A stretch of 40,732 nt of DNA from a virus. This document shows positions 1 through 40,732 of this stretch, piece after piece. The translations under genes were made by a program, and so were the position numbers. The notes under the pieces are model-generated. The model searched no databases. It was not told the DNA's origin and saw only the letters and a list, made by a program, of their open reading frames with translations. Location: positions 1 through 40,732 of the IMG/VR virus record IMGVR_UViG_3300036795_000156. One strand, written 5' to 3'. Positions within the stretch are counted from its first letter, which is position 1; every line of letters begins with the position of its first letter.

Positions 1-46
1 CCCGTACATCGACAACGACCTGCCCCAAACCGCCCAGGAGCCCGCC

Positions 47-763
47 ATGACCACAGCAACCCAGCCGAGCATCGACTTCATGAACAGCAGTTGGGACGAG
101 ATCGCCCAACACCTGCAAACCGGCAAGAGCCCGCGAGAGATCTCCGATCTTGTCTCCGAACCGCTCGGCAACGTCATGGGCGTCTGGAAGCACCTGCGCG
201 ACGCCGGACAGGCCGAGGCGCGGAACTTCGCCGCACCGGCCACCCCCGCCGCCCCGCCAGCGTTCCGCCCCGCCACGACGCCGAGCGCTCGCCCCGTCCA
301 ACAAACTGGACAGCCGACAGCGCCGCGACACACACCTGACCCCGCACTCGCCCAACGCATCGCCGATTCCACCGACCTGCTCGTCAAAGCAGCAAGCATC
401 GACGACAAGCGCATCCAAGGCGCGCTCGGCCGTGCCCGTAAAGCCATGGTCGACCTCGCCGGACTCGTCGAGAACTACGAGTCGAAGGCAGCCGCACGAC
501 ACCGAATCGCACGCCTCGAAGCCGAGTTGCGTATCGCGAAAGCCGAGTTGCGTGACAAGCCTGCCAGCGCAGCGGCCAGCGGGGGGGAAACCGGCGCACC
601 GAAACGCGAACTGAGCGAAGCGCAACAAGCCGCGCTGATCAAGATGCGGGAGAAGGCCGCGCAACCCGTCGACTGCCCAGACTGCGGCAAGACGATGGGT
701 AACAAGGCCGGGCTCTCTGCACACCAGCGCGGCGGCAAATGCGTTCCCGGTAACGCAGCCTGA
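47..763 (+). CDS. Hypothetical protein with C-terminal zinc finger
   Basis: 238 aa, preceded by AGGAG a few bases before the ATG. The first ~50 residues (WDEIAQHLQTGKSPREI...) have the look of a helix-turn-helix that would read DNA. Residues ~55-105 are Pro/Ala/Thr-rich linker and ~115-175 are charged and probably helical or coiled-coil. The last ~30 residues hold CPDCGK...H...C, a C2HC-type zinc knuckle. A DNA-binding or nucleoid-type role is inference; I do not recognise the family. It is the first complete gene in the window and stands just ahead of a run of overlapping small genes. Confidence 0.75.
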   Translation: MTTATQPSIDFMNSSWDEIAQHLQTGKSPREISDLVSEPLGNVMGVWKHLRDAGQAEARNFAAPATPAAPPAFRPATTPSARPVQQTGQPTAPRHTPDPALAQRIADSTDLLVKAASIDDKRIQGALGRARKAMVDLAGLVENYESKAAARHRIARLEAELRIAKAELRDKPASAAASGGETGAPKRELSEAQQAALIKMREKAAQPVDCPDCGKTMGNKAGLSAHQRGGKCVPGNAA

Positions 764-911
764 CCCGCCAATGACCCGCCGCCCCAACACCCACGTCGCC
801 ATCACCGGCCGCGACGCGCAACGACGCCTCGAACAGGTCAGCGCCGCCAAGGACTCACCCGGCGGCGGGCTCGCCGCGATCCGCGCCCGCAACCACGAGA
901 AACGAGGACAC

Positions 912-1466
912 ATGAGTGACCAGAGGGACCGCCTTGAGCCATCCGACGAGTGCTCTAGGCCGGGTTATTCGCCCTTCGGATCGAATCCCAAGAACGGCAT
1001 CCACACATGGGGCGACGGCCTCGACGGACCAGGCAACCAGCACGAGGCATTGGAGATGACGATGAGCGGTATCGGCGGGAGTGGTTACACGATGCCGGAA
1101 GGCGACTTGGAAGCCCTTCGGGCCGAGGCAAACGCGACGGTCGAGCGCCAGCAACGCGAGCAAGCCGAGCGCGAAGCATACGAAGCCAGAACCGGCGCTG
1201 CCCGCATAGCCGCCGAGCGCCGCCGTCAGATCACGGCCGAAGGATGGTCGCCGGAGCACGACGCAGAGCATGTCAACGGCGATCTGAGAGACGCCGCCAT
1301 TGCCTACCTGATGGCCACCGACGACCGGGCCGGTGACAACGCGATCGACGTGTGGCCGTGGGACGTGTCGTGGTGGAAGCCGAAGGATGCGATCAGCAAC
1401 CTCGTCCGCGCTGGCGCTCTCATCGCGGCTGAGATTGACCGGCTCCAGTACGGCCAGCCGTTATGA
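912..1466 (+). CDS. Phage protein with EGW..PEHD..GALIAAEIDRL domain
   Basis: 184 aa. ATG 912 has a good ribosome site (ACGAGGA) just upstream; an in-frame ATG at 771 would add 47 residues. The N-terminus (DRLEPSDECSRPGYSPFG) is shared with the genes at 27053 and 40590. Residues ~100-140 are helical and charged. The C-terminal ~75 residues contain RRRQITAEGWSPEHDAEH, a WPWD..WW stretch and AGALIAAEIDRL, a domain common in small phage proteins but without a function I can state. The gene at 27291 carries the same C-terminal domain on a different N-terminus. The stop overlaps the next ATG (ATGA). Confidence 0.8.
   Translation: MSDQRDRLEPSDECSRPGYSPFGSNPKNGIHTWGDGLDGPGNQHEALEMTMSGIGGSGYTMPEGDLEALRAEANATVERQQREQAEREAYEARTGAARIAAERRRQITAEGWSPEHDAEHVNGDLRDAAIAYLMATDDRAGDNAIDVWPWDVSWWKPKDAISNLVRAGALIAAEIDRLQYGQPL
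926..1045 (+). repeat. 120-bp exact repeat, left copy
   Basis: Identical base for base to 40613-40732, the last 120 bases of the window. It covers the start of the coding sequence of the 912 gene. Identity stops at 925/40612, where the two differ in two adjacent bases. Confidence 0.95.
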
Positions 1467-1747
1467 GCAATCCCCCGACAGCAACTAGCCGCGATCCATT
1501 GGAGGCCATGGCCGAGGCTGCTGCAGCAGCTATCGCCTCACGCCCCGAGGCGAAGCCGGTGAGCATCACGACGTGTGTGTACTGTTTCGGAACCGGGCTT
1601 GACCGCAGGAGTCGATGGGCCTGGCTGTGGGGCGGCTGGTGCTGGGTCTGCGGTGGCTGGAAGGTCGTGGAAGGTGAGCCGCTGCAGCTTCGGGGTCCAT
1701 TTGCGTCGCGTCCGGGCCGATATGGTGTGCAAGGAGGTCAGCGATGA
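1463..1747 (+). CDS. Small cysteine-rich (zinc-ribbon-like) protein
   Basis: 94 aa. ATG overlaps the previous stop by four bases, so translation is probably coupled. An Ala-rich N-terminal helix is followed by two cysteine pairs (CVYCFGTG and CWVCGG) with many Trp and Gly residues between and around them. The spacing resembles the CxxCxGxG units of DnaJ-type zinc ribbons, but only two pairs are present. Function unknown; metal binding is inference. Confidence 0.7.
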   Translation: MSNPPTATSRDPLEAMAEAAAAAIASRPEAKPVSITTCVYCFGTGLDRRSRWAWLWGGWCWVCGGWKVVEGEPLQLRGPFASRPGRYGVQGGQR

Positions 1748-2028
1748 CGGAGATCAGCGAGACCGAGGCTGTCGAGCCCTGGACCGAAGACGGCGGGGAC
1801 TACGGCAGCGATCTGGGCACAGGCGCGCGTGGCCCGAACGGCGAAGAGCCGGAGCACAGGGTCCAGACGCCACGTGATCTCGACCCCGTCGAGTCGCAGG
1901 CGCTTGTGGCGGCTGCTCCAGTCCCAGCGCCACCGCCTGGTGGCGGGTTGTCGCAGGGCAACCAGAGCGACCAAGGCAACCAGGCCGGGGACAACGGGTC
2001 CTCGGGCGATGACGAGAGGAACACCTGA
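1744..2028 (+). CDS. Acidic low-complexity protein
   Basis: 94 aa, ATGA overlap with the gene before and TGATG overlap with the gene after. The sequence is rich in Glu, Asp, Gly, Pro and Gln with no globular core, and ends QSDQGNQAGDNGSSGDDE. No cysteines, no membrane segment. Likely intrinsically disordered. Similar acidic small proteins occur at 2028 and, on the other strand, at 31721. Confidence 0.65.
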   Translation: MTEISETEAVEPWTEDGGDYGSDLGTGARGPNGEEPEHRVQTPRDLDPVESQALVAAAPVPAPPPGGGLSQGNQSDQGNQAGDNGSSGDDERNT

Positions 2029-2558
2029 TGGTTGACACCACCCCGGGATCGACGCCGTCGGGATCGGTTCCGTCGAGCTCCAGCTCGACCCCGACCACCC
2101 CGACCTCGGCCCCAGCGGCTCCGGTTTCCACGCCGCCCGCCGCAGCGAGCTCGACTCCGAGCGCGTCCAGCTCGAGCTCGGCCCCGAGCGCTCCTGCAGC
2201 AACGGAGACCCCGGCGCCCGAGATCAAGAACGACTCGGTGAGTACGACTCACGACGGCGAGAACAAGGCCGCCGAGCAAGCTCAGCGCGGCGTGAGCGTC
2301 GACCACGGTGAGCCTGACCCACGTGTCGAGGCCGACAGGAAGGCCCGGCTGGAGGCTGCCCAGGACCCGTGGGGTACCACGCCGGTCCAGATGCGCGGCG
2401 ACCACGACGAAAAGGTCGACCCGGCCGTGGTGGGTATCGCCACCCGCCCGGACGGCACGGGCCTGGTTGACGCTCCACAGAGCGCTGCCTACAACGGCCT
2501 GAACCCTGACGCGGTCGGGGAGCCGAACGAGCCGCAGGGCACCCTTCCGCCGGTCTGA
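2028..2558 (+). CDS. Ser/Thr/Pro/Ala-rich N-terminus, hypothetical protein
   Basis: 176 aa. Residues ~3-65 are almost only Ser, Thr, Pro and Ala, like a disordered or glycosylatable stalk. The remainder is hydrophilic (DPRVEADRKARLEAAQDPW; RPDGTGLVDAPQSAAYNGL). The start is TGATG-coupled to the previous gene. No recognised family. Its position and composition would suit a disordered virion accessory protein, but that is only a guess. Confidence 0.7.
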   Translation: MVDTTPGSTPSGSVPSSSSSTPTTPTSAPAAPVSTPPAAASSTPSASSSSSAPSAPAATETPAPEIKNDSVSTTHDGENKAAEQAQRGVSVDHGEPDPRVEADRKARLEAAQDPWGTTPVQMRGDHDEKVDPAVVGIATRPDGTGLVDAPQSAAYNGLNPDAVGEPNEPQGTLPPV

Positions 2559-2569
2559 CCTTCCGGCCA

Positions 2570-2623
2570 CGAAACCCAGTTTGGTGCAGCTCGAGGGCTG
2601 AAGAGACGCCAGACTGGGTTTCG
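2570..2623 (+). terminator. Inverted repeat after the 2028 gene
   Basis: CGAAACCCAGT (2570-2580) is the exact reverse complement of ACTGGGTTTCG (2613-2623), with 32 bases between. There is no T-run after it. It may be a weak terminator or an operator-type repeat. Confidence 0.4.
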
Positions 2624-2639
2624 CGTGTCCGGATGCCGA

Positions 2640-2645
2640 TATAAG
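2640..2645 (+). promoter_or_regulatory. Candidate -10 element TATAAG
   Basis: TATAAG lies 19 bases before GTG 2665, after the inverted repeat that seems to close the preceding operon. No good -35 hexamer is seen 17 bases upstream. Confidence 0.3.
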
Positions 2646-2664
2646 GACTACGAGACGGGACGGA

Positions 2665-2859
2665 GTGGTCATGGAGCGGGAGATCGGCAGCGAACGGGCG
2701 CACCTGCCCCACGAGTTCCGCGTGAAAGCGCGTGGGCTCGAGGACGGCAAGTGCGAGGTATGCGATGAGCCGATGGACAGCGCCTTGCACCACGTCGAGC
2801 GCGTCACACAGACCGCGGCCGACGCCGGTCCGGCGTTGATCACCGAGAAGGGTTCATAG
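2665..2859 (+). CDS. Small protein with CxxC and HH motif
   Basis: 64 aa from GTG 2665, or 62 aa from ATG 2671; a purine-rich stretch (GACGGGACGGAG) precedes both. Contains CEVCDEPMDSALHHVER, a CxxC followed by two histidines, which resembles half of an HNH or zinc-knuckle fold but is too short for a nuclease. Stop is TAG, one base before the next ATG. Function unknown. Confidence 0.65.
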   Translation: MVMEREIGSERAHLPHEFRVKARGLEDGKCEVCDEPMDSALHHVERVTQTAADAGPALITEKGS

Positions 2860-2860
2860 G

Positions 2861-3316
2861 ATGAGCACCTACACGCAGACTGACGGCGCCGCCGATGGCA
2901 CGCAGTACTTCCAGAACGTCGAGATCTCCCCGGACACCCTCGCCGACGGCTCGCTGCTGACCCGGCTCGACCAGGCGCGCTACCCACAGCTCGGCGACGA
3001 CGAGGGTGCGCAGGCTGGTGGTGTGACGCCCAGCGTGGTGGTCACGGCTTCCGACGACGCCCCCGTGCATGCCACCTCGGTGACACTGACCGCGCGGGTC
3101 ACATCGGTCTCGATCGTGGGCACCTACCCGTCGGGCACCGTCACGTTCAAGGACGGCGCGACCACCCTCGGCACCGGAGTGCTTGTAGCGGGCGTTGCAA
3201 CGCTCGTTGTGGCCGGCGGCTTCACGGCAGCTACCCACCACATCACCGCGGTCTACCCCGGCGACGGCCTATTCGACACCAAGACCAGCGCGATCCACGA
3301 CGTGGTGGCCTCCTGA
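2861..3316 (+). CDS. Bacterial Ig-like domain protein
   Basis: 151 aa. From about residue 60 it reads as a single Ig-like beta-sandwich of the Big_3_5 type: ...VTLTARV, then GTVTFKDGATTLGTGVL, then HHITAVYPGDGLF. In phages such domains usually sit on virion surface or tail proteins and bind carbohydrates weakly; that is family knowledge, not proven here. Residues 1-55 are a separate N-terminal part (NVEISPDTLADGSLLTRLDQ). The stop overlaps the next ATG by one base. It is a plausible virion decoration protein, although it is far from the head genes. Confidence 0.75.
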   Translation: MSTYTQTDGAADGTQYFQNVEISPDTLADGSLLTRLDQARYPQLGDDEGAQAGGVTPSVVVTASDDAPVHATSVTLTARVTSVSIVGTYPSGTVTFKDGATTLGTGVLVAGVATLVVAGGFTAATHHITAVYPGDGLFDTKTSAIHDVVAS

Positions 3317-3624
3317 TGGCACGCGCAGTCGCCTTCACGGTCGACGCCAACCCGTCGGCCACGGACGGCTCGGTCGGTGAGGCGACTCCTCGCAAGGGCG
3401 AGCTCGACACCGGGTCCGGCACGATGTCGGACGAGCAGATCATCGGGTTCTCCTTCAGCGGGTTCACCTCGGTGGCGATCTACGACGGCAACGACAACAC
3501 CGGCACTCAGGTGGCGTTTGCGGCCGCGCCAGGCGTTTACCCCTGGAACGAGCCGATCCGACTCGGCAAAGGGCTCTACATCGACGTCACGGGCACCGGC
3601 AAGGGAAGCATCTGGCTCGCATGA
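3316..3624 (+). CDS. Beta-rich small protein, possible virion component
   Basis: 102 aa, coupled by TGATG to the Ig-like gene. Alternating hydrophobic residues (IIGFSFSGFTSVAIYDG; GLYIDVTGTGKGSIWLA) suggest an all-beta fold. No cysteines, signal peptide or membrane segment. The pairing with an Ig-like protein suggests both are surface or decoration proteins; this is inference and no family was recognised. Confidence 0.65.
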   Translation: MARAVAFTVDANPSATDGSVGEATPRKGELDTGSGTMSDEQIIGFSFSGFTSVAIYDGNDNTGTQVAFAAAPGVYPWNEPIRLGKGLYIDVTGTGKGSIWLA

Positions 3625-3860
3625 GCATGTTCGCGGTCCATGCGCTGCTCTCCATCCATGAGGGCAACTCCGACGAGGCCACCATCGAGGTTGGCACCCT
3701 GGAGGAGGCGCTGGAGAAGGTCCGCGAGGTGGTGGCCAGGCACCCGTCGTTCCACGCGGTGTCGATCCTGCACGTCGAGTCGCTGCCAGCCATCATGGAA
3801 GGCGCTCATACCCTTGGGTATCCTTCACCCATGGCTACCCCGCCGACAGTGCGGGACTAG
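3621..3860 (+). CDS. Hypothetical protein, 79 aa
   Basis: ATGA overlap with the upstream gene. Predicted alpha/beta: LEEALEKVREVVARHPSF forms a likely amphipathic helix followed by the strand AVSILHVESL. Ends with TAG. No recognised domain. A strong inverted repeat (3943-3978) follows and probably ends this operon. Confidence 0.6.
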   Translation: MSMFAVHALLSIHEGNSDEATIEVGTLEEALEKVREVVARHPSFHAVSILHVESLPAIMEGAHTLGYPSPMATPPTVRD

Positions 3861-3942
3861 GCATCGAAGAGCGCGGTGAGCGCATGAAGGTGCAGCAGGG
3901 CCGAGATGAGACTCGGACGACGACGACGGGGGTTCCGTCGCC

Positions 3943-3978
3943 GACAGGGCTGGGAGCTGGTGGGCTTTCAGCCCTGTC
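3943..3978 (+). terminator. Hairpin, 10-bp stem
   Basis: GACAGGGCTG (3943-3952) pairs perfectly with CAGCCCTGTC (3969-3978) around a 16-base loop. It sits between the operon ending at 3860 and the gene at 3997. There is no strong T-tract, so it may terminate weakly or act on RNA structure. Confidence 0.5.
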
Positions 3979-3984
3979 GTATGT

Positions 3985-3996
3985 CATCATCAGTGA
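3985..3996 (+). promoter_or_regulatory. -10-like CATCAT and TCAGTGA before a leaderless start
   Basis: CATCAT (3985-3990) ends six bases before ATG 3997, the spacing expected if transcription starts on the A of the ATG. TCAGTGA (3990-3996) overlaps it; the same heptamer occurs at other promoters in this window. No Shine-Dalgarno sequence is present. Confidence 0.35.
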
Positions 3997-4230
3997 ATGG
4001 ATCCAAGGCTGCTCGCCGCTGCCAAGAAGGCGGTTGCTCATATCGATCCCGTCCTGCCTGGTCAGTCAGATCTGCTGGAGGAGCTCGCGCTAGGACGCTG
4101 CGCCTGCGGTACGACGCTGGTGCCGTGTCATTTCTGTTGCGACGACCGTTGCCTGTTCTGCGACCCGTACGACAAAGAACAGCTGGAGCGGATCACTGAC
4201 GAAGCAAACAGAGAACGACACGCCGTCTGA
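3997..4230 (+). CDS. Small cysteine-rich protein
   Basis: 77 aa. The middle carries CACGTTLVPCHFCCDDRCLFCDPYD with seven cysteines, enough for two metal sites, flanked by helical ends. No ribosome site precedes the ATG, consistent with the leaderless arrangement noted upstream. A hairpin at 4232-4253 follows directly. Function unknown; one of many Cys-rich mini-proteins here. Confidence 0.65.
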   Translation: MDPRLLAAAKKAVAHIDPVLPGQSDLLEELALGRCACGTTLVPCHFCCDDRCLFCDPYDKEQLERITDEANRERHAV

Positions 4231-4231
4231 C

Positions 4232-4253
4232 CAGCATTTTCTTCGAAATGCTG
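4232..4253 (+). terminator. Hairpin after the 3997 gene
   Basis: CAGCATTT (4232-4239) pairs with AAATGCTG (4246-4253), loop TCTTCG. Located two bases after the stop codon. No long T-run follows, so termination strength is uncertain. Confidence 0.45.
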
Positions 4254-4341
4254 CAGGGAGCCGCTAGGCTCACCCGCGCTTAGCGCTGAACCGAAGGGCG
4301 CAAGCGCCTCCCACCCGATCTGTGAGTGGAGTCTGATCCCT

Positions 4342-4866
4342 TTGCCGGTAAGGATTGCGACGTACGCTTCGACATGTTCGGCATGCGGGATAAAGATCAG
4401 CAAGGGCGCCAAGGTTGCGAAGAGCTTCGACTCTGGTAACTGGATTCACTTGCGTTGTCAGATCCGGATCATCAAGTCGACCAATCCCGAGATGACCGAA
4501 GGCGATGCGATCGCCGCGGTAGGTCGGCCTCCCTTGAAAGAGGCCGAGTTCGTCAGCAAGATTCGTACGGCGGCCGCAATGCACGGCTGGCTCATCTATC
4601 ACCCGCCGCCGAATGTCCCTACTCAGTCCGGATACGTCCGGGAGATTGGAGCGGGCTTTCCTGACCTGACACTGGTTCACCCGAAGTCCGGACGGCTCAT
4701 CTTCGCCGAGCTCAAAAGTGACGGCGCGAAGCCGACGGAAAGTCAGGAGCGGTGGCTTGCTGCACTTCGTCTGACCGAAGCCTTGGTCGACGTCTGGTAT
4801 CCAGCAGACCTGCCACGCATCCATGAAATCCTGGAGTCGTATGCGGTTGTCCCAGCGTTCTCGTAA
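4342..4866 (+). CDS. VRR-NUC nuclease with N-terminal zinc motif
   Basis: 174 aa from a TTG start. Residues ~11-33 hold CSACGIKISKG...WIHLRC, a zinc-ribbon-like module. Residues ~75-170 match the VRR-NUC (PD-(D/E)xK) family: GFPDLTLVHP supplies the catalytic Asp and IFAELKSDGAKPT the E-x-K pair, followed by the helix QERWLAALR and a closing strand VDVWYPAD. Phage VRR-NUC proteins are structure-specific or homing-type nucleases acting on DNA. A second copy lies at 11664. The last 26 bases overlap the secreted protein at 4841. Confidence 0.8.
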   Translation: MPVRIATYASTCSACGIKISKGAKVAKSFDSGNWIHLRCQIRIIKSTNPEMTEGDAIAAVGRPPLKEAEFVSKIRTAAAMHGWLIYHPPPNVPTQSGYVREIGAGFPDLTLVHPKSGRLIFAELKSDGAKPTESQERWLAALRLTEALVDVWYPADLPRIHEILESYAVVPAFS

Positions 4867-5509
4867 CGTCTGGATCGTGGCTGTTTTCGTAATGGCTTTT
4901 CTCGTGAGCGGAGGAGTGATCAATGCGACGGTTTCTCAAGGCAGCATCATGGACGGTCATGCTGGCGTGGCTGGCGGACCTCGAGTGGCGGTCCCGGCGT
5001 CAGTGGGCGGCGGCAGCTGGCATCCGCAGCGACCAGGCCCTGTTGCACCAGGACCTCGACGCTCACACCAGAACGCCACACGCGGCGTACCTCATCGGAC
5101 AGATGCCGTCTATGAGCGGACCGGATTCATTCGACCGCCCGCTCATGCCGGTCGAGCACTTCGCCGGCCTTCCCGTGCACCTGCAGCCGGGCATGCCGAT
5201 CGTGCACCGATCGTCCGACATCGTTCGCCACACGTCGGTCTGAGCTCGTCCGGCGTTCCGGACATCTGGCAGGCGCTCGCGGTCTGCGAGTCCGGCGGGA
5301 ACTGGGTAGACACCGACGGTGAGTTCTATGGTGGCGTGCAGTTCGCGTCCGGAACCTGGACGTCTTACGACGTGAACAACTTCGCCAGTACTGCCAACCT
5401 TGCTTCACCGACCCAGCAGGTGATCGTCGCCCGTCGGGTCCTGGCCAGCCAGGGTGTCGGGGCATGGCCGAACTGTGGCCCTCAGGTGGGGCTGCAGCCC
5501 GGTGATTGA
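4841..5509 (+). CDS. Secreted transglycosylase/Rpf-like protein
   Basis: 222 aa. ATG 4841 is preceded by GGAG; ATG 4823 is possible. Residues ~5-25 (NVWIVAVFVMAFLVSGGVI) form a signal peptide or membrane anchor. The last ~90 residues are a transglycosylase-like domain of the Rpf type: IWQALAVCESGGNW with the catalytic Glu, then YGGVQF, TWTSY, QQVIVARRVLASQG and GAWPNCG. Such domains cut peptidoglycan and in phages help entry or lysis. The linker between (~30-135) is Pro/Arg/His-rich and lies where another frame (4923-5243) has much stronger coding bias, so this linker may be a by-product of overlap or the domain may be reached by frameshifting. Confidence 0.7.
   Translation: MRLSQRSRNVWIVAVFVMAFLVSGGVINATVSQGSIMDGHAGVAGGPRVAVPASVGGGSWHPQRPGPVAPGPRRSHQNATRGVPHRTDAVYERTGFIRPPAHAGRALRRPSRAPAAGHADRAPIVRHRSPHVGLSSSGVPDIWQALAVCESGGNWVDTDGEFYGGVQFASGTWTSYDVNNFASTANLASPTQQVIVARRVLASQGVGAWPNCGPQVGLQPGD
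4923..5243 (+). CDS. Gene embedded in the transglycosylase gene (different frame)
   Basis: 106 aa inside the 4841-5509 gene. It has the best ribosome site of the region (GGAGGAGTGATCA before the ATG) and about 85% G/C at third codon positions, far above the overlapping frame. Sequence starts MRRFLKAASWTVMLAWLADL, a possible amphipathic or membrane-associated helix; the rest is unfamiliar (LMPVEHFAGLPVHLQPGMPI). By analogy with overlapping lysis genes it may be a lysis accessory, but no homologue was recognised. A frame change (-1) near its end would also fuse it to the transglycosylase domain. Confidence 0.5.
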   Translation: MRRFLKAASWTVMLAWLADLEWRSRRQWAAAAGIRSDQALLHQDLDAHTRTPHAAYLIGQMPSMSGPDSFDRPLMPVEHFAGLPVHLQPGMPIVHRSSDIVRHTSV

Positions 5510-5512
5510 TGC

Positions 5513-5541
5513 TTGACTTCGTCAGTGATGACGATTACGTT
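5513..5541 (+). promoter_or_regulatory. Sigma-70-like promoter with overlapping palindrome
   Basis: TTGACT (5513-5518), 17-base spacer, TACGTT (5536-5541). The inverted heptamers TCAGTGA (5522-5528) and TCACTGA (5541-5547) flank the -10 element and could be an operator. Confidence 0.5.
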
Positions 5542-5547
5542 CACTGA

Positions 5548-5740
5548 TGTCGTTCCACCCACACCGGACTGCTCATACAGGTCGGATCTTGGAATGGCTG
5601 GTGAAGACGCGAAAGTGGGAGAGGCCAGCCCGGCACCCTGACGTAATCCGTCAGCGCGAAGTACCGACCTTCAGGTGTGCTGAAACGAGAGGGAGACGGA
5701 CAGGAGCCCCAGACCTTCGGGTCTGGGGCTCCTGCTTGCT
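5548..5740 (+). ncRNA. Candidate small RNA between promoter and terminator
   Basis: The promoter at 5513-5541 and the terminator at 5701-5734 would define a transcript of about 190 bases. An ATG at 5547 sits at the expected start point, but its frame has no stop before the terminator, so a normal protein is unlikely. No RNA family recognised. Confidence 0.35.
5701..5734 (+). terminator. Strong intrinsic terminator, UUCG loop
   Basis: CAGGAGCCCCAGACC (5701-5715), loop TTCG, GGTCTGGGGCTCCTG (5720-5734): a perfect 15-bp stem. The tail (CTTGCT) is only moderately T-rich. It isolates the next gene from upstream transcription. Confidence 0.85.
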
Positions 5741-5760
5741 CCCGACCGTCGCGGTCAGTG

Positions 5761-5766
5761 TATGGT
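5761..5766 (+). promoter_or_regulatory. -10 element TATGGT of a leaderless gene
   Basis: TATGGT ends six bases before ATG 5773, right after a terminator. The -35 box is unclear (TTGCTC lies ~19 bases upstream). Confidence 0.4.
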
Positions 5767-5772
5767 TCGTCC

Positions 5773-5991
5773 ATGATGGTGCGCCAGTGCAAGCTCACAT
5801 CCGGGACTGCGAACCTCACGGCATGGCTGCCGGACCGCAAGGATCTGCGCGAAGGCGTCGAGGTCACGCTGTCCAACCACCCGGAGCCGACAAAGCGCTG
5901 GAAGGTGCGCTCGATCGGCAGCGCGGTGCGAGAGATGGCCGGGATCAACCGGGCGTGGCGTGTCGGAGGAATTGACGCTCCGCTGGTGTAA
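5773..5991 (+). CDS. Hypothetical protein, 72 aa
   Basis: Begins with two ATG codons and has no ribosome site; the -10 element six bases upstream suggests a leaderless mRNA. The sequence (LTSGTANLTAWLPDRKDL...GVEVTLSNHPEPTKRWKVRSIG) alternates polar and hydrophobic residues like a small beta-barrel. Basic at its C-terminus. Converges on the leftward operon at a shared terminator (6099-6132). Family not recognised. Confidence 0.65.
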   Translation: MMVRQCKLTSGTANLTAWLPDRKDLREGVEVTLSNHPEPTKRWKVRSIGSAVREMAGINRAWRVGGIDAPLV

Positions 5992-6098
5992 CGTCTGCCT
6001 CGGATCGCGCGGCCACAAAGCGCCCCGACGCGCCCCGGTTCTATCTCTTCGGAGGTACGGGCTCCGCGCTACCGAATATCGGGTGACCCGTGGTACGG

Positions 6099-6132
6099 AA
6101 GCCCCCGTGCATTGCTCGTGCCCCGGGGGCTT
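6099..6132. terminator. Bidirectional terminator between convergent operons
   Basis: AAGCCCCCG (6099-6107) pairs with CGGGGGCTT (6124-6132) around a 16-base loop. It lies between the end of the rightward 5773 gene and the end of the leftward 6140 gene and could serve both. Confidence 0.7.
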
Positions 6133-6139
6133 TGCCGTG

Positions 6140-6334
6140 TCAGCGGCCGTAGCGTCCCAGCAGCTCGCGGGCGGCCTTGAGCGGGACGCAGGCCGGGCAG
6201 TTGGGTCCATGACGGATGATGACGGTCCGGCCTGCGTGCAGCTTGCGGGTGTGGTGGGCTCGCTGGAGCAGTGGCGGGTTCGCCAGGGCGTCAAGGGCGT
6301 CGAGCACCTCGTTGAGCTCGGCCTTGGTGGTCAC
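6140..6334 (-). CDS. Small protein with CxxC, last gene of helicase operon
   Basis: 64 aa from GTG 6334, whose GTGA overlaps the stop of the gene before it. Two parts: a helix (KAELNEVLDALDALANPPLL) and a C-terminal HGPNCPACVPLKAARELL in which His and two Cys could bind metal. Function unknown. Position at the end of the UvrD-like helicase operon suggests co-expression. Confidence 0.65.
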   Translation of the reverse strand: MTTKAELNEVLDALDALANPPLLQRAHHTRKLHAGRTVIIRHGPNCPACVPLKAARELLGRYGR

Positions 6335-6507
6335 AGGTCGACCAGCACAGTCTCGATCGTGTGAAGCTGGCGAGGGATCTTCTGGATCGCCTTGCGCTTG
6401 GATCTTGCCTCGGCCTGGTATCGGAAGCCGTCGATGCGGGCGTACGCCAGCCACCAGCCGTTCTGCCGCAAGGAGGTGGTGATCTCGACCTGTCCGACTG
6501 TCCTCAT
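6331..6507 (-). CDS. Basic 58-aa protein
   Basis: ATG 6507 overlaps the stop of its neighbour by ATGA. It begins with two strands (VEITTSLRQNGWWLAYARI) and continues into a basic helix (EARSKRKAIQKIPRQL). The gene at 26422 looks similar in pattern (strand pair, then Arg/Lys-rich helix), so the two may be distant paralogues that bind nucleic acid; this is inference. Confidence 0.65.
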   Translation of the reverse strand: MRTVGQVEITTSLRQNGWWLAYARIDGFRYQAEARSKRKAIQKIPRQLHTIETVLVDL

Positions 6508-6875
6508 GAGTCTCCCTCGGGAAGGATGTAGCGGTCGTGCCACGGGGCGTCGTAGCTGAGATCCGGCCGTAGCCGGTGCCCCTCGATCGTCTGCATGCAT
6601 CGCACTCGCACCGAGCTGTGCCAGTAGATCTTCGTCCAGTGCAGGCACAGCTCGGGTAGGCCCTGCGCAGCGCGGTCCAGGACCATCAGCCGGGTGATGC
6701 GGCAGTCCTTGCAGCCGGAGACGGCACCTGCTGGAGGATGGTTGGTGTTGGCCACCACAGTGCGCCCGCACAACGTCAGTCGCTGGTTGTGGGGATGGCG
6801 GATATGGACGGCGTCGCGGTTGGCCGTCCCGGAGCGCGCCAGGACCCTGACCGGCGCGAGCGGCTCCGGGGTCAT
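6504..6875 (-). CDS. Zinc-finger-like protein in helicase operon
   Basis: 123 aa; its ATG overlaps the helicase stop (ATGA). Near residue 30 it has RHPHNQRLTLCGR and then GCKDCRITR, a H..C..CxxC pattern seen in many small actinophage proteins. The rest includes LCLHWTKIYWHSSVRVRC. Likely metal-binding; partner of the helicase only by position. Confidence 0.65.
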   Translation of the reverse strand: MTPEPLAPVRVLARSGTANRDAVHIRHPHNQRLTLCGRTVVANTNHPPAGAVSGCKDCRITRLMVLDRAAQGLPELCLHWTKIYWHSSVRVRCMQTIEGHRLRPDLSYDAPWHDRYILPEGDS

Positions 6876-9190
6876 GTCACCTGGACTTCGGGGATTGGCA
6901 GCAGGAAGGCCAGCGGGTCGCAGTCGAAGTAGTCCAGGGTGACCTTCGCCCTGGTCGCCGCGACGTAGAGCAGTCGCCAGTCGGCATTGGACTCCGAGAC
7001 ATCCGGGTAGTCGTCCCCCAGCCTGACCGTTGACCACTCGCGGCCTTTGCTGTTATGGACCACGGCACCACCCGACACGTAGTAGTGGTGCGGAGGGATC
7101 TCAAGCCCATACACCGGGCCTTCATAATGTTCACGGGTGATCGTGGCTGGCATTTTGTCCGGGCTCCATCCACCGCGGCGGTGGATGGCTTTAGTGAGAA
7201 AGCTCTCATTGGCACACGGCACGGTGACGTAACCTGACAACGTCGTGAGATTCGCAGCCGCAGTGAGGAATTGGGCTTGTCGCTGCGCACCCTTGGCCCC
7301 TTGATATAGCGGATGGTTCTCTAGTAGGCCGAAAGCGGCGAGTACTGAACGGGCGCGCCCAGCGTTGCGGGGTATGGCTTCGTTATGGATCCTGGTGATT
7401 GTCTCGGATGACAGGAGTCCATGTCGGCGCTCGAAAGTCAGTCCGGTGATTCCATATACGGCGTGGATTCGTGACTCTTCCTCGGCTGCTGATGACGCGG
7501 AAGAGTGCACACTCAAGATCCAGCCGGAGTCTGCGCCCTCGGCCGACATTCGACTACCTAGATCGCCTGATCGGTAGGGCCTACTCCCGCTCCGACAACG
7601 TCCCACTCGCCACCAGTCACCGCGTCGCATTAAGTAGACGCACCACTGGTCCCAGAACGGTTCGTCGAAGGCGGCTATCACCATGTGGTTAGGGGTTACC
7701 CGGGTCCGACTTTGTTCGGTTTTGATGACGACGAGGTCACCGGAGAATGGGTGCTCAGCCTTCTCGAACCTGTAACCCTGCGGACCTGTTTTTCCGCCCC
7801 ATGTGAGTCGGTTGTTGCGGCGCACGTATCCTGCGACGCGGTCGGTCTCGGGATCGAGATCTCCAATCGCTTTCCATCCGTCAACAGTTAGAACGGGTTC
7901 GTCGGGAGGTGAGCATTTGTGGGCGGTGGAGATCACCACGTCCGCCGCGGCCTCGTCGACCATCTGCTCGAAGATGCGCCGGATCGTCGGGGTGCCAAAG
8001 CGCACGACGATGTCGACCATCAGTTTGAGCTCGGAGCCCTGCTCGTCGTCGTTGACGTAGCGCAGCACCTCGAACCAGGACGAGAAGCACGCCAGCTCCG
8101 GGTGGGTGGTGAAGCCCTTCTCCTGCAACTGGTCCACCGCGCGCGCGAACGCCAGGATCTCGGCGCCTTCTCCCACCAGGTAGGGCTTCTTGCCCTGGAC
8201 GAGCAGCTCGAGCATCTTGCCCAGCGACGCGGCGTTGGTGCGGTAGAGGTAGGCCGTCGGCGCATCCAGTGGTCCGAGGTTCGACTCGTGCGGCGCGGCT
8301 CCTTCCAGTCGGAGCTTGGCGTCGAGCACCGTGAGCACTATGTTGGCGGCGTCGGCGATAGCCGGGCCAAACCGGAAGGATTTCGATAGAAACGTCCGTT
8401 GCGCGTCTTCCAGCGAGGCCAGTGCGTTGACCGCGCCGCGCCATTCGTAGATGGCCTGGTTCGAGTCCCCCACCCAAATCTTCTGGGCGTGACCTTGTTG
8501 CTTGATGATGTCGACCATTACCGGCGACGCATCCTGCGCTTCGTCGAACAGGACGTAGTCGGCGTTGATTTTCGGGTCGGAGAGCTGCCAGAGCTTGAGG
8601 TAGTGGTCGTGGCTGAAGCGCAGCTTGCCCTCGGGGTCGCAGATGTCCGCCCAGGCCTTCGCCAGTGTGTGCTCGATATGTCTGGCGACCTGCCGGTTGT
8701 TGTAGTGGCCTCGCTTGCCGTTGTCCATTGCGTCGATGCCCTCGATGTAGGGCACGTGGGCGATTGTCGGCTCCGGATCATCGGAGTTACAAAAATTTGT
8801 AAGTGTCCGCATCACCAGCCCGGCGAGGTAGCCCGGGCGCAGCATCTTGCGCTCACCCAGCGCGGTGATCGTCAGTGGCCGCAGGTTGAGTTTGTCGGCG
8901 ACCTCGCTGGACAGCATCCGTTGTGAGCGCAGCCGGTGGGCGTAGCGGTACCCGATCGCCTTCATGGCGAGACCGTGGGCGGTGGAGCAGCCGACCGAGT
9001 CCGGCACCTTGCGCTTGGCTTCGGCAACAATGCTCTTGTTGAAAGCGACGTACTGACCCAGGCGCGGGGTTGAGTTGCCGATCATGAACAGCGTCGAGGT
9101 CTTGCCGCAGCCGGCGCCCGCCTCGATTGCGAGATCGGTGCCTTTGGCGAACAGGTCGAGTGCCTGGAACTGCTCATCGGTGGGTTGCAT
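6872..9190 (-). CDS. UvrD/PcrA-like superfamily 1 helicase containing an intein
   Basis: 772 aa; ATG 9190 chosen because AGGAGGC precedes it (an in-frame ATG at 9211 adds seven residues). Helicase motifs in order: EAGAGCGKT (Walker A, ~23-31), FDEAQD (Walker B, ~215-220), GDSNQAIYEWRGA (motif III), the motif ISTAHK/SKGREW split by an intein, and LLYVAATRA (motif VI). The intein runs from Cys426 to Asn713, leaving a 484-residue mature enzyme, short for UvrD and like phage helicases. It would unwind DNA in replication or repair. It leads a four-gene leftward operon and diverges from a LexA-like gene. Confidence 0.9.
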   Translation of the reverse strand: MQPTDEQFQALDLFAKGTDLAIEAGAGCGKTSTLFMIGNSTPRLGQYVAFNKSIVAEAKRKVPDSVGCSTAHGLAMKAIGYRYAHRLRSQRMLSSEVADKLNLRPLTITALGERKMLRPGYLAGLVMRTLTNFCNSDDPEPTIAHVPYIEGIDAMDNGKRGHYNNRQVARHIEHTLAKAWADICDPEGKLRFSHDHYLKLWQLSDPKINADYVLFDEAQDASPVMVDIIKQQGHAQKIWVGDSNQAIYEWRGAVNALASLEDAQRTFLSKSFRFGPAIADAANIVLTVLDAKLRLEGAAPHESNLGPLDAPTAYLYRTNAASLGKMLELLVQGKKPYLVGEGAEILAFARAVDQLQEKGFTTHPELACFSSWFEVLRYVNDDEQGSELKLMVDIVVRFGTPTIRRIFEQMVDEAAADVVISTAHKCSPPDEPVLTVDGWKAIGDLDPETDRVAGYVRRNNRLTWGGKTGPQGYRFEKAEHPFSGDLVVIKTEQSRTRVTPNHMVIAAFDEPFWDQWCVYLMRRGDWWRVGRCRSGSRPYRSGDLGSRMSAEGADSGWILSVHSSASSAAEEESRIHAVYGITGLTFERRHGLLSSETITRIHNEAIPRNAGRARSVLAAFGLLENHPLYQGAKGAQRQAQFLTAAANLTTLSGYVTVPCANESFLTKAIHRRGGWSPDKMPATITREHYEGPVYGLEIPPHHYYVSGGAVVHNSKGREWSTVRLGDDYPDVSESNADWRLLYVAATRAKVTLDYFDCDPLAFLLPIPEVQVT
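7052..7915 (-). other. Intein in the helicase
   Basis: 288 residues. Starts with Cys (CSPPDEPVLTVDGWKAIGDL), has a TPNH block-B motif, and ends HHYYVSGGAVVHN before an extein Ser, all expected for a splicing intein. It interrupts the conserved TAHK-SKG helicase motif. The centre does not show the LAGLIDADG pattern; either another endonuclease type or a degenerate one. Local base composition is more AT-rich than the exteins. Confidence 0.9.
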
Positions 9191-9371
9191 GACGCCTCCT
9201 GTCCTGGCCACAAGCGTAGGGGTCCGACACGACAGTCTGCCATTTCTTCAGTGATGGTGGTTTCACCGACGCGCATCGGCTACGCTTGCGAATCACACGG
9301 TTGTCATTTCGCCCGCTGGACAATTGTGCGTCCGCACCATTACTGTGGATACGTTCACTGACGGAGGCAAA
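9191..9371. promoter_or_regulatory. Divergent regulatory region, helicase/LexA-like
   Basis: Holds a perfect 9-bp inverted repeat CAAGCGTAG (~9212-9220) and CTACGCTTG (~9284-9292), plus TCAGTGA (9248-9254) and TCACTGA (9355-9361). The LexA-like gene starts after a GGAGG site. Exact promoters could not be fixed. Confidence 0.45.
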
Positions 9372-9647
9372 ATGGCAGGCAAGGCACTTCTCAAGCGTGG
9401 CGAGCAGCGGAGGAAGGCGATCCTCCGGTTCGTGCGCAGTTACTGGAAGAAGGAAGGTCACTCTCCGACGATCCAGGAGATCGCCGACGCGGTGGGCCTG
9501 AGCTCTCCGAACGCGACAAGGAACCACCTGTTCACTCTGCAGACGGCAGGCTTCATCACGATGAAGCCGAAGGTGGCCAGGGCGATCACCCCGGTCGACC
9601 CGGCGCCGGACGGCTGGACCGCGCAGAAGACCGCCAAGGCCTCCTAA
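9372..9647 (+). CDS. LexA-type winged-helix DNA-binding protein
   Basis: 91 aa; GGAGGCAAA precedes the ATG. Residues ~8-75 match the LexA N-terminal domain: QRRKAILRFVRSYWKKEG, HSPTIQEIADAVGLSSPNAT, RNHLFTLQTAGFI. The self-cleaving peptidase half of LexA is absent, so it cannot respond to RecA by autocleavage. It probably regulates the divergent helicase operon and itself by binding the inverted repeats between them; that target is inferred. Confidence 0.85.
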   Translation: MAGKALLKRGEQRRKAILRFVRSYWKKEGHSPTIQEIADAVGLSSPNATRNHLFTLQTAGFITMKPKVARAITPVDPAPDGWTAQKTAKAS

Positions 9648-9666
9648 CACACGAAGGGAGTTGGGC

Positions 9667-10239
9667 ATGATGCCCGACACCAGCATTCCGCACGCAGTGG
9701 CGCAGTTCCATCTCCGTGACCGCTTGGCCCGTACTCGTTGGCACGAGCGACGTCCGGTGATGACACTGCACGGCTGGTCGATCTACGTCGACTCGCAGGA
9801 CATGCCGACCTGGAACGCCTGGATCCGTCGCGAGGACAAGCTCGTCGTCGTCGGCGCCGAGACCTATCTTGTTCTTTCCGGGCACGCGCCTGCGCTCGCG
9901 CGATTCACCAAGGACGTCATCGACTGGCCCAAGGACGGCCTGATCTACCTGCCGATCGACGGGGTCTACCGTGACGCCGCGGTGGCCTACGGCAAGGCCA
10001 CCGGCAACGACGTCGTACGGGGCAAGGACGCCATCACGGCTTTGGAGGAGCGCTCCGAGCGGCTTCTCGCCCATGCCAGCGACTTAGTGGCCTCACCGGA
10101 TGACCATGTCCTGCACCAGACCGTGGTTTCCGAGCTGGCTCTCGTCAGCGACGATCTCGCCGAGCTCGAAGCCAGGATGGCGAAGCTGCGCACCGTTGTC
10201 GACCTCGCTGGCATCCATGCCGAGAGCAGCGTCGCCTGA
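9667..10239 (+). CDS. Hypothetical protein, 190 aa
   Basis: GAAGGGAG precedes ATG 9667. The first ~100 residues look alpha/beta with several Trp (LHGWSIYVDSQDMPTWNAWIRRED; VGAETYLVLSGHAP); the last ~90 are helical (ITALEERSERLLAHASDL; DDLAELEARMAKLRTVVDL), probably coiled-coil. No known domain. TGATG overlap with the next mini-gene. Confidence 0.7.
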   Translation: MMPDTSIPHAVAQFHLRDRLARTRWHERRPVMTLHGWSIYVDSQDMPTWNAWIRREDKLVVVGAETYLVLSGHAPALARFTKDVIDWPKDGLIYLPIDGVYRDAAVAYGKATGNDVVRGKDAITALEERSERLLAHASDLVASPDDHVLHQTVVSELALVSDDLAELEARMAKLRTVVDLAGIHAESSVA

Positions 10240-10352
10240 TGGAGCACATGTGCGATGTCTGCTGCCAGGTCGTCGGTGCCCATCGGGAGGACTGCGGCAA
10301 CGGGACCTTCGACGAGCACGGTTCGTCAGGATGCGTCTCGGCAAGGACCTAG
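10239..10352 (+). CDS. 37-aa cysteine mini-protein
   Basis: Starts one base inside the previous stop (TGATG). Sequence includes MCDVCCQVVGAHREDC and a fourth region Cys (SSGC): a CxxC..H..C set that could hold one zinc. Ends with TAG. Its short length and coupling make it plausible but unproven. Confidence 0.5.
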   Translation: MEHMCDVCCQVVGAHREDCGNGTFDEHGSSGCVSART

Positions 10353-10501
10353 CCGGTCCGTTCGCATGCAACAAGGATGACTGGCACGCCGGCGCCCATG
10401 CCGACACCTCGACGCCCGACGTCAAGGTGTGGTGGTGGATCTGGGGAAACGGCCGTTTGCAGATTCGTGGATACGACAAACGAGTGAAGGTGCAGGCATG
10501 A
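10331..10501 (+). CDS. Trp-rich 56-aa protein
   Basis: ATG 10331 lies inside the mini-gene above; no strong ribosome site. Contains CNKDDWHAGAHADTSTPD and VKVWWWIWGNGRL, a tryptophan cluster. The HxxG-type pattern resembles short phage metal-binding proteins. Stop overlaps the next ATG (ATGA). Function unknown. Confidence 0.5.
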   Translation: MRLGKDLAGPFACNKDDWHAGAHADTSTPDVKVWWWIWGNGRLQIRGYDKRVKVQA

Positions 10502-10701
10502 ACATGCGACCGGAGAACCGCTGTGGCGGTTCGGGCCAGAACGGTCACTGGGCCGACACTGCTTACGCCGGGACGTTCACTCCGTTGCTGAAGTCGTGGT
10601 GCTCGGTGTGCCGTCGCCACGGCATCCGTGTCCGGGTCACTGGGGAGTTGTTCGCCCACTCGAAGGTGGGGCCGCGACACTCCGGGAAAATAGATGGTTG
10701 A
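10498..10701 (+). CDS. Small CxxC protein, 67 aa
   Basis: ATGA-coupled to the gene before. Features RCGGSGQNGHWAD, then WCSVCRRHGIRVRV. One CxxC plus other Cys/His could form a zinc knuckle. Ends at the promoter of the peptidyl-tRNA hydrolase gene. Confidence 0.6.
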   Translation: MNMRPENRCGGSGQNGHWADTAYAGTFTPLLKSWCSVCRRHGIRVRVTGELFAHSKVGPRHSGKIDG

Positions 10702-10725
10702 CAACCCGGCGTGATGCTCTATCGT
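10698..10725 (+). promoter_or_regulatory. Consensus promoter of the PTH2 gene
   Basis: TTGACA (10698-10703), 16-base spacer, TATCGT (10720-10725). Seven bases later comes ATG (10733) followed at once by TAG and then GTG. By analogy with 24751 and 32264, transcription would start on or next to that ATG. Confidence 0.7.
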
Positions 10726-10738
10726 TCCTGTCATGTAG

Positions 10739-11101
10739 GTGACAGAGAGCGTGAGTGAGCCGCTCCTTCTCGACCGCCTGTACGTCGCTGTTCGTGCCGA
10801 TCTCTCGCCGGGCCTTCAGGCAGCCCAGGCAGTGCACGCAGCCTTCGAGTTCTCGCACCAGCACCCGGACGTGGTGCATCGGTGGATGAGCGACTCCAAC
10901 TACCTCGTCATCGTCTCGGTGCCGGACGAGGGTGCGCTGTGCGACCTGATGACGGCCGCCGGCGCCAAGGGCATTGGTCACACCGCGGTGCGCGAGCCCG
11001 ACATCGGTGACGAGCTGACTGCGTGCGTGCTCGCCCCGGGCGATGCCGCGCGGCGGTTCTGCAGTAACCTCCCGCTGGCCCTGAGGGAGGCCAAGACGTA
11101 A
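10739..11101 (+). CDS. Peptidyl-tRNA hydrolase, PTH2 family
   Basis: 120 aa from GTG 10739. RLYVAVRADLSPGLQAAQAV resembles the PTH2 glycine/lysine-rich start, AFEFSHQHP the following helix, NYLVIVSVPDEGALCDLM the central strand and helix, and the C-terminus carries GHTAVREPDIGDELTACVLAP. PTH2 enzymes free tRNAs from stalled peptidyl-tRNA, which fits a phage with many tRNAs. Directly upstream and in frame lies ATG-TAG (10733-10738), seven bases after the -10 box, with no ribosome site for the GTG. Translation may need UAG readthrough, or reinitiation after a start-stop. GTG 10751 is another possible start. Confidence 0.8.
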   Translation: MTESVSEPLLLDRLYVAVRADLSPGLQAAQAVHAAFEFSHQHPDVVHRWMSDSNYLVIVSVPDEGALCDLMTAAGAKGIGHTAVREPDIGDELTACVLAPGDAARRFCSNLPLALREAKT

Positions 11102-11182
11102 CAGACCTGCCGGGCGAGCATGACCGCAATGCGCCTGCCTTCGGGTGGGAGAACGTGGTTCAATTCCACGGCCCGGCACTTG

Positions 11183-11257
11183 GCCCCTAGGAGTCGATTG
11201 GTAGACGGCTGGACTCTAAATTCAGCAGTGTGGGTTCGAATCCCACTGGGGGCGCCA
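11183..11257 (+). tRNA. tRNA with CUA anticodon (amber suppressor)
   Basis: Acceptor GCCCCTA/TGGGGGC, discriminator G, encoded CCA. Anticodon arm CTGGA-CTCTAAA-TTCAG gives anticodon CTA, which reads UAG. T-arm GTGGG-TTCGAAT-CCCAC. The loop is one base from glutamine CTG, and G73 also fits glutamine, so Gln charging is a guess. Position 8 is G instead of T. Confidence 0.85.
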
Positions 11258-11654
11258 CTACTAAGGATCGGTACCAGCCGAACTGTGTTGCGGTTCGGCG
11301 CCGATGGCAATTTGCACATCGCACATCGCATTTTGCGATTTCCACAAGGATCGTGCGCCATGACCATCCGCCGAGCACCATGAGTGCGACGTTGTGTGCT
11401 TTCTCGCCCCGTACATGGTCGAATTCAAGGACTATCGGATCAGATTCGTTGCAGTCGATACATGGGTGGCCCCATAGGTATGCCAGGACGTTTTGTTGGT
11501 TGGACTTGGTCTGACGTTGTGAGTTGCGGCGAACATTGGCCTTGTGGGGCACCGCATTCTCGCGGTACCAGAGTTTCTGGCAGACACGGCACCAGCGTTG
11601 TCCTTTGTTGAAGTCGGAGGACGGTTTGTCGCTGTTGCATCGTGAACAGTGCAT
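11187..11654 (-). CDS. HNH endonuclease, antisense, ending inside the suppressor tRNA
   Basis: 155 aa from ATG 11654. N-terminal zinc finger CSRCNSDKPSSDF...CRVC, then the HNH core CIDCNESDPIVLEFDHVRG and EIAKCDVRCANCHRRRT. It is clearly related to the HNH genes in the tRNA array. The nuclease domain ends near 11270; the remaining residues are only the antisense reading of the tRNA. Likely a free-standing homing endonuclease tied to this tRNA gene. It diverges from the VRR-NUC gene, whose start is ten bases away. Confidence 0.85.
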   Translation of the reverse strand: MHCSRCNSDKPSSDFNKGQRWCRVCQKLWYRENAVPHKANVRRNSQRQTKSNQQNVLAYLWGHPCIDCNESDPIVLEFDHVRGEKAHNVALMVLGGWSWRTILVEIAKCDVRCANCHRRRTATQFGWYRSLVVAPPVGFEPTLLNLESSRLPIDS

Positions 11655-11663
11655 CGTGAGAGC

Positions 11664-12002
11664 ATGGTAGCCATGGGTGTGGGGAGCCTCGGCGCGACAG
11701 CGCCACTGACCGAGAAGCAGTGGCAGCAGCGCGTCGTCGACTTCGCCAAACTCAAGCGCTGGATGGTCTACCACACCTTCGACTCGAGACACTCTGCGGC
11801 CGGGTTCCCGGACCTCGTCCTAGTGCGCGCACCCCGGATCATCTTCGCCGAGCTCAAGACCGATCGTGCGGCCTCCAAGCTCACCGACACCCAGCAGAAG
11901 TGGATCGACGAACTGATGGACTGCAGGGCTGCCAGCCTGCATCTTGACGTGTACGTGTGGCGTCCGGCGGATTGGTCTGCCGTACGGGTGGTACTGGGAT
12001 AG
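11664..12002 (+). CDS. VRR-NUC nuclease, second copy
   Basis: 112 aa; ATG 11664 or 11673. Core of the PD-(D/E)xK VRR-NUC family: QWQQRVVDFAKLKRWMVYH, then GFPDLVLVRAPRIIFAELKTD, then TDTQQKWIDEL and YVWRPADW. It lacks the zinc module of the 4342 gene. Cuts DNA, probably structure-specific, in replication or recombination. Ends with TAG. Confidence 0.85.
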   Translation: MVAMGVGSLGATAPLTEKQWQQRVVDFAKLKRWMVYHTFDSRHSAAGFPDLVLVRAPRIIFAELKTDRAASKLTDTQQKWIDELMDCRAASLHLDVYVWRPADWSAVRVVLG

Positions 12003-12013
12003 TGTCCGGTGTC

Positions 12014-12292
12014 ATGGACGACCTCGACCCGGAGCTCGCAACCTTCCTGTCCGCGCATAGCGCGCACGGCGACCTGGTGAAGTGGGGCTTCGTCAGCGAG
12101 GTCGGGATGGGTCTTCACCAGGTGAATGATCCGCCGGCCATCATTCGTGCGATCAAGGAGCGCAAGCTCACTGGTGAGCATGCGACTCTGGCGGCCGACC
12201 TGGTCTTGAAATGCAAGCCTCCCAAGGGGTTCTGGTACGCCGAGACTGCTGCCCAGCTCATCGAGCACATCATCGAGGATCAACCGCTCTAG
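12014..12292 (+). CDS. Hypothetical protein, 92 aa
   Basis: ATG 12014, twelve bases after the VRR-NUC stop. Mostly helical: FLSAHSAHGDLVKWGFVSEV, AIIRAIKERKLTGEHATL, AETAAQLIEHIIEDQ. No motif recognised. Ends with TAG; if UAG were read through, the frame stays open another ~28 codons to just before the next gene. Confidence 0.6.
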   Translation: MDDLDPELATFLSAHSAHGDLVKWGFVSEVGMGLHQVNDPPAIIRAIKERKLTGEHATLAADLVLKCKPPKGFWYAETAAQLIEHIIEDQPL

Positions 12293-12338
12293 CGGCGTGT
12301 CCATTCGCTGTTGTCGGATTTGCAACGCCCGTCGTGCT

Positions 12339-12354
12339 ACAACCATGAGGTTGT
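12339..12354. promoter_or_regulatory. Inverted repeat before the head operon
   Basis: ACAACC-ATGA-GGTTGT, a perfect 6-bp inverted repeat, 25 bases before the gene at 12379. Could be an operator for late (head) gene expression. No convincing promoter hexamers. Confidence 0.35.
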
Positions 12355-12378
12355 TCCAACGCTCGTTGCAGGAGACGA

Positions 12379-13044
12379 ATGACAGCCCCAGCACCAGTCA
12401 TCATCCGTAACCAGGGACCACCGGCGACCTACGCCCCGTGCGAGATCACCCTTGTCTCCGGTGAGACAGCCACCGTGCTGTGCAAGGAAGAGCAGACTTG
12501 GTTCAACACCGCGCGAGACAATTACTTAGAGCAGACGAAGTTCACCGAGCAGACCGACCTCGCCGATCTGGACCGGCTGCTCACCTTGGAGTTGATGGTC
12601 TATCGCTGGCGGCAGTATATGTTCAGCGGATATGACTACCACGGCGACGAGATCGAGGACGAGAAGGTCATCGTCGACCGCCTCAAGTACTTCAGCGACC
12701 AGATCACCAAGGTCAAGGAGTCGATGGGGCTGAACAAGAAGTCCCGCGACGACGCGGCCAACGAGGGCTCGTTCTCGACCAGGTACGCCGACCTCAAGGC
12801 CAGGGCGAGGATCTTCGGCCTGCACCGGGTCAAGCAGCTGCAGCAGTCGCTGACCTTGATGAACGACTTGTCATGGGTGGTCGGGACGTTCTTCCGGTGC
12901 GACGAGGAGGAGCGGCGCAAGATCGGTTTCGAGACCGAGGCCGACATCGTCGCCTGGATCCGCGACGTGGTGCTGCCGGAGTATCACACTCTCGACGCCT
13001 ACTTCAGGGAGCACGAGCAGTCCTACTGGGTCCGGACCCTGTAA
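12379..13044 (+). CDS. Head-operon first gene; small terminase subunit candidate
   Basis: 221 aa, GGAGACGA before the ATG. Largely helical: DRLLTLELMVYRWRQYMF, IVDRLKYFSDQITKVKESMGLNKKSRD, FSTRYADLKARARIFGLHRVKQLQQ. The 'GLNKKSRD' plus long helices and position two genes before TerL suit a terminase small subunit or its helper, which would bind packaging sites on DNA. No definite domain assigned. The stop overlaps the next start by one base. Confidence 0.6.
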   Translation: MTAPAPVIIRNQGPPATYAPCEITLVSGETATVLCKEEQTWFNTARDNYLEQTKFTEQTDLADLDRLLTLELMVYRWRQYMFSGYDYHGDEIEDEKVIVDRLKYFSDQITKVKESMGLNKKSRDDAANEGSFSTRYADLKARARIFGLHRVKQLQQSLTLMNDLSWVVGTFFRCDEEERRKIGFETEADIVAWIRDVVLPEYHTLDAYFREHEQSYWVRTL

Positions 13045-13592
13045 TGCCCAAGGCGGATTTCAGCCGGGCGGTCGAGAGGTATCCGTCGGTCGGCATGGGC
13101 GAGGCCGAGTGGCTGGCCGTGTTCGACCAGCGGCCCGACATCATGTGGCGGATCTTCGGTGACATCTACGACACCGTGAAGGCCGAGGAGGACAAACGCC
13201 TGGGGCGTCGTGCAATGGGTCGTCGGCCCGGCCGCTCGGCGGTGAGCCTTACCGAGTTCTACGACGTGGTGTTCCGCGAGCCGTTCTCCAATGATCCGTT
13301 CACTGAGGCGTTGGACAAGCTGATGAGTGGTAAGACGCTGTCGGAGATCGCCCGCCTGGTGCCATGCGACAAGGGCTATCTTTCTAGGGTTCTCAACGGG
13401 AAAGTCCCGCTCACCCTGCTGTTGATGGAGCGCATCGCGGAGTCGGTGGCGATCCATCCCAGCTACTTCTTGGAGTGGCGGGCGAAGTACCTGTCCGGAC
13501 TCGTGGAGAGTGTGCTCACCGAACGGCCGAACCTGGCGATCGGGCATATCCAGCGAGTGCAGGCGGGACGTCGTGCGCTGGAGGTGCCATGA
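13044..13592 (+). CDS. HTH protein upstream of TerL (second small-terminase candidate)
   Basis: 182 aa, TAATG start. Residues ~90-150 hold an HTH of the XRE/lambda-repressor kind: LDKLMSGKTLSEIARLVP, CDKGYLSRVLNGKVPLTLL, LMERIAESVAI. The N-terminal half is charged and helical. DNA-binding small terminase subunits often carry such a domain directly before TerL, and this may be the real TerS. ATGA overlap with the next gene. Confidence 0.65.
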   Translation: MPKADFSRAVERYPSVGMGEAEWLAVFDQRPDIMWRIFGDIYDTVKAEEDKRLGRRAMGRRPGRSAVSLTEFYDVVFREPFSNDPFTEALDKLMSGKTLSEIARLVPCDKGYLSRVLNGKVPLTLLLMERIAESVAIHPSYFLEWRAKYLSGLVESVLTERPNLAIGHIQRVQAGRRALEVP

Positions 13593-13753
13593 GAGAGCTC
13601 GGCAATGCCCATGACTGCGGCGAGTGCATCCCGGAGTTCTGTCAGCATCCCGACCATGATCTGGAAGACGCCGCGATCGACGTCGACTTCCTCGTTCATA
13701 CCCAGCTCGAGCCGGCGGCTGCTGACTACGACGGCATGTTCATGGAGCTCTAG
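13589..13753 (+). CDS. 54-aa acidic Cys/His protein
   Basis: Short, acidic, with HDCGECIPEFCQHPDHD near the N-terminus, which may bind a metal ion. Overlaps both neighbours; its TAG shares a base with the GTG of TerL, so translation of TerL may be coupled to it. Confidence 0.65.
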   Translation: MRELGNAHDCGECIPEFCQHPDHDLEDAAIDVDFLVHTQLEPAAADYDGMFMEL

Positions 13754-16440
13754 TGTCCGCGATTACGATGCCGGACGAGGAGGAGTGCTACCTGCTCGCC
13801 TTGCTGGAAGCCTCCGACGGTTTGGACCTCGCTGAGTTCTGCTGGTACGACGCGGAGTCCGAGGACGGCTGCTACCGGGCATGGGACTTCCAGTGGCGCT
13901 GGTACACCGACCCGGCCTCCTATCAGGCCGACCAGGGCGCTCGAGCGCTGGGCAAGACCGTGGGGATCGTTATGCGGTCCTTTGCGCTGCCGTTCGCCTT
14001 CCCCGGCGCCAAGATGCTGGTCACCGCTCCGGAGCTCAACCACTTGCGGCCACTGGTCGACGAGATTGAGAAGCGACTGCTGGCCAACTGGCTGATGACC
14101 GAAATGCTGCCTTCGGGCAAGGGTCAGGGCATCAACCGCCAGCCGCATTGGCAGGTCCGGTTCCTCAACGACACCCAGATCGTGTCCCGGCTGCCCGGCA
14201 TCAACGGCAAGGGTGTCAAGGCCCAGCACGTCATCTCGATTGAGATGGACGAGGCGCAGGACTACCCGGAGCTCGGTTGGGCCGAACTGGTCTCGACGCT
14301 GAACCGATGGTTGCCCAATGCTTCCTGGCGGGTGCATGGCGTGCCGACCGGGGTGCGTAATCGCTTCTACGACATCACCGAGGGCGACATGTCGGCGATC
14401 GAGGACCGGCAGTGGCACGTTCATCGCCCGATGGCCATGATGCGCCCCAGTTGGAGTCCTGGTGAGCGCGAGGACAACACCAAGATCTTCGGTGGCTCCC
14501 GGTCGACCATCGACTACAAGCGCAACATCTACGGCGAGCATGGCGATGCCACGCATGTGGTGTTCGTGCTCCACAAGCTGATGGCGTGTGTGGACAAGGA
14601 TTCAGGCTCGACCTACAACACCGATGTCTACTACCAGGTCAAGATCGAAGATCAGATGCTGTCGGAGGACAGCCCGATCGCCGCGATGATCGAGCTGCCC
14701 GGCACTCACAAGCATGGCTACGAGCAGTGGGCGACCCCGGATCTCGAGGATGGCAAGAAGGGCCGCCCTCGGCAGGTCGGCGCCAAGGACGGCTACTCGG
14801 CGTACTACGCCGGCGCGGACATCGGCCTGCTGAACCATCCCACCGAGATCCTGGTCTTCGGCCAGCGCACGGGGACTGATGAGCTGGAACTGATCACTCG
14901 GATCCACCTGCGTCGCTGTGACATCTTCCAGCATGGCGAGGTCGCTGACATCCTGTTCGATTTCTACGGCGAGAAGCTCAAGGCGTTTGGCCTGGACGAG
15001 ACCGGCCAGGGCCAGGGCGTGTTCCAGGTGATGAAGAAGAAGCCGTACAAGGACCGGATCTACGGCTACAACTTCTCCGAGAAGGTCATCGTCGGCTTCG
15101 AGGACCGCGAGCTTGTCGGCAAGGAGACGATGGAGGACCTCGCCCAGATGCGCAATGTCGTCGAGCACGCCACCGACGTGCTGCGTAACGACTACGTCGA
15201 CACCGGGCGGCTGCGGCTGCCTATGGACGGCGAGCTGCTCAAGGAGTGGCAGGGCCAGACCTGGTATTTCATCAAGGACGACAAGGACCCCTACGGCAAG
15301 GGTCGCGCCAAGGATTTCTGCGTGGACGAGTCCACTGAGATAATGACCGACGGGGGTTGGAAGCGTCATGATGAGTTGTCTGGGCTCGAGCAGGTCTTAG
15401 TGTTGCGCCAGGACGGGCTCTCCTACTGGGAGCCACTCGTTGATGTTCATCGTTTCGCCGCAGAGCCTCGGGAGATGTGGCTGTCGGAGAACCGGGGGCA
15501 TTCGTCGCTGACTACCCGAGATCATCGCTGGTTGGTTGAGCAGTACCGGGCCTATCACCGAGATTTCGTCTGGCAGTGGCGTACCGGCGATGAGCTCGTT
15601 CGGTTCTCCAGTGTTCCGCTGGCGGCGCCGTGCGCATCGCTTCCCGACGTGGCCAAGTATTCGGACGCCCTGGTGGAGCTTGCCGGTTGGTACATGGCCG
15701 AGGGGAATCTCAACGGCAACCAGGTGTCACTCTCGCAGTCGCCGGCCGTCAATCCCGAAGGAGTTGCTCGTATTCGTCGATGCCTGGTCGCGTTGTTTGG
15801 TGACCCGGCATACGCCGATGTCGGTGGCCAGTGGCATGAGTACCTAAAGTCCAGCGGGGTGATCGAGTTCAAGCTTTGCAAACCGGCCGGTGCCGTCTTG
15901 CTGGAAGTGGTCGCGACCGGCGAGAAGGTCCCCACTGCTGAGTTCATCATGTCGTTGACCAGGGCGCAGTTGTCGCTGTTCTGGAGTGGTTTTTATGACG
16001 GCGACGGAAGTCATTCACTGGCAAGATTTTCGGACGGCTACGAGTGCAAGGTGGAACATTCCGTGTTCCAGAAGTCGTCTGCGCGTATTCGTATGGCTGA
16101 GATGGTCTGTGCCTTGCTGGGGATGCCGACCAACACCACGACGGCCGCGAGTGGCCTGAATCTCTGCGTGCGCAATCAACGGCGCACCCGACCTGCCCAG
16201 TGTCGCAAGCTCGTGATCCACGAAGGAATGGTGTGGTGTCCGCAAACTCCCAGCGGCACCTGGTTGGCGCGACGTAATGGTACCGTCTACTTCACTGGCA
16301 ATTCCCGGGGTAAGTTCCACACGCTGGATGCCGGAAAGATGATGGCAGCGGGCAGGACCCTGCCGTTGCTCGAGGAGATGGCCAAGGCCGCGGTACCTCA
16401 GGCCCCGGTGTTCGACTACTTCGTGGGCCAGGAGTACTAG
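13753..16440 (+). CDS. terL: Terminase large subunit (TerL) with LAGLIDADG intein
   Basis: 895 aa from a GTG start. The ATPase half shows a Walker-A-like QGARALGKT (~61-69) and Walker B VISIEMDEAQD (~160-170). The nuclease half follows, with YYAGADIGLL providing an early catalytic Asp. An intein (Cys523-Asn850) splits the C-terminal nuclease region; the spliced protein is 567 residues, normal for TerL. The enzyme packages DNA into the prohead through the portal. Ends with TAG; the same frame continues open for 83 codons after it. Confidence 0.95.
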   Translation: MSAITMPDEEECYLLALLEASDGLDLAEFCWYDAESEDGCYRAWDFQWRWYTDPASYQADQGARALGKTVGIVMRSFALPFAFPGAKMLVTAPELNHLRPLVDEIEKRLLANWLMTEMLPSGKGQGINRQPHWQVRFLNDTQIVSRLPGINGKGVKAQHVISIEMDEAQDYPELGWAELVSTLNRWLPNASWRVHGVPTGVRNRFYDITEGDMSAIEDRQWHVHRPMAMMRPSWSPGEREDNTKIFGGSRSTIDYKRNIYGEHGDATHVVFVLHKLMACVDKDSGSTYNTDVYYQVKIEDQMLSEDSPIAAMIELPGTHKHGYEQWATPDLEDGKKGRPRQVGAKDGYSAYYAGADIGLLNHPTEILVFGQRTGTDELELITRIHLRRCDIFQHGEVADILFDFYGEKLKAFGLDETGQGQGVFQVMKKKPYKDRIYGYNFSEKVIVGFEDRELVGKETMEDLAQMRNVVEHATDVLRNDYVDTGRLRLPMDGELLKEWQGQTWYFIKDDKDPYGKGRAKDFCVDESTEIMTDGGWKRHDELSGLEQVLVLRQDGLSYWEPLVDVHRFAAEPREMWLSENRGHSSLTTRDHRWLVEQYRAYHRDFVWQWRTGDELVRFSSVPLAAPCASLPDVAKYSDALVELAGWYMAEGNLNGNQVSLSQSPAVNPEGVARIRRCLVALFGDPAYADVGGQWHEYLKSSGVIEFKLCKPAGAVLLEVVATGEKVPTAEFIMSLTRAQLSLFWSGFYDGDGSHSLARFSDGYECKVEHSVFQKSSARIRMAEMVCALLGMPTNTTTAASGLNLCVRNQRRTRPAQCRKLVIHEGMVWCPQTPSGTWLARRNGTVYFTGNSRGKFHTLDAGKMMAAGRTLPLLEEMAKAAVPQAPVFDYFVGQEY
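15319..16302 (+). other. LAGLIDADG intein in TerL
   Basis: 328 residues. Begins CVDESTEIMTDGGWKRHDEL, ends GTVYFTGN before Ser. Two dodecapeptide motifs, LAGWYMAEGNLNG and FWSGFYDGDGSHS, mark a two-motif homing endonuclease. The endonuclease looks intact, so the intein could still be mobile. It sits in a conserved stretch between KDF and SRGKFHTLDAG. Confidence 0.95.
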
Positions 16441-16746
16441 CGCCGGACAGATGCTTTCGGTTCCACGTCTATATACGACATGGACAGTATGAGAGCACCG
16501 AGATGGCTCAGGATTGCACCGGGCGCACGGTCAACCGCGACGGCGGCCCGATGCGAGCGACGCAATCCCGACGATGACCGCGACGATCAGGCCGAGCCAC
16601 AGCACATGGGCGACGAAGCCGAGACCGCCGAAGATGAGCAGGAGCAGGATCGCAAACAGGAGCAGCATGGCGGCACCGTAGCACCCGGGTGACTTTATGC
16701 GTGTCAGATGCCGATGTGAACGGTAACGAACACCAGAATCGAGCAA
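16441..16746. other. Gap between TerL and the next head gene
   Basis: 306 bases. On the plus strand the TerL frame stays open until the TGA at 16690-16692, giving a possible readthrough tail. On the minus strand a small membrane protein is encoded (16531-16668). A TATATA within a partial palindrome lies near 16471. Confidence 0.5.
16531..16668 (-). CDS. Small membrane protein (DUF5670/lmo0937-like)
   Basis: 45 aa, two adjacent hydrophobic segments (MLLLFAILLLLIFGGLGFV and LWLGLIVAVIVGIASLA) ending in GRRRG. The composition and arginine tail resemble the lmo0937/DUF5670 family of tiny membrane proteins. It is antisense to the head operon and has only a weak ribosome site. It could be holin-like, but there is no direct support. 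Confidence 0.5.
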   Translation of the reverse strand: MLLLFAILLLLIFGGLGFVAHVLWLGLIVAVIVGIASLASGRRRG

Positions 16747-17181
16747 ATGACCACCACCGGCGACCAAACCGAAGTTCCTGCGAGTCCGCCCGAGGCTGAC
16801 GCGCTGGTCTTTACTGTCGAGGGCGACCGTGAGGGTGGCTTCATCGGCGACATGGTGCCCGAGGTCGCCCAGTCGCTGTCATGGGGCGCGCTCATCAGTC
16901 GCCAGTACGTCGAGGACGAGATCGACCTGATGTTCCGCGCGGTGCGTGGCTTCTGGGACATGTTCCCGGACCAGGTGATGCGGATGTGCTCGGCGATGAG
17001 CGCGCGCGCCTCGGAGATCTACGTCCACCTGCACCGGCTCGAGGGCCGGCGGGAGTGGAAGCAGATTCGCACCATGCAGATCGACACCTTGCTTTCCGAG
17101 CTCGACCGCCAGTTTCGCATTCACAGCCGCCTCGTCGAGGTCCAGAAGCTCGAAGCCTTCCAGGAGGGTCGTCAGACGTGA
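16747..17181 (+). CDS. Hypothetical protein between TerL and portal
   Basis: 144 aa. The first 45 residues are acidic and flexible. The remainder is helical: ISRQYVEDEIDLMFRAVRGF, QVMRMCSAMSARASEIYVHL, LLSELDRQFRIHSRLVEVQK. Probably a helical bundle, perhaps packaging- or portal-associated given its place. The stop overlaps the portal GTG. Confidence 0.65.
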   Translation: MTTTGDQTEVPASPPEADALVFTVEGDREGGFIGDMVPEVAQSLSWGALISRQYVEDEIDLMFRAVRGFWDMFPDQVMRMCSAMSARASEIYVHLHRLEGRREWKQIRTMQIDTLLSELDRQFRIHSRLVEVQKLEAFQEGRQT

Positions 17182-19046
17182 GGATCGAGACCCGTGAGTC
17201 CGCTCGGGCGGACGGCGAGGGCCTGGGTGGCAAGTCCTTCGAGGTCGAGGCCACGTCCGAGCTCGTTGTCGGTGGCCACGTCTTCGGCTTCGAGAACCAG
17301 TCGGGCGTTCCAACGGACGTTTTACTTGCAGGCGCGAAGGTGGGCGCCAACCCCTACGTGCCGGAGGGCACGAGTATCCGCGAGATCGCCTCGGTGCTGT
17401 CCCGCTGGGTGGACAACGCTCGGGCCGCGACCGGCCGCAGTTCGATGTTCGACCGTGGCGCCTATACCCCGCCGGACAACCCGTTCGACGAGATGCGCAC
17501 CGCGCGCCACGCGGTCAAGTTCGACTCGATCGTCTCTGGCGTCGCGGAGATCACGGAGGCCTATGCCTTCCAGGGGTTGAAGTGGGAAGGCGAAAACCCG
17601 GACGAGGCCGACGTGCTCAACCAGCTCGCTGCCGACCAGCGCCTCGATGCCTTCATGCGGGCGTGCTGGCGCGAGGAGTTCACCTGCGGGCAGTTCGTCG
17701 CCGCCAAGCAGTGGGGTTGGGCCGATTACACAGTGCGCGGCAAGACCGAGAGCGGCAACCAGCGCAAGAAGAAGTTCCACATCTGGGTGCCCAAGAAGCT
17801 CACCGTGCTCGACGGTGCTTCGGTCGTCCCGGTCGGCACTAGCCCGATCAACGGCTTCGCTCTGGCGTGGCAGGCGATTCCCGGCGAGGTGGGCTATTAC
17901 GACGCAGTGAGCGCCGACACCGCGGTCGACCCGCTGATGGCGAACTTCTTCACCGGCCGCTACCAGCCCGGGGCGCTGGAGTCCGGTGTCCTCGGGCGTC
18001 TCGGCGTCGACTGCGCCAACCTGCTGCTGATGAACCCGGACTGGGTGTTCCGCCACACCATCACCAAGAGCGACTACGAGCGGTTCGCCGACAACCGGCT
18101 CAAGAGCGTGTTCCGGCTGCTGGACCTCAAGCAGAAACTGATGGACTCCGACCGCGCGATGCTCGTCGGCGCGGCCAACTACATCCTGTTGGTTCGCAAG
18201 GGCGAGAAGGAGACTCCGGCACTGCCGGAGGAGATGGAGTCGCTAAAGGCCAACTTCAACTTCATCGCCAAGCTGCCGGTCATCATCTCCGACCATCGGT
18301 TGCAGATCGACATCATCGCGCCGAAGACCGATACCACCCTGGCAGCCGAGAAGTACGACGTCTTGGACGCCAGGATCCTGGCCCGGCTACTGGGCACTTT
18401 GCAGGCGTCGGCGCAGAAGGGTCGGTCGGAGAACCAAGAGACCCTCGCGCTGTCGGTGGCCCGGGTGATGGAGAACCGCCGCCACATGATGCGTCGGACG
18501 CTGGAGTTCGAGGTTGCGCGCTCGGTGGTCCAGCACCCGTACAACGTCGGGCAGTTCGAGACCGAGCCCAACCTGGTCTTTACCCCGCGTAACATCGCGT
18601 TGGCCATGGACGCGCAGTACGTCACCGGCTTGTTGGCGTTGCGTACCCAGCGTGAGATCTCCCGGGAGACGATCCTGGAGTTCTTTGGCTTGGACGAGGG
18701 TGTCGAGGCGATGCGGATGGAGCTGGAAAACGAGCTCTACGACGACATTTTCCGCACCCAGATCCCGTTCGCGGCACCTGGCGCCGGCGGTGCACCATCC
18801 GTTCCGGCACCCGTTGCGCCGAGTAATACAGGTGTGACCCCGAAGAAGAAGGCCGCCAAGAAGGTGATACCTGCGAAGAAGACCGCAGCGCCCGCCAAGA
18901 AGGCCACTCCGAACGGCACACCTGAGTCCCCGAAGGTCTCCGGTGCCCGGGGCGGGCGGCCGGTGGGTGGTGGGAAGTCCGCACAGTCACCGGCGAAGCA
19001 GACCAAGCCACGGACTCGTGGTGGCAATCCGAGCACCAGGAGCTGA
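17178..19046 (+). CDS. Portal protein
   Basis: 622 aa from GTG 17178, GTGA-coupled. Follows TerL and precedes the maturation protease, the standard portal position. Sequence features expected of SPP1/HK97-type portals: RHAVKFDSIVSGVAEITEAY early, FMRACWREEFTCGQF, and a helical stem/crown region (LKSVFRLLDLKQKLMDSD). Twelve copies would form the DNA channel at one capsid vertex. The last ~95 residues are an unusual Lys/Ala/Pro tail (KKKAAKKVIPAKKTAAPAKK) like a histone-H1 tail, which could touch DNA. Confidence 0.85.
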   Translation: MRIETRESARADGEGLGGKSFEVEATSELVVGGHVFGFENQSGVPTDVLLAGAKVGANPYVPEGTSIREIASVLSRWVDNARAATGRSSMFDRGAYTPPDNPFDEMRTARHAVKFDSIVSGVAEITEAYAFQGLKWEGENPDEADVLNQLAADQRLDAFMRACWREEFTCGQFVAAKQWGWADYTVRGKTESGNQRKKKFHIWVPKKLTVLDGASVVPVGTSPINGFALAWQAIPGEVGYYDAVSADTAVDPLMANFFTGRYQPGALESGVLGRLGVDCANLLLMNPDWVFRHTITKSDYERFADNRLKSVFRLLDLKQKLMDSDRAMLVGAANYILLVRKGEKETPALPEEMESLKANFNFIAKLPVIISDHRLQIDIIAPKTDTTLAAEKYDVLDARILARLLGTLQASAQKGRSENQETLALSVARVMENRRHMMRRTLEFEVARSVVQHPYNVGQFETEPNLVFTPRNIALAMDAQYVTGLLALRTQREISRETILEFFGLDEGVEAMRMELENELYDDIFRTQIPFAAPGAGGAPSVPAPVAPSNTGVTPKKKAAKKVIPAKKTAAPAKKATPNGTPESPKVSGARGGRPVGGGKSAQSPAKQTKPRTRGGNPSTRS

Positions 19047-19047
19047 C

Positions 19048-21465
19048 ATGACCGAGAAGACGGCGGCCGAGATGGCCGCAGAGCTGCCGAAGCCGCATCC
19101 GTTCATCAAGCCCCGTGGTTCCACCGACCAGGCGCCGAAGCTGAAGAAGGACACCGGCAACGGCGGGCTGACCAAGACCTCCATCGACACGGACCCGGAC
19201 TGTGTGTCCTGCGGTCGCAAGGCGGACAGCCCGGTCCACCGCCAGTCCGCCGGGGAGTCCTCTGCCGGGAAGTTCTCGCTCAACGACATCAAGGTCCCGT
19301 CGTTCGCGGAGTACATGGCTGACCTGGCTGAGCGGGCCAAGGAGTTTGGCCTTCGCCGTCAGTATCACCTCGACGTGGCCCAGGAGGTGGCCAAGGGGTT
19401 CCCGGCGCAGCAGAAGTGCGAGTACTGCACCGAGCAGGCGACGAAGCGGATCATCCACTCCGAGGGGATGGCCTATGTCCCGGTGTGCAATGCGCACGAG
19501 GCGAAGGGCAAGGACGCCGCTGCCCGCTGCACCCCGGACGGCAGCAAGGATCCGTCGAACATCGACTACGTCCGACCAGTCGCCGCCTTCGAGCACGAGG
19601 CGTTGCTGGAGGGTCTCGGCCTGGAGGTTGCGCAGCACACCGGCTGCATGGTCGCGTTGTTCCCGACCGACGATGTCGCCACCGACCTGGCGGTCGCCGG
19701 CGGTGAACCACCCGAGCAGCTACACGTCACCCTCGCCTTCCTCGGCGACAGCGGCGCGTTCACCGAGGACCAGGTTGTGAAGCTGAAGGTAGTCGTCGAG
19801 GCATGGGCGCACACCGTGGCGCCGATCGAGGCGAAGATCTCCGGCGTCGGGATGTTCAACGGCGACGCGGAGGACCCCAACAGTGACGATGTCACCTACG
19901 CCTCGATCGATGCTCCGGTGCTTCCCGATGTTCGTCACCGGCTGGTGGAGGCCATGACGGAGGCCGGACTGCCGGTGGCGACCAGCCATGGCTTCACGCC
20001 GCACATGACGCTGGCCTACAGCAAGATCCCGGTGGCGATGGAGTCTCGTCAGGTTGAGTTCAGTCAGGTGACGATCGCGTTCGGTCCCGAGCATTACAGC
20101 TTTCCGCTGACCGGCCCCGACGCCGAGGTCGAGGCTGCCGCCGAGACGATCAAGATGTCCGACGGCAAGTACCCGATCTCGGACCAGAAGTCTGCGAACA
20201 GCGCCTGGAAGCTGCGCAGTCATTCCGACACTCACAGTGAAGAGTCGGTCATTGAGCACATTCGCCGGGCGTGCAAGAAGCTTGGGCTCACCTTCCCTGG
20301 CGGGGACGCGCCGAGTGACAGCGGACCGGCCAGTAACGAGATGGGCGCGCTGGTCGAGGCACTGACGAGTGAGACAGCTAGTGCCGAGGATGCTGCCAAG
20401 GTCGCCGCTGGTATCGATGCAGGGGTCGACCAGGCGCTGGTGTTGCTGCGGTCGTGCAACAACGACGACATGCCGCCGTACGCCCAGCAGGCCCGTGACC
20501 TGTTGCAGGGGATCGAGCCTGCATGTGATGCACTGCTGGACTTCTTTGGGCTCGGCGACCCTGACGACACCGAGGATGCTCCCGGCGACGTGCTTGCCGC
20601 AGCGGCAGCTCAGCAGGGCACCTCGGTGCCCGCCCATGCTGCTTACATGCAGCAGGTGGCGCAGCGTTTCCAGCTGCATGACCGCGTCGAGAGCAAGGCC
20701 GTTGACCCGGTGCCGTTGGAGACGATCAAGGCGTTCCTCACCGAGGCAGGCGGCAAGACGATGCTCACTGCCCCGGCCTCGACCGATCTTGGGATGTGGG
20801 AGAAGGCGTTGACCCCCAACGAGCACATGCTCTGGATCTCTGGGCGTTTCGTCGGCGCCGACGAGCCGAACCGCAATGGCGCCTACTGGTCCAACCGCGA
20901 CCTGGCGACTGGCGCCCCGACGGTTCCGTTCGGTCCGTTGAACTGGCTGCACGACGGCCACAAGATCATCGGCTGTATTGCCGACCAGCGGATGGTCTAC
21001 CCGGACCAGGAGGCAGCCGCATCTCAGTTGATTCGTCCGCACATCGCCGCGATCTCGCCGGTCTACCGCTGGTGTTATCCGGAGGAGGCGGCCGTCGTGG
21101 AGATGGCGGCCGAGCGCTCCTCGTTGTGGTATTCGATGGAGTGTGTGTCCCGCGAGGTTTCTTGCACCACGGAGTATGGCGGCTGTGGCACTCAGGTCTC
21201 CTATGTCGACTACTTGCGTAACCAGGGCTGCAGCCATATGAACGAGCGCTCCGGGGTGCGGCAGTTCGTCGATCCGACTTTCCTCGGTGGTGCGGTGATC
21301 GTGCCGCCGGCGCGGCCGGGCTGGGCGGATGCCGACGTCACAGTGATGCGTCAGGCCGCGAGTCTGAGTGAGGACGCGGTGGCCCAGATGGGTGTCTCGG
21401 ACCTGCCCGGGTTCGAGGTCGAACGCCTGCTTGCGCAGGTGCTGAGGTTTGCGGAGACATCATGA
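19048..21465 (+). CDS. Capsid maturation protease fused to a 2H phosphoesterase domain
   Basis: 805 aa. Residues ~50-170 carry several CxxC pairs (CVSCGRK; CEYCTEQ). Residues ~195-355 are a 2H phosphoesterase: HVTLAFLG (His226) and HMTLAY (His319) are the paired H-x-T-x motifs. Then comes KYPISDQKSANSAWKLRSHS, a linker module seen in actinophage proheads proteins, and ~570-760 look like the protease: WISGRFVGADEPNRNGAYW, LNWLHDGHKIIG and SLWYSMECVS. The protease would cleave the scaffold and capsid delta domain. The phosphoesterase substrate is unknown; it may act on a cyclic nucleotide or RNA end. Confidence 0.75.
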   Translation: MTEKTAAEMAAELPKPHPFIKPRGSTDQAPKLKKDTGNGGLTKTSIDTDPDCVSCGRKADSPVHRQSAGESSAGKFSLNDIKVPSFAEYMADLAERAKEFGLRRQYHLDVAQEVAKGFPAQQKCEYCTEQATKRIIHSEGMAYVPVCNAHEAKGKDAAARCTPDGSKDPSNIDYVRPVAAFEHEALLEGLGLEVAQHTGCMVALFPTDDVATDLAVAGGEPPEQLHVTLAFLGDSGAFTEDQVVKLKVVVEAWAHTVAPIEAKISGVGMFNGDAEDPNSDDVTYASIDAPVLPDVRHRLVEAMTEAGLPVATSHGFTPHMTLAYSKIPVAMESRQVEFSQVTIAFGPEHYSFPLTGPDAEVEAAAETIKMSDGKYPISDQKSANSAWKLRSHSDTHSEESVIEHIRRACKKLGLTFPGGDAPSDSGPASNEMGALVEALTSETASAEDAAKVAAGIDAGVDQALVLLRSCNNDDMPPYAQQARDLLQGIEPACDALLDFFGLGDPDDTEDAPGDVLAAAAAQQGTSVPAHAAYMQQVAQRFQLHDRVESKAVDPVPLETIKAFLTEAGGKTMLTAPASTDLGMWEKALTPNEHMLWISGRFVGADEPNRNGAYWSNRDLATGAPTVPFGPLNWLHDGHKIIGCIADQRMVYPDQEAAASQLIRPHIAAISPVYRWCYPEEAAVVEMAAERSSLWYSMECVSREVSCTTEYGGCGTQVSYVDYLRNQGCSHMNERSGVRQFVDPTFLGGAVIVPPARPGWADADVTVMRQAASLSEDAVAQMGVSDLPGFEVERLLAQVLRFAETS

Positions 21466-22208
21466 GCGACTCTGTGCTGGGTACCGGCGCTGCCGGTGAC
21501 ATCGAGCATCCGTACGACACGACACCACCTGAGCATGGGGCTCCGGCGCCGCCCCGCTCTAACGCCCCGATCCTGCCGTCGTGGGAAGCGGGCGTTACCT
21601 ACGACGTCGACCAATTGGTGGTCGCGCCGGGGGGCGGTCTTATCACGAGGGTGTCCTTCGGGGTGTCTCGTGACGGCTACGACAGCACCGAGCAGGCTTT
21701 GTGGCAGTCGGCTGGTGGCGCCCCTTCGGGTGGCGCTTCTGAGCCATCCATGCCGCTAGCAGATACCGCCGCGACGATCGACACCACGACCTACGACAAC
21801 ACTGTCACCGGGTCCGGGAAACTCACCACGATCGTCATGCCTGCCAGCGAGGACGGTGGCGATGCCCCGGTCCTCGCGGTCGCGATCGAGGGTGATGACT
21901 TCCCGCGCTGGCTGTTGCTCTCAGACTCGACTGACGGCTTCTACATGGGCGACGGCAGTTTCGACCCGTACAACGAGGGTGGAGCGCTGGCTTGGGCCGC
22001 TGGGCCAGGGCGCCCCAGGCTGTACGGGCCGAATGGGGTTGAGATCAACGTCCCGAACGACCGCTACCTGCTGATCCAGGGTGGCGGCCTGGCGGTCACC
22101 AACACGACTGACGCCGACACTCCAGGCAGCGTCGTGAAGAAGATGGAGATCTTCGACGCAGCAGGAGCGAGCCTCGGTTTCATCCCGATCTACGACGACA
22201 TCGTTTAG
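21462..22208 (+). CDS. Head accessory or decoration protein candidate
   Basis: 248 aa, ATGA-coupled to the protease gene. Residues ~35-90 (WEAGVTYDVDQLVVAPGGGL...ALWQSAG) resemble a carbohydrate-binding or chitin-binding-like beta module. The rest is beta-rich with GPNGVEINVPNDRYLLIQGGG. The position between protease and scaffold suggests a virion surface protein. Ends with TAG. Confidence 0.55.
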   Translation: MSDSVLGTGAAGDIEHPYDTTPPEHGAPAPPRSNAPILPSWEAGVTYDVDQLVVAPGGGLITRVSFGVSRDGYDSTEQALWQSAGGAPSGGASEPSMPLADTAATIDTTTYDNTVTGSGKLTTIVMPASEDGGDAPVLAVAIEGDDFPRWLLLSDSTDGFYMGDGSFDPYNEGGALAWAAGPGRPRLYGPNGVEINVPNDRYLLIQGGGLAVTNTTDADTPGSVVKKMEIFDAAGASLGFIPIYDDIV

Positions 22209-22251
22209 CGGTTTTCGGACTGTTCATAGTGCGGCTTTGTTGTCCCGCTGT

Positions 22252-22319
22252 CACGGAATCTGCGTAAAGTCCTCGGATTCCGTGGCAGTGAACCGAAGGA
22301 TTCACTCGGCTTTCACTGC
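22252..22319 (+). promoter_or_regulatory. Tandem hairpins in the scaffold/capsid leader
   Basis: First hairpin: CACGGAATC (22252-22260) with GATTCCGTG (22276-22284). Second starts on the next base: GCAGTGAA (22285-22292) with TTCACTGC (22312-22319), and inside it CCGA with TCGG. They lie about 90 bases before the scaffold start and may control capsid expression as an attenuator or RNA-stabilising leader. Confidence 0.5.
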
Positions 22320-22409
22320 AACGGGCGTTTCAAAGTTCATTTAGCCCTGGCCACTGCCGATGCCCTAGCGACTGACCGAACCACGGACAGCGCGAAGGAG
22401 GTGTTCGGG

Positions 22410-23018
22410 GTGACGGCGGAAAACGAGCCGAAGTACTCCGAGACCCAGCTCGAGACTCTCGTGGGCGACGGGGTGGCGCGACAGACTGCGACGCTCTCGG
22501 ATGCCAACAGTGAGCTCCAGAGCCAGGTCGAGACGCTCACCAGCGAGAAGGCCGAGTTGGCGACGCAGGTTGCCACCCTCGAGACCGAGGTCGCGACGGA
22601 GCGCACCGCCAAGGAGGCAGCTGAGCAGCAGCTCGCCGACTCCAAGGCGGAGCAGGAAGAGGCGGTCGAGCAGGCTCGCCTCACCAAGGAGCGGACCGAG
22701 GCCTTCCATGAGGCCGCTGGTCACCTCTTCGGCGAAGACCACTACACCGAGGAGCGCGCTGCACAGTGGGCGGGCATGTCGGAAGAGGCCTTCGCTGGTG
22801 TCCTCGAGACCGTGTCCGCTGCCGCTGAGTCGGCAGGCAAGAAGGGACCGGCGCCCGAGGGCGACAAGGGCAAGGCCGAGCAGGCATCGGAGCAGCAGCG
22901 GGAGACCGCGGCGTTCGGTGGCGGCGCAAAGCCTGGGGACAAGGGTGGCGCCGCCTCCGAGTCCTCCACCGCCCGCCAGTTCTTCGCTGCGTCCGGGCGC
23001 CTCCCGGCCGGCGTCTAG
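22410..23018 (+). CDS. Scaffolding protein
   Basis: 202 aa from GTG 22410, spaced eight bases after AAGGAGG. Residues ~20-100 are a long coiled coil (SELQSQVETLTSEKAELATQ and on), followed by helices and a disordered Gly/Lys/Glu-rich C-terminus. This composition and the place between protease and capsid are typical of a prohead scaffold, which guides capsid assembly and is then degraded. Ends with TAG. Confidence 0.8.
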   Translation: MTAENEPKYSETQLETLVGDGVARQTATLSDANSELQSQVETLTSEKAELATQVATLETEVATERTAKEAAEQQLADSKAEQEEAVEQARLTKERTEAFHEAAGHLFGEDHYTEERAAQWAGMSEEAFAGVLETVSAAAESAGKKGPAPEGDKGKAEQASEQQRETAAFGGGAKPGDKGGAASESSTARQFFAASGRLPAGV

Positions 23019-23041
23019 GCCTCGGAAGGAGGACACCTGAC

Positions 23042-23578
23042 ATGGCATCCGACTACGGGCTTAACTTCGGCTTCCGGGTCTCGGACGAGACGCGTCGTTC
23101 GTCGATGGGTCGAGTGAAGACCCCGGCGACCGGCCCGAACCTGCTCCTTGGCTCGGTGGTGGAGATCGATCCGGCCAGCGCGGGCTATCTGCGACAGGGC
23201 GCAGCCAACGTGCATCCACGCACGGGCACCTGCGGGCTCCTGGTGCAGGAGGAGATCTGGGACAAGCCGATCTACGGACCGGAGTACCTGGACTCGTTCA
23301 GCCTGGGGGTTGCGTACCCCAATCGCCTCTCGGTCATCACCAACGGACCGGGCACCAAGGTCTGGTACAAGAACACCGTGGCTCAGACCCGCGCTGACGG
23401 CCGTGCAATCTCGGCCGTCACCATCTTCCTGACCGCAAGCGTCGCTGTCGGACGTGGGCTCGCCTGGAACGGCACCCAGTTCGTCGACGTCGCCGACCCG
23501 CTGGCCGCGACGAGCTTCGGTGAGGTGTCGTTCTTCGACTCCAGCCGCAGCTACGTCGAGCTGATCCTGCAGAAGTGA
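23042..23578 (+). CDS. Capsid-associated protein next to MCP
   Basis: 178 aa with AGGAGG before the ATG. Beta-rich: NLLLGSVVEIDPASAGYL, RLSVITNGPGTKVWYKNTV, AVTIFLTASVAVGRGLAWNG. Genes in this slot are usually capsid decoration or stabilisation proteins. No decisive motif. Confidence 0.65.
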   Translation: MASDYGLNFGFRVSDETRRSSMGRVKTPATGPNLLLGSVVEIDPASAGYLRQGAANVHPRTGTCGLLVQEEIWDKPIYGPEYLDSFSLGVAYPNRLSVITNGPGTKVWYKNTVAQTRADGRAISAVTIFLTASVAVGRGLAWNGTQFVDVADPLAATSFGEVSFFDSSRSYVELILQK

Positions 23579-23591
23579 GAGGGGAGGACAA

Positions 23592-24581
23592 ATGACTGCC
23601 AACACCAAGGCGAAGGAGTTCATTCGCCACCGCAGCAACGTCGACCCCTTCGGTGTGGGGCCGGCGAACCAGGAGCACGTTGAAGAGCAGGCGGCCTTGG
23701 CCGCTCAGCTCAACGAGGAGGCCCTGGAGAATTGGGACAACGAGACGTGGCACCGCCAGCTCGCCGCCGACGTGGCGACGACGCTGGACTACGGGTTCAC
23801 GTTCGACAACCTGTTCCAGTCCTACTTCCAGGTGGAGACCGTCGGCGAGTTCGATCGCGTGATCCTGCGCGAGCGGCGCGGACTGAAGGTCTTCTACACC
23901 TCGCGCGGCGGCTACATCGACGAGTCGCAGATCCGCGAGGAGATCTGGGCACTGCCGCGGGACACCATGGGCTTCCACGTGTCCGAGCACACGGACAAGC
24001 TCCGGGCGAATTTCGCCACCCAGATCAACGACCTGGTCACTCTCGGCCAGCAGCGTCTCGACGCTGAGGTCAACCGCCGGATCTTCTCCCTCCTCCAGGA
24101 GGCCGTCCCGTCCGGATCGCCGGAGTACGTCTCGACGAACGGGCTCACGAAGCCCGAGGTCGACGCGGCACTGCGCGAGGTCCGCGACGCGATCAAGCCG
24201 AACGGCATGGGACCGATCCCGGTCACGATCATCGGGCGCGCCTCGATGGTCGACCAGATCACGGACTTCAACCTCGGGTTCGACCCCGAGGCCACGGCCG
24301 AGATCCGGGCCAAGGGGCGCCTCGGCGTCTACCGGGCGGCCAACCTCGTCCAGGTCATCAACTACACAGACGAGGACGGGCTGTCCTACATCCCGGCCAA
24401 CGAGCTGTGGATCTTCGGCGGCACCGTCGGCAAGTTCGCGATGTACGGCGGGATGCAGATGAAGACCTGGGATGAAAACACCGTCGACTATCGCCATTAT
24501 CGTGCACGCAAGGACGTGGGTGGCCTCATCCATCATCCGGAGCAGGCACGCAGGATTGTCGACACCTCGGTCACGCCATAG
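23592..24581 (+). CDS. Major capsid protein
   Basis: 329 aa; GAGGGGAGGAC precedes the ATG. Features of the HK97 fold: an N-terminal helical region, the extended E-loop-like stretch (RERRGLKVFYTSRGGYI), a long spine helix (INDLVTLGQQRLDAEVNRRI) and a C-terminal A-domain (NGMGPIPVTIIGRASM; LWIFGGTVGKFAMYGG). Hundreds of copies form the head. It is the last gene of the head operon and is followed by a strong terminator. TAG stop; readthrough would add only four codons before TAA. Confidence 0.9.
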   Translation: MTANTKAKEFIRHRSNVDPFGVGPANQEHVEEQAALAAQLNEEALENWDNETWHRQLAADVATTLDYGFTFDNLFQSYFQVETVGEFDRVILRERRGLKVFYTSRGGYIDESQIREEIWALPRDTMGFHVSEHTDKLRANFATQINDLVTLGQQRLDAEVNRRIFSLLQEAVPSGSPEYVSTNGLTKPEVDAALREVRDAIKPNGMGPIPVTIIGRASMVDQITDFNLGFDPEATAEIRAKGRLGVYRAANLVQVINYTDEDGLSYIPANELWIFGGTVGKFAMYGGMQMKTWDENTVDYRHYRARKDVGGLIHHPEQARRIVDTSVTP

Positions 24582-24597
24582 CTGAGGCAATAACGTA

Positions 24598-24627
24598 GAT
24601 GGGACCGTCCTTCGGGGCGGTCCCATC
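24598..24627 (+). terminator. Strong terminator after the major capsid gene
   Basis: GATGGGACCGTCC, loop TTCG, GGGCGGTCCCATC: 13-bp stem with one G-T pair, followed by TTGTGTTT. A classic intrinsic terminator ending the head transcript. Confidence 0.95.
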
Positions 24628-24704
24628 TTGTGTTTGCGGTAGTGCCGATAGATATACGGATCCACCCACCTAGCCGGTAATGCCTATAGCGGCAGTGTTT
24701 TTTT

Positions 24705-24743
24705 GCGTACATCCTTGACTTAGTGATGCGTACATGCTCTGAT
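24705..24743 (+). promoter_or_regulatory. Promoter with repeated GCGTACAT for endonuclease VII
   Basis: TTGACT (24715-24720), 17-base spacer, TCTGAT (24738-24743), then seven bases to ATG 24751: a leaderless arrangement. GCGTACAT occurs twice (24705-24712 and 24728-24735), 23 bases apart, flanking the -35 box and could bind a regulator. Confidence 0.6.
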
Positions 24744-24750
24744 GCTCGCC

Positions 24751-25704
24751 ATGGAAAAGTGTTCATGGACAGGGCCGCCTTGGGAGCGCAATGATCCGCG
24801 CATCCCCGGCCTCGAGAGTTGTGATGAGGCGCCGTCTTCGGGTGTCTACTGTCCCGCTCACTCTGCGACCTACGCGCGCTGGCTCAGGAACCGGCACAAG
24901 GGTCCAGAGGTGGTCGAGACCCGCAAGTGTGGCAACCCGGAGTGTGATCAGGTCTTCGCCTGGTCGTCATGGGGCCAGGACAAGCTCTACCACTCCCCGG
25001 AGTGCAAGAAGCGTCACGAGCAGCTGGTCAAGATCGAGGAGCGCGCCAAAGAGCGCGAGGCTCGCGAGGCTGCTCGAGCAGCGATGACAGAGAAGGAGTG
25101 CATCGGCACTGCTCATCGGCCCGGCTGCGGCCAGGTCAAACCGGTCGAGGAGTTCCATCTCCGCACCGACGCCGCGCTCTGCAACGACTGCGAGAAGGGC
25201 TACATGGCCGAGTACGACTCGCAACGCGGGCCGGCGCGGGCCGAGCGGCGCCAGCAGAACATCGTCGAGGTCAAGGCCGGCGAGTACAACCTCACACCTG
25301 GGCAGCTCCAGCAAATCCTCGATCGTGCGGACGGTCGATGTGAGATCTGTGGTCGGGAGGTTGCCCTGGATCTGGACCATGTCCGGGAAACGGGCGTTGT
25401 GCGTGGCATGCTTTGTCGCCAGCACAACCTGGCGCTCGGACTCTTCCAGCATGATGCGCAACTACTTGCGCGAGCTATCGCCTACTTGTCGAACGAGGAG
25501 TTCCACGTCCAGCCGATGGGCACCAAGGGGCGCCCGTGTGAGCGGTGCAAGGAGCGGCCGAAGCTTCCTGGTCATGGGATGCGCCGATGTGCCGAGTGCT
25601 TCGGTGTTTGTATGCATTGCGAGAGGCCTTCAGAGTCGGGTCGTGGTACGTGTACTCGCCATCGCTATACATCAGGAGAGGCAGCAGAAATATCGAGCGA
25701 TTGA
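24751..25704 (+). CDS. Endonuclease VII-family nuclease with extra zinc fingers
   Basis: 317 aa; ATG 24751 fits the predicted transcript start (ATG 24742 is in frame upstream). Several zinc modules precede the nuclease (CGNPECDQVF; CGQVKPVEEFHLRTDAALCNDC). The endonuclease VII core is GEYNLTPGQLQQILDRADG, CEICGREVALDLDHVRETG, RGMLCRQHNLALG. C-terminal Cys pairs follow (CERCKER; CAECFGVCMHCERP). T4 endonuclease VII resolves branched DNA before packaging; the place just after the head genes fits that role. Confidence 0.85.
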   Translation: MEKCSWTGPPWERNDPRIPGLESCDEAPSSGVYCPAHSATYARWLRNRHKGPEVVETRKCGNPECDQVFAWSSWGQDKLYHSPECKKRHEQLVKIEERAKEREAREAARAAMTEKECIGTAHRPGCGQVKPVEEFHLRTDAALCNDCEKGYMAEYDSQRGPARAERRQQNIVEVKAGEYNLTPGQLQQILDRADGRCEICGREVALDLDHVRETGVVRGMLCRQHNLALGLFQHDAQLLARAIAYLSNEEFHVQPMGTKGRPCERCKERPKLPGHGMRRCAECFGVCMHCERPSESGRGTCTRHRYTSGEAAEISSD

Positions 25705-25738
25705 AGGCCGCGGTCCTTTACCTGGAGCTCGACCGTGC

Positions 25739-25767
25739 GGCATAGTGAACGGATGAACACCGACGAC
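25739..25767 (+). repeat. 29-bp direct repeat, copy 1
   Basis: Identical to 26026-26054. It spans a -10-like CATAGT, the ATG at 25753 and the first five codons (MNTDD). Confidence 0.95.
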
Positions 25768-25992
25768 AGCGTGGAATGGAAGCCGAAGACGGACCTAGAG
25801 GCTGTCGTCGCCGACATGATCATGGCCTACGGGCATGTGGCAGCGCCGGAGATCATCAAGGTTGTCCGTGCATCGGACGGGCCGCTTGTCGGCAACGACG
25901 GTCAGGCGCTGAGTCGGATCAGTACCCTTCCTTGCGATGTGGCCGCTGGCGGAGTCCTCCACGATCCCAACGACGAGCGGGAAGTCTCATGA
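25753..25992 (+). CDS. Hypothetical protein, 79 aa
   Basis: CATAGT ends six bases before the ATG and TTTACC lies 18 bases further up, so the mRNA may be leaderless. Helical N-terminal half (KTDLEAVVADMIMAYGHVA), then VVRASDGPLVGNDGQALSRI. Begins MNTDD like the internal start at 26040. Function unknown. Confidence 0.6.
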   Translation: MNTDDSVEWKPKTDLEAVVADMIMAYGHVAAPEIIKVVRASDGPLVGNDGQALSRISTLPCDVAAGGVLHDPNDEREVS

Positions 25993-26216
25993 GTACCGAT
26001 CCGACTGCTCTTGACCGCAAGATAGGGCATAGTGAACGGATGAACACCGACGACGTGATGGTCTTGGAAGCCCGGGGCAACGGGAAGAGCACCCTCGCGA
26101 GGGCCATGATGGACGGCGCGGTGGCCTCCGGCCGCCACGTGCACCAGGTCGGCGCCGAGGCGAAGTACTGCACCGGCACGCCGCTCTGCGAGGGCTTCGA
26201 GGGGTGGGCGACATGA
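25989..26216 (+). CDS. Small protein with P-loop-like motif; possible internal start at 26040
   Basis: 75 aa from ATG 25989 (ATGA overlap), or 58 aa from ATG 26040 at the second copy of the 29-bp repeat. Contains EARGNGKSTLARAMM, which reads like a Walker A loop and helix, but the protein is far too short for an ATPase. It may be a remnant of a kinase or AAA protein. ATGA overlap with the next gene. Confidence 0.55.
   Translation: MSTDPTALDRKIGHSERMNTDDVMVLEARGNGKSTLARAMMDGAVASGRHVHQVGAEAKYCTGTPLCEGFEGWAT
26026..26054 (+). repeat. 29-bp direct repeat, copy 2
   Basis: Exact copy of 25739-25767, 287 bases downstream; it lies within the 25989 gene and in its reading frame supplies ATG 26040. 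Confidence 0.95.
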
Positions 26217-26425
26217 AGGAGATCTCCTACTTCGTCGTCACGCAGCAGACTGACGAGCGCGAGTGGCGAGTCCTGGGTAACTTCTCGACTCGTCTCGCTG
26301 CGGAGTTCATCGCCAAGCAGAACCCCGGCTGGTACGGCGCTCCGAGCACGGTTCGCCCCTCCCGGACGCAGGTCTTCGAGTCACCCGACGAATGGCAGGC
26401 CGTCATCGACGGGGCGTCCTCATGA
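26213..26425 (+). CDS. Hypothetical protein, 70 aa
   Basis: ATGA overlaps on both sides. The pattern ISYFVVTQQTDEREWRVLG, FSTRLAAEFIAKQNP suggests a beta-hairpin followed by a helix. No domain recognised. Confidence 0.6.
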   Translation: MKEISYFVVTQQTDEREWRVLGNFSTRLAAEFIAKQNPGWYGAPSTVRPSRTQVFESPDEWQAVIDGASS

Positions 26426-26664
26426 CCGACGAGGTCAAGGTCAGGGTGGACGTCCGGGTCCATGAGGGCATCTTCACCTGGCGCGCCCAGATCGACGGGA
26501 CCATGTACTCCGGGTCCGCTTGGAAGTGGCGGCGGAACGCGCGCGAGCTGGCGATCAGGAAGGCCTGTGCAGTGATGAAGCAGAGAGAGCGCTGGCGCAA
26601 GGTGAACCGTCGTAGGGTCCAGGCGGCGCCGGTCGAGTCTCGAGTGCTGGACCTGCCAAAATGA
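26422..26664 (+). CDS. Basic small protein, 80 aa
   Basis: Two or three strands (VKVRVDVRVHEGIFTWRAQI) then an Arg/Lys-rich helix (RRNARELAIRKACAVMKQRER) and basic tail. Likely to bind nucleic acid. Layout resembles the 58-aa gene at 6331. Confidence 0.6.
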   Translation: MTDEVKVRVDVRVHEGIFTWRAQIDGTMYSGSAWKWRRNARELAIRKACAVMKQRERWRKVNRRRVQAAPVESRVLDLPK

Positions 26665-27056
26665 CTGAGCCGCTGGATCCGTCTCCCGGTGGGTGGGACG
26701 TGCCGTTCGAGGCGAACCCGTCGATCGTGTCGATGTCGCTCGATGGCTCGGTGCTCGCGGGTGAGATCACAGTGATGGCTGGCCTGATCGAGTGCGACAA
26801 GTCGGTTGTTGCCAGTGGCGTGCTGCCCGTGATCGTCTTCCGGTTCGGCGTTGACCCAAGCACTGGTCGGAGCATCCCGAGTGTTCTGCTCGCACTGGAT
26901 GACGAACGGTTGACTACCGTCCCGCGTCTCGTCGAGCATGCGGTAGCCGAGGCGCGGAAGCGAGCGGTCCTTGTGATCCCTGAGAAGTGCCCTCACTGCG
27001 GTGAAGATCCGTGTGACCCGGACGTGTGCTCTAACTGCAAGGAGTGGTTGTGGTGA
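26661..27056 (+). CDS. 131-aa protein with C-terminal zinc ribbon
   Basis: Alpha/beta body (VLPVIVFRFGVDPSTG; VPRLVEHAVAEARKRAVLV) and a C-terminal ribbon CPHCGEDPCDPDVCSNCKEW, which has four to six cysteines. ATGA start, GTGA-coupled to the next gene. Function unknown. Confidence 0.6.
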   Translation: MTEPLDPSPGGWDVPFEANPSIVSMSLDGSVLAGEITVMAGLIECDKSVVASGVLPVIVFRFGVDPSTGRSIPSVLLALDDERLTTVPRLVEHAVAEARKRAVLVIPEKCPHCGEDPCDPDVCSNCKEWLW

Positions 27057-27298
27057 CACGCAATGACCAGGTGGACCGCCTTGAGCAGTCGGACGATGGC
27101 TCTAGGGCGGATTATGCGCCGATCTCTGAGCGTGCCGGGATATCCGCCGACAGGCGTCCGGGTGTTCTCGTGCGGCTTGACCCTGACGAGCTCGCTGCTC
27201 TCGACGCGTACTGCGCGAGGCATGGCGGCTCCCGTCCCGACGCGCTCCGTTTGGGGCTGACCGTGATCACGATGATGGAAGGAGCCGACCGTGGCTGA
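27053..27298 (+). CDS. Ribbon-helix-helix protein with shared N-terminal module
   Basis: 81 aa from GTG 27053. Residues 1-22 (NDQVDRLEQSDDGSRADYAP) match the N-termini of the 912 and 40590 genes at protein and DNA level. Residues ~35-75 look like a CopG/RHH DNA-binding domain: GVLVRLDPDELAALDAYCAR, then SRPDALRLGLTVI. Possibly a transcription regulator. Confidence 0.65.
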   Translation: MTRNDQVDRLEQSDDGSRADYAPISERAGISADRRPGVLVRLDPDELAALDAYCARHGGSRPDALRLGLTVITMMEGADRG

Positions 27299-27803
27299 GT
27301 ACGTGCTCAAGGCCGAGATGACCGTAGGTGGCGGGTTCGGGGACGGGATTGACGCCCGCGTGTTTGTCGCCGACCGGCTGCGTGAGGCGTTCGCTGACTT
27401 CCCGACGAAGGGCGACGTCAAGGTCACGATCATCGGCGCGTCGAGCGGTGCGCCTATCGACCCGGTGACCGGAGTCGATCTAATCACCGCCGAGCGTCAG
27501 CGCCAGATCGACGATGAGGGTTGGACACCCGAGCATGACGCCTCGCACATCGGCCAGTCGTTGGCGTGGGCTGCGGTTGCCTACGCCGCCCCGGAGACGG
27601 TCTACCGCAAGACCGAACTGGCCGCTGGCGCGACATACCTCGACCCGTGGCCCTGGCAATCCGACAAGCGTGTGACGACAGGTCCACGCGCGGCACGCAA
27701 CCGGCACATGGACGAGGCTTCCGCGCCGACGACACGGGACCGCATTCGCGAGCTGGTCAAGGCAGGCGCGCTCATCGCCGCCGAGATTGATCGGCTTTCA
27801 TGA
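27291..27803 (+). CDS. Phage protein with EGW..PEHD domain
   Basis: 170 aa, GTG start overlapping the previous gene by eight bases. Residues 1-55 form an alpha/beta part (VLKAEMTVGGGFGDGIDARV). From ~65 onward it has the same domain as the 912 gene: AERQRQIDDEGWTPEHDASH, LDPWPWQSD, and RELVKAGALIAAEIDRLS. This domain recurs in phages of many hosts, usually near small early genes; function not known to me. Confidence 0.7.
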   Translation: MAEYVLKAEMTVGGGFGDGIDARVFVADRLREAFADFPTKGDVKVTIIGASSGAPIDPVTGVDLITAERQRQIDDEGWTPEHDASHIGQSLAWAAVAYAAPETVYRKTELAAGATYLDPWPWQSDKRVTTGPRAARNRHMDEASAPTTRDRIRELVKAGALIAAEIDRLS

Positions 27804-28051
27804 CTCCTAAGCCGAGCGGCGAGACGGAGTATGCGCCGGTTACCGAGCCGCTGTGGATGCTTGTGCAGCGAGCGTGGGACGACGAGTTCACACGCCCCGG
27901 CAACACCGGGGTCGACGCGAGACAAGCGCAGATCGCGGTGAGGGCCATAACCGAGGCCCTGGCCCGTCGCATCGGCAATGTCATCGACCCTGATCAGGAC
28001 GGTCCGACGCTTCGTGTCGCGGTCATGGCGTACATCAGGGGGGCGTCATGA
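27800..28051 (+). CDS. Hypothetical protein, 83 aa
   Basis: ATGA overlaps on both sides. Helical: EPLWMLVQRAWDDEFTRP and DARQAQIAVRAITEALARR. Starts with SGETEYAPV, faintly like the DYAPI end of the shared N-terminal module in the gene at 27053. Function unknown. Confidence 0.6.
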   Translation: MTPKPSGETEYAPVTEPLWMLVQRAWDDEFTRPGNTGVDARQAQIAVRAITEALARRIGNVIDPDQDGPTLRVAVMAYIRGAS

Positions 28052-28326
28052 GCACTCAACCAACCGAGCCAGCGGTTCGCTGTGACCACCCGAACGCTGC
28101 GAAGCACAAGGGCCATAAGCGGTACGTCGGTGGCTGCATGGACGGCAAGGTCAGCCACCTGATCTACGCGCACCCGAGCAACTACCCGCAAACGATCGGC
28201 ACCCTGCTCCGCGACGGGCAGCGTTCCTGGTACGAGATCGACTATGAAGTCAGCGACGGCACCGAAGTCGTCTACCGCTTCATCGGCAACGCCAAAGAGT
28301 TCCCACTGCGGCAGGTGTCGGCATGA
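28048..28326 (+). CDS. Hypothetical protein, 92 aa
   Basis: ATGA-coupled. Contains CDHPNAAKHKGHKRYVGGC in which two Cys and several His could hold metal, then a beta-rich half (QRSWYEIDYEVSDGTEVVYR). No recognised family. Confidence 0.6.
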   Translation: MSTQPTEPAVRCDHPNAAKHKGHKRYVGGCMDGKVSHLIYAHPSNYPQTIGTLLRDGQRSWYEIDYEVSDGTEVVYRFIGNAKEFPLRQVSA

Positions 28327-28895
28327 TCCATTTCCCGACAGCCACCGATCCGATACCTAACCCCTCTTGTCGCGCAAGTCATGAGGTGCAGGATCCAGCG
28401 AATACCGACTTCGTCGGAGGAAACGCCCGTTTGTCTGACGATTTGAAGTACCGCTACTACCTCACCCGGTACTGGGACAGGATCGAGGGCACCAACCGGG
28501 TCTGCTGGGTGATGCTCAACCCCAGCACGGCTGACGCCATGGTCGACGACCAGACCATCAAGCGTTGCAAGAGCTTCTCCAAGATCTGGGGCTATAGCGG
28601 CATCGTTGTGGTGAACATCTTCGCCTTCCGCACCGCGTACCCGACCGAACTCGCCAAGGCCGAGGACCCGGTGGGGCCGGAGAACGACGAGTGGATCAGG
28701 CACTGGCCGCCACGCTCCGATCTCGTTGTTGCGGCGTGGGGCGGTAGCTACCCGAAGCCGCAGGCGCCGAGGGTCGCTGAGATGTGCGAGCGCCTTCGGC
28801 CGTACGACCCGCACGTCCTTGGGCTGACCAAGGCCGGCGAGCCGCTGCACCCAGCGAGACTCGACGGCAACCTGCGACCAGTGGAGTGGGTGTGA
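28323..28895 (+). CDS. DUF1643 family protein
   Basis: 190 aa. Strong family pattern: RYYLTRYWD, VCWVMLNPSTADA, DDQTIKRCKSFSKIWGYSG, VVVNIFAFRTAYPTELA, DPVGPENDEW, LVVAAWGGSYP and LGLTKAGEPLHPARL. DUF1643 proteins occur in bacteria and phages; their activity is not established to my knowledge. The first ~25 residues precede the domain. GTGA-type overlap with the next gene. Confidence 0.8.
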   Translation: MIHFPTATDPIPNPSCRASHEVQDPANTDFVGGNARLSDDLKYRYYLTRYWDRIEGTNRVCWVMLNPSTADAMVDDQTIKRCKSFSKIWGYSGIVVVNIFAFRTAYPTELAKAEDPVGPENDEWIRHWPPRSDLVVAAWGGSYPKPQAPRVAEMCERLRPYDPHVLGLTKAGEPLHPARLDGNLRPVEWV

Positions 28896-29035
28896 GTACT
28901 CGTGACGATCTAGTCGTCCTGGTGGTCGAGGTGCTTGAAGAGCAGATGTCGGCCAGTGCCGTGGTTCATGTCGAGAGTGCCATCGCGGTTGTGGACGAAA
29001 TCCGTAAGCGCTACAAGGTCACCCCGAAGTCGTAA
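28892..29035 (+). CDS. 47-aa helical protein
   Basis: GTG start overlapping the DUF1643 stop. One long helix pair (LVVLVVEVLEEQMSASAVVH; AIAVVDEIRKRYKV). No motif. Shares one base with the next ATG (TAATG). Confidence 0.55.
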   Translation: MSTRDDLVVLVVEVLEEQMSASAVVHVESAIAVVDEIRKRYKVTPKS

Positions 29036-29283
29036 TGCCTCGCCGTCGATCGCGTCATAGGGGCCTGGGCGGCGACGCCCATCGGCTCGGCTGGGACCTG
29101 CCGACGAGGACGCCCGGCAAGCACACCTGTTCGGAGTGCTTCGGCCCGCGCAGTGAGTACGCCAGGAGCTTCTGGTGCGCTCCATGTGAACGTCGCCTAT
29201 TTGGGCCACGGGGATACCGGGCGTGGTTGCACGTGACGAAGACGAGGATGGGCATGGAGCACATAGTGGGGATCAACCGATGA
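29035..29283 (+). CDS. Zinc-ribbon protein, 82 aa
   Basis: Arg-rich start (MPRRRSRHRGLGG), then HTCSECFGPRSEYARSFWCAPC: two CxxC pairs 15 residues apart, a likely zinc ribbon. Basic C-terminal half. May bind nucleic acid. Confidence 0.6.
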   Translation: MPRRRSRHRGLGGDAHRLGWDLPTRTPGKHTCSECFGPRSEYARSFWCAPCERRLFGPRGYRAWLHVTKTRMGMEHIVGINR

Positions 29284-29561
29284 CGCATGAGCTGGTCGTA
29301 CTGGCCGACGCTGACGCTCTTCGTGAGCATATGGATGCGCTGAACAACTCCGGCGAACCGTCGGTCGTGGTCGGGATGGATGCGCACCAGCCGTTCCTGA
29401 TCGCGCTAGACGGGCCGTATGTCGAGTCGGAGGTGGTGTTTTTCGACAGTCCGTGGGCTGGACATGACATCGCCGGCGCGTCGATCCATTGCGAAGACTG
29501 CCGGGGCGAGGAGTGCAGCATGGAACACCTGCGCTTTCCGGTGACCGTGATGGTCAAATGA
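29280..29561 (+). CDS. Hypothetical protein, 93 aa
   Basis: ATGA overlaps on both sides. Alpha/beta (LVVLADADALREHMDALNN; SVVVGMDAHQPFLIALDG) with IHCEDCRGEECSME near the end, possibly metal-binding. Family not recognised. Confidence 0.6.
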   Translation: MTHELVVLADADALREHMDALNNSGEPSVVVGMDAHQPFLIALDGPYVESEVVFFDSPWAGHDIAGASIHCEDCRGEECSMEHLRFPVTVMVK

Positions 29562-29986
29562 GCGCCGTCGGAGATCTCCACGGGCAACGACATGACCATC
29601 CGAACCGGGGGCAGCACGTCGAGTGCCTTGTCGACCATCACGGTCGAGGGGTGCCTCGGCACTGCATGCGCGGCTGCAAATGGCCCTGTCCGGAGAGCCC
29701 GCCGCCAGTAGACGACTTCGAGCAACACATCGGCCTGCGGCGGCCGCAGTGGCTCACTGGCATCGCCACGATCCGAACGGCTCGCGTGGTGTTCCGTTGC
29801 GACTCCTGCCGCTACGAGATCCCAGCCGGTCATCGCTATGTCCGGCATTCGCTACCACCTGGCAGTGACATCGGCAACGATCGCTGGTGGACTTCGAAGA
29901 CCTGTGGCTGGCTCACCAGCGACTGCCGTCAGTACTGGGTCGTCGACGGTCGCAGAGACAACTTGCTGGACCAGGCGTTCGGGTGA
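29558..29986 (+). CDS. Cys/His-rich protein, 142 aa
   Basis: Many metal-ligand-type residues: GDLHGQRHDHPNRGQHVEC at the start, RHCMRGCKWPCPE, then VVFRCDSCRYEIPAGHRYV and TCGWLTSDC. At least two zinc sites are plausible. The central part resembles zinc-ribbon proteins common in actinophages. Function unknown. GTGA overlap with the next gene. Confidence 0.6.
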   Translation: MSAVGDLHGQRHDHPNRGQHVECLVDHHGRGVPRHCMRGCKWPCPESPPPVDDFEQHIGLRRPQWLTGIATIRTARVVFRCDSCRYEIPAGHRYVRHSLPPGSDIGNDRWWTSKTCGWLTSDCRQYWVVDGRRDNLLDQAFG

Positions 29987-30132
29987 ACGAGATGCGCCGG
30001 ATCCGCCAGCAGCAGAAGTGCGCCAAGAAGGGGCACCAGTTCCCGATCGACGGGCACTACGGCAGTTGTCGACGATGTGGGCTCCACGTCCCACCACCAG
30101 GCGGGGGTGGCGGTGAACGAGCAGCAGCCTGA
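29983..30132 (+). CDS. 49-aa basic CxxC protein
   Basis: GTG start. RRIRQQQKCAKKGHQFPIDGH followed by CRRCGLHVPPP: a C..H..CxxC zinc knuckle with a basic N-terminus, then a Gly-run. Overlaps the next gene by 20 bases. Confidence 0.55.
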   Translation: MNEMRRIRQQQKCAKKGHQFPIDGHYGSCRRCGLHVPPPGGGGGERAAA

Positions 30133-30274
30133 CGGCACCTGCCGATGTGGGGGCTCGAGGATTGGTTTCATGCAGGATCCGAACGAGACCGAAGAGTGGT
30201 TCGTCTGCGCCCAGTGCGGGCTGCCGACACGTACCTACCTTGACGCCGCATTTGCTGAGGCGACGGCACAATGA
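30113..30274 (+). CDS. 53-aa zinc-ribbon protein
   Basis: GTG 30113 start. CRCGGSRIGFMQDP then WFVCAQCGLPTRTY: CxC and CxxC pairs make a minimal zinc ribbon. ATGA overlap with the next gene. Confidence 0.55.
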   Translation: MNEQQPDGTCRCGGSRIGFMQDPNETEEWFVCAQCGLPTRTYLDAAFAEATAQ

Positions 30275-30384
30275 AGAAGTCCTGGACGTGCTGTGATAAC
30301 TGCGGCTCTCGGATCGACGTCCAATCCACCGACCTCGGCTATCTGTGCCGAGCATGCAGAGAGGCAGTAGTTCAAGATGACTGA
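30271..30384 (+). CDS. 37-aa zinc-ribbon mini-protein
   Basis: MKKSWTCCDNCGSRIDV followed by LCRACREAV: two CxxC pairs, consistent with a single zinc ribbon. Overlaps the upstream stop by four bases and the downstream start by eight. Its coupling and cysteine spacing support it as real despite its size. Confidence 0.6.
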   Translation: MKKSWTCCDNCGSRIDVQSTDLGYLCRACREAVVQDD

Positions 30385-31564
30385 CGTAGCCACTGGGATC
30401 CATTCCCACCCGACGCGCAAGCTGGGGCGCCGGCCCGACGACTTCTCTAAGCCGAAGCTCGACTTGACTGACCTCGCCGCGGCAGGCGACTTCAGTATGG
30501 TTCCGCAGAGCCAGGACAACCTGATCTCGATCAAGAGCAAGCTGCAGATGCTCGGCAATGACGCGGCCGGCGACTGTGAGTCCGTCCGCTGGGCGAATCA
30601 CCGGCTGCAGATGACCGGCGCCTACCCGGACGCGACACCGATCCAGCAGCAGGTCTGGGCGCTCTATGAGACGCAGAACCCGAACTTCGTCCCCGGTGAT
30701 GGGCCGACCGGCTACGGAAGCGACTCCGACCAGGGCATGTCCAGCGACGACTTGCTGAGCTACCTGCACAAAACCGGTGGCCCGGACGGTGTCAAGGTCG
30801 TGGCGTACGGCACCATCGACCCGCACAACGTGCAGGCGATCGAGCGGGCGATCAGCGTGTTCGGCGCCGTCTGGGTCGACATCCTCGTCCAGCCGGAGAA
30901 CCAGACGCAGTTCGACCGCGGCGAGCCGTGGACCAACTCCGGCGAGCGGCCTGAGGGTGGCCACGCAGTGCTCGGCGGGGCTTTCGAGTCTCAGGGCAAG
31001 GGCATCGCGACCTGGGCTGACGAGGCCTTCCTCAGCGACTCCTTCTGGACTGGCAAGGTCGACTCCTATGCACTGGTGGAGCGCGTCTACGTGGTCATCT
31101 GGCCGGAGCACGTGACCAAGGAGTTCGTTGATAGCGGCAGCGCGGCTCAGCTGGCTGCCGACTACCAGGCCTTGGTCGGCAAGCCGCTGGTCTGGCCGGT
31201 TGCGCCCACTCCTGACCCCACTCCTGACCCCACTCCTGACCCCACTCCTGCACCGGCTCCTGCACCGGCTCCGACACCCGCACCCGTGGGCGGTGGTGCC
31301 AGCTTTCTGGTCTCGGATCCGACGGTGGTGGCGCATGTCGATCATGTGGCTTCTCGGCGGGGAATGACGCCAGACGAGTGGCTGACCAAGCATCTCGAGA
31401 AGTACTTCGATCTGGTCAGCGGGGATGTCGCAGACCCTCAGACGGAGACGTTCGCTACCTCTGTCGGTAACGTCTCCTACAGCGCCCCGGCTGGCTACGT
31501 CGAGACATTGGAGTACAGCCAGGAGGGGTTGCTGACGAAGCGGACCAAGACATTCTCGCCGTGA
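30377..31564 (+). CDS. Papain/C39-like cysteine protease with Pro-Thr linker
   Basis: 395 aa. Residues ~45-245 resemble phage C39-like peptidases: LGNDAAGDCESVRWAN with Cys67 as nucleophile, GSDSDQGMSSDDLLSYL, GGHAVLGG with His196, and ATWADEAF. Residues ~276-303 are a PTPDPTPDPTP...PAP repeat linker. The C-terminal ~85 residues (RRGMTPDEWLTKHLEKYFD; YVETLEYSQEGLLTKRTK) form a separate small domain. It may cut cell-wall peptides or act in the virion; target unknown. The gene precedes a bidirectional terminator. Confidence 0.7.
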   Translation: MTDVATGIHSHPTRKLGRRPDDFSKPKLDLTDLAAAGDFSMVPQSQDNLISIKSKLQMLGNDAAGDCESVRWANHRLQMTGAYPDATPIQQQVWALYETQNPNFVPGDGPTGYGSDSDQGMSSDDLLSYLHKTGGPDGVKVVAYGTIDPHNVQAIERAISVFGAVWVDILVQPENQTQFDRGEPWTNSGERPEGGHAVLGGAFESQGKGIATWADEAFLSDSFWTGKVDSYALVERVYVVIWPEHVTKEFVDSGSAAQLAADYQALVGKPLVWPVAPTPDPTPDPTPDPTPAPAPAPAPTPAPVGGGASFLVSDPTVVAHVDHVASRRGMTPDEWLTKHLEKYFDLVSGDVADPQTETFATSVGNVSYSAPAGYVETLEYSQEGLLTKRTKTFSP

Positions 31565-31577
31565 TCACTGAAAGCGC

Positions 31578-31607
31578 TTGACCTGACATCGGGCGCTCAC
31601 CTAGAGT
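31578..31607 (+). promoter_or_regulatory. Candidate promoter before a terminator
   Basis: TTGACC (31578-31583), 18-base spacer, TAGAGT (31602-31607). TCACTGA lies at 31565-31571. No coding start follows before the terminator at 31676. Confidence 0.35.
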
Positions 31608-31612
31608 TCGCA

Positions 31613-31712
31613 AGGGCCTCTCGCCACGAACGACCGTCACCGGCAAGAGCGAAGTGCAGGGTTGGGTAACACAGCACGAAGCCCTGGACCGAGATGGTCC
31701 AGGGCTTCGTCG
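31613..31712 (+). ncRNA. Candidate ~100-nt small RNA
   Basis: Defined only by the promoter-like pair upstream and the terminator at its end. Contains a possible small hairpin and no open frame of note. No known RNA family. Confidence 0.25.
31676..31710. terminator. Bidirectional terminator, 15-bp stem
   Basis: ACGAAGCCCTGGACC (31676-31690), loop GAGAT, GGTCCAGGGCTTCGT (31696-31710). Lies between the convergent genes ending at 31564 and 31721. Confidence 0.85.
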
Positions 31713-31720
31713 TGCGCGGA

Positions 31721-32158
31721 CTACGGCTGTGTCGGCATTTCCGGGTCCTGGGTGCCAGGAGTCGCCGGGTAGTCGGCCTGCCGCGGTGTGCCGCCCTCGC
31801 CGGAGTTCGGTGTTTCCGGGTCGACGTCACCAGGCGCCTGCTGGCGTCCCTCGTCGGTGTGCGTGCCGGTCGCGGTTTGCTCCGGGTCCGGGGTGCCGTC
31901 GTCCACGTAGGACCCAGCGCCGCCCTCGCCGGCCTCGCCGCCCTGGTCCACGTCGACGTTCGACGGGTGCGGCAGCGTCTCCGGGTCGACAGTGGCGCTG
32001 CCACTGCCGTAGTCCGGTGCCGGGTCGACTGGGGTGTTGCTACCGGTGCCCTGGCCGGAGCCGGTCAGCTCCGGGTCATGGACGTTGCCGCCACCCGGCT
32101 CGGTGTCCTCGGAGTTGCCAGCGCCGCCGGTGAGTTCCGGGTCTGGTGTGGTGGTCAT
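31721..32158 (-). CDS. Acidic DPE-repeat protein
   Basis: 145 aa, ATG 32158 preceded by AAGGAG. The protein repeats a DPE[LTQM] unit at irregular spacing (DPELTGGAG, DPELTGSGQ, DPETLPHPS, DPEQTATG, DPETPNSG, DPEMPTQP) in Gly/Thr/Pro/Asp-rich surroundings. It is strongly acidic and probably disordered. It resembles the acidic genes at 1744-2558 in style. Read leftward and alone, behind its own palindromic control region; it could be a DNA mimic or a surface polymer, both guesses. Confidence 0.7.
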   Translation of the reverse strand: MTTTPDPELTGGAGNSEDTEPGGGNVHDPELTGSGQGTGSNTPVDPAPDYGSGSATVDPETLPHPSNVDVDQGGEAGEGGAGSYVDDGTPDPEQTATGTHTDEGRQQAPGDVDPETPNSGEGGTPRQADYPATPGTQDPEMPTQP

Positions 32159-32171
32159 GAGTGCTCCTTCT

Positions 32172-32205
32172 GATACGGTCTGTATCGATCGATACCCGTT
32201 GTATC
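32172..32205. promoter_or_regulatory. GTATC/GATAC palindromic operator region
   Basis: GATAC (32172-32176), the perfect 14-bp palindrome GTATCGATCGATAC (32182-32195) and GTATC (32201-32205), directly upstream of the leftward gene. The clustering points to a dimeric repressor or activator site. Confidence 0.6.
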
Positions 32206-32227
32206 GGCAAGTCGCGACGATAAATGC

Positions 32228-32256
32228 TTGACGCGCCCGCCGATGGGGATCATCAT
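32228..32256 (+). promoter_or_regulatory. Promoter upstream of tRNA array and a 41-aa gene
   Basis: TTGACG (32228-32233), 17-base spacer, CATCAT (32251-32256), then seven bases to ATG 32264. It could drive the small gene as a leaderless mRNA and read on into the tRNA array. Confidence 0.45.
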
Positions 32257-32263
32257 CTCTGTC

Positions 32264-32389
32264 ATGACGTTCTCCTACCGACACGCGAGCGATCTGGGCA
32301 CCACGTGCTCCATCGCCTCTGTCGCGTGCTCGCCGAAGGAGCAGGGGAATGTCAGGGGCAGCTTGCCCAGAAAATCCTGGCAAGCGTAA
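32264..32389 (+). CDS. 41-aa protein before the tRNA array
   Basis: Very high G/C at third codon positions and correct spacing from a promoter support it; there is no ribosome site. Sequence MTFSYRHASDLGTTCSIASV...RGSLPRKSWQA. The WQA end and spacing are faintly like DUF397 proteins of actinobacteria, but the match is weak. Lies 21 bases before the Trp tRNA. Confidence 0.4.
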   Translation: MTFSYRHASDLGTTCSIASVACSPKEQGNVRGSLPRKSWQA

Positions 32390-32410
32390 GACCCGGCCTT
32401 CGCGCCGCGA

Positions 32411-32484
32411 GTGGGCGTAGCTCCAATCGGTAGAGCGGCGGTCTCCAAAACCGCTGGTTGGTGGTTCGAATCCATCCGCCCATG
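32411..32484 (+). tRNA. tRNA-Trp (CCA)
   Basis: Anticodon arm GCGGT-CTCCAAA-ACCGC. Acceptor GTGGGCG/CGCCCAT, discriminator G. T-arm GGTGG-TTCGAAT-CCATC. First tRNA of the array, outside the 17-bp inverted repeat. Confidence 0.9.
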
Positions 32485-32545
32485 CAGAGCACCACGGACG
32501 ATTCCGGGAACGGATAGTCAGTGAACGTGCTTGATCCTCGACAAT

Positions 32546-32562
32546 TCAACAGCGTGTCGCAA
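32546..32562. repeat. 17-bp inverted repeat flanking the array (left)
   Basis: TCAACAGCGTGTCGCAA is the exact reverse complement of 37976-37992. The two copies enclose the array from Pro(TGG) to Ser(GCT). Confidence 0.85.
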
Positions 32563-32591
32563 GTTTCGGACCGGCTTCGGCCGGTTCGTAA

Positions 32592-32664
32592 TCGGACGTG
32601 GCGTAGTGGCTAACGCGCGTGCTTTGGGAGCATGAGATCGAGGGTTCGAGTCCCTCCGTCCGGA
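32592..32664 (+). tRNA. tRNA-Pro (TGG)
   Basis: Anticodon arm CGTGC-TTTGGGA-GCATG; T-arm GAGGG-TTCGAGT-CCCTC; acceptor TCGGACG/CGTCCGG, discriminator A. Confidence 0.9.
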
Positions 32665-32755
32665 CTGGCGTCGAAGTGTCGTGGTGGGTTACTTCTATGG
32701 GATGAAGGCCTTCGGGCCGAGGGTTCGAGACCCTCAGTTCCTGCCGCAGTCGGAT
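32662..32755 (+). pseudogene. Degenerate tRNA, possibly Pro (GGG)
   Basis: A good T-arm (GAGGG-TTCGAGA-CCCTC) and an anticodon-like hairpin CTTC-TATGGGAT-GAAG with an eight-base loop, plus a GGCC-TTCG-GGCC variable arm. The acceptor does not pair cleanly. It shares GAAGTG...TGGGTTACTTC with the element at ~33690. Confidence 0.35.
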
Positions 32756-32770
32756 CTCGACGCCGATAAT

Positions 32771-32812
32771 GCGCTCGTGGCGTAGTGGCCGCGCACCAGC
32801 CTTCCAAGCTGG
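32771..32812 (+). pseudogene. 5' half of a tRNA-Gly (TCC)
   Basis: Acceptor strand, D-arm and the anticodon arm CCAGC-CTTCCAA-GCTGG, then the sequence stops being a tRNA eight bases before HNH ATG 32820. The anticodon arm is identical to that of the complete tRNA-Gly at 33249. Confidence 0.65.
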
Positions 32813-32819
32813 CTCTAGG

Positions 32820-33329
32820 ATGGAAGGCATGAAGCGTTGTTACCGGTGTCGCCAAGAAAAGCCGCCTGAAGCGTTCAGTGTCAATCGTTCAAGGTCGGAT
32901 GGTAAGAATTCGCAATGCCGAACTTGTCAAGCCGAGTTGCGAAAGACCCACTACGAGGCCAACAAGCAGCAGGCACTTGATCGCGTCAAGGCGCGACGTG
33001 TCGAATTGCGTCGACGCATGTGGGAGTACAAGGCAATTCATCCCTGCGTCGACTGTGGCGAGAGTAATCCAATCGTTTTGGAGTTTGATCACCTCGGTGA
33101 CAAGGTGCTCGACGTGACCAAGATGGTGTGGCGTGGCATAAGTTGGAAACGAATCGAAGCCGAAATTGCCAAGTGCGACATCGTCTGTGCCAACCATCAC
33201 AAAATTAGGACGTGGGAGCGCGGGGGCTTCTATGCCGGAGAGAGTCTTGCGAGTGAAACACAATTGGACGTGTGCCAGCCTTCCAAGCTGGTTGCTGCGG
33301 GTTCGAGTCCCGTCACTCGCTCTGGATAG
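32820..33329 (+). CDS. HNH endonuclease 1, reading through tRNA-Gly
   Basis: 169 aa from ATG 32820 (ATG 32829 also possible). Zinc finger CYRCRQEKPPEAF...CRTC, then the HNH core HPCVDCGESNPIVLEFDHLGD and EIAKCDIVCANHHKIRT; the usual CxxC here is CxxH. The nuclease proper ends near 33215. The rest of the frame is just the tRNA-Gly (33249-33321) translated, and the TAG stop falls eight bases after the tRNA. Likely a homing endonuclease that inserted with a copy of its target tRNA. Confidence 0.85.
   Translation: MEGMKRCYRCRQEKPPEAFSVNRSRSDGKNSQCRTCQAELRKTHYEANKQQALDRVKARRVELRRRMWEYKAIHPCVDCGESNPIVLEFDHLGDKVLDVTKMVWRGISWKRIEAEIAKCDIVCANHHKIRTWERGGFYAGESLASETQLDVCQPSKLVAAGSSPVTRSG
33249..33321 (+). 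tRNA. tRNA-Gly (TCC)
   Basis: Acceptor GCGAGTG/CACTCGC, then AA at positions 8-9. D-stem ACAC/GTGT. Anticodon arm CCAGC-CTTCCAA-GCTGG. T-arm GCGGG-TTCGAGT-CCCGT. Discriminator T. Lies fully inside HNH gene 1. Confidence 0.9.
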
Positions 33330-33340
33330 CTAAGTGACCT

Positions 33341-33413
33341 GCCCTTCAAGCACAAGTGGACGTGCACCTGACCCGTAATCAGGTGGCTGCCGGTTCGAGG
33401 CCGGCGAAGGGCT
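33341..33413 (+). tRNA. tRNA-Thr (CGT), A8 and C33
   Basis: Acceptor GCCCTTC/GAAGGGC, AA at 8-9, D-stem GCAC/GTGC, anticodon arm CCTGA-CCCGTAA-TCAGG with C where U33 is expected. T-arm GCCGG-TTCGAGG-CCGGC. Confidence 0.85.
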
Positions 33414-33463
33414 CGATACTCGATACGCGTAACGAGTTTCTAGTTGCGTAACTTGTAAGTCGA

Positions 33464-33539
33464 TGCCAAATGGTCCAATTGGTAGGACGCCTGGTTCTGA
33501 GCCAGGACGGTAGAGGTTCGAGTCCTCTTTTGGCAGCCA
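33464..33539 (+). tRNA. tRNA-Gln (CTG)
   Basis: Acceptor TGCCAAA/TTTGGCA, discriminator G, encoded CCA. Anticodon arm CCTGG-TTCTGAG-CCAGG. T-arm AGAGG-TTCGAGT-CCTCT. Canonical. Confidence 0.95.
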
Positions 33540-33540
33540 A

Positions 33541-33613
<73 letters not shown>

Positions 33614-33615
33614 CC

Positions 33616-33688
33616 GCCCTTCAAGCTCAAGTGGACGAGCACATCCTCGGTAAGGATGAGGTTGTCGGTTCGAGGCCGACGAAGGGCT
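33616..33688 (+). tRNA. tRNA-Thr (GGT), A8 and C33
   Basis: Acceptor GCCCTTC/GAAGGGC, AA at 8-9, D-stem GCTC/GAGC, anticodon arm CATCC-TCGGTAA-GGATG with C33. T-arm GTCGG-TTCGAGG-CCGAC. Close relative of the Thr(CGT) tRNA at 33341. Confidence 0.85.
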
Positions 33689-33689
33689 C

Positions 33690-33765
33690 TGGAACGAAGT
33701 GCATGGCTGGGTTACTTCGCCCTTAAGCGGGTGATGCGGGTTCGAGCCCCGTCGGCCGGTTCGCT
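33690..33765 (+). pseudogene. Degenerate tRNA-like element with TAA-type loop
   Basis: Good T-arm (GCGGG-TTCGAGC-CCCGT) and a CGCCC-TTAAGC-GGGTG hairpin with a six-base loop. No 5' acceptor strand matches the 3' CGGCCGG. May be dead or need unusual folding. Confidence 0.3.
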
Positions 33766-33767
33766 GG

Positions 33768-33815
33768 CTGTAGCTCAATTGGCAGAGCACCTACGTCACC
33801 TGGTCAGACCTGGAT
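33768..33815 (+). pseudogene. 5' tRNA fragment, isotype unclear
   Basis: A normal acceptor/D-arm start (GTAGCTCAATTGGCAGAGC) followed by a region with no stable anticodon stem and no T-arm. Confidence 0.4.
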
Positions 33816-33827
33816 CTCGTTCCTTCA

Positions 33828-33901
33828 GTGGTGGTAGCTCAATCTGGCAGAGCGCGTCCTTGCCAAGGACGAGGTCGTGGGTTCGAACCCCATCCACCGC
33901 A
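33828..33901 (+). tRNA. tRNA-Gly (GCC)
   Basis: Acceptor GTGGTGG/CCACCGC, anticodon arm CGTCC-TTGCCAA-GGACG, T-arm GTGGG-TTCGAAC-CCCAT, discriminator A. Confidence 0.95.
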
Positions 33902-33953
33902 CTCAATGGCGTGTTGAGTCGCACATCAGGCGTTTCGATGCCATGGTCCTTCC
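33902..33953 (+). other. Spacer before HNH gene 2
   Basis: 52 bases holding a GGCG-TTTCGA-TGCC hairpin that may be a leftover anticodon arm, and the inverted pair CCATGG...CCATGG next to the HNH start. Nothing else seen. Confidence 0.3.
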
Positions 33954-34367
33954 ATGGCTTTTATAGACCGCGAGAAGAAGTTGGCGTACCAGCGCCGGTG
34001 GTACGCCGAAAATGCAGAGCATCACAAGGCCAACTGCGCTGCTCGGGCGAAGATTGCCTCTGCGAAGTTGCAACAAGAGGTGCGAGACATCAAAGAATTC
34101 AGTCCCTGCACTGATTGCAAGCGCTCTTACCCGTACTACGTGATGCAGTTTGATCATGTGCGAGGCATTAAAATCGAAGCGGTTGCAAGAATGCTTCAGC
34201 AAAAGGCCTCACGGAAGCGCGTGATGGCCGAGATCGCTAAATGCGAACTCGTTTGTAGCAACTGCCATGCAATACGAACTCATGGGCGTCTAGCTCAGGC
34301 AGTAGAGCGCCGCGCTGAAATCGCGGAGGTCGGAGGGGCAGCACCTTCGGCGCCCACTGCGGCATAG
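33954..34367 (+). CDS. HNH endonuclease 2, reading through tRNA-Phe
   Basis: 137 aa. The N-terminal finger is replaced by a basic helix (EKKLAYQRRWYAENAEHHK). HNH core: SPCTDCKRSYPYYVMQFDHVRG and EIAKCELVCSNCHAIRT. The domain ends at 34280, four bases before tRNA-Phe (34284-34356); the frame then runs through the tRNA to a TAG eleven bases beyond it. Upstream lies Gly(GCC). Probably a homing endonuclease of the same family as the others in the array. Confidence 0.85.
   Translation: MAFIDREKKLAYQRRWYAENAEHHKANCAARAKIASAKLQQEVRDIKEFSPCTDCKRSYPYYVMQFDHVRGIKIEAVARMLQQKASRKRVMAEIAKCELVCSNCHAIRTHGRLAQAVERRAEIAEVGGAAPSAPTAA
34284..34356 (+). tRNA. tRNA-Phe (GAA) with abnormal T-loop
   Basis: Acceptor GGGCGTC/GGCGCCC; anticodon arm CCGCG-CTGAAAT-CGCGG. 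T-stem GGAGG/CCTTC is sound but the loop reads GGCAGCA instead of TTCRANN. Inside HNH gene 2. Confidence 0.75.
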
Positions 34368-34379
34368 CCGCCGTACCAA

Positions 34380-34450
34380 TGGGTGATCGATCAACGGCAG
34401 GTCGCCGGGCCTTGGACTCGGTCATCCAGGTTCGAATCCTGGTCGCCCAG
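34380..34450 (+). tRNA. tRNA-Gln (TTG), C33
   Basis: Acceptor TGGGTGA/TCGCCCA, discriminator G, T8 present. Anticodon arm CCGGG-CCTTGGA-CTCGG places C at 33. T-arm CCAGG-TTCGAAT-CCTGG. Confidence 0.85.
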
Positions 34451-34455
34451 CTCAA

Positions 34456-34528
34456 GCGCGCGTAGCCCAATGGCAGAGGCCCCGGGGTCAAAATCCGGCC
34501 AGTGTCGGTTCGAGTCCGACCGTGCGTA
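34456..34528 (+). tRNA. tRNA with Leu anticodon (CAA), short variable loop
   Basis: Acceptor GCGCGCG/CGTGCGT, discriminator A. Anticodon arm CCGGG-GTCAAAA-TCCGG. Variable loop only CCAGT, whereas bacterial Leu tRNAs have a long arm. Confidence 0.8.
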
Positions 34529-34548
34529 CGTGTCAGGGAAGGAAATGA

Positions 34549-34622
34549 GGACGTGAAGCTAGCGTGGTTGCGGGCACCCGGCTGATAACCGGAAAAGGCA
34601 GGTTCAACTCCTGCGGCGTCCA
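34549..34622 (+). tRNA. tRNA-Ile (GAT), A8
   Basis: Acceptor GGACGTG/GGCGTCC with a mismatch at pair 7, AA at 8-9, anticodon arm CCGG-CTGATAA-CCGG, T-arm GCAGG-TTCAACT-CCTGC. Confidence 0.85.
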
Positions 34623-34627
34623 CTCAT

Positions 34628-34703
34628 CCCGTTCAATGCAAAGGGTCGCGCACCCGCCCCTTCAAGGCGGTCTTAGTGGGTTCGAGCCCCACGGACGGGA
34701 CCA
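34628..34703 (+). tRNA. tRNA-Glu (TTC), A8 and C33
   Basis: Acceptor CCCGTTC/GGACGGG, AA at 8-9, anticodon arm CCGCC-CCTTCAA-GGCGG with C33, T-arm GTGGG-TTCGAGC-CCCAC, encoded ACCA end. Confidence 0.85.
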
Positions 34704-34704
34704 A

Positions 34705-34776
34705 GGCTCCATCGACTAACGGTTAAGTCGTCGGCTTCTCAAGCCGGTAATCGGGGTTCGACTCCCCGTGGGGCTA
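34705..34776 (+). tRNA. tRNA-Glu (CTC)
   Basis: Acceptor GGCTCCA/TGGGGCT, T8, D-stem GACT/AGTC, anticodon arm TCGGC-TTCTCAA-GCCGG, T-arm CGGGG-TTCGACT-CCCCG. Confidence 0.9.
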
Positions 34777-34804
34777 CAAGGTCGTATAACAATACGACCT
34801 CCAT

Positions 34805-34888
34805 GGAGGGTACTGCTGGAGTGGCCGGCGACCGGTGTCGAATACCGGAGCGGGGTTAAACCTGGGCGTTCGAACCGTCTACTCTCCG
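34805..34888 (+). tRNA. tRNA-Ser (CGA)
   Basis: Class II: long variable arm with GGTT/AACC. Acceptor GGAGGGT/ACTCTCC, discriminator G, anticodon arm CCGGT-GTCGAAT-ACCGG, T-arm GGGCG-TTCGAAC-CGTCT. Confidence 0.9.
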
Positions 34889-34913
34889 CAACATCAGTGA
34901 AAGGAGCAACACC

Positions 34914-34948
34914 ATGAAACGAAAGCAGATGCGATCTTCGTCGACCTA
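34914..34948 (+). CDS. 11-codon open frame with strong ribosome site
   Basis: GAAAGGAGCAACACC precedes the ATG, the best ribosome site in the array. It encodes MKRKQMRSSST and ends in TAG directly before tRNA-Lys(CTT). UAG readthrough would extend it 12 codons into the tRNA. It may be a truncated gene start or a leader peptide. Confidence 0.35.
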
Positions 34949-35019
34949 GCCGCCAAAGCATTGTGGCGATGCAACGGACTCTTAATCCGTGGAGCACAGT
35001 TCGATCCTGTGTGGCGGTA
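34949..35019 (+). tRNA. tRNA-Lys (CTT), A8
   Basis: Acceptor GCCGCCA/TGGCGGT, AA at 8-9, D-stem GCAT/ATGC, anticodon arm ACGGA-CTCTTAA-TCCGT, T-arm CACAG-TTCGATC-CTGTG. Confidence 0.9.
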
Positions 35020-35029
35020 CGATCCGGCC

Positions 35030-35202
35030 GCCGATGCGGCAACGAAGTTGGTAGATATGGCAAAGTCGCAGGCGACTGGAAGATCGTTGACCATGGTGGC
35101 GGTAAGTCCGGCAAGAAGAACTGTCGATGTAGGCCATGCAAGGAGAGGAAGGCCAAATACATGAAGGAGTATGAGAAAACCCGCCAGCCTCGCAAGCATT
35201 AG
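35030..35202 (+). pseudogene. Fragment of an HNH-type gene
   Basis: The plus-strand frame ending at TAG 35202 encodes DWKIVDHGGGKSGKKNCRCR and PCKERKAKYMKEYEKTR, like the second half of the N-terminal zinc finger of the HNH proteins in this array. No clear start and no HNH core. Its stop lies in the D-loop of tRNA-Lys(TTT), as with the intact HNH genes. Confidence 0.45.
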
Positions 35203-35261
35203 GGCTGATGCACCGAGCTTTTACCTCGGGGAACAGGGCTCGACCCCCTGGCGGGGCACCA
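35187..35261 (+). tRNA. tRNA-Lys (TTT), A8
   Basis: Acceptor GCCTCGC/GCGGGGC, AA at 8-9, anticodon arm CCGAG-CTTTTAC-CTCGG, T-arm CAGGG-CTCGACC-CCCTG (C54 in place of T54), encoded ACCA. Confidence 0.85.
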
Positions 35262-35294
35262 GACAAGTCCGCGTCGGACTCTAACGACGACCAA

Positions 35295-35366
35295 TCTCCG
35301 GTAGCACAAAGGCGAGTGCGGCCGACTGTTAATCGGTTGATCTAGGTTCGATTCCTGGTCGGAGAG
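35295..35366 (+). tRNA. tRNA-Asn (GTT)
   Basis: Acceptor TCTCCGG/TCGGAGA, anticodon arm CCGA-CTGTTAA-TCGG, T-arm CTAGG-TTCGATT-CCTGG. Canonical T8-A9. Confidence 0.9.
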
Positions 35367-35370
35367 CGAT

Positions 35371-35405
35371 CCACGAAATCTGTGGCGTTTCCACGGAATC
35401 TGTGG
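35371..35405 (+). repeat. Two tandem CCACGRAATCTGTGG hairpins
   Basis: CCACGAAATCTGTGG (35371-35385) and CCACGGAATCTGTGG (35391-35405): each has a 4-bp stem and 7-base loop, five bases apart, between Asn and Met tRNAs. A related CACGGAATCTG occurs in the capsid leader at 22252. Confidence 0.6.
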
Positions 35406-35417
35406 AAGCATCTGCGT

Positions 35418-35493
35418 AGCGGTGTAGAGGAGTTCGGTCGTCCTCGTCGGCCTCATAAGCCGAAGATCGTGGGTTCAAATCCCACCTCCGCCA
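35418..35493 (+). tRNA. tRNA-Met (CAT)
   Basis: Anticodon arm TCGGC-CTCATAA-GCCGA; T-arm GTGGG-TTCAAAT-CCCAC. Acceptor AGCGGTG/CTCCGCC has an unpaired first position (A-C), as in initiators, but lacks the initiator GGG/CCC stem. Could also be Ile2. Confidence 0.85.
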
Positions 35494-35501
35494 CTAGGCA
35501 A

Positions 35502-35581
35502 GACGGACAGCCTCCGTGTCGGAGGTGCCTTCAGCGGTTGAGCGAGTGCGCGCCAAGTTCTCGCCGAGAAGTCCGTCACCA
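35502..35581 (+). ncRNA. Cloverleaf-like RNA without a T-loop motif
   Basis: Closing stem GACGGAC (35502-35508) with GTCCGTC (35571-35577) followed by ACCA; hairpin CCTCC-GTGTC-GGAGG; hairpin TTCTC-GCC-GAGAA. Length 80 like a tRNA, but no TTCRA loop and no clear anticodon arm. Confidence 0.4.
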
Positions 35582-35649
35582 GGGGAACGCGCAGGGCGCA
35601 GGCATCCTTTGCAAGGAGGCCGTGGAGGGTTCGAGCCCCTCGTTCTCCA
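35582..35649 (+). tRNA. tRNA-Ala (TGC) with minimal D-arm
   Basis: Acceptor GGGGAAC/GTTCTCC; D-arm reduced to GCGC-AGG-GCGC with no T8; anticodon arm CATCC-TTTGCAA-GGAGG (one mismatch); T-arm GAGGG-TTCGAGC-CCCTC. Only 68 bases. Confidence 0.75.
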
Positions 35650-35729
35650 CGCTGGCTGGTCATTGCCCGGCAATGTATGACTAGGAGTTGATCGAGCCTG
35701 GCTGCTGCAGCAGCCTCACAGGTCAGCAT
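35650..35729 (+). other. Spacer with small palindromes
   Basis: Holds the hairpin CATTGC-CCG-GCAATG and the palindrome GCTGCTGCAGCAGC. No tRNA or gene recognised. Confidence 0.5.
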
Positions 35730-35801
35730 GCCGACGTAGCTCAGTGGTAGAGCGCCCGCCTGTCGAGCGGAATGTCGAGGGTTCAAGTCCCTTCGTTGGC
35801 G
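35730..35801 (+). tRNA. tRNA-Asp (GTC)
   Basis: Acceptor GCCGACG/CGTTGGC, discriminator G, anticodon arm CCGC-CTGTCGA-GCGG, T-arm GAGGG-TTCAAGT-CCCTT. Confidence 0.95.
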
Positions 35802-35931
35802 CGCTAGTCGTCGGTTCGCGAGCCGGCGGCCTGAAGGGTTGCAACGCCGATAGCGTTGTGCGCGATCCGGGCAGGCATGCTCGGGTGCCTTGGCTGGTCA
35901 CCAGGATCCGCAACGACCCCAGCCCGGCTAG
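35802..35931 (+). other. 130-base spacer with anticodon-arm-like hairpin
   Basis: CAACG-CCGATAG-CGTTG has the 5+7+5 geometry of an anticodon arm (GAT, with C33), but no matching acceptor or T-loop is present. Likely a tRNA relic. Confidence 0.3.
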
Positions 35932-35993
35932 CTCAGTGGCAGAGCGGCGGTTTCACATACCGCGGGTCCGAGGTTCAACTCCTCGGTCGGGTA
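35932..35993 (+). tRNA. tRNA-Val (CAC)
   Basis: Acceptor GCCCGGC/GTCGGGT, anticodon arm GCGGT-TTCACAT-ACCGC, T-arm CGAGG-TTCAACT-CCTCG, discriminator A. Confidence 0.9.
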
Positions 35994-36029
35994 CTGGCCT
36001 CCCAGCCCTGGAGGTCGTCGGTATGTAAT

Positions 36030-36079
36030 CGGCGTCGGCTCGAGACAACGACGGTGAGGACCCGGCAAGGCCGAACGCC
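36030..36079 (+). other. Inverted repeat in a tRNA-free gap
   Basis: GGCGT..GGC is mirrored by GCC..ACGCC across about 46 bases between Val(CAC) and Pro(CGG). No tRNA found; perhaps a degraded one. Confidence 0.3.
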
Positions 36080-36103
36080 ACAAGCAAGTAGGCATGGGCA
36101 TAA

Positions 36104-36177
36104 CGGGATGTGGCGCAGTTTGGTAGCGCGCGTGCTTCGGGAGCACGAGGCCGCAGGTTCGAGTCCTGCTATCCCGA
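36104..36177 (+). tRNA. tRNA-Pro (CGG)
   Basis: Acceptor CGGGATG/TATCCCG, anticodon arm CGTGC-TTCGGGA-GCACG, T-arm GCAGG-TTCGAGT-CCTGC. Confidence 0.95.
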
Positions 36178-36189
36178 CGTAGTAAGGAA

Positions 36190-36263
36190 CGTCCGTTAGC
36201 TCAGTCTGGTAGAGCGCTTCGTTGACATCGAAGAGGTCGCTGGTTCGAACCCAGCATGGACGA
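36190..36263 (+). tRNA. tRNA-Val (GAC)
   Basis: Acceptor CGTCCGT/ATGGACG, anticodon arm CTTCG-TTGACAT-CGAAG, T-arm GCTGG-TTCGAAC-CCAGC. Confidence 0.95.
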
Positions 36264-36265
36264 CT

Positions 36266-36336
36266 GTGCCTATAGCTCAATGGCAGAGCGCCGGGTTGTG
36301 ATCCCGGCTATGACGGTTCAACTCCGTCTAGGCACC
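36266..36336 (+). tRNA. tRNA-His (GTG)
   Basis: Acceptor GTGCCTA/TAGGCAC with C73; anticodon arm CCGGG-TTGTGAT-CCCGG; T-arm GACGG-TTCAACT-CCGTC. Base -1 is T, not the usual G. Confidence 0.9.
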
Positions 36337-36338
36337 CC

Positions 36339-36419
36339 GTGGGATGTGAGCGACCGGACGCTCAGTGGTCTGTAAAACCGCCGCCGTTGGCACACCAGGT
36401 TCGAGCCCTGGATCCCACA
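36339..36419 (+). tRNA. tRNA-Tyr (GTA)
   Basis: Class II: variable arm GCC-GTT-GGC. Acceptor GTGGGAT/ATCCCAC, anticodon arm GTGGT-CTGTAAA-ACCGC, T-arm CCAGG-TTCGAGC-CCTGG. Confidence 0.95.
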
Positions 36420-36423
36420 CCGA

Positions 36424-36497
36424 AGTCCCTTGACCGAGAGGCCAGGTAGCGGGTTGCAACCCCGCGCACGCCGGTTCGAATCCGGCAGGGGCTTCCA
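36424..36497 (+). tRNA. tRNA-Cys (GCA)
   Basis: Acceptor AGTCCCT/AGGGGCT, discriminator T as usual for Cys, encoded CCA. Anticodon arm GCGGG-TTGCAAC-CCCGC. Confidence 0.95.
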
Positions 36498-36498
36498 A

Positions 36499-36571
36499 GC
36501 GCATGTAGCCCAAAGGACAAGGCACCTGACTACGGATCAGGAGACTGCAGGTTCGACTCCTGCCATGCGCA
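36499..36571 (+). tRNA. tRNA-Arg (ACG)
   Basis: Acceptor GCGCATG/CATGCGC, anticodon arm CCTGA-CTACGGA-TCAGG, T-arm GCAGG-TTCGACT-CCTGC. A34 would normally be edited to inosine. Confidence 0.95.
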
Positions 36572-36575
36572 CTCG

Positions 36576-36652
36576 AGGACGGTAGCTCAGCGGTGAGAGC
36601 GGCGAGGCTTATAACCCGTGCGTCCTGAGTTCAACTCTCAGTCGTCCTACCA
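36576..36652 (+). tRNA. tRNA-Ile (TAT) with bulged anticodon stem
   Basis: Acceptor AGGACGG/TCGTCCT, encoded CCA, T-arm CTGAG-TTCAACT-CTCAG. Anticodon loop CTTATAA; the stem GCG(A)GG/CCCGT pairs only with one A bulged. Confidence 0.8.
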
Positions 36653-36653
36653 G

Positions 36654-36730
36654 GCCGTCGTAGCTCAACGGGACAGAGCGTGGGTGTCCTACACCACAGG
36701 TTGCGGGTTCGACTCCTGCCGACGGCGCCA
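36654..36730 (+). tRNA. tRNA-Arg (CCT) with bulged anticodon stem
   Basis: Acceptor GCCGTCG/CGACGGC, encoded CCA. Anticodon loop GTCCTAC; the stem TGGGT/ACC(A)CA pairs with one A bulged on the 3' side. T-arm GCGGG-TTCGACT-CCTGC. Confidence 0.8.
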
Positions 36731-36748
36731 TCTGCAGTACGATGACGA

Positions 36749-36823
36749 GCCCCTGTATCCCCTCGGACTTCTAATCCGGCGAAAGGGTAACGGAGCATGC
36801 GCGTTCGATCCGCGCCAGGGGCA
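36749..36823 (+). tRNA. tRNA-Arg (TCT), rearranged arms
   Basis: Acceptor GCCCCTG/CAGGGGC and T-arm GCGCG-TTCGATC-CGCGC are good. The anticodon arm TCGGA-CTTCTAA-TCCGG starts only seven bases after the acceptor, and a D-loop-like GGGTAACGG comes after it, so the D-arm is missing or split. Confidence 0.65.
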
Positions 36824-36824
36824 C

Positions 36825-37316
36825 GTGGAATGTGGCGAAGACAATTGCGATGGGAAGGCTGTTGCGCGAAGGAAGTGCAATAAGCATTATCTCAAATGGT
36901 TGAGAGACTCCAAGCCTGAAGTTCGGCTGAGTATGCGTCGCCTTCAACGCGAGAACGCTGCATGGATAGCCGAGGTCAAGTCAGTACCCTGCATGGACTG
37001 TGGAGATGTTTTCCCGTTCTATTGTATGGATTTTGATCATCGACCTGACGAAGTTAAAGAGTTTGCGATCGGAGCCAGTTACGCACTCTCCCGAGTGCGA
37101 TTGGAGGCCGAGATTGCGAAGTGCGACATCATTTGTTCCAACTGCCACCGAATCAGGACTTTCGAGAGGCAGTATGTCTCCGTAGCTCAGCGGATCGAGC
37201 GCAAGGTTCCGGACCTTGAGGACGCGAGTTCGAATCTCGCCGGGGACTCTGGCGTCTCAAGGACGCCCAGCGGGAGCCCGCTTTCAACGCCGCGGGTTTT
37301 CAACGAGACGGCTTAA
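36825..37316 (+). CDS. HNH endonuclease 3, reading through tRNA-Arg (CCG)
   Basis: 163 aa from GTG 36825, two bases after tRNA-Arg(TCT); no ribosome site. Zinc module CGEDNCDGKAVARRKCNKHY, then HNH core VPCMDCGDVFPFYCMDFDHR and EIAKCDIICSNCHRIRT. The domain ends near 37170; the frame runs through the whole of tRNA-Arg(CCG) (37176-37248) to TAA 37316. Sandwiched directly between two Arg tRNAs. Likely homing endonuclease. Confidence 0.85.
   Translation: MECGEDNCDGKAVARRKCNKHYLKWLRDSKPEVRLSMRRLQRENAAWIAEVKSVPCMDCGDVFPFYCMDFDHRPDEVKEFAIGASYALSRVRLEAEIAKCDIICSNCHRIRTFERQYVSVAQRIERKVPDLEDASSNLAGDSGVSRTPSGSPLSTPRVFNETA
37176..37248 (+). tRNA. tRNA-Arg (CCG)
   Basis: Acceptor GTCTCCG/CGGGGAC, anticodon arm CAAGG-TTCCGGA-CCTTG, T-arm GCGAG-TTCGAAT-CTCGC. 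Inside HNH gene 3. Confidence 0.95.
37251..37283 (+). other. Two adjacent small hairpins
   Basis: GGCGTC-TCAAG-GACGCC (37251-37267) and AGCGGG-AG-CCCGCT just after. They follow the Arg(CCG) tRNA and may be processing or weak terminator signals. Confidence 0.4.
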
Positions 37317-37333
37317 CAGTCCGCCCGCTGCAT

Positions 37334-37409
37334 GGCGCTCTACCCCAATGGCAGAGGGAGCACGTTGAGGACGTGTCCAGTACCCGTTCGAGTCGGGTCG
37401 CGAGTACCA
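37334..37409 (+). tRNA. tRNA with Leu anticodon (GAG), short variable loop
   Basis: Anticodon arm GCACG-TTGAGGA-CGTGT, variable loop CCAGT, T-arm ACCCG-TTCGAGT-CGGGT, then A and CCA. The acceptor is poor: GGCGCTC pairs better with GAGTACC, leaving three extra bases after the T-stem. Possibly defective. Confidence 0.6.
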
Positions 37410-37410
37410 A

Positions 37411-37484
37411 GCCCACGTAGTCCAACGGCAGGAGACGCATGCCTCAGGAGCATGACAGTGTGCGTTCGAATCGCACCGTGGGTA
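37411..37484 (+). tRNA. tRNA with Leu anticodon (CAG), short variable loop
   Basis: Acceptor GCCCACG/CGTGGGT, discriminator A, anticodon arm CATGC-CTCAGGA-GCATG, variable loop only ACAGT, T-arm GTGCG-TTCGAAT-CGCAC. Confidence 0.85.
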
Positions 37485-37514
37485 CGGGTTCGGTCGATGG
37501 TACGGTACACACCG

Positions 37515-37922
37515 ATGCCGTACGCCGACCCAGCAGTCCAGCGCGAGTACCAAAAGCAATGGGTAGCTGCTAGACGTCAGGTCTGGATCGATACGAATGG
37601 GCCTTGCGTGAAATGTGGTTCACGCGACGATCTCGAGGTCGATCATGTTGATCCGGCCAAGAAGGTTTCGCATCGAATTTGGAGTTGGTCTCGCAAGCGC
37701 CGTGAGGTTGAGTTGGCGAGATGTCAGGTGCTTTGCGGTCTCTGTCATAAGGACAAGACCAGGAGGCAGCGCGACGACGCCGTTCCGCACGGTGTCAATC
37801 GTTACAAGGGTCGGCATGGTTGTCGTTGCTCAATCTGTAGAGCAGCGAACTCTGCCGACCAAGCCGCACGACGTGCGGCGTATGGAAGGCAGGCACCCAG
37901 GGTGGGAGCGTCCGACTGCTAA
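37515..37922 (+). CDS. HNH endonuclease 4, ending inside tRNA-Ser
   Basis: 135 aa. HNH core: CVKCGSRDDLEVDHVDPAK and ELARCQVLCGLCHKDKT. It continues into GVNRYKGRHGCRCSICRAA, a basic Cys-rich tail common in actinobacterial HNH-like proteins. The frame stops (TAA) in the anticodon stem of tRNA-Ser(GCT), which starts at 37884. Inside its 3' part is a D-arm-like hairpin (GCTC-AATCTGTA-GAGC) bracketed by GGTCGGC/GCCGACC, probably a tRNA relic. Confidence 0.85.
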   Translation: MPYADPAVQREYQKQWVAARRQVWIDTNGPCVKCGSRDDLEVDHVDPAKKVSHRIWSWSRKRREVELARCQVLCGLCHKDKTRRQRDDAVPHGVNRYKGRHGCRCSICRAANSADQAARRAAYGRQAPRVGASDC

Positions 37923-37969
37923 TCGGAAGGGTCGAAAGGCCTGGCAGGGTTCGATGCCCTGGTCTTCCG
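37884..37969 (+). tRNA. tRNA-Ser (GCT)
   Basis: Class II, long variable arm. Acceptor GGAAGGC/GTCTTCC, discriminator G, anticodon arm CCGA-CTGCTAA-TCGG, T-arm CAGGG-TTCGATG-CCCTG. Last tRNA of the array. Confidence 0.9.
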
Positions 37970-37975
37970 CTGGAT

Positions 37976-37992
37976 TTGCGACACGCTGTTGA
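37976..37992. repeat. 17-bp inverted repeat flanking the array (right)
   Basis: TTGCGACACGCTGTTGA, exact reverse complement of 32546-32562. TTGCGACACGC occurs once more near 38145. Confidence 0.85.
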
Positions 37993-38000
37993 GTGATGAT

Positions 38001-38225
38001 ATGTTCCCTGATGAGCCCGTCGACTGCCCCCGTGGTCGGCGGGTTCCCGTCTTCCGGAAATCTTTCCGGAAACTCGCTCCGGTCCGCATTCGTGAAACAA
38101 AGTTTCCGGAAATGCAGTTGCAACGGCCGTTTTCGATGCAATTTTGCGACACGCCCACGCCGGTGCTAGACAGTGAACAGGTTTTCCCCAATGATGCTGG
38201 CTTCGCGTCAGTGCAGCGTCCGTAG
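38001..38225 (+). CDS. Doubtful gene after the tRNA array
   Basis: 74 aa from ATG 38001 (TTG 37989 adds four). Moderate third-position GC and no ribosome site. The frame contains the three TTCCGGAA palindromes, so the region may instead be regulatory. No domain seen. Confidence 0.25.
   Translation: MFPDEPVDCPRGRRVPVFRKSFRKLAPVRIRETKFPEMQLQRPFSMQFCDTPTPVLDSEQVFPNDAGFASVQRP
38052..38112. promoter_or_regulatory. Three TTCCGGAA palindromes
   Basis: TTCCGGAA at 38052-38059, and TTTCCGGAAA at 38063-38072 and 38103-38112, upstream of the operon starting at 38246. Regular palindromes like these suit a dimeric regulator. Confidence 0.45.
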
Positions 38226-38245
38226 TCGGTCACCGAGGGAGCATC

Positions 38246-38437
38246 ATGGGGTCACGGAGCATCTACTGGAGGAAGCGCGTCGGAGTAGGGGTTGCTCATG
38301 CCGTACGGGAGAACCAGGAGAAGGCGGTTTGTGGGCTCCTCGTCAAAGCCGATTGGACTGCCCCAGGCGCCGCCCTTCGAGCACGGACGCCGAAGTGCTC
38401 GCGATGCCAGCGCAGACTCGCCCTCGGCGCCTACTAG
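38246..38437 (+). CDS. Hypothetical protein, 63 aa
   Basis: GAGGGAG before the ATG. Basic N-terminus (MGSRSIYWRKRVGVGVAHAV) and a C-terminal CSRCQRRLALGAY. TAG stop lies within the ribosome site of the next gene. Function unknown. Confidence 0.55.
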   Translation: MGSRSIYWRKRVGVGVAHAVRENQEKAVCGLLVKADWTAPGAALRARTPKCSRCQRRLALGAY

Positions 38438-38445
38438 GAGGATCG

Positions 38446-38577
38446 ATGCACCACAAGAAGAGCAAGCGCAAGCGTCACACACTGGAGCTCGAGCGGGAGA
38501 AGAACCTGCGCCGTCGCCAGACTCTTCCAGCCGCTCGTCGATTCCAGGTGCTGCCGCTCGCCTGGTTCACCAAGTAG
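38446..38577 (+). CDS. 43-aa highly basic protein
   Basis: AGGAGGATCG precedes the ATG. MHHKKSKRKRHTLELEREKN and NLRRRQTLPAARRF: a strongly positive helix likely to bind nucleic acid. Ends TAG. Strong translation signal supports it. Confidence 0.65.
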   Translation: MHHKKSKRKRHTLELEREKNLRRRQTLPAARRFQVLPLAWFTK

Positions 38578-38585
38578 GAGGACCC

Positions 38586-38966
38586 ATGCTCAGCGAGATC
38601 CGTCTCGGCCGTGTCGTGTGGTACCGGTCCAAGACCGGCACCTACACCTGCCCGGCCACCATCACCGCCACTGTCGACTCGCTCTACCAACCCAATGTCG
38701 AGGCCGGACATCTGCTGCCGCTGTCCAGCGACACTCACGTCCACCTGACGGTCGACACGCCAGGCCTGCAGGGCCATGTCAGCGCCACCACTGCGCAGGA
38801 GCACCCCGAGCTGGTCAAGCCGGACCGGCTCAGTACGCCCGCCGGCGGTACCTATCAGGAGTTCGACATTCCCCAGTGGACTCCGACTTTCGGTGTTCAT
38901 GGAGAAGACTTCGACAAGTACTCCGACCAGCCTGCTGGTACCTGGATGTGGCCGGTGCGCGGATGA
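38586..38966 (+). CDS. Beta-rich hypothetical protein, 126 aa
   Basis: AGGAGGACCC precedes the ATG. MLSEIRLGRVVWYRSKTGTY, PATITATVDSLYQPNVEAG, VHLTVDTPGLQGHVSAT: a beta-barrel-like small protein typical of phage early operons. ATGA-coupled to the next gene. Family not recognised. Confidence 0.7.
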   Translation: MLSEIRLGRVVWYRSKTGTYTCPATITATVDSLYQPNVEAGHLLPLSSDTHVHLTVDTPGLQGHVSATTAQEHPELVKPDRLSTPAGGTYQEFDIPQWTPTFGVHGEDFDKYSDQPAGTWMWPVRG

Positions 38967-39220
38967 GTCGTCCGGTCTCGGAGGTGAAGCGCACCGTCGA
39001 CCCGCCTTCCCCTCCGCGCGCGACCTGGAAGTGGACCCATCGCTGGGGCGTACAACTCGGTGACGACACCGAGCACTCGATCTCCAAGGTGGTGCGACCC
39101 AACGGCGAGATCTACGTCACGATCCGCGTGGGCAACAAGTCCATCGAGATGCGGCACGAGGTATGGCCAGCGTTCCAGGTGGCGATGCGAGACGCGCTGG
39201 ACTGGGTGCCTGATGAGTGA
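38963..39220 (+). CDS. Hypothetical protein, 85 aa
   Basis: ATGA start. A Pro-rich beginning followed by strands (WKWTHRWGVQLGDD; GEIYVTIRVGNKSIEMRHEV) and a helix. No known family. Overlaps the next gene by eight bases. Confidence 0.65.
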   Translation: MSRPVSEVKRTVDPPSPPRATWKWTHRWGVQLGDDTEHSISKVVRPNGEIYVTIRVGNKSIEMRHEVWPAFQVAMRDALDWVPDE

Positions 39221-39716
39221 CGGCGACTTCATTGTGCCGCAGTCCTGGCCAGCGCGGATCAGGCTGGCCAGCGCGCTCTGCGCGTCGGGGCCGACGCATA
39301 CTCAGGACTCCGGCGACTACTGCCTAGATTGCCTGCTGCACGCCGACCTGCTCTTAGAGCGACCGGACTACGTCGCGGCGATTGTTGGTGCCGTGCTTGA
39401 GCCCAGCATGGCGTGGAAAGGGTTGTTCATCTTCGACCCACAAGACGGCCGTTGGATGCTGTCGCGTCACGTCACCATGCAGGAGTTGGAGGACCGGCTG
39501 CGCAACTACCTCGCGTGGGAGGTCTCCACCATGGAGGAGTTCTGCAAGGACGACGTAGAGGCACTGGTGCCGCGGCAGGCCGTCATCGACCTGTTGCAGC
39601 ACAAACGCACCAGCGCAACGCCCGTTACAACGTCTGTTCCGACGTGCATCTGTGGCCCAGACCATACCGGCGAGGACAATGTCAATCCAGCCTGTCCTGT
39701 TCATGGTGCGTTTTGA
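39213..39716 (+). CDS. 167-aa protein with C-terminal Cys/His motif
   Basis: Helical with CLDCLLHADLLLERPDYV near residue 40 and a C-terminal CICGPDHTGEDNVNPACPVHG. That C-x-C-G-x-D-H...C-P-x-H-G ending is frequent in small actinophage proteins and probably binds zinc. TTGA overlap with the possible membrane protein after it. Confidence 0.7.
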   Translation: MSDGDFIVPQSWPARIRLASALCASGPTHTQDSGDYCLDCLLHADLLLERPDYVAAIVGAVLEPSMAWKGLFIFDPQDGRWMLSRHVTMQELEDRLRNYLAWEVSTMEEFCKDDVEALVPRQAVIDLLQHKRTSATPVTTSVPTCICGPDHTGEDNVNPACPVHGAF

Positions 39717-39940
39717 CATCGCTGCTGGCTCTGCTCATCGCAGCAGTGGCTGGCTTCGTCCTGGTCATCCTCTACGACTACCTCGGGAGAGAACATGAGC
39801 ACGCCGACGATAAGGCCGAAGTGGTGGACTGTGCCGGAGATCGCCAGCCAGTTCGGAGTGTCGAACATGACGATCTACCGGCTGGTGAGCTCGAGACGGA
39901 TCCAGTCGGTCCGGGTCGGTCGGTCGATCCGTATCCCTGA
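39713..39940 (+). CDS. Possible small membrane protein overlapping the HTH gene
   Basis: 75 aa from TTG 39713, coupled to the previous stop (TTGA). The first ~24 residues are one transmembrane helix (LLALLIAAVAGFVLVILYDY) and the remainder is acidic. From 39795 it lies in a second frame of the HTH gene, where the HTH frame is clearly coding. Only the membrane part may be under selection. Confidence 0.4.
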   Translation: MTSLLALLIAAVAGFVLVILYDYLGREHEHADDKAEVVDCAGDRQPVRSVEHDDLPAGELETDPVGPGRSVDPYP

Positions 39941-40025
39941 CGCTGCGGTCCAGGCCATCCTGACCGACGGCATACCGCTGGAGGAAGAGGCGGTCGAGCG
40001 ACTCGTTCTTGAGGAGGAGGCATGA
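39795..40025 (+). CDS. Excisionase/MerR-like HTH protein
   Basis: 76 aa, GGGAGAG before the ATG. KWWTVPEIASQFGVSNMTIY, RLVSSRRIQSVRVGRSIRI, PDAAVQAIL: the winged HTH of excisionases and related regulators (HTH_17). Binds DNA, as a recombination direction factor or regulator. No integrase is in the window, so a regulator role is as likely. Confidence 0.8.
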   Translation: MSTPTIRPKWWTVPEIASQFGVSNMTIYRLVSSRRIQSVRVGRSIRIPDAAVQAILTDGIPLEEEAVERLVLEEEA

Positions 40026-40225
40026 AGGCGGAGTTCGAGCACACCTACCGTGACCGGCTCACCGGCTTCACCGGGACGGCGATTGGTCGCGCTGAGTACC
40101 TTGCCGACACGCCGACCGTCCAACTGACCCGCGCCGACAAGGACGGCAAGCCGGAGACAGTGTGGATCGCTGAGCTCCGGCTGGAAGAGGTCAACGAGAC
40201 GCGAGCACCTGGTGGCTTCGGATGA
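40022..40225 (+). CDS. Small beta-barrel phage protein, 67 aa
   Basis: ATGA-coupled. YRDRLTGFTGTAIGRAEYLADTP...VQLTRADKDGKPETVWIAELRLEE fits a widespread, unnamed phage family with an SH3-like barrel (VxDxxTGFxGxxxGRAEYL). Often encoded near phage regulators. Function unknown. Confidence 0.7.
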   Translation: MKAEFEHTYRDRLTGFTGTAIGRAEYLADTPTVQLTRADKDGKPETVWIAELRLEEVNETRAPGGFG

Positions 40226-40593
40226 GCTTTGGAGTGGTCTATCGACCTCCGCAGACCCAGCAGCATGAATGTGCTCCGCCGATGCGCTGCGCCGTCTATG
40301 ACATGTCGGAGACGGACAAGGACGACTGGGCGCCGCAGTTCGTGCGCTGGCAGGACTGCCCCGGTCGACACGAGCATGACGGTGCGACGTACGGCTGCAT
40401 CAATGGTCAGGCCGCCGAGCCATTGGGGTCGGTCTGGCGGTGCTCCGAGTGCGGGAAGTACTGGACGGTTTACCTGCCCCTTAACCACCCGGCTGCGCGG
40501 GTGGTTACCTGCTACGTGCCAGTCTGGCGACCGTCGCGCTGGCGCGAACGCTGGCGCGCGAAGCTGGCTAACGAGAGGCCGACGATCCTGTGA
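40222..40593 (+). CDS. 123-aa Cys-rich protein
   Basis: ATGA start, GTGA end. Carries a CxxC in VWRCSECGKYWTVYL and other Cys (CAPPMRC; DCPGRHEHDG). Similar zinc-ribbon plus Trp proteins are common in this window. Basic C-terminus (RPSRWRERWRAKLANER). Confidence 0.65.
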   Translation: MSFGVVYRPPQTQQHECAPPMRCAVYDMSETDKDDWAPQFVRWQDCPGRHEHDGATYGCINGQAAEPLGSVWRCSECGKYWTVYLPLNHPAARVVTCYVPVWRPSRWRERWRAKLANERPTIL

Positions 40594-40732
40594 CGACCGA
40601 CAATGACCAGGTGGACCGCCTTGAGCCATCCGACGAGTGCTCTAGGCCGGGTTATTCGCCCTTCGGATCGAATCCCAAGAACGGCATCCACACATGGGGC
40701 GACGGCCTCGACGGACCAGGCAACCAGCACGA
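40590..40732 (+). CDS. Partial gene, paralogue of the 912 gene
   Basis: GTG 40590, open to the end of the window. Starts with the DNDQVDRLEPSDECSRPG type of N-terminus and then is identical to the 912 gene as far as it goes. The C-terminal domain is out of the window. Confidence 0.8.
   Translation, partial: MTTDNDQVDRLEPSDECSRPGYSPFGSNPKNGIHTWGDGLDGPGNQH
40613..40732 (+). repeat. 120-bp exact repeat, right copy
   Basis: Same sequence as 926-1045, ending flush with the end of the window. Confidence 0.95.

What the first reader, a model, noticed from the sequence alone, without database searches (positions are those of the whole stretch)
10698..11257. Peptidyl-tRNA hydrolase gene begins AUG-UAG next to an amber-suppressor tRNA
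The PTH2 gene has a consensus promoter (TTGACA, 16 bases, TATCGT). Seven bases after the -10 box, the same spacing seen at the probable leaderless starts 24751 and 32264, comes ATG TAG GTG in the PTH2 frame. A tRNA reading UAG lies 82 bases after the gene. Either the suppressor decodes codon 2, so hydrolase production depends on it, or ribosomes start and stop at once and reinitiate on the GTG. AUG-stop mini-ORFs are known (lambda bar minigenes) to load cells with peptidyl-tRNA, the very substrate of this enzyme, so the element could sense hydrolase supply.
Basis: partly seen in the sequence, partly recalled or inferred. Interest (0 to 1): 0.9.

Follow-up and report, generated by a model that had tools for sequence, protein, structure and literature searches.

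The report
Stop codon gates phage peptidyl-tRNA hydrolase gene
Many distantly related phages put a UAG stop codon just after the start of one small translation gene and carry a tRNA that reads UAG, usually nearby, so the gene can probably be made only when that special tRNA is present, a tRNA-operated switch I could not find described.

Summary
The window's divergent PTH2 gene begins ATG-TAG-GTG at 10733, 7 bases after a TTGACA/TATCGT promoter, 81 bases before a tRNA(CUA). Among relatives grouped at 70% identity (51 clusters, GC 0.23-0.69), 34 clusters have an in-frame stop 1-8 codons after the start codon. It is TAG in all 34 (never TAA or TGA) and always followed by a purine; ordinary TAG terminators in these phages are about half purine. 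In 30 of 34 no usable in-frame start follows, so the protein can only come from reading the UAG. One homologue has two ambers, another a single mid-gene one. tRNA(CUA) is near in 27 of 35 amber clusters against 1 of 16 others. Between mycobacteriophages with 98-99% identical PTH2 genes the tRNA scaffold differs (61-62% identity) but still reads UAG. TAG is otherwise an ordinary stop there, and PTH2 is the only conserved early-amber gene among four genomes compared. Best explanation: UAG decoding by a phage suppressor tRNA gates this gene. Re-initiation at the adjacent GTG/ATG stays possible only in the window's subgroup. Enzyme activity and purpose are unproven; no experiment was done. I found no earlier description.

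The parts
10698..10725 (+). Promoter: TTGACA - 16 bases - TATCGT, ending 7 bases before ATG 10733, so the transcript is predicted to begin at or next to the A of ATG (leaderless)
   Evidence: a similar promoter-to-start spacing is seen in the high-GC homologues L002, L005, L018-L021, L024, L061, L073
10733..10735 (+). Start codon ATG upstream of the amber
   Evidence: In frame with PTH2; start codon in frame and within 5 codons of the amber in 32 of 34 homologue clusters
10736..10738 (+). Amber codon TAG, codon 2 of the PTH2 frame
   Evidence: early TAG in 34 of 51 homologue clusters, never TAA/TGA
10739..10741 (+). GTG directly after the amber, possible re-initiation start (annotated start in mycobacteriophages)
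   Evidence: Start codon GTG or ATG at this place in the window, Myrna-type and C1-type phages (L002, L005, L018, L020, L024); absent in the nearest relative L021/L003 and 30 other clusters
10733..11101 (+). Divergent PTH2 gene read through the amber (122 codons including the amber, stop TAA)
   Evidence: Pfam PF01981, phrog_1866, fold match to solved PTH2
10737..10742 (+). AGGTGA, Shine-Dalgarno-like, 8 bases before in-frame GTG 10751 (rival start)
   Evidence: a start at the 10751 position is not kept in C1 phages
11183..11257 (+). tRNA gene with anticodon CUA (11216-11218), G73, encoded CCA: amber suppressor
   Evidence: ARAGORN, Rfam; tRNA(CUA) near PTH2 in 27 of 35 amber clusters

Best explanation
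This is a tRNA-gated gene. A divergent phage PTH2 gene carries an obligatory amber codon a few codons after its start, and a phage-encoded tRNA(CUA), normally absent from the host, reads it. Without the tRNA, ribosomes start, meet UAG and release after one to a few residues; with charged tRNA a fraction pass the UAG and make the protein. Output therefore follows the ratio of charged phage suppressor tRNA to release factor 1, so the hydrolase-like protein appears only once the phage's own tRNA has been transcribed, matured and charged. Shown: the anatomy, its recurrence, the TAG-only and purine context, the co-occurring tRNA, the exchange of tRNA scaffolds with the anticodon kept, and that these genomes are not recoded. 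Inferred: actual decoding in the cell, leaderless transcription, regulation by tRNA level. Not known: the inserted amino acid, the enzyme's substrate, and why this gene is gated.
For: (1) 34 of 51 PTH2 clusters (70% identity) have start-(0-7 codons)-TAG, amber at codon 2, 3, 4, 5, 8 or 9: the position drifts, the amber stays. (2) 34 TAG, 0 TAA, 0 TGA, although TAA is the commonest terminator in the AT-rich members. (3) 30 of 34 have no in-frame ATG/GTG/TTG between the amber and the conserved core early enough to use; the window's nearest relative L021/L003 reads ATG ACC TAG ACA CAC GAC ACC TCG ACA CTC GAT CGC TTC. (4) LR756501 (L016) has ambers at codons 3 and 37 and L055 a single mid-gene amber: re-initiation cannot make those proteins whole. 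(5) tRNA(CUA) near the gene in 27 of 35 amber clusters versus 1 of 16 others (Fisher p = 2e-6 on cluster representatives; 3 non-amber clusters if every member counts, first count p = 2e-4). (6) Base after the early amber is a purine in 34 of 34, against 25 of 55 homology-selected TAG terminators in I3 and Myrna (p = 7e-9) and 29 of 57 in the same loci (p = 7e-8). (7) C1 phages with 98-99% identical PTH2 carry tRNA(CUA) genes only 61-62% identical. (8) No code reassignment: reading TAG as sense gains no more coding than reading TAA or TGA so, unlike Lak phage (0.50 to 0.88); TAG ends 68 of 418 ORFs in these loci. (9) Among I3, Myrna, the L003 contig and the window only PTH2 has a conserved early amber. 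(10) The start is fixed in isolates: 147 of 190 mycobacteriophage records match the 60 bases across promoter-ATG-TAG-GTG without mismatch, the other 43 at 95-99%.
Against: No expression, proteomic or suppression data. In the window itself GTG follows the TAG directly, so the protein could be made by re-initiation. Eight amber clusters lack a tRNA(CUA) near the gene: some contigs are short; L081's contig has one 46 kb away; three huge phages have only odd-looped candidates elsewhere; none was found for L025/L026 (221 and 473 kb) or L066 (86 kb). Some phages carry tRNA(CUA) next to an amber-free PTH2 (L031, L058, L059/L060). Clusters share ancestry (6 changes on the tree), so the p-values overstate independence.
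Confidence: 0.82

Rival explanations
1. Start-stop-reinitiate: on the leaderless mRNA, ribosomes start at AUG, terminate at once at UAG and re-initiate on the adjacent GUG; the tRNA is incidental or modulates it.
For: In the window and in Myrna-type and C1-type phages a start codon (GTG or ATG, varying between phages) follows the amber directly, and public annotation starts there.
Against: Only 3 of 34 clusters have such a start; the sister lineage L021/L003 has none. Two homologues have mid-gene ambers. Any stop would serve, yet only TAG occurs, always before a purine.
Confidence: 0.1
2. Ordinary gene start: translation begins at GTG 10739 or 10751 on a longer transcript, with AGGTGA 10737-10742 as ribosome-binding site; ATG-TAG is chance 5' sequence.
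For: AGGTGA lies 8 bases before in-frame GTG 10751.
Against: The -10 box ends 7 bases before ATG 10733 in the window, and about 6-7 bases before the upstream start in the other high-GC homologues. C1 phages have no start codon at the 10751 position, and most homologues have no start after the TAG at all.
Confidence: 0.04
3. Feedback sensor: the start-proximal amber makes a minigene or a termination-rate sensor, so output rises when UAG termination is slow or peptidyl-tRNA handling is poor, in the manner of RF2 autoregulation; the product then relieves that state. It is an elaboration of the best explanation rather than an exclusive rival.
For: The gated gene is always a PTH2-fold protein and the amber stays very near the start; note that the loci were collected by PTH2 similarity.
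Against: Nothing here tests feedback. The canonical PTH2 active-site loop is replaced, so the activity is uncertain. A mid-gene amber (L055) would not make a minigene.
Confidence: 0.25
4. Whole-genome recoding (code 15-like): TAG is sense in these phages and PTH2 is just one recoded gene.
For: Phages with tRNA(CUA) are often recoded (PMC13037316).
Against: Coding coverage does not improve selectively with TAG as sense, unlike the Lak control, and TAG ends many genes.
Confidence: 0.02

Closest known systems
Stop-codon recoding by phage suppressor tRNAs (Lak, crAss-like and other code-15 phages)
   Same: A phage tRNA(CUA) lets UAG be read as sense in a host with the standard code; late expression control has been proposed (PMC10879173).
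   Different: There many genes hold many TAGs. Here TAG remains an ordinary stop and one gene carries one start-proximal amber.
bldA of Streptomyces (sole tRNA for the rare UUA codon; own knowledge, not looked up here)
   Same: One tRNA gates a few genes through a special codon, often near the start.
   Different: Sense codon and cellular tRNA there; stop codon, release-factor competition and phage tRNA here.
RF2 (prfB) autoregulation by an in-frame UGA (own knowledge)
   Same: An early in-frame stop in a gene whose product acts on the peptidyl-tRNA ester bond or termination.
   Different: RF2 uses +1 frameshifting and senses its own level; here a suppressor tRNA is used and no feedback is shown.
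XacN1 jumbo phage with two CUA suppressor tRNAs (PMC5852040)
   Same: A phage with amber-suppressor tRNAs and no recoding; the authors read through 18 amber stops and found no target.
   Different: Its PTH2-like domain in ORF364 has no early amber in the stretch read here, so it is a contrast, not a member. The early-amber layout is the kind that terminal read-through searches would miss.
lambda bar minigenes
   Same: AUG followed almost at once by a stop.
   Different: Those yield peptidyl-tRNA and no long product; here a conserved gene follows in frame.

Membership tests
PTH2 peptidyl-tRNA hydrolase fold/family (PF01981) | Sequence and fold match | tested here: met
   32.1 bits against cut-off 23; 3erj Z 16.1, 1q7s Z 15.6, 1xty Z 14.8
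PTH2 peptidyl-tRNA hydrolase fold/family (PF01981) | Canonical active-site motifs MxKGK and D-S/A-G-x-T | tested here: not met
   Replaced by PG[LY]Q and EPD...T in the window and amber homologues; present in the canonical paralogues of Myrna and of the phages of L081 and L040
PTH2 peptidyl-tRNA hydrolase fold/family (PF01981) | Hydrolysis of peptidyl-tRNA | not testable with these tools
   Needs an enzyme assay
Amber-suppressor tRNA | tRNA fold with CUA anticodon | tested here: met
   loop CTCTAAA
Amber-suppressor tRNA | Charged and active on UAG in the host | not testable with these tools
   Discriminator base varies among homologues (A 23, G 13, T 11, C 2), so no single amino acid is implied
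Recoded phage (TAG as sense genome-wide) | TAG used as sense in many genes | tested here: not met
tRNA-gated gene (bldA-like in logic) | Special codon near the start plus a dedicated decoding tRNA | tested here: met
tRNA-gated gene (bldA-like in logic) | Expression varies with the tRNA | not testable with these tools
   Needs tRNA removal and protein measurement

The most novel reading that the evidence does not exclude
A widespread phage control circuit in which a start-proximal amber makes a PTH2-like protein report the ratio of charged suppressor tRNA to release factor, and the protein in turn acts on peptidyl- or suppressor-tRNA, closing a feedback loop on translation termination or on suppression itself.
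Probability: 0.3. Interest if true: 0.95.

Novelty: new variant of a known kind. Interest (0 to 1): 0.88.

Why it matters
Many phages that are not recoded carry amber-suppressor tRNAs without a known job (XacN1 paper, PMC5852040). This gives such tRNAs a specific, conserved target in dozens of phage lineages and a gene-level reason to keep a stop-reading tRNA. It predicts that the annotated start of this gene in some 190 mycobacteriophage records is two codons (start and amber) too late. It is directly testable in M. smegmatis with phages already in hand, and would be a rare natural case of a single gene switched by a suppressor tRNA.

Tried and rejected
Shine-Dalgarno start at GTG 10751: not kept in relatives. 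Genome-wide recoding: rejected by coverage with TAA/TGA controls. Backup stops after TAG terminators as a sign of strong suppression: none (3 of 55 immediate), which suggests weak or timed suppression. Greedy ORF calling for other early-amber genes was too noisy in high-GC DNA and was replaced by genome-to-genome comparison; internal ambers in other genes could not be judged there because antisense frames swamp the list. Parent of the suppressor tRNAs by similarity: no clear answer. A pattern scan for C1-like sequences with another codon in place of TAG gave two unrelated hits and one true TAG. Literature searches found PTH2 inside cluster C tRNA arrays (PMC5966550) but nothing on its amber codon; subscription journals and preprints are not in that library. 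Eukaryotic PTRHD1 came to mind from memory as the closest cellular relative of the EPD-type PTH2; it was not tested, and the papers found on it did not help.

Full report
What is there. At 10698-10741 the window reads TTGACA, 16 bases, TATCGT, 7 bases, ATG TAG GTG, and then a frame open to TAA at 11099-11101. The downstream protein is PTH2 by Pfam and by fold. A tRNA with anticodon CUA lies at 11183-11257. The window is a 40.7 kb IMG/VR viral fragment whose PTH2 is related to those of the mycobacteriophages Myrna and Bixzunavirus.

The same layout in relatives. Myrna has GTG TAG GTG ACA; five C1 phages have ATG TAG GTG ACA; the nearest relative L003/L021 has ATG ACC TAG ACA and no start codon between the amber and the conserved LDRFY; L004, an AT-rich phage, has ATG AAG TAG ATA. 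Huge phages follow: LR756504 ATG ACA TAG, LR756502 ATG AAA AAT TAG, LR745206 ATG AAC AAT TAG, LR756500 ATG AAG TAG, LR756501 ATG TCG TAG. Scans of IMG/VR with the post-amber core as query, and therefore blind to the amber, brought in 69 loci and then 50 (partly the same contigs), plus two MAG contigs. Grouped at 70% identity they make 51 clusters: 34 with an early amber, one with an internal amber only (L055), 16 without. LR756501 has ambers at codons 3 and 37.

Why this is not chance. All 34 early stops are TAG. TAA is by far the commonest terminator in the AT-rich members, so a start-stop element indifferent to the kind of stop would have shown TAA. The amber's codon number varies (2, 3, 4, 5, 8, 9), the next codon varies, yet the next base is a purine in 34 of 34. 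Real TAG terminators show 25 of 55 (homology-selected genes of I3 and Myrna) and 29 of 57 (same loci). A purine after UAG is the context that favours suppression in classical E. coli work (own knowledge). Start codons within five codons upstream lie in frame in 32 of 34 loci, and in the other two frames in 0 and 2; an in-frame start was part of my criterion, but the emptiness of the other frames was not. These counts are not corrected for shared descent: on the tree the early amber needs 6 changes, with at least 4 forced by well-supported branches.

The tRNA. tRNA(CUA) was found near 27 of 35 amber clusters and 1 of 16 others, counting cluster representatives; counting every member, three amber-free clusters have one. 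Whole-record searches gave a tRNA(CUA) 0.7 kb downstream for L122 (counted in the 27; it needs a relaxed ARAGORN threshold) and one 46 kb away for L081, found odd-looped candidates in three huge phages, and found none for L025/L026 and L066. The tRNA bodies are unlike each other, and the discriminator base is A, G, T or C, so the inserted residue is probably not what is selected. C1 phages show this within one genus: L005 against L008 or L027 has PTH2 genes 98-99% identical but tRNA(CUA) genes 61-62% identical. Other tRNA slots in those arrays are swapped too, so swapping as such is common; what is kept is the anticodon.

Not recoding. Reading TAG as sense does not raise coding coverage more than reading TAA or TGA as sense, whereas the Lak phage control jumps from 0.50 to 0.88. 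TAG ends 17 of 89 homology-selected genes in I3 and 38 of 91 in Myrna, without backup stops. Suppression must therefore be partial, timed or tolerated. Comparing I3, Myrna, the L003 contig and the window, the only gene with an early amber in two genomes is PTH2. That search could not judge internal ambers.

Two routes in the window's subgroup. In the window, the Myrna-type and the C1-type phages the amber is codon 2 and a start codon follows directly, GTG in some and ATG in others. Re-initiation is therefore possible there and may supply a basal level. In the sister lineage L021 and in most other clusters it is not possible (30 of 34 have no usable start). The common denominator is amber decoding, and I take it as the main route in the window too, with less certainty than for the family.

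The protein. The gated gene is a divergent PTH2: the MRKGK loop is replaced by PG[LY]Q, and the D-S/A-G-x-T-E-F segment by EPD. Several of the phages, Myrna included, also carry a canonical PTH2; those I could read are open from their ATG. So the gated gene is not simply 'the' hydrolase, and whether it cleaves peptidyl-tRNA is open.

How it most likely works. Shown: the parts and their joint conservation. Inferred: leaderless transcription from the promoter (the -10 box lies about 6-7 bases before the start in the high-GC members I inspected), initiation at the upstream start, a contest at UAG between release factor 1 and charged phage tRNA(CUA), and protein output that follows the tRNA. The logic is that of bldA, with a stop codon in place of a rare sense codon. 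The purpose is a guess: tying a tRNA-handling protein to the arrival of the phage's own tRNAs, or a feedback on suppression or termination.

Novelty. Searches of open-access papers found PTH2 in cluster C tRNA arrays (PMC5966550) and orphan amber suppressors in XacN1 whose targets were sought and not found (PMC5852040), but no report of the amber-gated PTH2. Subscription literature was not searched. I rate it a new variant of a known kind, because suppressor-tRNA recoding and tRNA-gated genes are both known, with high interest.

Noticed in passing
L075 (IMGVR 3300037010_001382) 5960-6010: PTH2 without an amber: the only nearby ATG is one frame off (ATG AAG CGG ATC TAA C GAA...), so the gene would need a +1 shift at a TAA followed by C, as in RF2; a sequencing error is not excluded. 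A tRNA-like sequence ends about 25-30 bases upstream of that ATG.
   Followed up: partly
L011 6420-6496 (LR745208; same phage L067): An ochre-reading tRNA (UUA) lies about 35 bases after an amber-free PTH2 gene; its sister L055 has a mid-gene amber.
   Followed up: partly
L135 (Myrna 16397-16738), L134, L137-L139: Many of these phages encode a second, canonical PTH2 far from the gated one; the copies I could read (L135, L137, L138) have no amber.
   Followed up: partly
window 36576-36652: tRNA that ARAGORN reads with a four-base anticodon (tata), i.e. an eight-base anticodon loop, within the 32-38 kb tRNA array.
   Followed up: no
L173, L174, L175 (LR756504, LR756502, LR745206): tRNA-like genes with TTCTAAC in an odd, enlarged anticodon loop; candidate amber suppressors of the huge phages, far from PTH2.
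   Followed up: partly
L005, L006, L007, L008 tRNA arrays: tRNA slots in C1 phages (CCA, CUC, UGC, GUG, CUA anticodons) hold unrelated scaffolds with the same anticodon in otherwise near-identical phages.
   Followed up: partly
L087 5900-5915: A distant GC-rich homologue has ATG CAG TCA TGA and no in-frame ATG/GTG/TTG after it, the only TGA case seen; alignment and start uncertain.
   Followed up: no
L031, L058, L059, L060: tRNA(CUA) 0.3-1.4 kb downstream of a PTH2 gene without any amber: possible losses of the gate, or targets elsewhere.
   Followed up: no
L068/L131: Amber at codon 9 of a PTH2 fused to a long C-terminal part (about 300 residues in all), with tRNA(CUA) just upstream.
   Followed up: no
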